Source of the DNA: Bdellovibrionales bacterium
Lineage (GTDB): Bacteria; Bdellovibrionota; UBA1018; CAIMNF01
Direction: 5' to 3'
DNA length: 47,804 nucleotides
Assembly: GCA_018969905.1 (NCBI GenBank)
Contig: JAGWXK010000007.1
Coordinates: forward strand, 1-47,804
Shown: positions 1-47,804 of the stretch, one piece after another
How positions within the stretch are numbered: the stretch's first letter is position 1
Layout of the letters: every line of letters begins with the position of its first letter
Notes under the pieces: model-generated
The model's input: only the letters and a program-made list of their open reading frames with translations
What the model was told of the DNA's origin: nothing
Databases searched by the model: none
Translations under genes and position numbers: made by a program

Positions 1-46
1 AGCTCTGGAGCTGGAGATCGGTCGCCTTTGGCTCAGAGGCAGGCGG

Positions 47-64
47 AGGCGTAGGCGTAGGCGT
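47..64. repeat. Short tandem hexamer repeat (AGGCGT)x3
   Basis: Three perfect AGGCGT units, preceded by an imperfect AGGCGG unit at 41-46. In one forward frame it encodes alternating Arg codons; in another, Gly-Val. Too short to assign a role. Confidence 0.8.
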
Positions 65-221
65 AGGGCTGGAGCTGGGGACTTGTAGATTGCTTTTTTT
101 TCCCGGATCCGAGTGGCCGGGCTGGGCGGTGAGTTGTTGTTTTGACTGGCAGGCGGAAAGAAGGGCCAAGGTCAATATCACGAAAATGGGGCCTCGGGTT
201 TTCATGAGGACGCATTTTACA

Positions 222-249
222 TTTACAAACCATTTTAGTCAAGTATAAA
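222..249 (+). promoter_or_regulatory. Sigma70-like promoter for the MotB/MotA/FHA cluster
   Basis: TTTACA at 222-227 and TATAAA at 244-249 are separated by 16 bases. Each hexamer is 5/6 to consensus. Transcription would start near 256 and give a leader of about 155 nt before the ATG at 411. The surrounding DNA is AT-rich, so chance is possible. Confidence 0.5.
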
Positions 250-314
250 TTTTTTACTGATCACCGCATCGGGCCAATGTCGTTTAAGTGCTTGTATTTA
301 TTTTCTTTTCTTCT

Positions 315-343
315 CGACCCCCCCGTTCAAGTGCCAGGGGTCG
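315..343 (+). promoter_or_regulatory. GC-rich hairpin in the 5' leader
   Basis: CGACCCC at 315-321 is the reverse complement of GGGGTCG at 337-343, with a 15-nt loop. No T tract follows, so it is not a standard terminator. It lies inside the predicted leader of the gene at 411. Confidence 0.35.
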
Positions 344-373
344 GGCGGAGTTAAAATGCGATTAAAACTTTTC

Positions 374-407
374 CAGTTTCTGCCGATAAGTCTGACGGGA
401 GAAACTG
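374..407 (+). promoter_or_regulatory. Inverted repeat that can mask the ribosome-binding site of the MotB-like gene
   Basis: CAGTTTCT at 374-381 pairs perfectly with AGAAACTG at 400-407 across an 18-nt loop. The right arm and the adjacent GGGAG form the Shine-Dalgarno region of the ATG at 411. In the transcript this 8-bp stem could limit ribosome access. A similar arrangement precedes the TadC gene at 41207. Confidence 0.4.
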
Positions 408-410
408 TTC

Positions 411-1967
411 ATGAGCTTTGATTATGACAAGGTGAAGGCAAAACAAGAGGATGCGCACGGCAATAGCTGGACCGCGTACTCCGACCTTTTCATGATGCTT
501 TCCACTGTTTTCTTGCTTCTCTATGTTTCAGTAGGTCTTCGAAGTCAGACCTCCGGGGTTGCCGTCCACGAGAAAATCAAGCAACTCACCCAAAAGAACG
601 CGGATCTCGAGCAGCAGCTTCAGGTGTACAACACCCTTCGTGAACAGCACATGAAGAACGAGGCCACCGAAGAGGAGGCCCAGGTTTACGAGAAGCTCAT
701 GGGAAAACTCTCCCTTCTGCAAGATGAGGCGAAAGATGAGAAGAACCGTCTTCGGCAGCAGGCGAAGGAAAATGAAGAGAAGGAATACGCGCTCAACGAA
801 TATCAGCGTCTGATCCGGAACATCATCAACACGAACGTTCTCTCGAAGACCCAGCTCCACAAAAAAGACGTGATCATTGCAAAGAAGGACACCATCAACG
901 AAGAGCAGCGCCAGATGATCGAGGAGCAGGAAGAAGAGATCAATTCGAATCGGGAGAAAATTGCGAGGGCTGAAAAAGACCTGAAGGACAAGATCCGTGC
1001 ACTTCGGGAGGCGCGCGAAAACGAGGAGATTTCAAAGTCCCAGATGGAAAAGCGCATTGCCGAGCTGAAAGAAAAGTCCCAGGAAACGATCGAGGCGCTG
1101 GAGAGAAAGAATCAGAAGGCGCTTCAGAAGTTCGCGGAACAGGAAGCCAAAATCAAATCGGACTTCGAGGCCCAGCTCGCGCAGGAAAAGCTGAGTGCGG
1201 CGGAGCGAGAAAGGCGCATGGCTGAATTTGAGGCAGAGGCGAATGCGCGAGAAGCCGCCTTGAAGGGCAAGGTCAGCGCTCTTGGCTCGAAAGTAAGCGA
1301 ACTTGGATCAAAGGTTGCTCAAGTGGAGGCTGAAAAAGGGCGGGCCCTCGCATCAGTGGACTCCCTGCAAAAGGACCTGAAGCGGGCCCAGGAGCTTGCC
1401 AACGCCAGGAAGGAACTGGCAAAGCGGATCAATTCGGAACTCCGGAAGGCTGGCCTGTCCGGAACCGTGGATGAAAAGACCGGGGATGTGACCCTTGCCT
1501 TCGGAGAAGAATATTTTGATGCCGGCAGCGCCAAGCTGAAACCGTCCATGGAGTCTACCCTCAAGAAGTTCATGCCGGGGTATTCTTCCAGCCTTTTCAA
1601 GGATAAGAAAATCGCAAACAACATCGAGAACGTCGAAATCGTCGGGTTTGCTTCCTCCACCTACAAAGGGAGGTATGTTCCACCTGATAGCCTTGATCCA
1701 AAAGATCGTGAGGCGATTGAATACAACATGAAGCTCAGCTCCCAACGGGCGAATGCGATCTTCAGTCACATCGTCGATACCAAAAAAATGAGCTTTGAGC
1801 ACCAGAAGGATCTTCTTCCCAAGATCAAGGTCGTTGGCCGCGGCTATCTGCCGGAAGGCACCACGGGTAAGGATTTTCCAAAGAATATGACGCAGAAGGA
1901 ATTCTGCGCAAAGTTCAATTGCAACCAGGCCCAAAAGGTCGTCATCAAATTTAAACTGAAGGATTGA
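411..1967 (+). CDS. MotB/OmpA-like stator-type protein with long coiled coil
   Basis: The single N-terminal membrane segment (about residues 21-43, WTAYSDLFMMLS...) carries an aspartate at residue 25, where MotB/TolR/ExbD-type proteins place the ion-binding Asp. Residues about 50-345 are a charged, heptad-rich coiled coil rich in Glu, Lys and Gln. The C-terminal part (about 360-518) looks like an OmpA/MotB peptidoglycan-binding domain (VEIVGFAS and a later YNMKLSSQRANAI). The predicted topology puts the coiled coil and OmpA domain in the periplasm. SD GGGAG lies 9 nt before the ATG. The next gene, 10 nt downstream, is the MotA-like partner. At 518 aa it is much longer than classic MotB (about 300 aa), and the coiled coil is the unusual part. 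It is probably an energised, wall-anchored motor or gating protein; the substrate is unknown. Zorya ZorB is a relative, but no other Zorya gene is present. Confidence 0.8.
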   Translation: MSFDYDKVKAKQEDAHGNSWTAYSDLFMMLSTVFLLLYVSVGLRSQTSGVAVHEKIKQLTQKNADLEQQLQVYNTLREQHMKNEATEEEAQVYEKLMGKLSLLQDEAKDEKNRLRQQAKENEEKEYALNEYQRLIRNIINTNVLSKTQLHKKDVIIAKKDTINEEQRQMIEEQEEEINSNREKIARAEKDLKDKIRALREARENEEISKSQMEKRIAELKEKSQETIEALERKNQKALQKFAEQEAKIKSDFEAQLAQEKLSAAERERRMAEFEAEANAREAALKGKVSALGSKVSELGSKVAQVEAEKGRALASVDSLQKDLKRAQELANARKELAKRINSELRKAGLSGTVDEKTGDVTLAFGEEYFDAGSAKLKPSMESTLKKFMPGYSSSLFKDKKIANNIENVEIVGFASSTYKGRYVPPDSLDPKDREAIEYNMKLSSQRANAIFSHIVDTKKMSFEHQKDLLPKIKVVGRGYLPEGTTGKDFPKNMTQKEFCAKFNCNQAQKVVIKFKLKD

Positions 1968-1977
1968 GGAGAGCGCT

Positions 1978-3030
1978 ATGAGCACGGGAGTAACAGGGTA
2001 TTTCTTGGATCTGTTGGTAACATTCGGAAAGGAGCTTCTCCTTCCATTCCTGACCTTCGGGTTTGTCTCGGCGGTTGCCCTCCGGTTCCTGATTTACTGG
2101 ACGGTGAAACGGGAAGAGTGGTTTGTGATGGAATTCGAGCGCAGGCTTCAGCGCTATCTGATTCATGAGAATCCGCACGGGGTGTTCTCCTTCACGGTGA
2201 CCCTGAAGAGGATTCTGGAAAAGACCTTCTATGAGTTGTTCCAGACCCGCAGTGAGATGCATCGCCGGAAGTTCGACCACATCATGGCTCCCAGCGACCG
2301 GATCTTTTTGATTCAGCAGGGATCAGCCTACCTCGTTCGGGATTCGATCAAGTACGCCGCAACACTGCGAAAGGATGATGGAGTGGAGGAAAAGGATGAG
2401 CTTGTGGAGGTTTCAAAACACGCCCTTTCCTTGAACCCTTGTTTTACCAAGCTCTTCGGGATTTTCCCGATCGGGGCCTTGAACGACTTCCTGAATCTGC
2501 TGCCAGGGCTTTTCATTGTAGGCGGTATTTTCGGGACCTTTCTCGGGATCATGAAGGCGCTTCCGGAACTTCAGGGAATGAACCCGAGTGACGCGGAAGG
2601 TACGAAACTGATCATGGACACCTTTCTCGTAAAGATCGCGTTTTCCATGAGTACATCGACCATGGGGATCCTGTACTCGGTGGCGTACACGATTTTCAAT
2701 TCGTTTGTGAATCCGGAGAAGCTCTTTGTGGAGGTGGTGAACCGTTATGAGCGGAACCTCCATCAGCTTTGGCGCAAGAGCCGGGACAACGATCTCACCG
2801 AACTTACCCGCTTTGACGAACACCGCGATCCGGTGGAAGCCCTTGCCGAGCTGGCCTTGAAAAAGGAAATCGCTGCGGACGAATCGAAACGGTTGAAAAA
2901 ACAAACGGAAGATCGCCGGGGCATGAATTACACAGGGACCTCCCGGGGTAAGAATGCACCACCGCCGATGGCCGCAATCAATCCAAAGTCTTCACGCGAT
3001 GACGAAGGGAACGGGGACTCAGCTGCTTGA
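1978..3030 (+). CDS. MotA/TolQ/ExbB-family proton-channel-like protein
   Basis: 350 aa. There are three predicted membrane helices at about residues 14-43, 170-194 and 212-243. The last two contain the pattern typical of the MotA/TolQ/ExbB family (LLPGLFIVGGIFGTFLGI, then FSMSTSTMGILYSVAY), with small and hydroxyl residues that line the ion path opposite the partner's Asp. A cytoplasmic loop of about 125 residues separates TM1 and TM2. A charged tail of about 100 residues follows TM3. The topology is nearer to TolQ/ExbB (three helices) than to flagellar MotA (four). It follows the MotB/OmpA-like gene by 10 nt and overlaps the next start, so the three are surely co-transcribed. It should form the ion-conducting ring around the upstream protein; the process it powers is not shown. 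Confidence 0.8.
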   Translation: MSTGVTGYFLDLLVTFGKELLLPFLTFGFVSAVALRFLIYWTVKREEWFVMEFERRLQRYLIHENPHGVFSFTVTLKRILEKTFYELFQTRSEMHRRKFDHIMAPSDRIFLIQQGSAYLVRDSIKYAATLRKDDGVEEKDELVEVSKHALSLNPCFTKLFGIFPIGALNDFLNLLPGLFIVGGIFGTFLGIMKALPELQGMNPSDAEGTKLIMDTFLVKIAFSMSTSTMGILYSVAYTIFNSFVNPEKLFVEVVNRYERNLHQLWRKSRDNDLTELTRFDEHRDPVEALAELALKKEIAADESKRLKKQTEDRRGMNYTGTSRGKNAPPPMAAINPKSSRDDEGNGDSAA

Positions 3031-5294
3031 AACCAGGCCTTAGAATCCGCATGCGCTTTGATGGGCGCGATACCGAGGTGGATGTTGGCGACGATCAGTG
3101 TGTGATCGGTCGAGCCGATTTCCTTGCTGTGCGGATGCCGAACTGCCCGACCATGAGTCGTGAGCACCTGCGGGTGGAGTATGGAGATGGCAAGATCTGG
3201 ATTACCGATCTTGGTTCTTCCAACGGAACCTTCCTGAGCGGTCGAAGACTACCACCGAAGACTCCCATCGAGTATCGCGGACAGGAGCTGACCGTCGGGG
3301 ACCTGGAAATGGGTACGAAGGTGTGGATTCTGTACAATGACACCATGGCGCAGACCAACAAGGCCATAGAGCTGAGCGAGCGTATTCAGCTTTTGCAATT
3401 TGAAATCGCCGAACTCGAAAAGGGAAAGCTTTCAATCGAGGAAAAGCAGCAAGTCATGGTGAAGAGGGTCGAGGACCTGATTTTCCGCGAAGTGGAGCTT
3501 TTCAAGTCCATCGACGAGCAGAAGAAAAAAATTGAAGAGTGCATGATGGAAGCAGAATTCATCGAGCAGACCTTGAAGGATTGGAGAGCGAAGAAAGAGG
3601 CGGCCGAGCTCGCCCTCAGCCAGCATGAGGCCAGCCTTGCGGGAATTCAGGAATTCAACAGCGAGGAGGAGCGCCAGCTCCTGGAAAAGAAGGCGGAACT
3701 CGAGGCCTACCGCGCGAGCCTTGAGCAGGACCGGGATCAGGCAAAGTCCAGATTCGATCTTGAGCTGGAACAACTTCAGGCGGAGGCGAAGCTAAAGCGT
3801 ACCCAGATTGAAAATGAAATCGAGGAACTGCGATCAAGGAAGCTCACGCTGGAGCGGGAGCTCGAAGCGGCCAAGATCGAGCTTGATACCGCCGAACAGC
3901 GCGAGCCCGAACTCCGGGCCGAATTGCGGGCAATGGAAGAAAGTCTCCGATTGGCCCGAATTGAGATGGAGGGAATCCAGGACCAGATTCCGCTCCGGAA
4001 AGCAGAGCTCAAGGATCTGGAGGCAATGGTATCCAGCATCCGCAAGGAGATCGAGGCATCCCAAGGGAAGGCTTTGCTCATCATTCAGGCCAGTGAGGCG
4101 GAAGCACGAAGGATTGAGTCCGAGTCGGCCGTGAACGTGGCAAGAAAGATCAAAGAGTGCGAGGATGAAATCGCGAAATCCCGCGAAGAGTGGTTTGGCG
4201 CAAGCGAACAAAGAAAGAGGCAGCTCGAAGAAGAGATCCGTGCCCGCGACGAACAGGCGGGGCAGGCGATGGCGGCGCTCAAGACGAGTTTTGAAGCACA
4301 AAGGGCGCGGGAACGGGAGGCGCTGGAGCTTGAGATCAAGACGGCGCAGGATCGGTTTCAGGCCGAAAGCAAGGCGGCGGCTGAAAAGTTTCAAAGTGAG
4401 CAGGCTGCGACGACCAAGGCCTGGAATGAGGAGGTCCGTGCAACCAAGGAGCGGGATCTTCAGGACATTCGCTTGATTCGTGCAACAGAAGAGCAGAAAA
4501 TGCGAGAAGTGATCACGGATCATCGTGTGCGGTTTGCAAAGCAAGTGTCTGCAAGCGCGCTTGCAAAAATTACCGGAACCGACGCCAGCCTGAAGCCAGT
4601 CATGACCGGTCTTGAGGCGGAATTGATCAGGTCAATCGAGGATTATGCGCGGGGTGAGGGATACCAGGTCGAATCCCATGAGGTAAGCCAACGGCGTTTT
4701 ATTCGGAAAACGATTGCATGGGCCGCGGGCAGCGTTGCAGTGATTTTTGCCTTGATCTATGGCCCGGGTTTTCTCGCAAAGAAGATCGATGTCCTGAAAG
4801 CTGAAAATGCTGCCGAGAATGTGCAGTTTATGAAGGAGCTGCGCGAGCAAAGAGAGCGAATGCTGGCTCTGCAACTTGAACCCAGAGTTGAATTTCAAGA
4901 TGGGTATGTGGATAATATTCTCTACAATCCAGGGTATCTTGCTCTGAAGCAGGACGAGCCGGTGCAAAAAGAGTGGACCGCTGTTTTATCGAAATTCTTT
5001 TTTGAGGTGCTCTTGCTCGATGATCAAAAGGTCGTGAATTACATACCCGTGGAGACGTCGCTGATTCGCGCACTGGCCGATGTGAACGAGGTATTGAATA
5101 CTGCGAATTTCGATGTGAATCTTAAGAAGATGAGGCAGATCGAGGAAGAAAAACAGTCGGAGCTTTGGATCGCGGCGGGCAGTAAGGATAACTGGATCAA
5201 GATCAGAAAACGCGAAGCTCAGTTTTTTCAGGAAAAGTCAAAAACCATTCTTGAACAAAAAAGTTCAGAGAGAACGCCTGCCGGTTCAAACTAA
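3027..5294 (+). CDS. FHA-domain, coiled-coil, single-pass membrane protein
   Basis: 755 aa from a TTG start at 3027 that overlaps the preceding TGA; an in-frame ATG at 3051 would remove the first strand of the FHA domain, so TTG is preferred. The FHA domain covers about residues 5-100, with GR at 28-29, SREH at 44-47 and DLGSSNGTF at 61-69: an intact phosphothreonine-binding loop set. A very long coiled coil (about 115-550) follows, then one membrane helix (about 562-583) and a C-terminal domain of about 170 residues that should be periplasmic. The FHA part is therefore cytoplasmic. Coupling to the MotAB-like pair suggests that a phospho-Thr signal or scaffold controls the motor, loosely like FHA protein GltG with AglRQS in Myxococcus gliding. 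That parallel is inference; there is no clear sequence match to GltG beyond FHA. Confidence 0.8.
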   Translation: MKPGLRIRMRFDGRDTEVDVGDDQCVIGRADFLAVRMPNCPTMSREHLRVEYGDGKIWITDLGSSNGTFLSGRRLPPKTPIEYRGQELTVGDLEMGTKVWILYNDTMAQTNKAIELSERIQLLQFEIAELEKGKLSIEEKQQVMVKRVEDLIFREVELFKSIDEQKKKIEECMMEAEFIEQTLKDWRAKKEAAELALSQHEASLAGIQEFNSEEERQLLEKKAELEAYRASLEQDRDQAKSRFDLELEQLQAEAKLKRTQIENEIEELRSRKLTLERELEAAKIELDTAEQREPELRAELRAMEESLRLARIEMEGIQDQIPLRKAELKDLEAMVSSIRKEIEASQGKALLIIQASEAEARRIESESAVNVARKIKECEDEIAKSREEWFGASEQRKRQLEEEIRARDEQAGQAMAALKTSFEAQRAREREALELEIKTAQDRFQAESKAAAEKFQSEQAATTKAWNEEVRATKERDLQDIRLIRATEEQKMREVITDHRVRFAKQVSASALAKITGTDASLKPVMTGLEAELIRSIEDYARGEGYQVESHEVSQRRFIRKTIAWAAGSVAVIFALIYGPGFLAKKIDVLKAENAAENVQFMKELREQRERMLALQLEPRVEFQDGYVDNILYNPGYLALKQDEPVQKEWTAVLSKFFFEVLLLDDQKVVNYIPVETSLIRALADVNEVLNTANFDVNLKKMRQIEEEKQSELWIAAGSKDNWIKIRKREAQFFQEKSKTILEQKSSERTPAGSN

Positions 5295-5297
5295 CGG

Positions 5298-5317
5298 GTT
5301 CAGATTGTGGCCTGAAC
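5298..5317. terminator. Weak hairpin between convergent genes
   Basis: GTTCAG (5298-5303) and CTGAAC (5312-5317) form a 6-bp stem just after the FHA gene stop. There is no T tract. The 93-nt gap between the convergent FHA gene and the Fnr-type gene has no better candidate. Confidence 0.2.
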
Positions 5318-5387
5318 AAAGCGATCAGGGGCGGACAAAGTCGCAACTTGCCGGGGCAGTCAAATTAGCTTGCATGGTGCGGGAAGT

Positions 5388-6080
5388 TCAGAACGTAATC
5401 TTTGATTTCTCGAGTAGCTTTTGGCGGTTCACGATTTTGATCGAGCGGCCCTTTTGCTCAATGAGGCCTTCTTTTTCAAGTTCAGCCAGCGTTCGAATCA
5501 CGGTTTCAGGCGTGGTGCTTGCCCATTCCGCGATTTCTTTCCGGGTCCAGTTCTTGTCATGAAAGTTCTCGCGTAAAAACAAAAGCGCTTCCGCGATCCG
5601 TTCGGCCGCACTGTGCGAGGAAACCCTTTTCAAGCGCTGCTCCATCTGCCGAAAATCATTTGAAAGCTGCATCAAGAACTTCATTGCAAGGTCCGGGGTT
5701 TTTGAGATCAGGTCCATGATCGTGGTTTTTGGAATGAAGCAAATCTCCGCGTCTTCGACCACGATGGCCGAACTCTGATAGGGCTCATCCGAAAAAAGCG
5801 CGCGGTAACCGATGAGCGAGCCATCCTTGAAAATCTGGACGATGTGGGATTTCCCGTTTTCATCGAGTGCCTCGAGTTTGACGGTTCCCGAGGTCACGCA
5901 ATAGATGCCGGTGCCGGGGTTGCCTGCGTAGAAGAGGTACTGGCCTGCTTTTTGGCGGGTTTGGAACTTGTTTTGATCAATGAAATCAATATCTTGCTTT
6001 TTCAACGAGCAAAAAAGACTCTGTGACCTGCTTTCGCAATTCCCACAACTGTGTTTTGTGCCGATCGGGTCTTTTTGCAT
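5388..6080 (-). CDS. Fnr-type Crp/Fnr family regulator with iron-sulfur cysteines
   Basis: 230 aa from the ATG at 6080, which has GGGAG 9 nt upstream; an upstream in-frame TTG at 6098 lacks an SD. An N-terminal cysteine set (C12, C15, C24) plus C114 matches the 4Fe-4S ligands of FNR/FnrL (three near the N terminus, one about 90 residues on). A cyclic-nucleotide-type beta-roll follows (about 30-145), then a dimer helix and a winged helix-turn-helix. The recognition helix contains E192 and R196 (PETVIR), as in FNR, but the FNR serine position is Ile. It is predicted to be an oxygen-sensing activator of the divergent cbb3 oxidase operon, which is the classic FNR/FnrL target. The palindrome at 6099-6118 lies just upstream of its SD, so autoregulation is likely. 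Confidence 0.85.
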   Translation of the reverse strand: MQKDPIGTKHSCGNCESRSQSLFCSLKKQDIDFIDQNKFQTRQKAGQYLFYAGNPGTGIYCVTSGTVKLEALDENGKSHIVQIFKDGSLIGYRALFSDEPYQSSAIVVEDAEICFIPKTTIMDLISKTPDLAMKFLMQLSNDFRQMEQRLKRVSSHSAAERIAEALLFLRENFHDKNWTRKEIAEWASTTPETVIRTLAELEKEGLIEQKGRSIKIVNRQKLLEKSKITF

Positions 6081-6098
6081 TCGCCTGTGCTCCCGCAA

Positions 6099-6118
6099 AA
6101 CATGATCTTCGTCATGTT
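6099..6118. promoter_or_regulatory. Palindromic Crp/Fnr-type operator in the divergent promoter
   Basis: AACATGA (6099-6105) and TCATGTT (6112-6118) are perfect inverted arms around TCTTCG. The core reads ATGAT-N4-GTCAT, matching the TGA/TCA heart of the FNR box TTGAT-N4-ATCAA but with a different outer base. That fits a recognition helix keeping Glu and Arg but not Ser. It lies between the Fnr-type gene and the CBS-cbb3 operon, about 78 nt upstream of the CBS start. Confidence 0.6.
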
Positions 6119-6186
6119 CTTTGTTGGGCCCATCATACCACCGAAAGGTAGGGCTCCGCTAGTCTTGGCTCAGGAGGCAAATCGCC

Positions 6187-6597
6187 ATGAGTAAATCCAT
6201 TCCGTTAATTCAAAAGTACATGACCACAACCCCCCATTCCGTAGGACGGGAGCAGCCGCTTTCGATTGCGCAGTCCCTGATGAATCAGCACAAAATCCGC
6301 CATCTTCCCGTGATGTCGGATGGTCAATTGGTTGGAATTCTTTCCGATCGTGATCTGAAGCTTGCCATGTCTTTGCAAGGGGTCGATCCCGAAGTCTGCA
6401 AGGTGGGGGAGATCGCAAACGAAGAGGCGTTCCTCGTGAAGCCGGACTCCAAACTCGATGAGGTATCAAAAATGATGGCGGACAAGAAGATCGGCTCGGT
6501 TCTGGTGGTGGATCATCACAGACTGGTTGGAATTTTCACAACCACCGATGCGCTTCAGGCGCTCTCTGAACTTCTTGAAACCAGGCTTACTCACTAG
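6187..6597 (+). CDS. Tandem CBS-domain protein
   Basis: 136 aa made of two CBS motifs (about residues 8-60 and 73-130) with no attached enzyme. Typical CBS strings are present (IRHLPVMSDGQLVGILSDRD and, in the second half, GSVLVVDHHRLVGIFTTTDAL). Stand-alone CBS pairs usually bind adenosine nucleotides and act as energy sensors; the ligand here is unknown. AGGAGG stands 9 nt before the ATG. It is the first gene of the cbb3 operon, 10 nt before ccoI and divergent from the Fnr-type gene, so its expression is probably oxygen-controlled. It might tune the oxidase or the neighbouring transporter, but the sequence does not show how. Confidence 0.85.
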   Translation: MSKSIPLIQKYMTTTPHSVGREQPLSIAQSLMNQHKIRHLPVMSDGQLVGILSDRDLKLAMSLQGVDPEVCKVGEIANEEAFLVKPDSKLDEVSKMMADKKIGSVLVVDHHRLVGIFTTTDALQALSELLETRLTH

Positions 6598-6607
6598 GAG
6601 GAGACCT

Positions 6608-8875
6608 GTGGAAGCCCGTCTCTGCCTTCATTGCGGTCAGGCTGTGAGTGATCCCGTGTTGCTGGATTTTTGCTGCCCGGGCTGTGCAGCGGTGTACCGC
6701 ATTCTGAAGTCCGGTCCCTTCGCGGAATACTACCGGATGAAGCAGGATGGGGTTTGTTTTGAAAAGAGTGGTCCTGTGAGCCTGATGGTCCGGGACTACT
6801 CTTTTTGGAATCAAAGTCAGGCCGATCCGCTCAAAATCTACATTGAGGGAATCCATTGCACGGCATGTGTCTGGTTGCTGGAGCGGCTGCCACTTGCCCT
6901 GCCCTCCGATGTCGAGTCCTCGGTGATTGATCTTTCACGCTCGCTGCTTTCGGTGCGAGTCCGGTCGGGGGCGGTTCGAGCCCGGATTGCGGAAACTATT
7001 GCGTCCTTCGGATACAAGCCTCATTTGATCGAAGGCGAGGAGGGTGCCGGAAAACTCCTGGAGCAGGAAAACCGCAGGCGCCTGATCGATCTAGGTGTCG
7101 CCGGAGCCCTGTCGGGAAACGTCATGCTCATGAGCATTCCCCTGTATTCCGGAGTGGAGGGTGGCTTTCAGAGAGTGTTTGAGTGGTTGTCCCTCTTGCT
7201 TGCAATTCCTTCGGTTTTTTATTCGGGCCGGAGTTTTTTTCAAAATGTGGCTGCAGGAATCCGGAATCGGATTTTCCCGATTGATGGCCCGATTCTGCTT
7301 GCGATTCTTGTGGCTTTTTTTTACTCCGCCCATTCGGTGTGGATTGGAACGCATGATCTCTATTTTGACAGTCTCACTGCGCTCATCTTTTTGCTTCTTG
7401 CCAGCAGATACCTGCTCTCCCGGATCCGCCAATCGAGTGCGCTCAACCCCGGGATTCTGAATGCCTTCCATCCACCCTTTCAGGGAGAAAACGGAGATCT
7501 ACTCAGGCTTTTCCCCGGCGATCGGATTCCGGTGGATGGAAAAGTGGTTTCAGGCGGCGCCTGGATTGACCAATCCCATTTTACCGGTGAGTCCCGCGCG
7601 GTTCACCAGAAGACCGGGGATTTGGTTTATGCGGGAAGTTTGATTGTCGAGACCGATTCCGGACTTGTGATTCGGGTCGAGAAAAAGGGCCGCGATACAC
7701 GGCTTCAACAATTCTTGCAGCGCTTGAGTGATGCAACAAAAAAGCGGACCAGGTTTGAGCGCACAACTGAAATCTGGGCGGGCAAGCTTCTTTGGATGGT
7801 GTTGCTCGTGGCAGCATTCGCATCCGGGTACTTTTACCTATCGGGCTTCGGGCATGAGGGAATGAAGCGGGTGCTTGCGCTTTTGATTGTGACTTGTCCC
7901 TGCGCCTTGGCGCTGGCAACGCCTCTTGTGTACAGTCTTGCTTCCGGTGGGCTGCTCGCGAGGGGGATCCTCTTGAAAGAACCTGAAGCGCTCGACTCCG
8001 CGCTCTCTGTCCGCGATCTTTATTTTGATAAAACCGGAACCTTGACCTATGGAGATCTGAGGCTTGAGAAAACCGCCATCCGGGCGTTGGATCCAAAGCA
8101 CCAGTCGATTCTTCTTGCTTTGACCGAGCGTTCAAATCATCCGGCAAGTCGCTGCATCTATCGGGAGATTCGCGAAGTGAGCCCATCGGTGGATCCGGCA
8201 CCCGTTTCAAATTGGGTCGAAATTCCGGGCAAGGGAGTCCAAGGAGAGTTTTCGGGTGTGCTCCATGGACTTCGAAAGCATCCGGATTCGGAGCGCCTTG
8301 GGGTGCAGTTCTTTCAGGAGAAGAACGGGGAGGCACATGAGTTGTTTGTGTTTCGATTCTTGGATCGTTTGCGCGACGAAATTCCGGCGCTTTTCCAAAA
8401 ACTAAAGGCTTCAGGGTTTCGCCTTCACCTTTTGACCGGAGATCACCTGGATTCGGCACGCTCGGCCTTAGGCCATTTGCCCATTGAAATTCACGCGGAC
8501 CTGAGTCCCGAACAGAAGGCCGAATTCGTTCGAAATGGAATGATGGTCGGAGACGGAGTGAATGATTCACTTGCGCTCGTAAAGGCTAGGGTGGGGATAG
8601 CAGTTCAAGGGGGCATGGAGGCTGCGATCGAATCAGCGGGGGTTTATACGCTAAAGCCCGGACTTCAATCGGTGCCTGTGTTCCTCGCAACTTCAAAGAA
8701 GGTACGGAAGGTGCTTCTCTCCAATTTTGTAATCAGCACCGCGTTTAACGCGCTTGGTGCAACTCTTGCGTTATCCGGACACATGAGTCCACTCCTTGCG
8801 GCAGTGCTGATGCCTTTGTCCGCGACGACGGTGTTTGTGAATAGCCGGATTCGCATGAGGGAGGCTTCAAAATGA
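6608..8875 (+). CDS. ccoI: CcoI/FixI-type P1B copper ATPase for cbb3 oxidase assembly
   Basis: 755 aa. I choose the GTG at 6608, with AGGAG (6597-6604) just upstream; the longer reading starting at 6527 would run back into the CBS gene. The N-terminal cysteine-rich metal-binding region has CxxC at C6/C9 and CCPGC at 22-26. An HMA-like domain follows with CTAC at 84-87. Eight membrane helices, the CPC ion motif (about 429-431), the DKTGT phosphorylation site (about 474) and GDGVNDS near the C terminus are all present. CcoI exports copper into the periplasm for the CuB site of CcoN. It overlaps ccoS by ATGA. The placing of ccoIS upstream of the structural genes, instead of after ccoG, is less usual. 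Confidence 0.93.
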   Translation: MEARLCLHCGQAVSDPVLLDFCCPGCAAVYRILKSGPFAEYYRMKQDGVCFEKSGPVSLMVRDYSFWNQSQADPLKIYIEGIHCTACVWLLERLPLALPSDVESSVIDLSRSLLSVRVRSGAVRARIAETIASFGYKPHLIEGEEGAGKLLEQENRRRLIDLGVAGALSGNVMLMSIPLYSGVEGGFQRVFEWLSLLLAIPSVFYSGRSFFQNVAAGIRNRIFPIDGPILLAILVAFFYSAHSVWIGTHDLYFDSLTALIFLLLASRYLLSRIRQSSALNPGILNAFHPPFQGENGDLLRLFPGDRIPVDGKVVSGGAWIDQSHFTGESRAVHQKTGDLVYAGSLIVETDSGLVIRVEKKGRDTRLQQFLQRLSDATKKRTRFERTTEIWAGKLLWMVLLVAAFASGYFYLSGFGHEGMKRVLALLIVTCPCALALATPLVYSLASGGLLARGILLKEPEALDSALSVRDLYFDKTGTLTYGDLRLEKTAIRALDPKHQSILLALTERSNHPASRCIYREIREVSPSVDPAPVSNWVEIPGKGVQGEFSGVLHGLRKHPDSERLGVQFFQEKNGEAHELFVFRFLDRLRDEIPALFQKLKASGFRLHLLTGDHLDSARSALGHLPIEIHADLSPEQKAEFVRNGMMVGDGVNDSLALVKARVGIAVQGGMEAAIESAGVYTLKPGLQSVPVFLATSKKVRKVLLSNFVISTAFNALGATLALSGHMSPLLAAVLMPLSATTVFVNSRIRMREASK

Positions 8876-9045
8876 GCATCGTGTATGTGCTGGTGCCGTT
8901 CGCTCTTTTGATGGGTTTTGGTTTTTTGTGGATGTTTGTTGCGAGTGCCAGATCAGGTCAGTTCGAGGATCTAGTCACTCCGGCATATCGGATTTTGATG
9001 GATGAAACAGAATTGAAGAAGGAGAAGAAAAATGAGCAAGTCTGA
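8872..9045 (+). CDS. ccoS: CcoS, small cbb3 oxidase assembly protein
   Basis: 57 aa beginning MSIVYVLVPFALLMGFGFLW, with one N-terminal membrane helix (about 3-24) and a short polar tail containing GQFEDLVTPAYRIL, close to the CcoS pattern GQFDDLDTPAxRIL. The start overlaps the ccoI stop (ATGA) and the stop lies 14 nt inside ccoNO. CcoS is needed for insertion of haem and copper cofactors into cbb3 oxidase in other bacteria. It is too short to be found by ordinary ORF length cut-offs. Confidence 0.88.
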   Translation: MSIVYVLVPFALLMGFGFLWMFVASARSGQFEDLVTPAYRILMDETELKKEKKNEQV

Positions 9046-11194
9046 CTCTCAAATGGAACATATGGAGACCTTTCATTATGATGATGAAATCGTAAAAAGA
9101 TTCACCCTGGTAACCCTGCTTTGGGGGTTGGTGGCGTTTCTAGTCGGTCTTTATGTGGCGCTCGAGATGGCATTCCATCAGTTGAATTTCGGAATCTCCT
9201 TCATCACGTTCGGAAGGCTGCGGCCCCTGCACACCAATGCTGCCATCTTTGCGTTTGCAGGAAATGCCATCTTTGCCGGGATTTATTATTCCGCGCAAAG
9301 GGTTTTAAAGACCCGAATGTTCTCGGACAAATTGAGCAAGTTTCACTTTTGGGGCTGGCAGGCCATCATTGTGGCAGCGGCACTCACGCTTCCACTTGGA
9401 CTTACCCAGGGGAAGGAATATGCAGAGCTCGAATGGCCGATTGATCTCATGATCGCGGTGGTGTGGGTTGCGTTCGGGATCAACCTGATCGGCACAGTGA
9501 TTCAGCGCCGGGTGAAACACATTTATGTTGCGGTCTGGTTTTACATTGCAACCTTTGTGACAGTTGCGATTCTTCATGTCGTAAACTCGGTTTCAATTCC
9601 CGTAAGCCTTTTCAAAAGCTACTCGGCCTATGCGGGCGTGAGTGATGCCCTCGTTCAGTGGTGGTATGGGCACAATGCGGTTGCCTTCTTTTTGACCACA
9701 CCCTTCCTTGGGCTCATGTATTACTTCATTCCAAAGGCGGTGAATCGTCCGGTTTATTCCTACCGGCTTTCGGTGGTTCACTTTTGGACACTGGTGTTCA
9801 TCTACATCTGGGCCGGGCCCCATCACCTTTTGAACAGCGCGGTTCCGGACTGGGCTCAGACCGTGGGAATGGCATTCAGCGTGATGCTCTGGATTCCATC
9901 CTGGGGTGGAATGATCAACGGACTTCTTACCATTCGAGGGGCCTGGGACAAGCTCAGAACCGATCCGGTGGTGAAGTTTCTCGCGCTTGCACTGACCTTC
10001 TATGGAATGTCGACGTTTGAGGGCCCGCTTCTCTCGATCAAGAGTGTGAATGAGCTTGGTCACTATACCGACTGGATCATTGCCCACGTCCACTCGGGAG
10101 CCCTCGGCTGGAACGGGTTTTTGAGCTTCGGAATGATTTACTTCCTGGTTCCGGTGCTTTGGCGTACGGAACTTTATTCGAAACGTCTTGCAAATCTCCA
10201 CTTCTGGACCGGCACCATCGGAATCCTGCTCTATGTGATCTCGATGTATACCGCAGGGATCACACAAGGAATGATGTGGCGGGAGGTGAATGCGGAAGGA
10301 GCGCTGGCGTATCCCGACTTCGTGCAGACGGTGATCCGGATTGTTCCGCTCTATGCAATTCGTGCGCTGGGCGGAGCCGTGTACCTGGGCGGTTTCGTGG
10401 TGATGATCTACAACATCCTGAAGACCATTCAACTTGCCCCGAAAGCGGAAAAACAGGAAACCCGCGATGAGTTCCCGAGGTTTGTGCAAAAGTCATTCTT
10501 TTCAGAGCTTTCCGAGGCGAAGTCCTTTTCCCACCGGATGCTCGAGGGAATGCCGATGATCCTGACGGTGCTTGCGGTCGTTGCGATCTCCATAGGCTCC
10601 GTCATCTCGCTTGCCCCGATGGTTGCGACCAATGCCATGGTTCAGCCCAACTATGACAAGGAACTGAATCGCCCGTATACGCCCCTGCAACTTGCGGGTC
10701 GGGACATCTATGTTCGGGAAGGGTGCTACACCTGTCACTCCCAGATGATCCGAAAAACCGTGGGGGATGTGCTTCGATACGGGCAGGAGTCCAGGATCGA
10801 GGACTCCATGTACGATCACCCGTTTCAGTGGGGATCCCGCCGGATCGGGCCTGATCTTGCGCGTGAGGGAAAACGCTACAACCACCTCTGGCATTATCGT
10901 CACATGAAGGATCCGCGCGAAGTGGTTGCCGGATCCGTGATGCCGACTTATCCGTGGTTGTACAAGGACAAGGTCGATTTCGGAAGTCTTCAAAAAAGGA
11001 TCTCGGCCATGAAGACCCTGGGAGTTCCGTATTCGGATGAGGAAGTCGTGAATGCAGAGACGAATGCAAGGTCGGAAGCGGAAGCGATTTTGAAGGATCT
11101 AAGTGCGGATGGAGTGACTCACGCAAAGGTCGAGCATGAAATCATTGCACTCATTGCTTATCTCCAGAAGCTTGGACAGCGAGGTGGACAATGA
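9032..11194 (+). CDS. ccoNO: Fused CcoN-CcoO: catalytic plus monohaem subunit of cbb3 cytochrome oxidase
   Basis: 720 aa. Residues about 1-485 are CcoN, with many membrane helices and the haem/CuB ligands (HTNAAIFAFAG; WWYGHNAVAF; GPHHLLN; HVHSGALGWNGF). Residues about 505-720 are CcoO: a membrane anchor near 515-540, then a periplasmic cytochrome c domain with CYTCH at 565-569 and later GSVMPTYPWLY for the axial Met. The reading frame is continuous through the junction, so both subunits are one polypeptide. CcoN and CcoO are separate genes in most proteobacteria; fused CcoNO is known in Bacteroidota and some others. The enzyme reduces oxygen to water with high affinity and pumps protons. Its start lies inside ccoS and its stop overlaps ccoQ. 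Confidence 0.95.
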   Translation: MSKSDSQMEHMETFHYDDEIVKRFTLVTLLWGLVAFLVGLYVALEMAFHQLNFGISFITFGRLRPLHTNAAIFAFAGNAIFAGIYYSAQRVLKTRMFSDKLSKFHFWGWQAIIVAAALTLPLGLTQGKEYAELEWPIDLMIAVVWVAFGINLIGTVIQRRVKHIYVAVWFYIATFVTVAILHVVNSVSIPVSLFKSYSAYAGVSDALVQWWYGHNAVAFFLTTPFLGLMYYFIPKAVNRPVYSYRLSVVHFWTLVFIYIWAGPHHLLNSAVPDWAQTVGMAFSVMLWIPSWGGMINGLLTIRGAWDKLRTDPVVKFLALALTFYGMSTFEGPLLSIKSVNELGHYTDWIIAHVHSGALGWNGFLSFGMIYFLVPVLWRTELYSKRLANLHFWTGTIGILLYVISMYTAGITQGMMWREVNAEGALAYPDFVQTVIRIVPLYAIRALGGAVYLGGFVVMIYNILKTIQLAPKAEKQETRDEFPRFVQKSFFSELSEAKSFSHRMLEGMPMILTVLAVVAISIGSVISLAPMVATNAMVQPNYDKELNRPYTPLQLAGRDIYVREGCYTCHSQMIRKTVGDVLRYGQESRIEDSMYDHPFQWGSRRIGPDLAREGKRYNHLWHYRHMKDPREVVAGSVMPTYPWLYKDKVDFGSLQKRISAMKTLGVPYSDEEVVNAETNARSEAEAILKDLSADGVTHAKVEHEIIALIAYLQKLGQRGGQ

Positions 11195-11364
11195 TCCGAC
11201 AGTATCTTGCGGCACTTCACTGGACCTGGTTGCCTGTGATCAGCATGTTCCTGTTTCTGGCGGTGTTCTTGGGGGTGTGCATCTGGGTTTATCGGAAAGA
11301 GAGCACTGAAATCTATCGAAGCTTAAGCGCATTGCCACTTCAAAAAGAAGGAGATCAAAGATGA
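11191..11364 (+). CDS. ccoQ: CcoQ-like small membrane subunit
   Basis: 57 aa. One membrane helix (about residues 13-34, WLPVISMFLFLAVFLGVCIW) is followed by VYRKESTEIYRSLSALPL, resembling the CcoQ/FixQ tail. It starts in an ATGA overlap with ccoNO and ends in an ATGA overlap with ccoP, the exact ccoQ position. CcoQ stabilises CcoP in the complex. Sequence conservation in this family is weak, so the call rests mainly on position and topology. Confidence 0.85.
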   Translation: MIRQYLAALHWTWLPVISMFLFLAVFLGVCIWVYRKESTEIYRSLSALPLQKEGDQR

Positions 11365-11912
11365 GCAAGGATCAGGACAAACATGAGTATGATGGAATCC
11401 AGGAGCTCGATAACCCGGCCCCTTTTTGGTGGCAGCTTTTTTTCTATCTCTCGATTGCATTCGCAATCGGGTATTATGTGTACTACGAGATTGGTACCGG
11501 TTCGAGTTCAGACTTCCGATTGAATCAGGAACTGACCGAAATCCGAAAGCTTCAGGCAAAAAATGCACTGGTGCCCCCCTCCGAGAGCGAGTTTGAAAAA
11601 CTTGCAGCGACTCCTTCCGTTGTGGAGGCAGGGAGCAAGGCCTTTGCCGCCCAATGTGCGAACTGCCATGCAGCCGATGGGGGAGGACTCATCGGACCGA
11701 ATCTTACAGACCAATATTGGATTCATGGGAAGGGAACCTATGGTGACCTCTTCAAGGTGATCTCGACCGGAGTTCTGGACAAGGGAATGCCTGCATGGGG
11801 TGGAATGCTGAAGCGCGAGGATCTTCTGGGTGTGATGGTTCATGTAAGAAAACTGGCAGGAACCAAGCCGCTGATTGCAAAGGCTCCACAAGGGGTGGAA
11901 GCAAAGGACTAG
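11361..11912 (+). CDS. ccoP: CcoP, short monohaem cytochrome c subunit of cbb3 oxidase
   Basis: 183 aa. The N terminus has HEYDGIQELDNPAPFWW, the CcoP signature leading into the first helix (about 24-45). There is one cytochrome c domain with CANCH at 99-103 and GMPAWGG supplying the axial Met. Canonical CcoP is about 290-310 aa with two membrane helices or two haem c sites; here only one CxxCH is visible. The second cytochrome domain is absent, not frameshifted, because the stop is followed directly by ccoG. Monohaem CcoP often accompanies fused CcoNO, giving two haem c in the whole oxidase instead of three. Confidence 0.92.
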   Translation: MSKDQDKHEYDGIQELDNPAPFWWQLFFYLSIAFAIGYYVYYEIGTGSSSDFRLNQELTEIRKLQAKNALVPPSESEFEKLAATPSVVEAGSKAFAAQCANCHAADGGGLIGPNLTDQYWIHGKGTYGDLFKVISTGVLDKGMPAWGGMLKREDLLGVMVHVRKLAGTKPLIAKAPQGVEAKD

Positions 11913-11916
11913 GATC

Positions 11917-13302
11917 ATGGAAACCGCACGCGTGACCCGGGATGCAGTCTCAACAACCTCTGCAAAGGGAAAACGGATCCCCGTTTTTCCGGCCGAGGTG
12001 AAAGGGAAGTGGAGCAATCGCCGGGCGATTTTCCAGTGGGGAATGATCGCGGTATATTTGGTTCTACCCTGGATCAAGGTGGATGGGCATCCGCTCATTC
12101 AGCTCGACATCGAGCACCGGCGGTTTTCCCTTTTTGGGCAACTCTTTTTTGCACACGAGATTCCGAATCTGGTGTTTCTCACCTTGAGTTTTCTATTGCT
12201 CATGGGTTTGCTTACGGCATGGTTTGGACGGGTCTGGTGTGGTTGGGCCTGCCCGCAGACCGTGTTCATCGAGCGACTATTCCGCTGGGTAGAACGGAAA
12301 ATTGAGGGAAATCCGCAAAAACAACGGCTTCTTCATGCCTCAGGCATGAGTGTCGACAAGATTGCAAAGAAAACCCTGAAATGGGCCCTGTTCGTCGGAA
12401 TCGCCCTGATTCTGAGTCACAGTTTTCTGGCTTATTTTGTGGGCAGTGAGACTTCCTACGCACTCATGACCCGCTCCCCGCTTGAGCATCCGGCCTCGTT
12501 TTTTCTGGTGATGCTTTTTTCCGGGATCGTGCTCTTTGATTTCGGATGGTTTCGCGAACAATTTTGTCTGGTCGCTTGTCCTTATGGGCGGTTCCAGTCG
12601 GTGATGATGGATGATTCATCTCTTTTCATCCACTATGACCGGAATCGAACCGATTGCATTGAGTGCAACAAGTGTGTGGCAGCATGTCCTACGGGAATAG
12701 ACATCCGGAATGGCCTTCAGATGGAATGCATTGCTTGTACTTCGTGCGCGGATGCCTGTGATTCCGTCATGAAGAAGATCCACAAACCCGTGGGACTCGT
12801 CGGGTATCAGAGTCTAAAGAGCATCGCAGGGCTGAAATCCCGCTTCTTTCGATTTCGCCCCATAATTTACCTTACGGGGCTCGTCCTTTGCCTTTCGATC
12901 CTGGGCTTTCGATTGTACGGGAGAACATCCTATTCGGTGGAGGCGATTCGCGCCATCGATACGCCCTATCAGGTCTTGAGCGGCGAGGGCGGATCGAAAT
13001 TCCTGTTGAATCATTTTCGAATTTATCTCAACAACCGCGGATGGAATGACCTCACTCCGACGGTGATGCTAGCGGATTCGGATCGTGAGAGTGGCGTTGA
13101 ACTCATCATTCCTCCCGGGTCCTCCTCAAACCGGAAACTGGGAACGGGCGAGGCTACGGAGTTTGATGTGTTCGTAAAAGTTCCCATGCAATTTTTTGAG
13201 GCAAAAAGAAATTCCGGCGGAGTGGGGCTGCTCACCAAATGGAGTGAGTCGCTTCAAAGCAATACCCTTCTGAAACTGATCGGACCGCAAGATGACCTAT
13301 AA
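11917..13302 (+). CDS. ccoG: CcoG/RdxA/FixG iron-sulfur membrane protein
   Basis: 461 aa from the ATG at 11917; the longer reading from 11875 runs into ccoP and is rejected. Hydrophobic segments and WCGWACPQTVFIERLFR precede two 4Fe-4S clusters (CIECNKCVAACPTGIDIRNG, then CIACTSCADACDS). A periplasmic immunoglobulin-like C-terminal part follows, as in FixG. CcoG proteins reduce Cu(II) to Cu(I) for cbb3 assembly. It overlaps the next gene by 11 nt. No ccoH/fixH follows, unlike the common ccoGHIS order. Confidence 0.93.
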   Translation: METARVTRDAVSTTSAKGKRIPVFPAEVKGKWSNRRAIFQWGMIAVYLVLPWIKVDGHPLIQLDIEHRRFSLFGQLFFAHEIPNLVFLTLSFLLLMGLLTAWFGRVWCGWACPQTVFIERLFRWVERKIEGNPQKQRLLHASGMSVDKIAKKTLKWALFVGIALILSHSFLAYFVGSETSYALMTRSPLEHPASFFLVMLFSGIVLFDFGWFREQFCLVACPYGRFQSVMMDDSSLFIHYDRNRTDCIECNKCVAACPTGIDIRNGLQMECIACTSCADACDSVMKKIHKPVGLVGYQSLKSIAGLKSRFFRFRPIIYLTGLVLCLSILGFRLYGRTSYSVEAIRAIDTPYQVLSGEGGSKFLLNHFRIYLNNRGWNDLTPTVMLADSDRESGVELIIPPGSSSNRKLGTGEATEFDVFVKVPMQFFEAKRNSGGVGLLTKWSESLQSNTLLKLIGPQDDL

Positions 13303-14035
13303 GCTGCTGGCCCTACTGATTGCCACACTTTCGGGGAGTATCCACTGCGGGGCGATGTGCGGAGGCCTCAGTCTTTCGGTCGGTCCGAATCGTAGACTCC
13401 AGAGCATTTACCAGGGAGCGAGGCTGCTTGCGTATCTTGGTCTGGGTGCGATTGCAGGCTTTGGTGGAGCCGCTTTGTTTGATCGGGATATGCTGGCCTG
13501 GATTACGGCGGGGGGTGCAATGATTCTTGCTTTTTATCTCGTCCTGTCCGGGGTGCATTTGTTTTTTCGCGGACGGCCGATGGAGTTTGTTCCGGCCTTT
13601 CTCACCCCGATTTTGGTTCGAATCACAAGGCGTACGAATGCTTTCCATCCTGCCTCCCGCGCTTTTTTGACCGGAATCCTGACTCCTTTTCTCCCCTGTG
13701 CCTGGCTTCTGACCTCGGTCATTCTGGCGGTCAATTCAGGGAACGCAGGTATGGGAGCCTTGATCCTGTTTTCGGTGTGGCTTGGATCTCTTCCAGCGCT
13801 GATCGCAGGACCTTCATTCTTTCGATTTTTGACACGAAAGTTTCAGGAAAGAGGAAGAAAGGCGATTGCGGCACTCATGATCCTTGCCGGTCTCTTCTCT
13901 GTCATGGAGAGAGTGAATCATGGGGCCATGCATGATCCCAGGATCGAGCCTGATTCTGGCGCGATCCCTGCTTGTCTCCCCGCATGGGGAATTCCCGAGC
14001 AGCACGCGAGCCGGTCTTCCATGCCCGCGGATTAA
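13292..14035 (+). CDS. TauE/SafE (UreH-like) membrane protein linked to cbb3 assembly
   Basis: 247 aa, about six membrane helices. The N terminus has [12 protein letters not shown], the H-C-MCGG motif of the UreH_2/sulfite-exporter-like family found in many cbb3 clusters. A second conserved stretch is [18 protein letters not shown], typical of the second half of the repeat (tGlltgllPC). A role in metal or thiol transport for oxidase maturation is inferred from location and the Cys/His/Met motif. The last about 40 residues are hydrophilic and overlap the ABC gene by 52 nt. It stands where ccoH would be expected. Confidence 0.8.
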
Positions 14036-14709
14036 AAAAGATTTATCAGACGGCAGGAGTGTCGGTTGCAGCTCTTCGGGGAGTGGATCTCGATCTTTTT
14101 CCGGGAGAATTTGTCGTCATCCTGGGACCTTCTGGCAGCGGGAAGTCGACCCTTCTCAACATTCTGGGTGGCCTTGATTCCGCAAGTGAGGGCGAGGTGT
14201 ATTATCGCGATCACAATCTGGTACAGGCAAGTCCCGAGGAGCTGACGCGATTCCGTCGGGAGCATGTGGGGTTTGTGTTCCAATTCTACAATCTGATCTC
14301 AAGTCTCACTGCCGAGGAAAACGTGCGCCTCGTCACGGAGATTGCTGAAAATCCGATGGATCCAATGGACGCCCTCCGGTCGGTCGGGATGGAGGGCCTT
14401 TCGGGTCGCTTCCCGTCAGAGCTTTCGGGAGGAGAGCAGCAGAGGGTGGCGATTGCCCGTGCGGTATCCAAACGCCCGGACATTCTGCTCTGTGATGAGC
14501 CGACAGGAGCGCTGGATGTTGAAACGGGAAGAAAGGTGATTGAGTCCATTCTCGCCGTGAATCGGGATCTTGGAACGCTTTCGGTGGTGATCACCCACAA
14601 CACCGCCATTGCCGGAGTTGCGGATCGGGTGGTGCGACTTGCAAGCGGTGGAATCTCGGAGGTGATTCAAAATACCCGCAAGGTCGCCATCCGGGAGCTT
14701 GCCTGGTGA
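13984..14709 (+). CDS. ABC transporter ATPase, LolD/MacB type
   Basis: 241 aa from the ATG at 13984; a TTG 12 nt upstream is also possible, and neither has a clear SD, so coupling to the overlapping upstream gene is likely. Walker [11 protein letters not shown]-loop [18 protein letters not shown], signature [15 protein letters not shown] and Walker [13 protein letters not shown] are all intact. The FQFYNLxxxLTAxENV and EPTGALD strings are typical of the LolD/MacB/FtsE subgroup that pairs with FtsX-like permeases. It overlaps the permease start by 4 nt. With the next two genes it forms a tripartite exporter. Confidence 0.9.
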
Positions 14710-17069
14710 TGAAAGCGCTCCACCAAAAAACCATCCGGAATTTGATCTCGCTCCGCGCGCAGACCGCGGCTACCGGAATCCTTGTGATGTTCGGGGTGTC
14801 ATCGCTGGTTTCCACATGGAGTGCCTATGAGTCGCTCAAGTCCGCGCGGGATCGGTACTATCAGAGTCACCAGCTGGGAGATGTATTCTCGGAGTACAAA
14901 ATGGTTCCTGAGAGCATCGAGCGGAAGATCAGGGGGGTTCCGGGGGTCGAGCGGGCCGAGTTCCGAATCTCGATTCAGGGGCTGATCCGCACGGATGATC
15001 TCGCGATTGCGCGCTTCCTTTCGATTCCCTCGGGCAAGAACCCCGAGGTCAACCGGTTGCACTTGCGAGAGGGAAGACTCCCTGAGTTTCGGGATGAGCT
15101 TGAGATCGCACTCCATGAGGGTTTTGCCAAAGCCTACTCGCTTCACCCTGGCGATGCACTTACGATTCAGATTGAAGGGAAGCGGGAGCGGGTGAGAATT
15201 GCGGGGATCGCAATCTCGCCCGAGTTCGTTTACGCCATCGGTCCCGGTGTACCGCTTTCGGATGACCGGCATTTTGCGGTGGTTTGGATGCCAAAAAAGC
15301 ACCTCGAGCGACTCGCCTCGATGCAGGATTCTTTCAACTCCCTGGCACTTACGGTGCGGGACCCGAAAATGATTGAATCCGTGAAGGGGAGTGTGGATTG
15401 GTTGACCAGGGATTATGGTGTCAGGGCTTCATTTGGTCGGGACCAACTTTCCTCGGCGCGGCTCGTGGACCAGGAAATTGCACAGCAAAAAGCATCGGCG
15501 ATCATTACGCCGCTTGTGTTTCTTGGAATCTCGGCGTTTTTGATCCATGTCATTTTTGCGAGACTCCTTGGGATTCAACGGCCAGAGATCGCGCTTTTGA
15601 AGGCCCTTGGGTATCCGGATCGAAGGATCACCTCTCATTACCTGGAGATGGTGGTTCTCATGATTCTGATCGGTGCGATTCCCGGAATTGGAATGGGCGC
15701 CTTCTTTGGCGGGATGATGGCCCGCAGTTATGCCCGGTTTTTTCGATTTCCGGTATTTGGGTTCGAACTTCACCCGCCATCCGTTGCGGTCGGCGTCTTG
15801 GTTGCACTGGCATCGGGTATGCTTGGTGCCTTTTTGAGTCTTCGCGAAATTTCAAGGCTTCCTCCCACCCAAGCCATGAGAGCCCCGATCCCAAGAGCCG
15901 TCCGGAGCAGGGTCCTGCTCGGGTCAAAGGTGAGCGCGTTTCTCAGCATGCGCGCCCGCATGGTGCTACGAAATCTTTTTTCAAAACCCCTTAGACTTGC
16001 GTTTACGGTATTCGGAATCTCAATGGCGTCGGCAGTTATGGTTTTGGCCCTCTCCTGGGGTGACATCACCGATTATATGATCCTCACGCAGTTTCAGAGG
16101 ATTCAGAGGGAGGATCTGGATGTTACCTTTCGAAAGATGGTATCGGGCTCGGCGCTCCAGTCGATTCGAAATTTTTCGGGAGTCCTCGACCTCGAGGGGG
16201 TCCTTCGAATCCCGGTTCGGTTTCGGATTGCAGGATTTTCAAAGGAAGCTGTGATCAGTGGATGGCCCGAGAAGCTCCATCTCAGAAAGCTCCTGAACGG
16301 GAAGCTTCAGGATTTGACCCTGCCTGCCCGTGGAGTGCTTTTGTCCGAGGCGTTTTTTAAAAAAGGAGGAGTGAGAGTCGGAGATCTCGTGTATGCGGAC
16401 CGGATTGATCCCCCCTTTGATCGGCTGGCCTTGCGAGTTGCAGGATTCTCAGGAGATGTGATCGGAATCGGCGCCCATCTTAGAATGAGTGAACTCGAGG
16501 AAGCCTTGACGGAGTCCCGCGGGGTGAATGGAGCGCTCTTAAAGATTGATCCCCATGAACTAGAATCCCTTTATCGCAAATTAAAGGATCTTCCCTTGGT
16601 CGCAACGATCTTGAGGAAGGATTCCGTGTACTACGGGTTCAAGCATACTCTCGCTGCCATGATCAGGACTGGCACGACGCTGATCACCTTCTTCGGCCTT
16701 GGAATCGCCTTCGGCGTCATCTACAACAGCATTCGGGTGAGTTTCTCCGAAAGAAGTCGTGACATTGCAAGTCTCAGGGTTCTTGGCTTGTCCGAAAAAA
16801 AGGCCTTTCGAATCCTGATTGCAGAAGTTGCACTTCAAACCGCGATTGCTCTTCCGATGGGATGTCTGCTTGGGGTCGGGCTTACGAATTGGATGATGAC
16901 CAGCGTGAATACCGAGGACTTCACTTTTCCTGTGGTGATTGACAGGAGTACGTTTCTGTATGCCGTAATACTCGTGATCCCCGCCTTTTTTTTCAGTGTC
17001 TGGTCTGTGAGACGCCTTGCGAGGAAGGAGTCCATACTTGATTCCTTGAAGATCAGGGACACAGGATAG
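14706..17069 (+). CDS. FtsX-type ABC permease with two permease halves
   Basis: 787 aa from GTG 14706 (an ATG follows immediately at 14709). An N-terminal helix (about 17-33), then a large periplasmic domain (about 35-260), then three helices (about 265-385). A second helix-domain-helices unit follows (about 420-787, final helices near 655-780). This is the duplicated FtsX layout of the LolC/DevC-like and YbbP-like families, about twice the size of MacB-type half permeases. It lies between its ATPase and a HlyD-like adaptor. Such systems use mechanotransmission to move substrates across the periplasm; the substrate is unknown. Its place at the end of the cbb3 operon hints at an envelope or cytochrome-assembly role, which is inference. 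Confidence 0.85.
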
Positions 17070-17078
17070 GAGGGGAGT

Positions 17079-17990
17079 ATGCTCGCAAGATCAAAGAAAA
17101 CCTGCTTTAGGATCGGGCTTGTTATTGTCGCGGGAGTTGCAATTTGGTTCTTCACAAAGCCAAAGGAAATCGTGGTTGAAACCGCGGAAGTCCGCATCTC
17201 TGATTTTCTCGAACGAATCGAGTCCGATGGGGTACTCCGATCCAAAACCAGAATCATCGTTCCGGCATTTGCGGCGGGAGAAATGGGGCGCATGGATCTC
17301 AAAGTCGGTGAGACGGTGAAAAAAGGGCAAACGATCACGACGCTTCTTTGGGATTATGAGCGAGGCCCCCTGCGCGCCCCCATCGAGGGAGTGATTTCAA
17401 AAGTTTTTCGCGAGAGCGCGGGGCCTGTACAGAGGGGAGAACCGATCGTGGAGGTGATTGATCCAAGGAATCTTGAGATTGCAACCGAGGTGCTCACTTT
17501 GGATGCGACCAGGATCAAGGTTGGGAATCCTGCGGTGATTCGTGGTTGGGGTGGCGAGGGTGCGGTCCCCGCCCGGGTGGTACGGGTGAGCAAAGCGGGT
17601 TTTGTGAAGGTTTCGACTCTTGGGGTGGAAGAGGAGCGCACCGAAGTGGTGCTGGAGATTGAATCCGGACAGAAAGACCTGCGACGGGAGTGGGGAAGCA
17701 CCTTTCATGTGGATGTGGAAATCGAGGTGAGCAAGCTCCCGTCACAACTTGTGATTCCGGTGGGCGCACTGGTACGTGCTGGTGAAGGGTGGATGGTGTG
17801 GAAGGTGGTGGAGGGGCGGGCAATCGGTGCACCAATCCGGGTGCGCGCGATTTCGGGGGGCCTTGCAGCGCTCGCGCCATCAAAAAGCGAACTGAACGAG
17901 GGGCTCTTGGCTGGTGATTCGGTGATCCTTTATCCAGGCGACTTGATTCATGAAAGGATGAGGGTCAAGTCGACAGCGGTACGCCGCTGA
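17079..17990 (+). CDS. HlyD-family periplasmic adaptor (membrane-fusion protein)
   Basis: 303 aa with GGAGGGGAGT just before the ATG. An N-terminal membrane anchor (about 10-26) precedes a beta-barrel and lipoyl-like half (KVGETVKKGQTITTL and APIEGVISKVF), then barrel and membrane-proximal strands. The usual alpha-hairpin between the two lipoyl halves is nearly absent (only about 12 residues), so this is a compact adaptor, as in some DevB/YknX-like or TolC-independent exporters. It is the last gene of the operon, 9 nt after the permease. Confidence 0.85.
   Translation: MLARSKKTCFRIGLVIVAGVAIWFFTKPKEIVVETAEVRISDFLERIESDGVLRSKTRIIVPAFAAGEMGRMDLKVGETVKKGQTITTLLWDYERGPLRAPIEGVISKVFRESAGPVQRGEPIVEVIDPRNLEIATEVLTLDATRIKVGNPAVIRGWGGEGAVPARVVRVSKAGFVKVSTLGVEEERTEVVLEIESGQKDLRREWGSTFHVDVEIEVSKLPSQLVIPVGALVRAGEGWMVWKVVEGRAIGAPIRVRAISGGLAALAPSKSELNEGLLAGDSVILYPGDLIHERMRVKSTAVRR
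17974..17989. terminator. Hairpin at the convergent junction
   Basis: CAGCGG, loop TACG, CCGCTG: a perfect 6-bp stem that includes the last codons of the adaptor gene. No T tract follows. It sits 10 nt from the stop of the opposing gene, so it may end transcription from either side. Confidence 0.3.
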
Positions 17991-17999
17991 AAGCGGGAA

Positions 18000-19814
18000 T
18001 CAAGAGTCCTTTCTCATCTCCCCCCGCGCAAGGCGCCCCATTTTCAGCTCGGAAGCCCGTAGAAAACGAAGCGTTCCTTTTCTCAAAGTGAGCTTGCCCT
18101 CCGCGAGCATCGCATTGACCTTGCCATGAAACTCACGCAGTTTTCGCACCCGCTCTTTTTCCCAGTCGCTCGAGCAGTTTTCCACATCAAGATCAATGAT
18201 GGTCTTTCGAACCACCGAGTCCGGAGTCATTACGCTTGGCCGTGATCCGGTGTAGCCGTACTTGAGCTTGTCCTCCATCTGGGTCCCGATCAAAATCACA
18301 GCACCCCATGAAACCGGGTCCACGGCATTGGAGACGAAGCTCTCGCCGTAGGCTTGGTTTGCGGCATCGATCGCCGATAGTCCGCGCAGACGTTTTTCGA
18401 GCATGTTGGCAAGATAGTAGTGAACCGCCCAGGAGCTGCGCTCTTGGCCCATCGAATTCTCAGCCTCGACAAAACGGGAGGGCTCGTCATAACAGCCAAT
18501 CGAAAGCAAGAGCTCGGGCTTCACATTTTTCATCGCCACCGCTTTTTTCATGAAGATTTCGGCTTCTTCCCCGCCTCCTGAGTGCTGAAGCGACACCACG
18601 TCCAGGTATTGAATGTCAGACGGGATTCCTTGAATGCAGGCATCGACATCATGATCCTGAATGCTTGAGCGGATGCAGTAGTAATCAGAAATGCTTTTCA
18701 GTTTGGAGCGGATGATTTCCTCGCCGTAAGTATCGATGATTCCGGTCCCGACATCGGAGCCGAGTTCGGAGTCGATCAGAACAATCACGGCGCGCTTTCC
18801 CCGAAGGGCAACGCGTTGACTTTTCTTTCCGCCCGCGGCGCGAAAGATCGGATAGGCAATGGTTGAGATTCCGGCCTTTGCGACCCCCAAGACCGAATTT
18901 CCAACCTTAAGCGAGGCATCCAGCAATTCCAAAGTTCCATCCACGGTTTTCGCAGTGGTGGGATCAATGATTCCGCTGAGGAAGTCCCGCAAGCCGTTGC
19001 GGATCAATTTCCCTGCGCCGCGAAGCTCGTCCCACGCGCCGGCAAGGTTGTGTCCCGGTGAACGGGTGACCGACTCGGTTGCAAGACTGGTTGCCATGGC
19101 GGGAATGTCATAGAAGATTTTTTGAAGAGGCCAGGAAACAAGCTTTACGGGCGAGTAGGCCCAGGGATAACGATCGAAATCACCGTTCTCGATCCATTTC
19201 TCTTTTACATCGAGCAGGATTTCGCCTGTCTGCAAGGAAGCGGGATCGCTTTTTGAGTGCGCAAGAGCTGCGTTCGGATCCAGCAGGGGCGACTCTGAAA
19301 ATCCGCGGGATTTCCGGACCATTGCATTGAGCGATCTTTCAAAGGTATCCAGGGATTCTTTGTTGATCCCATCCAGTTCAAAAACCGCCGATTGTCTTGA
19401 GACGGGCTTTCCAAAAAGATTCCGGCGAATGACCTCTGTTTCGAGGTTCGCGGGGTTGAGTCGCACAACCACACTGATTCTCGGGGACTGAAAGGCAAGC
19501 GTCTGCTCGCGCGGTTCGAAGCGGAGGGTTCTTTTTTTGCTGAAAGGAAACTCGAAAGCCTCGTTCTCTTCCACGGCCTTCTGAATCGCGGCGGCACGGT
19601 ACAAGAGCGTTTCGATGACGGAGGCCTCGCGGTACCGCAGGGTCCCGTCTTGTCGATCGCGTTCAGAAGCCAGAAGATGGGAGAGGTGGTAGATTCCGGC
19701 ACGTGCCACAAGCCCCTGATCCATTCCTGCATCCGGAGCTGCGAACGAAACCCCGGTTCCTTGTCCGATGAAAACCCACAACGCCAACAACCGCACTTTA
19801 GTGAAACAACTCAT
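18000..19814 (-). CDS. Exported protein with a putative caspase-like (CHAT/C14-type) domain
   Basis: 604 aa. An N-terminal signal peptide (about 1-25) ends in VSFAAP. I do not recognise residues 30-330. From about 338 the pattern resembles a caspase-haemoglobinase fold: a strand RAVIVLIDSE (341-350), a strand running into H411 (VVSLQHSGGG), then a strand ending in C441 (LLLSIGCYDEPS). This is followed by SWAVHYYLANMLEKRLRGLS and AIDAANQAYGESF, much like the end of CHAT domains. H411 and C441 would be the catalytic dyad. The upstream gap of 111 nt is AT-rich with a TATATT -10-like box at 19852-19857; no SD is visible. The cysteine-protease assignment is my inference from motif order and is not certain. 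Confidence 0.7.
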   Translation of the reverse strand: MSCFTKVRLLALWVFIGQGTGVSFAAPDAGMDQGLVARAGIYHLSHLLASERDRQDGTLRYREASVIETLLYRAAAIQKAVEENEAFEFPFSKKRTLRFEPREQTLAFQSPRISVVVRLNPANLETEVIRRNLFGKPVSRQSAVFELDGINKESLDTFERSLNAMVRKSRGFSESPLLDPNAALAHSKSDPASLQTGEILLDVKEKWIENGDFDRYPWAYSPVKLVSWPLQKIFYDIPAMATSLATESVTRSPGHNLAGAWDELRGAGKLIRNGLRDFLSGIIDPTTAKTVDGTLELLDASLKVGNSVLGVAKAGISTIAYPIFRAAGGKKSQRVALRGKRAVIVLIDSELGSDVGTGIIDTYGEEIIRSKLKSISDYYCIRSSIQDHDVDACIQGIPSDIQYLDVVSLQHSGGGEEAEIFMKKAVAMKNVKPELLLSIGCYDEPSRFVEAENSMGQERSSWAVHYYLANMLEKRLRGLSAIDAANQAYGESFVSNAVDPVSWGAVILIGTQMEDKLKYGYTGSRPSVMTPDSVVRKTIIDLDVENCSSDWEKERVRKLREFHGKVNAMLAEGKLTLRKGTLRFLRASELKMGRLARGEMRKDS

Positions 19815-19925
19815 GGTGCGGGGGACACTAGCGAAATGAATTTAATTTATCAATATAAATAGTTTAATAAATGAGCAAGGTCGACCGTTTTGGTTTTAGT
19901 TCCTGCTGGAATGGCGGATTCCGGC

Positions 19926-20987
19926 TTACCTACGAAGCCGCTGGATCAGCTGGTTGACCTCCGAAAGCACGGTCACAAAACTTTTTGGGTGTCCCTCGAT
20001 GGGGCCAAGTACGCCGTGCCCGCCTCCGCGAACTTCCAGGTATTTCAGGTGAGCGGGATTTTTCTGGGCCCAGCCCCGGAATACGGCTCTCGCATCAGCA
20101 CTCTGAAAGGGGTCGTTTTCGCCGACCAAAAGCAAAGTTGGTGTGGTTCCTGTCGGCTGATCGGCACGAGCCCAAGGAAGGCGTCCATAAGCAGGATCCG
20201 CGCGCGTCTGAACTGCGGGATTCTTGATGAGCGTTCCGCTCTCATACATCTTTGATTCCACGTCGATGGCAAACCGAAGCCCAAGTTCCTGCTCGGGGAC
20301 AATCAGACCGGTAAGGATCAAGCCGTCGATGAGTCCGGGATTGCGGCGACTGACCTCGATCAAAAAGCCCGATGAGTAGCAAAAGCCAATTGCAATAAAA
20401 GGGCGGTTCGGAGCTCGAGCGCGCAAGTCTTTTACATACTGCGTGTAGAAATCGATGGTCTCCTCGTACGAGTTGAGCGGCGTGATGTCGGAATTGTTTC
20501 CGCAGCCTGGAAGATCGGGTGCTTCGGCATAAATGTCCTGAACACGGGGGGTGATCTTCCTCATTTGATCAAGCGGGCTTCCAAGCTCGATGTTTTTTTC
20601 GGGCTTCGTAAGAGCTTGAATCATATTGAACATTGAGCCACCATGGCTGATTTCGGCATTCATTCCATGAAAAAGTCCGACCACTGCGGCGGCCTTCTCG
20701 ATGGGTGCGCTCTTGGTGTTGAAATAAACAGTGGTCGAGTGCTTCCCATGCGGCCCAAAGGAGTGAGGTCTCATTGCAAAATGCCTGAACTTTGATCCGG
20801 CTGGAGTAATCAGGGCTGTGCCTTTGGTGCTGGCCACGACCTTCAGAGTTCGAATGGCGATCAGCGCTGGGCAATGCACCTCACCTTCCTGTGTGTGCAA
20901 TGAGTTTGGATCATCATGGGCAAAGGCCAGGCTCGGAAGGCCAAGTAAAAGAATAAAGGTCATAAATGCAGACATTTGGAGAGACAT
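19926..20987 (-). CDS. Exported alpha/beta-hydrolase with a cysteine nucleophile elbow
   Basis: 353 aa. A signal peptide ends near LAFAHDD (about 23). The elbow reads IGFCYSSGF: aligned to G-x-Nu-x-G, the nucleophile is C203, as in dienelactone hydrolases (GFCxGG), though S205 is possible. The acid is D292 in LLLVGENDPF and the base H324 in RGGGHGV. Further cysteines (C39, C162) may form a disulfide. The substrate is not evident; the C-terminal half resembles tripeptidyl or proline-type hydrolases only in general fold. It lies upstream of the 604-aa gene on the same strand and divergent from the putative metalloprotease gene. Confidence 0.8.
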   Translation of the reverse strand: MSLQMSAFMTFILLLGLPSLAFAHDDPNSLHTQEGEVHCPALIAIRTLKVVASTKGTALITPAGSKFRHFAMRPHSFGPHGKHSTTVYFNTKSAPIEKAAAVVGLFHGMNAEISHGGSMFNMIQALTKPEKNIELGSPLDQMRKITPRVQDIYAEAPDLPGCGNNSDITPLNSYEETIDFYTQYVKDLRARAPNRPFIAIGFCYSSGFLIEVSRRNPGLIDGLILTGLIVPEQELGLRFAIDVESKMYESGTLIKNPAVQTRADPAYGRLPWARADQPTGTTPTLLLVGENDPFQSADARAVFRGWAQKNPAHLKYLEVRGGGHGVLGPIEGHPKSFVTVLSEVNQLIQRLRR

Positions 20988-21030
20988 CCTGCCATAAGCG
21001 AGAAAAAAAGTAAAATATTTTGGTCAGCTA

Positions 21031-21059
21031 TTGACGCGACCCAGTTGTGAAAATATAAT
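21031..21059 (+). promoter_or_regulatory. Near-consensus sigma70 promoter
   Basis: TTGACG (21031-21036), 17-nt spacer, TATAAT (21054-21059): 11 of 12 consensus bases at ideal spacing. Transcription should begin near 21066, about 23 nt before the small ORF at 21089 and 155 nt before the large ORF at 21221. It is the best promoter in the window. Confidence 0.85.
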
Positions 21060-21088
21060 CCTGCCCGGATGAAATTTGGGAGGCAGAT

Positions 21089-21211
21089 GTGACTCAATTG
21101 AAATCGTTTTTATCGTTCTCCAATTTCAGTTTCGTTGTCACTGCCTGGGTTTTGCTTTCCGGCGGTTTTCTTTCGGTAAAAGAAATGACGGAGGAACCAG
21201 GGGGGAATTGA
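21089..21211 (+). CDS. Possible small hydrophobic protein or leader peptide
   Basis: 40 codons from a GTG with a strong SD (GGGAGG, 5 nt spacing), just downstream of the near-consensus promoter. The product has one hydrophobic stretch (FSNFSFVVTAWVLLSGGFLS) and a charged tail. Its TGA (21209-21211) is in the same frame as the ATG at 21221, only nine nt later, so the two ORFs would be one but for this stop. It may couple translation to the next gene, which has a poor SD, or be a small membrane protein, or mark an in-frame stop in a formerly longer gene. Confidence 0.4.
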   Translation: MTQLKSFLSFSNFSFVVTAWVLLSGGFLSVKEMTEEPGGN

Positions 21212-21220
21212 GCCCGTCTC

Positions 21221-22930
21221 ATGGCAACACTCTTTCCTTTCTTTTTACTTCTGATTGGACTCGCACCGAAGAACAGTTTTGGTGCCGGTTCGGGTTGCGT
21301 TGAATTCCTGAAGCCTGAAATCCGGAATCCTGAAATCCGGAATCCCGGGCTCGATGGCGAACTGAACGCTACCATCACAAGTCTCTCCAACCGGTACAGC
21401 CGGATTTATCCTGAACTCGGGCTTTCTGGAATGGATCTGAAGCTTCGAAAGCTCACGACCCGTGCCTTGGTTGCGATCGACCTGAAATCCGATGGCCGCG
21501 AGCTGAATCCGTCTCATTTGCGGGAGTTGATCAATCTTTTCCTCCGTTTCAAGGGGCAGGCCTCACTTGAAAATCTTTCTGCCAGTTATATCGGAAATCT
21601 CGCTCGCGGGAATATGGAGGAGGCGAAGCGTGAGGCTTCCATCCTTCTTGCGCACTTGCGGCCGGTTGAGTTTGAGAAGGCTCCTGAACTTTTTGGTCTC
21701 CATCCGGAGGAATCCCCCATCTGGGGTACGCTTGCAAAGGAGCATCCTGCTGTTTTCGAACGGATCAGGATTACGGATATGGGTGGAAAGGATCACGAAC
21801 TCATTGTCCTTCTGGGGCACCCTGAGAATGCCACATCGACAGTTCAGCGATTTCACCAGATCTTGAGAAGCCGCTATGGTTCCGAGCTGTATATCAATGA
21901 TGATCTGGTTCCGAGTGCGCTCGGCTTTTATCAGAGGGTGGAGGGTGAGGGAAAAGACGGACTTTCCTACATCATCCTCCGAACCGAGAACCTGAAGTCT
22001 GACTTCCTGGATTTCGTAGGATTCCATGAGGGAAGGCACGTAATGTTCAAGTCTGCCCGGACCCGATTGAAATCGGTTGCGGCGGTTGAAGTTCAGATTC
22101 GGGCGGAAGCGGGAAAGGAGCTTCCCGCATGGTATTCCAAGGAACTCAATGTGCCCACCCCGGAAAATCAGACGGCAAGATCCATCCACGCGGAGAACAA
22201 TGTCTACCGGAAATTCATGACCTTTGAGGAGAATTACAATCACGTCAAGGATCTCCAATATGCAAATCGAATGAAACATCAGACTGTTCTTGACCTTTTT
22301 GAACGCAATGAGACCCTTCCTCCCCATCGCATTTTTGATCTTGAGCTGATCAAGGATAAAATCACGCTTTTGGATGAGATCACCGCAAAGACAAAGATCA
22401 GTGCTCTCGATGCAAGGCTCTTGATCGAGAGGCAGGCAAAGCAGCTCTCGTCTGAGATCTCCTCCTTCCCGGCCACGATTCCCATGCTCGAGGGCCTGAA
22501 CCGCGAATTTTTGGAGTTCAAGGTGACTGACGGATACTCCATGAAAATCGATTTCTCTACATCATCGGAAATGCAAATGGCAGAAGCTCTTTTACAGAAA
22601 TACCGGAATTTTCAGAGCTCCCGGACTCCCGGTGGGAATGCCTCCGGGGAATCGGTGTCTCGCGCTGAAAAGGAGCTCTTGGAGGAGTTTGGGCGGTTTC
22701 AGGAGGCGCTCTCGGAGCGTTTGATTGAGTCCTACGATTTCGCATTGGAGATCAAGATCCAGCTTGCGGCACTTTCGGATCTTTATCATCTGGTTTCCGG
22801 CAAGCCGGGAATCACAAAAGACGAGTATATCCGGTTCAGGGGAGAGATTTTCCGGCAGGGTCGCCATGCCAAGACCATGCTGTTCAGGGAAGGGAATCCA
22901 GAAGACGCTTCCAATTTGTCCGGGCCCTGA
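21221..22930 (+). CDS. Exported putative zinc metalloprotease (HEGRH)
   Basis: 569 aa. A signal peptide (about 1-22) ends near NSFGAGSG. Residues 31-43 contain a duplicated PEIRN unit from a short tandem DNA repeat. The clearest motif is FHEGRHVMF with H269, E270 and H273, fitting the HExxH zinc site. A Glu in TFEENYNH (about 336-337) could be the third ligand, as in gluzincins. Residues 340-569 are helical and charged. I do not recognise the family. Its 3' end overlaps the convergent kinase gene by 47 nt. Confidence 0.7.
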   Translation: MATLFPFFLLLIGLAPKNSFGAGSGCVEFLKPEIRNPEIRNPGLDGELNATITSLSNRYSRIYPELGLSGMDLKLRKLTTRALVAIDLKSDGRELNPSHLRELINLFLRFKGQASLENLSASYIGNLARGNMEEAKREASILLAHLRPVEFEKAPELFGLHPEESPIWGTLAKEHPAVFERIRITDMGGKDHELIVLLGHPENATSTVQRFHQILRSRYGSELYINDDLVPSALGFYQRVEGEGKDGLSYIILRTENLKSDFLDFVGFHEGRHVMFKSARTRLKSVAAVEVQIRAEAGKELPAWYSKELNVPTPENQTARSIHAENNVYRKFMTFEENYNHVKDLQYANRMKHQTVLDLFERNETLPPHRIFDLELIKDKITLLDEITAKTKISALDARLLIERQAKQLSSEISSFPATIPMLEGLNREFLEFKVTDGYSMKIDFSTSSEMQMAEALLQKYRNFQSSRTPGGNASGESVSRAEKELLEEFGRFQEALSERLIESYDFALEIKIQLAALSDLYHLVSGKPGITKDEYIRFRGEIFRQGRHAKTMLFREGNPEDASNLSGP

Positions 22931-24377
22931 GCTCTGCGAGAACCGAATAGAGTCCCCACTGGAGCCGGTTTACAAAAATCCAGTCGCGCGGAACCGATGA
23001 GCGCGCCCGGTTCTTGTTGTTCAGGATGATCCGGCTCCAGACATTCTCGACAAATGCGGGGGTAAAGGTGAACTCTTCGTCCTTAATGAACGGAGAATAA
23101 AGGAAAGAAAGCATTTCGAAGTGGTGGTCGAAATCAAAACCCTCGGTTTCCGGCACATATCCCATTTCAATGGCGAGGGCGGCAACACGGTTGCGATCCC
23201 CTCTCTGCAAGGCGCGGATCAGGTCACGAAAGCTCTCCACGAATCCAGGAGTAAGCTCCTTCACGCTTCCAAAGTCGTAAAAAATAACGGTATCTCCATT
23301 GAATTGGAAATTCCCGGGATGCGGGTCGCAATTCAAAATGTGATGACGGAACAGGCTTTCAAATGCGAATCGAAAAAGGATTCGCCCTGCGTGATCCTTT
23401 CGTGCCTGCGACTCCACCGCACAAAAGCTTCTAAAGGAGCGGCCGGAGAGCTTTTCCTGTGCAAGCACCCTGGGGGAGCAGAATTCCGGCAGGGTTTTGG
23501 GAATCCGGACCTCGGGATCATTCTCGAAGATCTTGCGGAACCTTTCCTGACTCAAGCGTTCCCGCGTGTAATCACACTCGAGGTCCGCCTGATTCGCCAG
23601 TTCGTCCACAAAGGATTCCCGGTCCTGCTTTCGAAACACAAGCGTACCGAAAAGATCGATGAAGCGGGTGTACTTGAGGTCCGAGTGCAGTGACTTCCGT
23701 ATCCCCGGATACTGAACCTTCAGCGCGACCTCGGTTCCATTGCGAAGGCGTGCCTCATGGACCTGACCAATGCTTCCCACTCCAAGCGGTACGGGATTCC
23801 ATGAGGCAAAAAGGTATCGGGGGGAAGCTCCGAGTTCTTCCTCAATGACTCTCTCGATTAAATCCGGCCTTAGAGGGCTTGCGTTGCTTTGGAGGATCTC
23901 AAATGGTTCGCGCAAGGCTGAAATTCCCCCTGCATGAACATATCCCACCATTTGACCGGCCTTCATCAGAAGACCTTTGAGATTTCCAAGAGTCTGCACA
24001 AGTTTTGCGGAATCCTTCATCGGATCGGCATCTGCTCCGGCCCACTTCATCAAGAATCTTCCTGCAAAACGTGCTGCAAGTCCGGCAATCCCAAGCGACA
24101 AACGTACGTTACGTGAGACTCCGGTGCCGGGGAGCTCCGAGGAAGAGCTCCGTTCGGATCTCATGGGAACCATTCCGGCCTGATCCTCATAAATCTCCAT
24201 CAATTTTAAAACGGGGCCCGGTATGGTCCGCGCTCCGCTTTCCCAGGAAGAGACAGCAGTGTGTGCGACCCTGAACTCAGAGGCGAGGTCGCGCTGAGAG
24301 AACTGGAGTGCTTCTCTCAGCTTTCTGAGCCTCATCGCTTCGGGTTTTCGTTTGGATTCCGGCTGTGAGCGGGGCAT
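22884..24377 (-). CDS. HTH (XRE)-ABC1/UbiB-kinase fusion protein
   Basis: 497 aa. Residues about 15-70 form an XRE/Cro-type helix-turn-helix (LRKLREALQFSQRDLASEFRV, then VSSWESGARTIPGPVL). From about 110 it is an ABC1/UbiB (AarF/COQ8) kinase: KxGQ motif LMKAGQMVGY, nucleotide loop PLGVGSIGQVHEAR, lysine in VALKVQYPG, NCDPHPGNFQF and DFG in FYDFGS. The usual Ala-rich loop is PLGVGS. ABC1 proteins are ATPases/atypical kinases that support ubiquinone or lipid metabolism; a DNA-binding domain at the N terminus is unusual. There is no C-terminal membrane helix. No SD precedes the ATG, and the -10-like box lies almost on top of it, suggesting a leaderless mRNA. A palindrome over the promoter may be its own operator. 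Confidence 0.85.
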   Translation of the reverse strand: MPRSQPESKRKPEAMRLRKLREALQFSQRDLASEFRVAHTAVSSWESGARTIPGPVLKLMEIYEDQAGMVPMRSERSSSSELPGTGVSRNVRLSLGIAGLAARFAGRFLMKWAGADADPMKDSAKLVQTLGNLKGLLMKAGQMVGYVHAGGISALREPFEILQSNASPLRPDLIERVIEEELGASPRYLFASWNPVPLGVGSIGQVHEARLRNGTEVALKVQYPGIRKSLHSDLKYTRFIDLFGTLVFRKQDRESFVDELANQADLECDYTRERLSQERFRKIFENDPEVRIPKTLPEFCSPRVLAQEKLSGRSFRSFCAVESQARKDHAGRILFRFAFESLFRHHILNCDPHPGNFQFNGDTVIFYDFGSVKELTPGFVESFRDLIRALQRGDRNRVAALAIEMGYVPETEGFDFDHHFEMLSFLYSPFIKDEEFTFTPAFVENVWSRIILNNKNRARSSVPRDWIFVNRLQWGLYSVLAELRARTNWKRLLDSLP

Positions 24378-24385
24378 GGCGCCGT

Positions 24386-24415
24386 GATTCTACAGAATCT
24401 GACAAAATCGCGCAA
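24386..24415 (-). promoter_or_regulatory. Promoter with overlapping palindromic operator for the HTH-ABC1 gene
   Basis: Read on the minus strand: TTGCGC (24410-24415), 17-nt spacer, TAGAAT (24387-24392). The -10 box lies inside GATTCT-AC-AGAATC (24386-24399), a perfect 14-bp palindrome. The transcript would start at or next to the ATG at 24377. Binding of an XRE-type dimer here would block the promoter, so autorepression by the encoded protein is a reasonable guess. Confidence 0.5.
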
Positions 24416-24435
24416 TTAAATCGCTGCTTTTGGTG

Positions 24436-24448
24436 TCCACATTGTGGA
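24436..24448. promoter_or_regulatory. Second palindrome in the divergent kinase/lipoprotein promoter
   Basis: TCCACA-T-TGTGGA, perfect 6+1+6. It lies upstream of both divergent genes. Forward promoter-like boxes for the lipoprotein gene follow (TTCACG at 24461-24466 and TATAAA at 24483-24488, 16-nt spacer). It may be a binding site for an unknown regulator. Confidence 0.4.
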
Positions 24449-24510
24449 ATTCGGATGTCATTCACGGGTTTTTCTTCTGTTTTATAAACAAAAACAGTAT
24501 AAAGCCACGC

Positions 24511-24834
24511 ATGAAGCGGTACTTTCCATCATTCGGACTTTTGATTTTTCTCCTTGTCTCTGGTTGCGGTCAGGCAAACACGGCCAACGAACATCTTGGG
24601 TCCATTGACCAGACCGCGAAAGAAATGCGGGACGAACTCAAGAAGACGCGTGAGTTCCTTGATACCGCTACAACCCAGTCCCAGAGGATCGCTGATGCAT
24701 TGGTGTCACTCCAAATGCTTGCTCAGGACATGGTGAAGATCATTCAGACTACTTTTGCAAAGAAACCCCCGGCTGCTACCGATGACATTGATTCCGTTCT
24801 TGGCGGCAGCGAAGGGGAGGGAGAAAAGAAATGA
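24511..24834 (+). CDS. Small lipoprotein with helical domain
   Basis: 107 aa from the ATG at 24511; the upstream frame is open further, but the lipoprotein signal fits only this start. The signal FGLLIFLLVSGC gives a lipobox with Cys at about residue 19. The mature part is a charged helical segment (about 30-85) like a short coiled coil, then an Ala/Pro/Gly-rich tail. There is no SD; a TATAAA box close to the ATG suggests a short leader. It overlaps the next gene by ATGA. Function unknown. Confidence 0.75.
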   Translation: MKRYFPSFGLLIFLLVSGCGQANTANEHLGSIDQTAKEMRDELKKTREFLDTATTQSQRIADALVSLQMLAQDMVKIIQTTFAKKPPAATDDIDSVLGGSEGEGEKK

Positions 24835-25499
24835 AAAAAGGAATTTCAATGGTTCGGATGCTGGTGGTGTTTTTTGGTGTTCTGTCGGCTGGAATACCGG
24901 GTGCATTTGCCGGAGAAACCTCGATCTCAGAGCACCACTGTGCGCCCGCTTCGGTTCAAAATGTCCACACTCTTTTCACCCGGTACAATGAGTACGCCCG
25001 GATGCCGGGTGCCGCTTATACAGTCGATCTCGCGGGAGTGGAGGTGGAACTCATTCGCATGGTCAAGTCGCAAGCAAAAGTCGTGAGTTCCACCGGCAAG
25101 GATTCCCGCAACAATGTGTGGATGGTTCTTCAGCCTGCATTGGTGGAGGATGGAGCTTTGTACCCGCGCTTCTTGCTTGATTGCAACGTCAAGTGGACAG
25201 GAACCAATCGTTTTGACCAGCTCTGCACCCTTCAAAAGGATAAGCAACACTTTGGTCTGGATGACCTTAAGATGAATGTGAGGGTCATTCAAGGCGAAAA
25301 AGGGTGCGGGGCGAGCCAAAGTGGAATTCAAATCGACGTGAAAATGGTTTCGAATCCTGCGCACGTGGAAAGAATCAAGTCGGGAGCCTTGGGCGCTGCC
25401 GGGGTTCTTGCTCCGCTTTTGTCGGTGTTGTTTGATGAGGACAGTTTCTTTCGGGAGTACTTTAGCTTCATCTACGGTGAATGGATCAAAACCCTCTGA
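24831..25499 (+). CDS. Secreted hypothetical protein
   Basis: 222 aa with a purine-rich SD (GGAGGGAG) about 7-11 nt before the ATG. A signal peptide ends near GAFAGE (about 28). The mature part has five cysteines (in HHCAP, LDCNV, QLCTL and GCGAS, with more than one pairing possible), suggesting disulfides. A short hydrophobic stretch near the C terminus (GALGAAGVLAPLLSVLF) could be a membrane or packing helix. Unrecognised family. Translation-coupled to the lipoprotein gene, so they probably act together in the envelope. Confidence 0.75.
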   Translation: MKKGISMVRMLVVFFGVLSAGIPGAFAGETSISEHHCAPASVQNVHTLFTRYNEYARMPGAAYTVDLAGVEVELIRMVKSQAKVVSSTGKDSRNNVWMVLQPALVEDGALYPRFLLDCNVKWTGTNRFDQLCTLQKDKQHFGLDDLKMNVRVIQGEKGCGASQSGIQIDVKMVSNPAHVERIKSGALGAAGVLAPLLSVLFDEDSFFREYFSFIYGEWIKTL

Positions 25500-25506
25500 C
25501 AGGGTT
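25490..25506. terminator. Short hairpin at the convergent junction
   Basis: AACCCT, loop CTGAC, AGGGTT: a 6-bp stem including the stop of the secreted protein and ending 4 nt before the queF stop. On the minus strand it is followed by TTTTGATCC, a weak T-run, so it may end the gua-queF transcript. Confidence 0.35.
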
Positions 25507-25509
25507 CAG

Positions 25510-26016
25510 TCAGTAGGGTTTTCCGAGCTCGAAGGTGTATTTCCCTGGTGCGTAGCCTGCCCGACGGCTTTCAAAAAGGGACCGGTACTCGGGTTCCCCG
25601 TTGTGGCAGCTTGAAAAGGGAAAAATCGAGATTCCTCCGCGTGGAGTGAATTCGCCGATGACCTCAAGATAGCGCGGTTGCAAAAGATTGCTGAGGTCAT
25701 TGCACATCTTTTGAATGCAATCCTCATGAAAGTCACCGTGATTTCGGAAACTGAAAAGGTAAAGCTTCAGTGCCTTCGACTCCACCATCCTCTGATCTGC
25801 AATGTAATTTATGAAGATCTTTGCAAAATCCGGCTGTCCGGTCAGAGGGCAAAGCGAAGTGAATTCGGTGCAGACAAAAGTCACCCACTGGGGATTCTTC
25901 GGATTCTTGTTGGGAAAGGATTCGAGAAGTCCGGGATCATATTGGAACCCGTAGCGGGTATCCTTTTTTCCGAGATGGCTTACGCCCTTCAGTTCTGATT
26001 TCTTTCGTCCTGACAT
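25510..26016 (-). CDS. queF: QueF, NADPH-dependent 7-cyano-7-deazaguanine reductase
   Basis: 168 aa, the short (type I, YkvM-like) form. EFTSLCPLTGQPDF holds the catalytic C56 and D63; ESKALKLYLFSFRNHGDFHE is the QueF substrate/NADPH signature (E79-S80). The enzyme reduces preQ0 to preQ1 for queuosine in tRNA. It starts 10 nt after the exported-protein gene and closes the guaB-guaA operon. GTP, made by GuaBA, is the precursor of preQ0, so the pairing makes metabolic sense. Other queuosine genes are not in the window. Confidence 0.95.
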   Translation of the reverse strand: MSGRKKSELKGVSHLGKKDTRYGFQYDPGLLESFPNKNPKNPQWVTFVCTEFTSLCPLTGQPDFAKIFINYIADQRMVESKALKLYLFSFRNHGDFHEDCIQKMCNDLSNLLQPRYLEVIGEFTPRGGISIFPFSSCHNGEPEYRSLFESRRAGYAPGKYTFELGKPY

Positions 26017-26026
26017 GGTGCCCGGC

Positions 26027-26914
26027 CTACCTTAAAAATGATCCTTCAAACCGATAAAGGTTGCTGATGAGATAGTCGAGTTCCTCTGGAGTGAGTCGTT
26101 CATTGAGAGTTGGAATCACCCGATAGCGGCTATTCATGGTTTCCATCAGGGAAAAACATCCCAAAAAGATACGCTCATGATCGGCCATCGATGAAAAGGC
26201 AAAACGATTGTTCGGGCCCGTTTGCGATTCGAGGAAGGCCTCCCAGTGTACCATTCCCGGGCTGTCCTGCCTTGGAAACCGTTTCTGGGCTTCGCGCCGG
26301 AAATCGAGGAGTTTCTCGTTGAGTGCTTTGAGTCTTGGATCTCTCTCAATCTTGCTCCGAAAGGCGGCAATCTGATGTTCTGTATCGTGCTCCGGTCTTA
26401 CCTTGTCGAAAGGAACAATCGGCGTTTCGGGGGTGATTGGAAGTCCTCGCTCTTTCAGAACCGCCGCCAACTCAGGCAAGTATTCATTGGGGAGAAAAGC
26501 CGTTCCCGCTTTGTTGTTCACGGAAGAAATCACTCCATTGTCGAAATGAATCTCACCCAAGGCGATCAACGTTGGTTCGGTCCCGAGGTGCTCTTCAAGC
26601 TTTCGGTAAAGGGAACGGTGGGTGACCACTGGCGCTACCTCATCAAAATCAGGAAACCGCTCGGAGAACACCAGGTTTTGATCCCGATCGAGGATGAAGA
26701 CATAGGGGCCGTCGTTCAGATTTGGAAAATTCTCTCCACGCTTTAGAATTCTGCCGAACGAATGCTTTTCACCTTCACGAATCACAACATTCTGGTTCAG
26801 GGTCAACGTGGGAAGTCTCGGCTTCAGGCTCTCGGGACAATCAAGTTCCATGGCCTGACCAGAGGACGAAAACATGCAAAGAATAAAGAACACAGACCTG
26901 ATACGGGCTTTCAT
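26027..26914 (-). CDS. Exported protein of unknown function inside the gua-queF operon
   Basis: 295 aa from the ATG at 26914, with GGAG 4 nt upstream overlapping the guaA stop; a longer TTG reading at 26935 is less likely. A signal peptide (about 1-21) ends SSSGQA-M. The centre (about residues 71-160) reads YVFILDRDQNLVFSE, then VVTHRSLYRKL, then LIALGEIHFDNGVISSVNNK and LPNEYL. From memory this order resembles a motif seen in some polymorphic-toxin and effector proteins (expressed data, HSS, AGEI...NG.I..ISN.SGHY.P), but without the SGHY. The catalytic role, if any, is unknown. Its placement between guaA and queF is odd for an exported protein. Confidence 0.75.
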   Translation of the reverse strand: MKARIRSVFFILCMFSSSGQAMELDCPESLKPRLPTLTLNQNVVIREGEKHSFGRILKRGENFPNLNDGPYVFILDRDQNLVFSERFPDFDEVAPVVTHRSLYRKLEEHLGTEPTLIALGEIHFDNGVISSVNNKAGTAFLPNEYLPELAAVLKERGLPITPETPIVPFDKVRPEHDTEHQIAAFRSKIERDPRLKALNEKLLDFRREAQKRFPRQDSPGMVHWEAFLESQTGPNNRFAFSSMADHERIFLGCFSLMETMNSRYRVIPTLNERLTPEELDYLISNLYRFEGSFLR

Positions 26915-26921
26915 AATACTC

Positions 26922-30058
<3,137 letters not shown>

Positions 30059-30156
30059 TTAAGTCAGGAACTTTGAAAGCCATGATTCAACGGCATTCAT
30101 TGATCGCTGAAGTGGAGATGACTGAATGAACACTCGAGTTGTGATATGCATTTGGG

Positions 30157-31335
30157 ATGAGAGTCTCAAAAAAGACTTCTTCTATTTTTGTATTCAAGCC
30201 GCTTTTTTGTGTTGGATTTGTACTTTTATCCTTCTCAGCATCGGCACAATTTCCCCCTCCACTCCGACACGATCCGAGTGATGCTGCGAAGCCGGATCAA
30301 ACTCTTCAAAAACCAAAGCCTCCTCCCAAGGATGATTGCACGAATGTTGATCTGAACGAGGCGAAAGACTCCCCCCTCCGGAAGATCCCGGTTTACGATC
30401 AGGATGGGAGTGGAACTTGTGCTGCTCATGCGGCTGCCCAGGTTCTCGACTATTGGCTGATCGAAAAAGGGTACCAAAGCAAAAGTGAGATCAATCCAAT
30501 TTATGCGGCATGGGTTGATTTGTATGAATCCCGGTATTTCCCCAGTGATTTTGGATCTGGCAGCTCCTCTTTCAAAGTGATTTCCTCATTGAAGGAGAAG
30601 GGCATTTGCTCAAAAAAATATGTCGCTCACGCGCTTCATGAGTTGAAAACAACCGGAAATTTGACTGACGCAGAGCTGGTTCATTTTCTTGAGTTGAGTG
30701 CCCACAATCTGGAGAATTCTCGCACTGAAGCTCGAGCATTGGCTGAAACAAAAAAGGATAGATATCTGTATGCATGTCGATTTGAAGATCTGTACCATTT
30801 GCTTCAGGTAAAGAAGTGGCTCGGACTCACGGCGGGCGATGTGCTGGAAAAGTTATTTGATGTTTGTCCCCCACGAAGTCCGCTCAAAGGCATTCCAGAC
30901 CCCGTGGAGTTCAAATTCGGGAGCGACTCGGAGATTCAAGCAGTCATGGACCGGGGGCTCGATGAGAAAAAACCGACTCTGATCGCTTTGTGTTCGGGAG
31001 TCTTGAACAACCCATCCTTTCGCGGACTCAAGGGCTTGTCATCTCCGGTCAATAGAATGTCCACATTCAACACCAAAGATGATTGCGAACCGCATGAGGT
31101 GGTTTTGACTGCGCGAAGAAGGGTTGGGAATTCATGTAAATACCTTGTGCGAAACTCGTGGGGTGCGGATTGGCGTCCTCCGAGTTCGGAGTGCGCCTGT
31201 ATCACGGAGTCCGGCAACTATGTGAAGACCTGTGACCTTTATGAGGAGCGGGAGTTTGTGGGATGTTGGTATGATGAAAAAGATCTGGTTCCGAACACCG
31301 GTCGGGTCACATTGTTTTCGGAAAGAAAAAAATAA
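30157..31335 (+). CDS. Exported papain-like (C1-type) protein
   Basis: 392 aa. A signal peptide ends at about residue 30 (FSASA-Q), then a Pro-rich linker. VYDQDGSGTCAAHAAAQVL has Q82 and C88 at the papain Q19-C25 spacing of six. EPHEVVLT supplies H313 and YLVRNSWGADW supplies N333, so the Cys-His-Asn triad is complete. The middle part (about 100-280) is larger than in papain. Several cysteines suggest disulfides. It is probably a secreted or periplasmic cysteine protease or a transglutaminase-like relative. The next gene begins in its stop codon. Confidence 0.82.
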   Translation: MRVSKKTSSIFVFKPLFCVGFVLLSFSASAQFPPPLRHDPSDAAKPDQTLQKPKPPPKDDCTNVDLNEAKDSPLRKIPVYDQDGSGTCAAHAAAQVLDYWLIEKGYQSKSEINPIYAAWVDLYESRYFPSDFGSGSSSFKVISSLKEKGICSKKYVAHALHELKTTGNLTDAELVHFLELSAHNLENSRTEARALAETKKDRYLYACRFEDLYHLLQVKKWLGLTAGDVLEKLFDVCPPRSPLKGIPDPVEFKFGSDSEIQAVMDRGLDEKKPTLIALCSGVLNNPSFRGLKGLSSPVNRMSTFNTKDDCEPHEVVLTARRRVGNSCKYLVRNSWGADWRPPSSECACITESGNYVKTCDLYEEREFVGCWYDEKDLVPNTGRVTLFSERKK

Positions 31336-31760
31336 TGGGCATTGTTTTTTTTCTTACTGTGTTTTTGAGCGCTACTCTACCTGTTCCTTCGGTTTTTGCT
31401 CACGATATCATCAAACTTGATTGCGTCGTTCAGCGTGAGTTCGAGATCGAGGGAGTCCCAAGCAAGTTTTGCGCAGATCGCCTGCATGAAGCGTGGATTT
31501 CTAAGGCCTGTTCCAGGCTGAAGAAAAATCCGTGTGCAGCCATGAAGCTTTTGCAGGATGCCGGTGCCAGAGTTGTTGAGCTCAGGAGTCCGGAGCTTTC
31601 GGGGGGGAGGAACCCGGGGAGTGTTCTTTGCGCAAAGCTTGGCGGAGTGGTGATGATGGCGAGATATGCCGGCGGGAGCCAACAGAGTTTTTGCCAGGGT
31701 ATCGACGGCAGTTCTGTCAGTTGCAATGCATTGGCCAATCATTACTTTTCAAATAAATGA
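31335..31760 (+). CDS. Small secreted cysteine-containing protein
   Basis: 141 aa. A signal peptide (about 1-22) ends PSVFAHD. The mature part holds seven cysteines, the last four in LCAKLGG, FCQGIDGSSVSC and nearby, suggesting a disulfide-bonded fold. The ATG overlaps the last base of the papain-like gene, so the two are coupled. It might be a partner, propeptide or inhibitor of the protease, but nothing in the sequence proves this. Unrecognised family. Confidence 0.7.
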   Translation: MGIVFFLTVFLSATLPVPSVFAHDIIKLDCVVQREFEIEGVPSKFCADRLHEAWISKACSRLKKNPCAAMKLLQDAGARVVELRSPELSGGRNPGSVLCAKLGGVVMMARYAGGSQQSFCQGIDGSSVSCNALANHYFSNK

Positions 31761-31876
31761 TCGATTAAACCCGCTTCAAAAAATCGAGGATGGGAAAGGT
31801 GGAAGTCCCCGAGTGCATTCGGGATTTGGCCGACTGGCATTGTCTTTATCCGCTCTTTCGAGTAAGGTTTTCGCAA

Positions 31877-33460
31877 ATGAAATCCTTTGCCACCCGCTCC
31901 CGAATTCCCGTAAAAGAAGTTTATGGTCCTGCGGATCTGCCTGCAGACCTCTCTGAGCGCCTCTCGCAGCCTGGAAGCTATCCCTTTACCCGGGGCGTGC
32001 AAAAAACCATGTATCGAGGTCGCAACTGGACGATGCGACAGTACGCAGGGTTTGGAACGGCAGAGGAATCCAACCAGCGCTATCACTATCTACTCTCCCA
32101 GGGAACGATGGGACTCTCCGTTGCATTCGATCTTCCGACTCAGCTTGGCTATGACCCGGATCATGCGCGCTCAAAAGGTGAAGTGGGAAAGGTCGGCGTT
32201 TCGGTTTCAAATCTTGATGAGATGCGCACGCTCTTCAAAGGAATACCGCTCGCAAAGGTCTCCACCTCCATGACCATCAATGCGACCGCTCCCATTTTGC
32301 TTTCTTTCTATGTTGCGCTTGCGGAAGAACAGGGCGCAAGTCTTGCGGAGCTTCGCGGAACCGTCCAGAACGATGTTCTCAAGGAATACATCGCGCGTGG
32401 AAATTACATCTATCCTCCAAAGGGCGCGCTCCGGATCATCACGGACATGTTCGCCTGGTGCTCAAAAGAAATCCCGAAATGGAATCCGATCAGCATATCG
32501 GGCTATCACATCCGCGAGGCGGGCTCATCCGCAACGCAAGAGCTTGCGTTTACCTTTGCCGATGCGATCGCTTATGTGGATTCCGCGGTGAAGGCCGGAC
32601 TTGACGTGGACGCTTTTGCCGGTCAACTCAGCTTCTTTTTCAATGTCCACAATGATTTCTTCGAGGAAATCGCAAAGTTTCGTGCCGCCCGCCGCATCTG
32701 GGCTCGGATCATGAAAGAACGTTTTCATGCAAAGGACCCGCGCTCGATGATGCTGAGATTTCACTCCCAAACCGCGGGCTCAACGCTCACTGCGCAACAG
32801 CCTGAGAACAATGTGGTGCGCGTTGCGGTTCAGGCGCTCGCATCGGTGCTGGGCGGTACCCAGTCGCTTCACACCAATTCGATGGATGAGGCGCTTGCGC
32901 TTCCCAGCGAGTCGGCGGCGCTTTTGGCGCTTCGGACCCAGCAAGTGATCGCATCCGAAACGAATGTCACGCAGACGGTAGATCCATTGGCAGGAAGCTA
33001 TTTTGTCGAGTCCCTTACGGCCACGATCGAAGAACAGGTATGGAAGTACCTGGATGAGATCGAGCGCAGGGGCGGGACGGTGAATTGCATTGAGTCTGGC
33101 TACATACAGACAGAGATCCTGAATTCAGCCTACGAGGATCAAAAACGAATCGATTCAAAAGAGCTCGAAATTGTGGGCGTCAATTGCCACCAAGAAACCG
33201 GAAAGGCAAAGAAGATCGAGACCATGAAGGTTCCTGCCGAACTCGAAGTGAAGGCAGTCGAGCGGCTTCGCGCCTATCGTGCAAAACGCGCATCCGGCTC
33301 CGTTCAGGATTCACTTCGGGCGCTTGCGGATGGGGCAAAAGGGGATGGCAATCTCATGGGCAGGATCTATCAGTGCGTGAAGAGTGAATGTACGCTGGGT
33401 GAGATTTCGGATGAGCTTCGAAAAGTTTATGGCGAATATCAGGAATATTCGGGGTTCTGA
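31877..33460 (+). CDS. Methylmalonyl-CoA mutase large (substrate-binding) chain, no B12 domain
   Basis: 527 aa from the ATG at 31877 (AGG 9 nt upstream; start [21 protein letters not shown] matches where other mutases begin); an ATG at 31790 would add 29 unrelated residues. It is the TIM-barrel catalytic part only. Substrate residues match methylmalonyl-CoA mutase: R49 and Y56 ([13 protein letters not shown], equal to R82/Y89 of Propionibacterium), R174 (R207) and H211 (H244). Isobutyryl- and hydroxyisobutyryl-CoA mutases have Phe or Ile at the Tyr site. The cobalamin-binding chain must be encoded elsewhere. It converts methylmalonyl-CoA and succinyl-CoA. It overlaps the next gene by one base. 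Confidence 0.9.
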
Positions 33461-33897
33461 TGAGTAAGCCCGGGCCCAAGCCGTTTTACCATGAGGGAAT
33501 TCGCTTTGAATGTCAGGGGTCAGGGAAGTGCTGCACTTCGCGTGGATCCTACGGATTTGTGTACCTCACAGGTGCTGACGTAAAGCGATTTGCGGAACAC
33601 TTCAGCCTGTCGCCCGCCCAGTTCAAAAAGCAATATTGTGGAAGTAAGGATGGACGCGTTTTCCTGATTGATCCCCCGGAAGCAAGGGGGGACTGCATTT
33701 TTCTTGAAAACGGCAATCGCTGCGGTGCCTACGAGGCCAGACCCGAACAGTGTAGAACTTGGCCTTTTTGGCCTGAGAATATGAAAGCAAAGACGTGGCG
33801 AAGGGAGATCGCATCCTATTGTCCGGGTGTTGGCAAGGGCCGACTTCATACCCGCGAGGAAATCGAAGCAATTCTGGATTCGCAGGAAGAGAACTAG
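33460..33897 (+). CDS. YkgJ-like cysteine-cluster protein
   Basis: 145 aa. An N-terminal cysteine group (C18, C24, C25 in FECQGSGKCC), then GDCIFLENGNRCGAYEARPEQCRTWPFWP, the hallmark of the YkgJ/UPF0153 zinc- or iron-chelating family. Members bind a metal cluster; cellular roles are poorly known. The start overlaps the stop of the mutase gene. Followed by a strong terminator-like hairpin. Confidence 0.88.
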   Translation: MSKPGPKPFYHEGIRFECQGSGKCCTSRGSYGFVYLTGADVKRFAEHFSLSPAQFKKQYCGSKDGRVFLIDPPEARGDCIFLENGNRCGAYEARPEQCRTWPFWPENMKAKTWRREIASYCPGVGKGRLHTREEIEAILDSQEEN

Positions 33898-33919
33898 GGG
33901 GCTGTCATCACAGCCCCCT
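33896..33919. terminator. Strong terminator-like hairpin between convergent genes
   Basis: AGGGGGCTGT, loop CATC, ACAGCCCCCT: a perfect 10-bp GC-rich stem between the plus-strand YkgJ-like gene and the minus-strand isocitrate dehydrogenase gene. No long T tract follows on either side. The left arm overlaps the TAG stop. It probably acts for both directions. Confidence 0.7.
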
Positions 33920-33941
33920 AAATCGATGATTTCAGGAAATA

Positions 33942-35408
33942 CTAGTCCTCGCCCTGGGCTTTTGTGAATCCCGCAGCACCATCAAACTCCTGAAGCTTTT
34001 CGATGTGCATCCAACGGAAGCTCTGCTCCACTTTCTTAAGAAGTCCGGTCAAGATTTCCGGATTCATATCGGAGCCCGGAGCCTCGAGCATGAATCGACA
34101 ACGCCAGTGGTTCACGGTGTCTGTGATCGCCCCGCTTGAAGGGTACAGTTTGGTGCCGCGGTTTGAAATCATCTTGAGCCGCAAAGGGAGGCCCTTGATA
34201 TTTTCTTCGAGCTTTTTGCCCACTGAATCTGGCGTACCGTCCGCCTCGATAAACACATCCACTCCGACGACTTTACGATCCTTCAGTGACGCTGTTGCAG
34301 AAAGTGTGGGCTTTTTCGCACGATCCATCTCGATGGCACGATGCTCACGGGTGGAGGTGGCCTTTGGTTTCTTACCGAAGTTCGCAAGGATCGCATTCGT
34401 GTAGTCGGTGGTGGAAGCACTGCCCTTGTCCCCGATCACATCGCGCGTCAGGAATTTTCCTTCCTCAAGCGTTGCAAGCACCGCATTCTCTATGGTTGCC
34501 GCTGCGTCGAACTCGCCCAGATGCCGGAGCATCATCACGCCCGAAAGGATCATCGCGGTCGGATTGATCGTATTCTTCCCGGCATACTTCGGAGCACTCC
34601 CGTGGACTGCCTCGAAAATTGCAACTTCGTTTCCGATGTTCGCGGAAGGGGCGAAGCCCAATCCTCCGATCAGGGCCGAGGTGAGATCACTCAAAATGTC
34701 CCCGTTCATGTTGGTAGTGATGATCACATCGAACTGTTCCGGTAGTTTCACGAGCTGATGAGCACAGTTGTCCACGATGATGTGGTTTGCCTGGATGTCA
34801 GGATATTCCTTTGCGATTTCCTCGAAGGTTCGCTTCAGCATTCCCTCGGTCATCTTCATGATGTTCGATTTGGTGGCGCAGTGGATTTTTTTCCGTCCCT
34901 GGCTTCGGGCAAACTCAAACCCAAGACGTACGATCTTCTCGCAGCCTTTGCGCGAGATGAGCTTCAAGCACTGGGCTACATCGGGGGTCTGCATGTGCTC
35001 GATTCCAGCATACAGGTCTTCCACGTTCTCGCGCACTACCACAAGATCAAGATTTCTCCCTGAGTACGGGGTCTTCACTCCGGGAATTTCACGCACAGGG
35101 CGGATGTTCGCGAAGGTCTCAAAAAGTTTCCGAAGAGTGACGTTTGCGCTTTTTTCGCCAAAGCCAATCGGGGTTTCGAGTGGACCCTTCAGTGCGACTT
35201 TTGTGCGGTGGATGGATTCGATTGTGTCCTCGGGTACCCCGGAGGCAATTCCCATCTTGAAAACAGATGCGCCCGCAGCCCGCTCCTCCCACTCGATCTG
35301 GACACCGGTTGCATCGATGAGTTTCCGGGCGGCTGCGACCACTTCAGGGCCGATTCCATCGCCGGGGATCAGGGTGACTTTTCTACGGGGCTTTTGTGTG
35401 GCGCTCAT
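33942..35408 (-). CDS. icd: NADP-type isocitrate dehydrogenase with C-terminal extension
   Basis: 488 aa. The first about 340 residues are a decarboxylating beta-hydroxyacid dehydrogenase (LIPGDGIGPEVV; VVRENVEDLYAGIEH; TTNMNGDILSDL with the metal aspartates). K274 and Y275 (HGSAPKYAG) are the residues that favour NADP over NAD (NAD enzymes have Asp-Ile). A further about 140 residues resemble the extra C-terminal domain of the Thermus thermophilus and Rickettsia enzymes. It makes 2-oxoglutarate in the TCA cycle. SD AAAGGA stands 8 nt before the ATG. Confidence 0.92.
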   Translation of the reverse strand: MSATQKPRRKVTLIPGDGIGPEVVAAARKLIDATGVQIEWEERAAGASVFKMGIASGVPEDTIESIHRTKVALKGPLETPIGFGEKSANVTLRKLFETFANIRPVREIPGVKTPYSGRNLDLVVVRENVEDLYAGIEHMQTPDVAQCLKLISRKGCEKIVRLGFEFARSQGRKKIHCATKSNIMKMTEGMLKRTFEEIAKEYPDIQANHIIVDNCAHQLVKLPEQFDVIITTNMNGDILSDLTSALIGGLGFAPSANIGNEVAIFEAVHGSAPKYAGKNTINPTAMILSGVMMLRHLGEFDAAATIENAVLATLEEGKFLTRDVIGDKGSASTTDYTNAILANFGKKPKATSTREHRAIEMDRAKKPTLSATASLKDRKVVGVDVFIEADGTPDSVGKKLEENIKGLPLRLKMISNRGTKLYPSSGAITDTVNHWRCRFMLEAPGSDMNPEILTGLLKKVEQSFRWMHIEKLQEFDGAAGFTKAQGED

Positions 35409-35443
35409 TATGTGTTCCTTTCATGAAGACTTGTGAGGTGGTA

Positions 35444-35472
35444 AACGTAAATCGTCTTTTCCGATCTGTAAA
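35444..35472 (-). promoter_or_regulatory. Possible promoter for the isocitrate dehydrogenase gene
   Basis: On the minus strand, TTTACA (35467-35472; 5/6), 17-nt spacer, TACGTT (35444-35449; 3/6). Located in the 111-nt gap downstream of the LysR gene, so icd can be transcribed on its own. Confidence 0.35.
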
Positions 35473-35519
35473 CCCCTCAAACCTGCCATTTGGAGCGGGG
35501 AAAGAGATTTCGAGCCGGA

Positions 35520-36413
35520 TCAAAAAGTCCAGTTGGAAAATTCCTTCAACAGGAAGTTCGAGATAGGATTTTCGATCCTTCTTTTTGCCGAAACCAGATA
35601 AAGCACCTCCTCCACTCCGGCCAAGTCTCCGATCCTGATTAACTTTTTTGATTTTACGTGGGTTTCTGCCGCAAAATGGGTGAGCGGAATCATTCCGATC
35701 CCCTCCATTCCCAGGATTTTCTGGAGGGCTGTATCCTGAGTTTCAGCTGCTACATCGGGAGTGAGGTTTCTGGAGTGAAAATAGGCATCGAGGTCAAACC
35801 GCAACTTGCTGTGCCTGGTCGGGAGCACCAGTGGCGCTCCCCCCAGGCACTCAGGAAACTTGCGCTGATAGGCTTTGAACTTGGGGTGACCATAGATGGA
35901 GACGGGGCATTCCTTGATCTTTCGTGTGAAGACGGGATTCTCTTCGGTTGATTCGGGGATCTGGTTTGTGAGTACGAGGTCAATCCGGTGTGCGAGCAAC
36001 TCCCGGAGCAGGTCTTTACTTGATCCTTCCAGTAGGGTCACCGTGCACTTCCCGTAGCGATGAGCAGCCTTTACCATTTCAGAAATGACGTGTTTGGGTA
36101 CGCTGTCCAGCGCCCCCAGTTCCACATGCAGGCGGTCCGGGATTTTTCTATCCCGGAGAACCTCCAAGAGCTCTGACCCCAGCTCAAAAATTTCATGGGC
36201 ATAGTCAAGGGCGAGCTTCCCTGCTTCGGTCAAATTCATTCGCTTGTTCTTACGCTCAAACAGGGTGATACCAAGATTGCCTTCAAGGGTCCTGATCTGG
36301 GCGCTCAGAGTGGGTTGGCCAAGTCGGAGTTTCTCTGCCGCCCGCGCGATGCTTCCTTCCTGTGCGATGACTTTAAAATAGTAAAGATGATGATAGTTCA
36401 GCCAGGGATCCAT
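35520..36413 (-). CDS. LysR-family regulator, NhaR-like
   Basis: 297 aa from the ATG at 36413 (MDPWLNYHHLYYF), which aligns with the NhaR start; a longer reading to 36563 adds 50 unrelated residues. The helix-turn-helix covers about 10-65 (YFKVIAQEGSIARAAEKL and PTLSAQIRTLEGNLGITLF). An effector-binding domain follows (about 95-297). In E. coli NhaR responds to sodium; no antiporter gene is near, so the effector is open. It stands upstream of icd on the same strand and divergent from a small ORF and papain-like gene. Confidence 0.85.
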   Translation of the reverse strand: MDPWLNYHHLYYFKVIAQEGSIARAAEKLRLGQPTLSAQIRTLEGNLGITLFERKNKRMNLTEAGKLALDYAHEIFELGSELLEVLRDRKIPDRLHVELGALDSVPKHVISEMVKAAHRYGKCTVTLLEGSSKDLLRELLAHRIDLVLTNQIPESTEENPVFTRKIKECPVSIYGHPKFKAYQRKFPECLGGAPLVLPTRHSKLRFDLDAYFHSRNLTPDVAAETQDTALQKILGMEGIGMIPLTHFAAETHVKSKKLIRIGDLAGVEEVLYLVSAKRRIENPISNFLLKEFSNWTF

Positions 36414-36762
36414 GGTGGCGATCTTAATGACTCTTGGGGAGTTTGTCTCGCATGAACTGGCCTCCTTGAGTGAGCATGGCCCCAAGTTTGGCGAAAGGAA
36501 AAGCTCCGCTTTACAGGTACTTGGCCGACTCTCGCGGAACTGGATTGACGAAAGCAAGTTCAAGGGATTCGGTCAGGAGGCCAAATCTCCACCCCTGGCA
36601 CACTGATTGCTTTGATTTTCACACGGAGAGGCTCCCCAATGGCACTTGCAACCCGCTTTCTTTTGTTCGTTCTGATGCTAGCGTCTATTCTTGGTTTCCG
36701 AGGCTTCCGGATTTGAGAATTTTTTTGTGGACGGGATCGAATGTCGTGCTAAGGATTGATTC
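36414..36762. other. Intergenic region with unassigned small ORFs
   Basis: 349 nt upstream of both LysR and the second papain-like gene. A 64-codon forward ORF (36412-36606) begins at the LysR start codon but has no SD and no recognisable features, so it is not called. A 24-codon ORF with a good SD and signal-peptide look lies at 36639-36713. A T-rich run (36719-36725) follows it with only a 4-bp hairpin. No clear sigma70 promoter was found. Confidence 0.5.
36639..36713 (+). CDS. Possible leader or remnant signal-peptide ORF
   Basis: 24 codons. GGAGAGG lies 7 nt before the ATG. The product (MALATRFLLFVLMLASILGF...) is almost entirely a signal-peptide-like hydrophobic stretch and then stops. 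It may be a leader, a tiny membrane peptide or the remnant of a lost exported gene. It lies 49 nt before the papain-like gene. Confidence 0.3.
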
Positions 36763-37737
36763 ATGGGGTTGATTCTAGGGGTTTTCTTTTTTGTCTTTTT
36801 TGCTTCAAATGCTCAAGCAATCGAGAATCCGCGGGCTTGTTCCTACGTGGACTTGCGCCCAAGAGTGGCGCTTCAGATGCGGAATCAAGGAGACATTTCC
36901 TGGTGTTATGCGCATGTAGCGGCTGATCTTTTGCAATTCCAGTCCCTCGTGCAAGAACAAATCTCTGCCGCCGACATTGCAGTTCAATACAATCGGGGGC
37001 TTTGGCCAAGATTTTATCGATGGATCAACGGCACCCTTGTTCCCGAAACAGGGTTTTTGTCGCGCGCCCTGCGGCAGGCAGGAAGCTCCGGGTATTGCCC
37101 TGAGGCAGATTTTCCATCGGACTTCTGGACCCGTGTCGAGCTCACGAGTCAGAACGCCCCAAAACTCGAGAACAGAACGCTCAATTTTGCGATTGCTGAG
37201 ATTCTCGACCTTCAAAGAAGGGTGAAGGCCGGGATATTCAAGTCCGGCTCGGAGCTACCTTATTTTTATCAGTTCCCGGGTGTCGGCCCCGGAGAGTTTT
37301 TTTCGATTCTGAAAGCAATGCCACGTCATGAGGTTCTTGAGGGCTTGAGGCAGAAGGCCTGCGAAGGGCGCCGCCGTCCATATCCGGTCGGCATTGGATC
37401 CATCACAATGCATTTTCGTGGCCCTGGAATGTTCGAGCGGTTCCATGGTGAATTGGAAGAGGGGCGTCCCTTGTCGATCGACTATTTTTACGGGGTTTTG
37501 GAGAATTCTTCCAACATCGAAAAGAAGATTGCCGATCTTCATACCTCGATGGTTCTCGGACAACGCTTTGATTCGGGGTCCGGAGAATGTCAGTACCTGG
37601 TCAAAAACTCCTATGGAGATTCATGCGGGAGTTATGACCCGAAATGGGAGTGTCAGGGCGGCTATCTTTGGATCGGAGAGGCCGCACTCCGCAAGGCGAT
37701 GGTGAGTTACGTCTTTCTCTCGCCTCAGGAAAACTGA
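36763..37737 (+). CDS. Second exported papain-like (C1-type) protein
   Basis: 324 aa. A signal peptide ends FASNAQA-I (about 19). RNQGDISWCYAHVAADLL holds Q42 and C48 (papain spacing six); the Trp-Cys order is SWCYA. H260 is in DLHTSMVLGQRF, N282 in YLVKNSYGDSCG. The triad is complete. It shares the plan of the 392-aa protein at 30157 (large insert between Cys and His, C-terminal Cys pairs) but is clearly divergent. AAGG stands 8 nt before the ATG. Its end overlaps the convergent nagZ by 13 nt. Confidence 0.82.
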   Translation: MGLILGVFFFVFFASNAQAIENPRACSYVDLRPRVALQMRNQGDISWCYAHVAADLLQFQSLVQEQISAADIAVQYNRGLWPRFYRWINGTLVPETGFLSRALRQAGSSGYCPEADFPSDFWTRVELTSQNAPKLENRTLNFAIAEILDLQRRVKAGIFKSGSELPYFYQFPGVGPGEFFSILKAMPRHEVLEGLRQKACEGRRRPYPVGIGSITMHFRGPGMFERFHGELEEGRPLSIDYFYGVLENSSNIEKKIADLHTSMVLGQRFDSGSGECQYLVKNSYGDSCGSYDPKWECQGGYLWIGEAALRKAMVSYVFLSPQEN

Positions 37738-38807
37738 CTCTGCACGAAAGCTTGATGCTCATTTGAGCCGATATTCTGCAGACGTTCCACCAAAGACATC
37801 CGTTCCCGGGCGAGACGGATTCCCGATCTGATCTTTCGAACACGGTCGATTGATCCTTTCAGAAGCGATGGGTCGAGGCGGCTTTCGACCAGGGCTTTCC
37901 GGATTGATTCCATTGCGACCAGTGCCGCTTCCTCCGAACGATAACAGAGCAGATCACAACCGGCTTGAAGCGCCAGTACGGGGGCTTCTTCGGTACCGTA
38001 GTTGCTGGTGATCGCACCCATTTCCATGTCGTCACTGACTACAATGCCCTGATACATGAGAGTTCCCCGAAGGTGTTCGCGTAAAAATGTGGGAGAAAGG
38101 GTGCCAGGATTCTTCCCGTCCAGATGAGGAAGCAGGATGTGCGCACTCATAAGAAAATTTGCGCCTGATTTCATCGCCCGATGGAATGGAGTCCATTCGC
38201 GGTATCGAAGGGTCTCAAGCGGAGTGTGGACGGTGGGAAGGGACTCATGAGAATCAAGATGAGTGTCTCCGTGTCCGGGAAAATGCTTGATGCAAGGCTC
38301 AACCCCTTCGGTCAAATGCCCTCGCACAACGGCAGATGCCATGCGGGTCACGATGTCCGATGTGGTTCCATAGGCGCGATCACCGATTACGGGATTCGCC
38401 GGATTGGTGTTGATGTCGCAAACGGGTGCGTAGTTGAGTTGAATCCCTGCGGAAAAAAGCTCTTTTGCCTGGATTCTGGTCAGGTCAAAGGTCAAATTCG
38501 GGGATGCTTTTTCACCCACCTTCTGAGCCGAGGGAAGGAGCGTGAAGTCTTTCCGGAACCGTTGGACACGACCCCCTTCCTGATCTGCGGAAATGATTGC
38601 AGGAAGAGTGTGTCCTGCCTCACGAACCCGGACCTGGAGCTCATCCGTAAGCGCGATGAGTTGCTCCTTTGATTCGTAGTTATGGGAAAAGAGAATGAAG
38701 AGTGGAGGGCGGCCGGTGGAAATCGTATTCAGGGTTTCCGGGCGGAGTGTTTTTCCCTGAAAACCCATGATCACAAGTTCTGAAACGGAATAGTCCTGGT
38801 CCAACAT
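37725..38807 (-). CDS. nagZ: NagZ, beta-N-acetylhexosaminidase (glycoside hydrolase family 3)
   Basis: 360 aa. The TIM-barrel has ISADQEGGRVQRFR near the start and the NagZ loop KHFPGHGDTHLDSHESLP with the catalytic His; the nucleophile Asp is in VSDDMEMGAI. It removes N-acetylglucosamine from peptidoglycan fragments during recycling. No signal peptide, so cytoplasmic. It is the last gene of a four-gene operon, 9 nt after a Dpp/Opp-type permease, which suggests import or recycling of wall fragments. Confidence 0.93.
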   Translation of the reverse strand: MLDQDYSVSELVIMGFQGKTLRPETLNTISTGRPPLFILFSHNYESKEQLIALTDELQVRVREAGHTLPAIISADQEGGRVQRFRKDFTLLPSAQKVGEKASPNLTFDLTRIQAKELFSAGIQLNYAPVCDINTNPANPVIGDRAYGTTSDIVTRMASAVVRGHLTEGVEPCIKHFPGHGDTHLDSHESLPTVHTPLETLRYREWTPFHRAMKSGANFLMSAHILLPHLDGKNPGTLSPTFLREHLRGTLMYQGIVVSDDMEMGAITSNYGTEEAPVLALQAGCDLLCYRSEEAALVAMESIRKALVESRLDPSLLKGSIDRVRKIRSGIRLARERMSLVERLQNIGSNEHQAFVQSQFS

Positions 38808-38816
38808 GCCCGTAGT

Positions 38817-39572
38817 CTAATTTTTTTCCTCGTGGCTTAGCAAGTGGAATGAGGCAAGAAGCAGGCAGAGTGGAACGGCCGCACTCAGCATGATCCAAGG
38901 GGCCTCCAAAAGGTAATCCTTGCCCTGGGCCAACAAACGCCCCCAAGTCTCGTGATCCGGGGCCGGGGTGAGACCCAGAAACGAGATCGAGGTTTCAATC
39001 AGGATCAGTCGCAGAGTGACAAAGGGGAGGAGGGTCAGAATGGAGTCACGAAGGGCGGGAATCAAGTGATAAATCCAGATGTGAAAAGGCGGAGCTCCCA
39101 TGGAGTTCGAGGCAAGGATAAATTCCTCGGAGCGGATTTTGAGCAGGAAGCTCTCAAAATAGCGGACAGTCGAGGGCAGGATCATGAGAAAGGTCGCAAG
39201 ATAGACGGTAAAGTTGCCATCCGGAAATACAACACCCAGGGAAAGCGCAAGAAGAAGTCCCGGAAGCGCCGAGAAAAGGTCGAGAGTGGATCGGATCAGG
39301 AATCGCATGGGGCCTGATTCCCCGGAAGCAAGCAGAGCCACGCCGATGGAGAGAGCAAGGATGAAGCCAAGAATGGGAAAAATGGAGGCCAGTGTGTTTG
39401 AGATCGCAGCAAGTGTGAGAGTGAGGCAGTTTCTTCCGAATGCGTCCATTCCTGGGTGCAGACTCCAATCAAGGCGATAAGCCTCGATACTTTCCATCTG
39501 GAGCCCGGCGGGTATGGCCCCCGAAAGAATCAAAAAAACAATCATGATCGCTGCCTTTCTGAGCGGCTTCAT
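38817..39572 (-). CDS. DppC/OppC-type ABC permease
   Basis: 251 aa from the ATG at 39572, which overlaps the upstream stop as ATGA; a GTG 18 nt earlier is possible but lacks an SD. About six helices. The region near 150-190 (EEFILASNSMGAPPFHIWIYHLIPAL) is the EAA loop that contacts the ATPase; ETSISFLGL is a typical DppC string. It pairs with the upstream DppB-type gene. No ATPase or binding-protein gene is adjacent. Confidence 0.88.
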   Translation of the reverse strand: MKPLRKAAIMIVFLILSGAIPAGLQMESIEAYRLDWSLHPGMDAFGRNCLTLTLAAISNTLASIFPILGFILALSIGVALLASGESGPMRFLIRSTLDLFSALPGLLLALSLGVVFPDGNFTVYLATFLMILPSTVRYFESFLLKIRSEEFILASNSMGAPPFHIWIYHLIPALRDSILTLLPFVTLRLILIETSISFLGLTPAPDHETWGRLLAQGKDYLLEAPWIMLSAAVPLCLLLASFHLLSHEEKN

Positions 39573-40402
39573 GAGATTCGCGGGTCCCACCAGGACTGGA
39601 ATGCGTAACCTGTTTGTTGTGCAATGAGGGTAAAGAGGGCAGCGCTCATCATGCCGGCTTCAAGAACCGGATAATCCCTGGAAAGAATTGCATCCGCAAG
39701 CAGGCTTCCGATGCCGTTCCATTGATAGAGGGTTTCGACGAGAATGCTTCCATTCAACAAAAATCCGAGTTGCGCCCCGAAAAACGCGATGAAGCCACCC
39801 AGCGTGGGAGCCAGGAGGTTTCTCGAGAAAATCCGGATTTCAGGAAAACCGAGTGCTCGGGCCCCATCCACTGAGCTCAAGGGCAGTTGTTTTTCAAGGC
39901 GACGTGCCAGAGTTCGGTACCAGAACCCTGTAAGGTGAAGTGCCAAGGTGAGTGCAGGAAGAAACGGATTCTGTGCCGGAAGAATGCGCAGAAGCGTCGG
40001 CCCCAGCACCAGGATGGGGATTGAAGCAAGGATCAGGCTGATGGTGTTTGCCAGGGTTCTTCTTTTTCCGCCTTGAAAATGGAAAAAAAGAAGCCCGAAG
40101 GTGAGGGGGAGTGAAATCCAAAGGGAGAGTGCCGTAAGGATTCCGGTATGTTTCCAGGCTCGCGAGAGTAGATCAAATGTCTTTTCGTTCCTGATCAGGG
40201 AGTTCGGCGCTGGCAGGGAGAAAATCCTCGAGACAGGAGAGTCCTTCAGATCCATTTTTTCCCGAAGCTCTTCCACGTCGACCTTGACCAGGGCTTCATG
40301 CACCAAAAACTCGGCGGGATCTCCGGGAAGAAGATAGATCGCGCTTCGGGCGACAATCCATATCAGTGAAAAAACGATGATTCCCCTGTAAAAACCCTTC
40401 AT
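39569..40402 (-). CDS. DppB/OppB-type ABC permease
   Basis: 277 aa from the ATG at 40402 (ATGA overlap with the upstream stop); a longer reading adds 35 hydrophilic residues from another frame of the neighbour. An N-terminal helix and LLPGDPAEFLV match the DppB start (PGDPA). The EAA-like loop is VDGARALGFPEIRIFSRNLLAPTLGG, and ILVETLYQWNGIGSLLADAILSRDYPVLEAGM is characteristic of DppB. It is divergent from canonical DppB and shorter than the usual about 310-340 aa. Confidence 0.86.
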   Translation of the reverse strand: MKGFYRGIIVFSLIWIVARSAIYLLPGDPAEFLVHEALVKVDVEELREKMDLKDSPVSRIFSLPAPNSLIRNEKTFDLLSRAWKHTGILTALSLWISLPLTFGLLFFHFQGGKRRTLANTISLILASIPILVLGPTLLRILPAQNPFLPALTLALHLTGFWYRTLARRLEKQLPLSSVDGARALGFPEIRIFSRNLLAPTLGGFIAFFGAQLGFLLNGSILVETLYQWNGIGSLLADAILSRDYPVLEAGMMSAALFTLIAQQTGYAFQSWWDPRIS

Positions 40403-41118
40403 CGTTGAAGAAAAGACTCTGCTGTCTCGCGGTTTGTTTTGATTGCCACGCGCTCCAGGGCCGGAATCTCGATTCGTACGGCATCTCCCTTCGGACCCAC
40501 CCACCATATGGCCACGACCTTGTTGAATTCGATTCTCAGTTTTCGGGTTTTGCTCTGGGTTGCGAAATCATCCGCCCGCATCTCGTAAGCGGTTCCTCGA
40601 ATGACAGGTACCTCGCCTTCAACCTGGTCCTCCAGAATCGCCTGGAATTCCTTGGGCTGGACTCCTGTGATGCGTTTTGTGTTTTTGTTGATCCATACGG
40701 GAAAAAACGAGGCGAGGATCAGTTTGGGAAGCATTTCGGCTCTCAATGGTTTTGCTTGAATTGCTCCCGTTCGGGCCTTCACTGAAAAGACCCGACCCTT
40801 CGGATCCACCGTTCCATCAATCACCTTTTCTTCCCCGTTGACTTGGGTTCGAAAATTGTAAAACAGGGGTTCAAGGAACTCGGTATTCTTCGCGGTCGCT
40901 CCAAGGTTCTCGCTTCGAATCCTTCGGCCATCACGAATCCATGTGTTCAGTTGAATCTTGATGCGGGCTCCCGAGATCTCGACTTTCTCGTTATAATACG
41001 AATGGGGGGCGTTGCGTTCACTGACGGTGTACCAGTGATCCCAAAGGACTTCGCCTCCGAATGAGGAAAAGGGGATGAATAAAATCAAAAAAGCCCGGAT
41101 TCGATGGAATTTTGACAC
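40399..41118 (-). CDS. Exported hypothetical protein heading the permease-nagZ operon
   Basis: 239 aa from the GTG at 41118, chosen because AGGAGG lies 6 nt upstream; the reading to 41148 would add 10 residues over the SD. A signal peptide (about 1-22) ends SSFGGE. The mature part is beta-rich with repeated motifs (DHWYTVSERN; GARIKIQLNTWIRDGRRIRSE; VIDGTVDPKGRVFSVKAR). It may resemble periplasmic beta-barrel DUF3108-like proteins, but I cannot confirm this. It could bind ligands for the permeases. Confidence 0.75.
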   Translation of the reverse strand: MSKFHRIRAFLILFIPFSSFGGEVLWDHWYTVSERNAPHSYYNEKVEISGARIKIQLNTWIRDGRRIRSENLGATAKNTEFLEPLFYNFRTQVNGEEKVIDGTVDPKGRVFSVKARTGAIQAKPLRAEMLPKLILASFFPVWINKNTKRITGVQPKEFQAILEDQVEGEVPVIRGTAYEMRADDFATQSKTRKLRIEFNKVVAIWWVGPKGDAVRIEIPALERVAIKTNRETAESFLQR

Positions 41119-41129
41119 AAGGAGCCTCC

Positions 41130-41206
41130 TCTGTTTCAAGTCCGGCACAGCCTAACTTATTTCAGTTATTAAGGAAAGATTCCGAAGAGGAATCGGGAGA
41201 AACAGA
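41130..41206 (+). promoter_or_regulatory. Nested inverted repeats before the TadC start
   Basis: TCTGTTTC (41130-41137) pairs with GAAACAGA (41199-41206), whose last base abuts the ATG at 41207. Inside lies GATTCC (41178-41183) with GGAATC (41189-41194), loop GAAGA. The SD (GGGAG) sits between the inner stem and outer arm. A TATTAA -10-like box at 41167-41172 would put the outer left arm outside the transcript, so only the inner hairpin is certain to be in RNA. Confidence 0.35.
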
Positions 41207-42124
41207 ATGTTCACATTCCAAATGTCTGAGTACGCAGGCTTCGTGCTTTACGCAGGGTATGCGCTCATCTTCATTGCGGTGGCGATGTTCTCCTACATGT
41301 TGCTCTCGGAGCAGGAGAACATGTCGACCGCGGAGAATCTCCGCGAGCTTGAGGGCAAGAAAACCACCAATGGGCTCGTCAAGATCACGCGTCCCTTTTT
41401 CGCCCAATACATTGTTCCGGTGGTTCGAAGCAAAAGTTTTTTTGATGCTTCCCGGGTGAAGTACCGGCGCAAAATCATCAGTGGCGGACTCAAGGATCAG
41501 TTGAATGCGGACGAATTCATTGCCTTCAAGATATTCCTTGTGGTGTTTTTTCCATTGATTGCAGGAGTCATCAGTGCGCTCAAACTGTATGAGATTCCGA
41601 TGGCGGTGATTTTGGCACTTCCTTTCATCGGATTCATCTATCCCGACATTTGGGTGAACGGAGAAATCAAGGAACGTCACAAGAAGGTGATCCGCTCTCT
41701 CCCGTTTGTGGTTGACCTTCTTGCGCTCTCGACAGAGGCGGGGCTGGATTTTATCGGAGCAATCCAGAAAGTCGTTGAAAAGGCAGCACCCAGTCCCTTG
41801 ATTGACGAGCTCGAACAGGTCTTGAAGGAAATCAAGGTGGGATCCGCCCGGGGAGAAGCACTTCGGGAAATGGCCATTCGAATCAACCTTCAGGAGGTGA
41901 ATTCCTTCATTGCCGTGCTGGTCTCGGCCGATCAGATGGGGGCATCGATCGGAAAGGTTCTTCGTCAGCAGTCCGAACAAATCCGTGTATTGCGCTTTGT
42001 GATGGCCGAGAAGGCGGGGGCCCAGGCAAACCAAAAGCTCATGGCGCCCACTTTTGGCCTCATTCTTCCTGCGATCATCATCGTGATGCTCGTGCCATTC
42101 CTGCTTTCGGGAGGGGGGCTCTGA
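41207..42124 (+). CDS. tadC: TadC-like type II secretion F-domain membrane protein
   Basis: 305 aa. Helices at about 10-32, 103-122, 127-147 and 280-302. The central cytoplasmic F domain has RSLPFVVDLLALSTEAGLDFIGAIQKV and LVSADQMGASIGKVLRQQSEQIRVLR, which are TadC hallmarks. TadB/TadC form the inner-membrane platform of Tad/Flp (type IVc) pili. Here it stands without TadB or TadA beside it and heads a cluster of FHA genes. SD GGGAG stands 8 nt before the ATG. Confidence 0.88.
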   Translation: MFTFQMSEYAGFVLYAGYALIFIAVAMFSYMLLSEQENMSTAENLRELEGKKTTNGLVKITRPFFAQYIVPVVRSKSFFDASRVKYRRKIISGGLKDQLNADEFIAFKIFLVVFFPLIAGVISALKLYEIPMAVILALPFIGFIYPDIWVNGEIKERHKKVIRSLPFVVDLLALSTEAGLDFIGAIQKVVEKAAPSPLIDELEQVLKEIKVGSARGEALREMAIRINLQEVNSFIAVLVSADQMGASIGKVLRQQSEQIRVLRFVMAEKAGAQANQKLMAPTFGLILPAIIIVMLVPFLLSGGGL

Positions 42125-42125
42125 G

Positions 42126-42488
42126 ATGACTCTGAATCTCATCCGCAAGCATGATGGCGCACAGATCGCTTCCCGTGCGGAAGTGGCGAGCAGCTTCGCC
42201 ATGAGGCTCAGAGGTTTGATCGGGCGGACCCGGTTTGAAGCAGGAGAGGGACTCCTTTTTCCCCGCTGCAACAGTGTGCACATGTGGATGATGAGCATCC
42301 CGATTGATCTTGTATTTCTGAAAAAACAGTCCTCGGAGTGGATGGTATTGAGCATCCACCGAGAGCTTAGGCCCTGGAAGCTTCTGCCTGTGGGAGACTT
42401 TCGAGCCGACGATGCACTTGAGTTGCCGGCAGGGACCATCGAGCGATCGGGACTCAAGTCCGGGGAGGTGCTATGCATCGCCTCGTGA
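42126..42488 (+). CDS. DUF192 family protein
   Basis: 120 aa. The pattern FAMRLRGLIGRTRFEAGEGLLFPRCNSVHMWMMSIPIDLVFL is the DUF192 signature (RGLM....gmLF.f....HMWMKnT.ipLDilFld). Often exported elsewhere, but no signal peptide is visible here. Function is unknown for the family. It lies 1 nt after tadC and overlaps the next gene by 16 nt, so it belongs to the operon. Confidence 0.9.
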   Translation: MTLNLIRKHDGAQIASRAEVASSFAMRLRGLIGRTRFEAGEGLLFPRCNSVHMWMMSIPIDLVFLKKQSSEWMVLSIHRELRPWKLLPVGDFRADDALELPAGTIERSGLKSGEVLCIAS

Positions 42489-44101
42489 TCGTATCAGGGC
42501 CCAATCGCGGAAGCTCATTCGGTCTGATGGAAGGGGAAAACTCCATCGGGCGACAGATGGACAATCACATTGTGCTGAGTTCTTCCAAAGTTTCCAAAAG
42601 GCATTGCGCCCTTGTGGTGAATGCCCGGGATGTCGTGCTTCGGGATGACGGCAGCACAAATGGAACTTTTGTGAATGGAGCGCTCACCCGGCAACAGACC
42701 CTCAATTCCGGGGACAAACTCGGTGTCGGAGAGTTCGTGCTCGAGCTTGTAAAGTCGCAGGTGCCGGCAGTTCAGGATCCGCTGCAGAGTGGTGTTTCCG
42801 AAAATCAGGGGTTTCCAAAAGGGTTCGCTGATCCCGGCTTTGGAGCTCCACCGCCGGTCGAACGGATCACCATCGCAAAAGCCAGTTTCAAGGATGCGGT
42901 GCCCGAGGTGGAGGCGCCGCAGGACCCGGTGGGCCGCTTGGTTGCCATTTTCGAAGGAAAGCTCATGCCGAAATTCTACGGCATGTTGATGAAGACGGAG
43001 TTTCGTTCAGTGGCGGGAACCATCTTTCTTGTGATGGGCCTGGTGGTGGTCGCCGGTTCCGTGATGCCAATGCAGGATCTTGCGGAACAAAGCATTCGAA
43101 ATGAGGCCTTCATTCGTGCAAAAATCCTCTCGCGCGAGATCGCGGACCGGTTCAGTCCGAATTTTGTGAATCACACTGAATCCCTGATCGACTTCTCCTT
43201 TCTGGAAACCGAGGACTCCATCAAATCGATCGTGATCACCAATCCGTCCCTCCAGATCATTGCACCTGTTTCGCGCTTGAATCAGATCTATGCGGGTGGT
43301 TTCGAAGCGGTTTTTGCGCTTAAGGCGGCGAAAATGTTCCGCGAAGGCCGCGAAACCGGAATCGGAATGGTTGGAACCGATCAGAACATCGCGGTCTGGG
43401 CCGAACCCATCAAGATCACGGATGCTCGGATGTTGAAGCCCCAACTTGCCGCGATCACCGTGGTTGCGATCGATTTCTCCGGCAACATGATCGCATCGGG
43501 CGGTTTGGGTGTCGTTTATGGAACGGCCGCCGCAGTCGGGGGGATTGCGATATTTTTGGCCTACCTCATTCTCATGAGGCTTTCCGCAAAGCCCTACGAG
43601 GTATTGAATGAGGAGCTCGACCGGATCCTGCGCGGTGAGATCACGCGGGTGACCCAGGAGTTCAAGATGGAGGAGACCAAGGGGCTTTGGGAGAACATCA
43701 ATACCGCAGCTCAGAGAATCCCGAAGAGTGCGTCCGAGTCGATGAGCCTAAGCGAGGTGTCATGGGAGCAGAGACTGGAATCCTATCGAGCGCTCTCTGA
43801 ACAGGGCAAGTTCGCGTTTCTGGGTCTCGACCCCAACCTGATCGTGGTTTCGATGAATGAGATTTTCACCGAGGCCAGTGGCATCAGGTCGGAATCCATC
43901 GGTCAACCCATAAGTGTTGCTGCTGATCAGGCCCTCTCCGCACTTGCGGCCGATCTGCTGCGGGTGTCCTCCGGATCGTTGGGCCGATTTGCGAGCGATC
44001 GGTTCTCCTTTCAGGGCGACAATTATGATGTCATCGCCATCGCGGTTCCGAATGGTGAACAGAGTGGCCTTGCGGTGCTCTTCAAGAGGAGTGCTGGCTG
44101 A
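42473..44101 (+). CDS. FHA sensor-like membrane protein with C-terminal PAS-like region
   Basis: 542 aa. FHA domain about 1-95 (NSIGRQMDN; SKVSKRHCAL; RDDGSTNGTFVNG, with the GR, S..RH and NGT set intact). A linker, then a membrane helix (about 180-203), a periplasmic domain of about 145 residues that looks like a double-PAS/Cache sensor, and a second helix (about 345-368). The C-terminal cytoplasmic part has a HAMP-like stretch (LNEELDRILRGEITRV) and a PAS-like end (about 440-542). No kinase or cyclase output is present. It may sense an envelope signal and pass it by phospho-Thr binding or partner contact. Confidence 0.8.
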   Translation: MHRLVIVSGPNRGSSFGLMEGENSIGRQMDNHIVLSSSKVSKRHCALVVNARDVVLRDDGSTNGTFVNGALTRQQTLNSGDKLGVGEFVLELVKSQVPAVQDPLQSGVSENQGFPKGFADPGFGAPPPVERITIAKASFKDAVPEVEAPQDPVGRLVAIFEGKLMPKFYGMLMKTEFRSVAGTIFLVMGLVVVAGSVMPMQDLAEQSIRNEAFIRAKILSREIADRFSPNFVNHTESLIDFSFLETEDSIKSIVITNPSLQIIAPVSRLNQIYAGGFEAVFALKAAKMFREGRETGIGMVGTDQNIAVWAEPIKITDARMLKPQLAAITVVAIDFSGNMIASGGLGVVYGTAAAVGGIAIFLAYLILMRLSAKPYEVLNEELDRILRGEITRVTQEFKMEETKGLWENINTAAQRIPKSASESMSLSEVSWEQRLESYRALSEQGKFAFLGLDPNLIVVSMNEIFTEASGIRSESIGQPISVAADQALSALAADLLRVSSGSLGRFASDRFSFQGDNYDVIAIAVPNGEQSGLAVLFKRSAG

Positions 44102-45153
44102 TGGCGCAGGAAATCGTTTTTCGATTCAAGAGCTCACAGGTACCCCTTCAGGAAGGGGAGTATGCGCGCCTGCGTGTCTTGCAAGGGCCGGATCTGGGAA
44201 CGGTTTATGTGATCAAAAGCTCTTCGCTCACACTCGGACGGGGAGATGGGGTATCCCTCAGGATTGCGGACCTGAAAGCGTCACGCGTTCATGCAAGAAT
44301 CGAGTTCACTTCAAGTGTGGGCTGGCGGGTGGTGGATCTGGGAAGTGCGAACGGCATCTTTTATAGCGGAGAGTTTGTCCGCGATTTTGCCCTCAAAAGC
44401 GGCGACCACTTTACGGTGGGAGAGACGATTTTCGAGTTTCTCATGAACTCGGAATCCGGCCAGGTCCTGATGGCGCCGATTCTGGATGATCCCGAGCTCG
44501 AAAAACGTGAAGTGGCTTTCGCCGAGCAGAAAATCCGGGTCAGAGCGCTCGGCAAGGAGATCAGGTTTGCTGCCAAAAAGAATGCCAAGAAAACAAGCCC
44601 GCTGGTCCTCGTTCTTGGAGCCCTCTTCGCGCTTGCGTACGTTTATCCCGAGGAAGCGGGACCCATCTTGTATGATTATGGTCTTGATTTTATCGCGGAG
44701 CTGATCGGGGCACCGCCAAAGGGCCGGGTCGTGCAACAGAAAAAAAACGACCCGAAGAAGGATGAAAAGGACCGCTCCCTTGCATCGTATGGGGCACCCT
44801 CGGTGGCTCCGGAGGTGGCACGTACGGCGGAACAGTATTTTCGGCAGGGGTTTCGGGAGTTCAAGGCCGGAAATTATCTCAGGGCCCGTGAAATATTTTC
44901 GCTTGCGCTTCAGGTGAATCCGGGACACGAGCGGGCTCGGGATTATCTGGAGAATTCGATTCGAGAAAACGAGCGGGAGGTCAAGCGGCTCATTGATCTT
45001 GGAAGGCGTGCCCGGGATGTCGGTCGATTCAAGCTTGCGAGAAGCTATTTTTCCACTGCTCTCCGGCACAGCGGAGACGATCCTGAGGATCCCATGGTGA
45101 TCGAAAGCACAGAGGCCTTGAAGGAACTCGATTCCACCGGAGGTAATCGATGA
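44101..45153 (+). CDS. FHA-membrane-TPR protein
   Basis: 350 aa. FHA domain about 20-115 (SLTLGRGDGVSL; KASRVHARIEF; DLGSANGIFYSG). A membrane helix (about 162-180) is followed by a Lys-rich linker and TPR-like helices (about 240-335; AEQYFRQGFREFKAGNYLRAREIFSLALQ). FHA is therefore cytoplasmic and the TPR part periplasmic. It overlaps the previous stop by one base and the next gene by 4 nt. Confidence 0.82.
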   Translation: MAQEIVFRFKSSQVPLQEGEYARLRVLQGPDLGTVYVIKSSSLTLGRGDGVSLRIADLKASRVHARIEFTSSVGWRVVDLGSANGIFYSGEFVRDFALKSGDHFTVGETIFEFLMNSESGQVLMAPILDDPELEKREVAFAEQKIRVRALGKEIRFAAKKNAKKTSPLVLVLGALFALAYVYPEEAGPILYDYGLDFIAELIGAPPKGRVVQQKKNDPKKDEKDRSLASYGAPSVAPEVARTAEQYFRQGFREFKAGNYLRAREIFSLALQVNPGHERARDYLENSIRENEREVKRLIDLGRRARDVGRFKLARSYFSTALRHSGDDPEDPMVIESTEALKELDSTGGNR

Positions 45154-47474
45154 GCACGCTTTTGCGCCTTGAAGTGTTTCACCAGGGAGAACTCCTGAAG
45201 GAGATCCCGTGGGATGGCAGTACCATCTGGGTCGGGCGGGGAGAGGACTGTGGAATCCGGCTCGATGATCGGGCGATCTCACGCAAGCATGCGGTGATCC
45301 GACAGACCGAGAACGGAATGGAATTTGAGAAAAAGTCAAAGTTTGGCGAAGCCAAGGTTGATGGAAAAGATGTGGATCAGGTGACGCTCCATGGTGGTGA
45401 GTGTCTTGCTTTTGGTGAGTATGAGATTCGATTAAAGGCTTTCGAGCCGGCCGTGGCGAGTGCGAGGGCCCCTTCCGCATCGGAGAGTGAACTCCTGCCG
45501 ACCGCTTCCATGCTCGAAGAAAGTGTTCCTTTTGAATCTCCATCAGGATTCAGCGACCTGCAGTCCGCTCCAGGTGGAGCCACTGCGGTTATGGACGTCA
45601 CACAGGATCCTGGGCATCATCCCGATTTCAGCGCAGGCATCGAAACTCCGGGAGCTGTTCCCGTGGAAGAACCCTTTCCGGCTGCTGTAGAGGAGCCGTT
45701 TTCTGCAGCCACACCCGAAATTCCGACAGGCACCGGTGCGGTTTCGGATTCGGGACAGTTCCAGTTTTCGGGTCAGGATACCAATGGAGCCACGAAGATT
45801 TCCAAACGCGACACCGGAAACACCAAGCAGATCCTCGAGTTTGGTGACGCCGGGGATGGCGGGCGGGTTTACGAAATGGCGGATGACGAGATTGCGATCG
45901 GTCGGGCCCCCAATTGCCATGTCATCCTTGAAGACAGGAAATCCTCACGAAAACATGTGGTGATCCTGAAAAAGGAAAAGCAGTGGCTCCTGAAGGATCT
46001 GGGTTCCGCAAACGGAACGCTCGTGAACGGCGCCCGTGTGGACGAGCACATTCTTTCCAGTGGCGATGAAATTCGCATCGGGGATACGCATTTCCGGTTC
46101 AAAGTGGTGCAGGCGGACTACGAGGAAAAGAAAGCTGACTTCCTTCAGGTTCCGCCAGAACAGCTCCCACCCGCTCCGGCGTATCAATCCGACCCGGCGG
46201 TTGCGGCATCTCCGCCGCCCATGATTCTTCCTTTTGAATCCTTCACCCCGGGACATTCACCTGCGAGCGGTCCAGTTCCTGTGCCGGACTTCTCGGGGGT
46301 GCCGGAAGAAAACCGCAGTCTGATTCAGAAGGGCCTTGATCGGTTCCGTTCTGCTCCTCCGCGGATGCAGATGATTTACACCCTGTTGGTGATCGCAGTC
46401 TTGTACTTCGGCTTTTATGAGGAAGATGAAGTGGTTCAAAAGGCCAAAATCCAGCCTTCAAGCATCGCGAAAAAGGAGCCTGGAAAAAAAGACGACAAGA
46501 AGAAGAAGCTCCCGGGCCCCAGTTTTGAAAGCCTCACTCCCGAGCAACAAGCCTACATCGACTCTGAATACAAGATTTCGCTCGAGCACTTCAAGAATCG
46601 TGAGTATGACAGCTGTCTTCTTGAGTTGGGCAAGATCTTCTCGATCGTGCAGGACTACAAGGAGGCTCGCGAGGTCGAGGCGCTTGCGCGCGAAAAGAAG
46701 CGGCAACTGGAGGCCCAGGAAGAGGAAAGGAAGCGCAAAGAGATGGAGCGCCAGGCCCAGCTGAAGATCCAGGCCCTGATTGACCAGGCGGGACTTTTGA
46801 TGGAACAGAAGAAATACGATGAAGCCGAGGCCATTTTCCCTGAAATCGAGTTGCTCCAGCCCGAGAACACGATGGTTGCCAATTGGAGAAAACGCATTCA
46901 GGAGGAAAACGAGGCTTTGGAGCGGGCCAAGGAGGAGGCTGCAAAATTCGAGAAACGGCAAAAGGAGATCCGCGAGGAATACAAAGCCGCTCTGAAAACC
47001 TTTGAAGAAAAAAATTATTTTGGAGCCCTGGACCGGTTTGATGCCCTATTGACGAGAGAGGGGCTTCCGGCCGGACTGGTTGCCCAGGTGAAGGGCGACA
47101 TCCGCAAGGTGGAGAATGCGATTGCTGCCGAGCGGGATCCACTCATCGAGAAAGGAAAAGGTTTTGAGAAGGAGGAAAAATACACGGAAGCGTATCAAGC
47201 CTATTATCAGGCATCCAAAGTGGATCCTACGGACCATGAAGCACCTGCCGGCATGAACCGGATTCGGGGAGTGCTCACGAGTCGAGCCAAGGGAATCTAT
47301 TCCGAGGGAGTGATTGCTGAGAGTTTCAGTGATTTCGACCTTGCCGAAAGAAAGTACCGTGAAGTTCTTCAAGTGGTTCCGGTCGACAATGAGTATTTTG
47401 TGAAGGCCACAATCCGGGTGAAAAAACTCATGGCGCTGAAACAGCTCTCAGGCAGGGAGGAGCCCAAGCAGTGA
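45150..47474 (+). CDS. Double-FHA, membrane, coiled-coil/TPR protein
   Basis: 774 aa. FHA1 about 1-95 has GR and SRKHA but lacks the SxNGT loop (SKFGEAKVDG), so its phosphopeptide binding may be weakened. A Pro/Glu/Ala-rich linker follows, then FHA2 about 230-330 (AIGRAPNCHVIL; SSRKHVVIL; DLGSANGTLVNG), fully intact. A membrane helix (about 410-425, MIYTLLVIAVLYFGFY) precedes a coiled coil and TPR-like repeats (about 470-770). The layout is like the previous gene but larger. The last 4 nt overlap the phosphatase start. Confidence 0.82.
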   Translation: MSTLLRLEVFHQGELLKEIPWDGSTIWVGRGEDCGIRLDDRAISRKHAVIRQTENGMEFEKKSKFGEAKVDGKDVDQVTLHGGECLAFGEYEIRLKAFEPAVASARAPSASESELLPTASMLEESVPFESPSGFSDLQSAPGGATAVMDVTQDPGHHPDFSAGIETPGAVPVEEPFPAAVEEPFSAATPEIPTGTGAVSDSGQFQFSGQDTNGATKISKRDTGNTKQILEFGDAGDGGRVYEMADDEIAIGRAPNCHVILEDRKSSRKHVVILKKEKQWLLKDLGSANGTLVNGARVDEHILSSGDEIRIGDTHFRFKVVQADYEEKKADFLQVPPEQLPPAPAYQSDPAVAASPPPMILPFESFTPGHSPASGPVPVPDFSGVPEENRSLIQKGLDRFRSAPPRMQMIYTLLVIAVLYFGFYEEDEVVQKAKIQPSSIAKKEPGKKDDKKKKLPGPSFESLTPEQQAYIDSEYKISLEHFKNREYDSCLLELGKIFSIVQDYKEAREVEALAREKKRQLEAQEEERKRKEMERQAQLKIQALIDQAGLLMEQKKYDEAEAIFPEIELLQPENTMVANWRKRIQEENEALERAKEEAAKFEKRQKEIREEYKAALKTFEEKNYFGALDRFDALLTREGLPAGLVAQVKGDIRKVENAIAAERDPLIEKGKGFEKEEKYTEAYQAYYQASKVDPTDHEAPAGMNRIRGVLTSRAKGIYSEGVIAESFSDFDLAERKYREVLQVVPVDNEYFVKATIRVKKLMALKQLSGREEPKQ

Positions 47475-47804
47475 ACGGGTGGAGCAAGCAAAGGTTGCCT
47501 TTGAAATTCGCGGAAGCGTTCCAAGTGCAGGGAGCCAACCCTGTGCAGGAGGATTATTTCGAGATCAATGTGGATCGGGGGATTTTCATTCTTGCCGACG
47601 GATTCGGCGGAAGTGCGGGACGCGAGGCCGCTGAGTTGGCGGTAAAATCCGCGCGGAAGTTCATGGAACAGGAGGCGGGCGATCTGGATGCAACTCTTCC
47701 ATTTGAGTTGCGGCCGTATTACTCTCTTGCAGGAAATGTACTGTTGAATGCGATCGCCTTCGCAAATCAGACGGTTTTCCAGAGGAATCACGGACGATCC
47801 TGGG
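47471..47804 (+). CDS. PP2C-family Ser/Thr phosphatase, 5' part only
   Basis: At least 111 codons from a GTG at 47471 (GTGA overlap with the previous stop); cut by the window edge. FAEAFQVQGANPVQEDYFEINVDRGIFILADGFGG is the PP2C start: the first metal-binding Asp pair (ED, and ADGFGG in place of the usual DGMGG). A PP2C next to FHA proteins is typical of Ser/Thr phosphorylation systems; a Hanks-type kinase may lie further right. Confidence 0.82.
   Translation, partial: MNGWSKQRLPLKFAEAFQVQGANPVQEDYFEINVDRGIFILADGFGGSAGREAAELAVKSARKFMEQEAGDLDATLPFELRPYYSLAGNVLLNAIAFANQTVFQRNHGRSW

Follow-up and report, generated by a model that had tools for sequence, protein, structure and literature searches.

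Among described systems, the closest solved relatives of the motor proteins considered here, in both sequence and fold, are ZorA and ZorB of the Zorya anti-phage system (PDB 8qyd, 8vvn, 8vvi), with which they share an ion-type aspartate, Ser/Thr pore residues and an OmpA-like C-terminal anchor domain. Likenesses to three other systems can also be drawn. First, the flagellar stators MotAB and PomAB have a MotB-like WxxYxD helix, an OmpA-like anchor and, as we infer, the same 5:2 class. Second, the Tol-Pal and Ton systems (TolQR, ExbBD) have the same three-helix topology of the pore subunit and may be alike in exerting ion-driven force on the envelope. Third, the Agl-Glt machinery of Myxococcus and Bdellovibrio (AglRQS, GltG) combines a putatively comparable ion-driven motor with an FHA protein, GltG, that crosses the membrane once.

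Here we analyzed a window of 47,804 nucleotides from a Bdellovibrionales bacterium, with emphasis on three consecutive genes, termed B, A and F, for which no published role was found in the literature searched. We propose, with moderate confidence, that these genes encode a non-defence, peptidoglycan-anchored, ion-driven envelope motor of the ZorAB class, of 5:2 stoichiometry, into which a cytoplasmic regulator is plugged.

The B-A-F locus and its kinship with Zorya

The three open reading frames lie on the forward strand exactly where the sequence-only reading had placed a MotB-MotA-FHA cluster, namely B at 411..1967 (518 aa), A at 1978..3030 (350 aa) and F at 3027..5294 (755 aa), with a 10-nt gap between B and A and a 4-nt overlap between A and F. 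F starts with TTG, and an alternative ATG is found at 3051. Comparison with one 95% identical relative gave dN/dS values of about 0.02, that is, about 0.017 for B and about 0.021 for A. All three are genuine genes, held under strong purifying selection and conserved as a unit. Lack of conservation of the triplet, or absence of the aspartate and channel residues from orthologues, had been set beforehand as refuting, but all of them are kept in relatives. Comparison of flanks revealed no further conserved neighbour around the B-A-F loci, neither ZorC, ZorD or ZorE effectors nor AglR/Q/S or Glt genes; other neighbours are clade-local only, such as FtsY in three loci (named by eye from sequence).

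Searches against the PDB retrieved only ZorA chains with the profile of A (best 3.8e-9), and ZorB as the top match with that of B, whereas the MotA_ExbB Pfam model scored under its cut-off on A (15.1 vs 22.9 bits). In fold searches with B, ZorB chains were the sole significant matches (6e-7 and 8e-5). In a phylogenetic tree, A proteins of the three types of locus described below grouped with ZorA of the same genome and were separated from its MotA and TolQ/ExbB proteins (100/99, with long branches). All three lines, sequence, fold and tree, therefore place A and B closest to ZorA and ZorB rather than to MotAB, TolQR or Agl, although at the sequence level the kinship is distant (E about 1e-8 to 1e-10). 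MotAB and TolQ, to which the sequence-only reading had likened the two proteins, are not the nearest kin, and the likeness to Agl-Glt becomes a looser analogy. AglR itself has been grouped with TolQ-like proteins (PMC12505986), and the C-terminus of GltG is a TonB-like domain (PMC3169522), whereas that of F is a helical domain with no Pfam match. Tol-Pal and Ton differ further, since B has an OmpA-like domain and a long coil, A is far from the TolQ/ExbB-like proteins of its genome, and the B-A-F system lacks TolA and TonB.

There are also differences from Zorya itself. In the B-A-F system B precedes A, the periplasmic coil of B adds 284-491 residues, and A, at 350 aa, lacks the long ZorA tail (the ZorA of the same genome is 458 aa long and the solved one 729 aa). 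Moreover, ZorC/D/E are absent, and F or a cyclic-nucleotide or ankyrin partner is present, in a chromosomal, obligate unit. A diverged Zorya defence system, with F or a gene located elsewhere as its effector, would account for the class of A and B, but we regard it as very unlikely. Neither F nor any conserved neighbour has a nuclease or helicase domain (by Pfam for F, which PADLOC models also fail to match); no ZorD match reaches the cut-off in 28 genomes, the matches for the most part covering no more than the generic helicase region; A is without the tail that Zorya requires; and searches of plasmids, phages and viral contigs gave no relatives of the system. In addition, the same genome has a separate cluster in ZorA-B-C-D order, beside conjugation-like genes. 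The PADLOC ZorB1 model PDLC00609 scores 105.7 bits for this B and 100.2 bits for the real ZorB of the genome, and because it scores both about equally we did not count B as a Zorya member on the strength of this label. The previous claim that this is not a Zorya defence operon agrees with the missing effectors and the separate cluster, but 'not Zorya' does not extend to the motor core, which is of ZorAB type.

An auxiliary flagellar stator was also considered, since the genome is flagellated and B has a MotB-like WTxYxDLF motif. This we find highly improbable: FliM is missing from two triplet-bearing genomes (G250 and G252, 97% and 99% complete, respectively), many FliM-bearing genomes lack the triplet, and A branches with ZorA, separately from the genome's MotA proteins. 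Unlike MotAB and PomAB, the system does not require FliM, has the reversed gene order, a long coil and an FHA partner. B-A-F is thus independent of the flagellum, and the sequence-only reading was right that it is not a flagellar stator, although its argument that there are no flagellar genes is true of the window and not of the genome.

Architecture of the three proteins

The single membrane helix of B, recognized by hydropathy, spans residues 25-43 (483..539, + strand) and starts with Asp25 (483-485), located within the motif W-T-[SA]-Y-[SA]-D-L-F, which is conserved across the phylum in an alignment of 38 sequences. An ion-type aspartate in the only helix of this protein had been predicted. 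The predicted periplasmic coiled coil of about 300 residues also stands: residues 45-345 (543..1445) show a heptad-like hydrophobic period that exceeds 300 of 300 shuffles, and the AF2 model has helices in this region. For this analysis we used a windowed test, because heptad phase drifts and makes a whole-length Fourier test insensitive; none of the control regions (OmpA, FHA and A) exceeded shuffles as the coils did. In relatives this coil is 284-491 residues long, which as one helix would be 42-73 nm, more than the width of an ordinary periplasm, and must therefore fold back or lie sideways; one B of type 2 has about 1,500 residues of rod. Coil length correlates weakly with the length of F (Spearman 0.42, p 0.03, no phylogenetic correction).

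The OmpA-like domain of B (residues 346-518; 1446..1964), identified by alignment and by a profile match to ZorB (8vvi_A, 6e-10), scores just over the Pfam cut-off (27.6 vs 27.2 bits, E 3.8e-6), and its residues N439, L442, S443, R446, C499 and C504 are invariant. In the GFxS region of B, Phe occupies the position of His in the GHTS of ZorB, because of which peptidoglycan binding could differ.

In A, the candidate pore residues are the invariant Thr187, in GTFLG of the second membrane helix (2536..2538, + strand), and the invariant Ser227, in the third (2656..2658). Together with Asp25 and the maintenance of the triplet, they support, at the level of class, the ion-driven MotA/MotB-type machine with an FHA partner that was predicted. 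About 100 residues follow the last helix, the last part being a variable linker that ends in S-A-A (3019..3027). The last two residues are small in 62 of 62 homologues. An origin of this motif in translation coupling or a Shine-Dalgarno effect was rejected, because 46 different pairs of codons specify it and it is retained even without a following gene on that strand. Three MotA-like proteins of the same genome likewise end in AA or AS, and the small-residue C-terminus may not be specific to the family of A.

The FHA domain of F (3054..3341, + strand; Pfam 2.3e-11, 44.4 vs a cut-off of 20.7 bits) has all the phosphopeptide-contact residues, namely R29, S44, H47, N66 and G67, and the reader signature GR...SxxH...NG is retained in 28 of 31 F proteins; from their sequences, the other three have probably lost phosphothreonine reading. 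A predicted cytoplasmic coiled coil follows (residues 108-545; 3348..4661), whose heptad-like period exceeds 295 of 300 shuffles, and then a single membrane helix by hydropathy (residues 559-577; 4701..4757). This agrees with the architecture described previously, which nevertheless overlooked that F continues for about 178 residues past the helix. This conserved, predicted periplasmic domain (4758..5291) is all-helical in the AF2 model, with a mean pLDDT of 86 and a core of about 95 or more, and it matched no Pfam family and, in Foldseek at E<=0.001, no PDB fold.

Partner types and their distribution

Across relatives, the regulator differs with the type of locus: type 1 loci have F, type 2 loci a cyclic-nucleotide-binding protein and type 3 loci a membrane-ankyrin protein. 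Among 369 Bdellovibrionota genomes, the C-terminal domain of F occurs in 126 of the 127 with a type 1 A, and F in none of 11 type 3 genomes. The system is chromosomal, and B-A-F is an obligate unit in type 1. In all 18 type 2 loci, a cyclic-nucleotide-binding-type protein of 146-164 aa adjoins A; it lies immediately downstream in 17 of them and is convergent with A in the other (PF00027 was confirmed for three of these proteins). Among genomes tested, all five of type 1 have a Hanks-type kinase and all six of type 2 a class III cyclase. The FHA partner of the sequence-only reading is real, but phosphothreonine would be the input of only one of three regulator types. Within the genus of the window, type 1 is found in four of 12 genomes.

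A segment of the coil of B proximal to the membrane (residues 60-155; 588..875, + strand) is conserved as well. Its segment HMM is strong in types 1 and 3, scoring 84-121 bits in those B-A pairs that have no F downstream (type 3 loci, L068), and absent from type 2 (<=3.4 bits).

Candidate mechanism and load of the motor

In the motor that we propose, five copies of A and two of B would assemble in the inner membrane as in the ZorAB class, ions would travel between Asp25 of the dimeric B and the ring of Ser/Thr residues in A, and their passage would turn A around B, which the OmpA-like domain at the end of the long coil would hold to peptidoglycan. F would be dedicated to this motor, as its regulator or as an arm that couples it: the helical domain of F in the periplasm probably docks close to the conserved proximal coil of B, and in the cytoplasm the FHA-bearing rod of F may read a phosphothreonine mark and engage, gate or report the motor. 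In other lineages the cyclic-nucleotide-binding or the membrane-ankyrin protein would take its place.

The same components could instead sense the envelope and not generate force: peptidoglycan strain or damage, felt through the long rod of B, would open the A/B channel, with F or another partner signalling inward. For Zorya, peptidoglycan perturbation has been proposed as the trigger of the motor (PMC11890865), the partners are signalling-type domains, and A has no tail with which to deliver torque into the cytoplasm. However, FHA and cyclic-nucleotide domains as a rule take in signals and do not send them out, because of which motor control fits better, and we hold the sensor to be possible but rather unlikely.

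As to the load of the proposed motor, we would guess first that it applies force to the envelope, for locomotion on surfaces or for related work on the envelope. In a more specific form, B-A-F would be the missing gliding motor of Bdellovibrionota, acting with or instead of Agl-Glt cores. A 2026 review lists the gliding machinery of Bdellovibrio as unidentified (PMC13104615), most of the finished genomes in the group f11/g89, probably Bdellovibrio, carry the triplet, and Agl-Glt also includes FHA proteins (GltG; PMC3169522). In relatives from this probable Bdellovibrio genus the locus is situated close to ftsY. Nevertheless, Bdellovibrio has four Agl-Glt-like core complexes (PMC3169522), its aglQ gene bd1480 is surface-induced (PMC9140294), no adhesin or outer-membrane partner is linked to B-A-F, and its distribution is patchy; we consider this form doubtful. 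It is tempting to speculate, as an unlikely but bolder extension, that a separate class of 5:2 motors runs through Bdellovibrionota, with a rod tens of nanometres long lying along or winding in the periplasm, as an engine of surface locomotion or prey handling whose control domain has been exchanged between phosphothreonine, cyclic nucleotide and ankyrin.

If the proposed motor is correct, the Zorya motor core would not be confined to phage defence but would have an ancient housekeeping branch, and there would be concrete genes for the open question of which motor is behind force-dependent envelope behaviour, such as Bdellovibrio gliding. One motor core with three regulators would also offer a natural experiment on how rotary motors are switched.

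Architecture of the three genes

The three open reading frames proposed by the sequence-only reading were confirmed, namely, B (411-1967), a MotB/ZorB-like anchor of 518 residues; A (1978-3030), a pore subunit of 350 residues; and F (3027-5294), an FHA protein of 755 residues, spaced by a 10-nt gap and then by a 4-nt overlap. Measured against a relative that shares 95% protein identity but is saturated at silent sites, A and B have dN/dS values of about 0.02, and both are therefore functional genes. The single helix of B carries the conserved Asp25 within the motif WTxYxDLF, and is followed by a coil (residues 45-345), whose periodicity was equalled by none of 300 shuffles, and by an OmpA-like domain with invariant N439, L442, S443, R446 and cysteines 499 and 504. 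Thr187 and Ser227 of A are likewise invariant. For F, the anticipated layout was recovered, with an FHA domain retaining all contact residues, a coil (residues 108-545; periodicity equalled by 5 of 300 shuffles) and a membrane helix (residues 559-577); what had been missed are the approximately 178 residues after the helix. AlphaFold2 predicts these, with high confidence, to form an all-helical domain, which matched nothing among Pfam families or PDB folds. At three other loci (L013, L054 and L052) phosphopeptide-contact residues have been lost from the FHA domain, so that some F proteins have probably ceased to read phosphothreonine. Elsewhere in the window, a single ORF (9032-11194) encodes a cbb3-oxidase-like protein whose CcoN part runs into a CcoO-like cytochrome c part.

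The C-terminal tail of A (3019-3027 in the window) follows a strict pattern: the final two residues are small ([AVGST][ASG]) in 62 out of 62 A proteins, of all types, and are mostly preceded by a basic residue. Among other ORFs, A, S or G is the final residue in 15%, and the fuller three-residue pattern occurs in 5%. Since 46 different codon pairs encode this terminal pair, selection acts on the small-residue ending at the protein level. An AA or AS ending also occurs in three MotA-like proteins of the same genome, and thus the signal may be wider than the A family. The pair resembles the C-terminal tags of protease substrates.

Conservation and exchange of partners

Within the phylum Bdellovibrionota, A was detected in 180 of 369 genomes. 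At the loci read out, B lies directly upstream of A and F directly downstream in most, and no other neighbour is conserved beside them. Genomes were sorted into type 1 (A with F), type 3 or weak A from search E-values and the loci read out. Whole-genome searches found the C-terminal domain of F in 126 of the 127 genomes with a type 1 A and in none of 11 type 3 genomes, while F without any detected A occurred in only four (Fisher p ~1e-72, uncorrected for shared ancestry). Distribution is patchy in the genus of the window, with type 1 in 4 of 12 genomes and a distant A in one. In three probable Bdellovibrio loci (L059, L060 and L078), the triplet has an ftsY-like gene nearby, downstream of F, which should aid in locating it in strain HD100. 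A text search of the open-access literature found no paper on this family.

The distant relatives of A fall into two further types, each a single clade in the A tree. First, in type 2, a cyclic-nucleotide-binding-type protein of 146-164 residues adjoins A in all 18 loci fetched, on the same strand and directly downstream in 17 and in convergent orientation at the remaining one, L105. Three of these partners were confirmed as PF00027 members (1e-14 to 1e-15), the rest being assigned by a common sequence pattern. Second, in type 3 (four loci), the partner is divergently transcribed and has membrane segments and ankyrin repeats. The partners in types 1 and 3 cross the membrane, and that of type 2 is soluble. 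Conservation of the proximal coil segment of B (residues 60-155) is strong in types 1 and 3, whereas type 2 lacks the segment. It is thus kept only where the partner crosses the membrane, and we infer that it may be where B contacts such a regulator.

Coils of B comprise 284-491 residues, or, by our own arithmetic, 42-73 nm as a single helix; such rods cannot span a normal periplasm upright. One type 2 B (L100, 6748-11970) reaches 1,740 residues, with about 1,500 of predicted coil between the membrane helix and the OmpA-like domain; its true start lies upstream, since the listed one falls inside the helix motif.

Kinship with Zorya and relation to the flagellum

The A of the window scores below the cut-off with Pfam MotA_ExbB. 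Against the PDB, the A-family profile retrieved ZorA chains alone up to E = 0.1 (best, 3.8e-9), and the top match of the B-family profile was ZorB (8vvi_A, 6e-10). The model of B (mean pLDDT 73.5; OmpA domain mostly around 90) gave significant fold matches only to ZorB chains (8qyd_F, 5.9e-7; 8vvn_A, 8e-5). In a tree with the MotA, TolQ/ExbB-like and ZorA proteins of the same genome, the A family joins ZorA, with 100/99 on the separating branch, albeit with long branches. However, Zorya defence requires the Asp, the peptidoglycan-binding domain and the ZorA tail alike (PMC11890865), and this tail is missing from the A of the window; nor are Zorya effectors present with the triplet. Moreover, B comes after A in most MotAB homologues (PMC12505986), the reverse of the order found here. 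The same genome supplies an internal control that strengthens this picture: it has, on another contig (C112; L115, 1-9000), genes in the order ZorA-ZorB-ZorC-ZorD (458, 266, 393 and at least 1,008 residues) adjoining conjugation-like genes. All but the third were recognised by PADLOC, as ZorA, ZorB and ZorD respectively; the third matched no PADLOC model and is labelled ZorC by position alone. Given this separate cluster, the triplet is a distinct system and not the genome's Zorya copy.

That the triplet is not a flagellar stator, as initially concluded from the window, holds, although the argument used was insufficient because the genome carries FliG and FliM. FliM was undetected in two genomes with the triplet (G250, 97% complete, and G252, 99%), and the triplet is absent from many flagellated genomes. 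On contig C78 (L116, 47-4747), apart from the main flagellar FliG on contig C111, a FliG-like membrane protein of 660 residues and a membrane protein of 300 residues are encoded ahead of a MotA-MotB pair and a lipoprotein gene. Rotor-stator parts may here serve a purpose other than the flagellum.

A proposed regulated envelope motor

Signal sources for the regulators exist: five out of five type 1 genomes encode one or more Hanks-type kinases, and each of the six type 2 genomes tested encodes a class III cyclase. We propose that A and B would form an A5B2 ion motor anchored to peptidoglycan, whose engagement would be set by an exchangeable regulator responding to phosphothreonine through F, or to a cyclic nucleotide in type 2. 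Bdellovibrio possesses Agl-Glt cores (PMC3169522), one aglQ being surface-induced (PMC9140294), and its gliding machinery is unidentified according to a review (PMC13104615). The proposed motor may deliver force, for gliding or for work on the envelope, or may instead report envelope strain as a signal.
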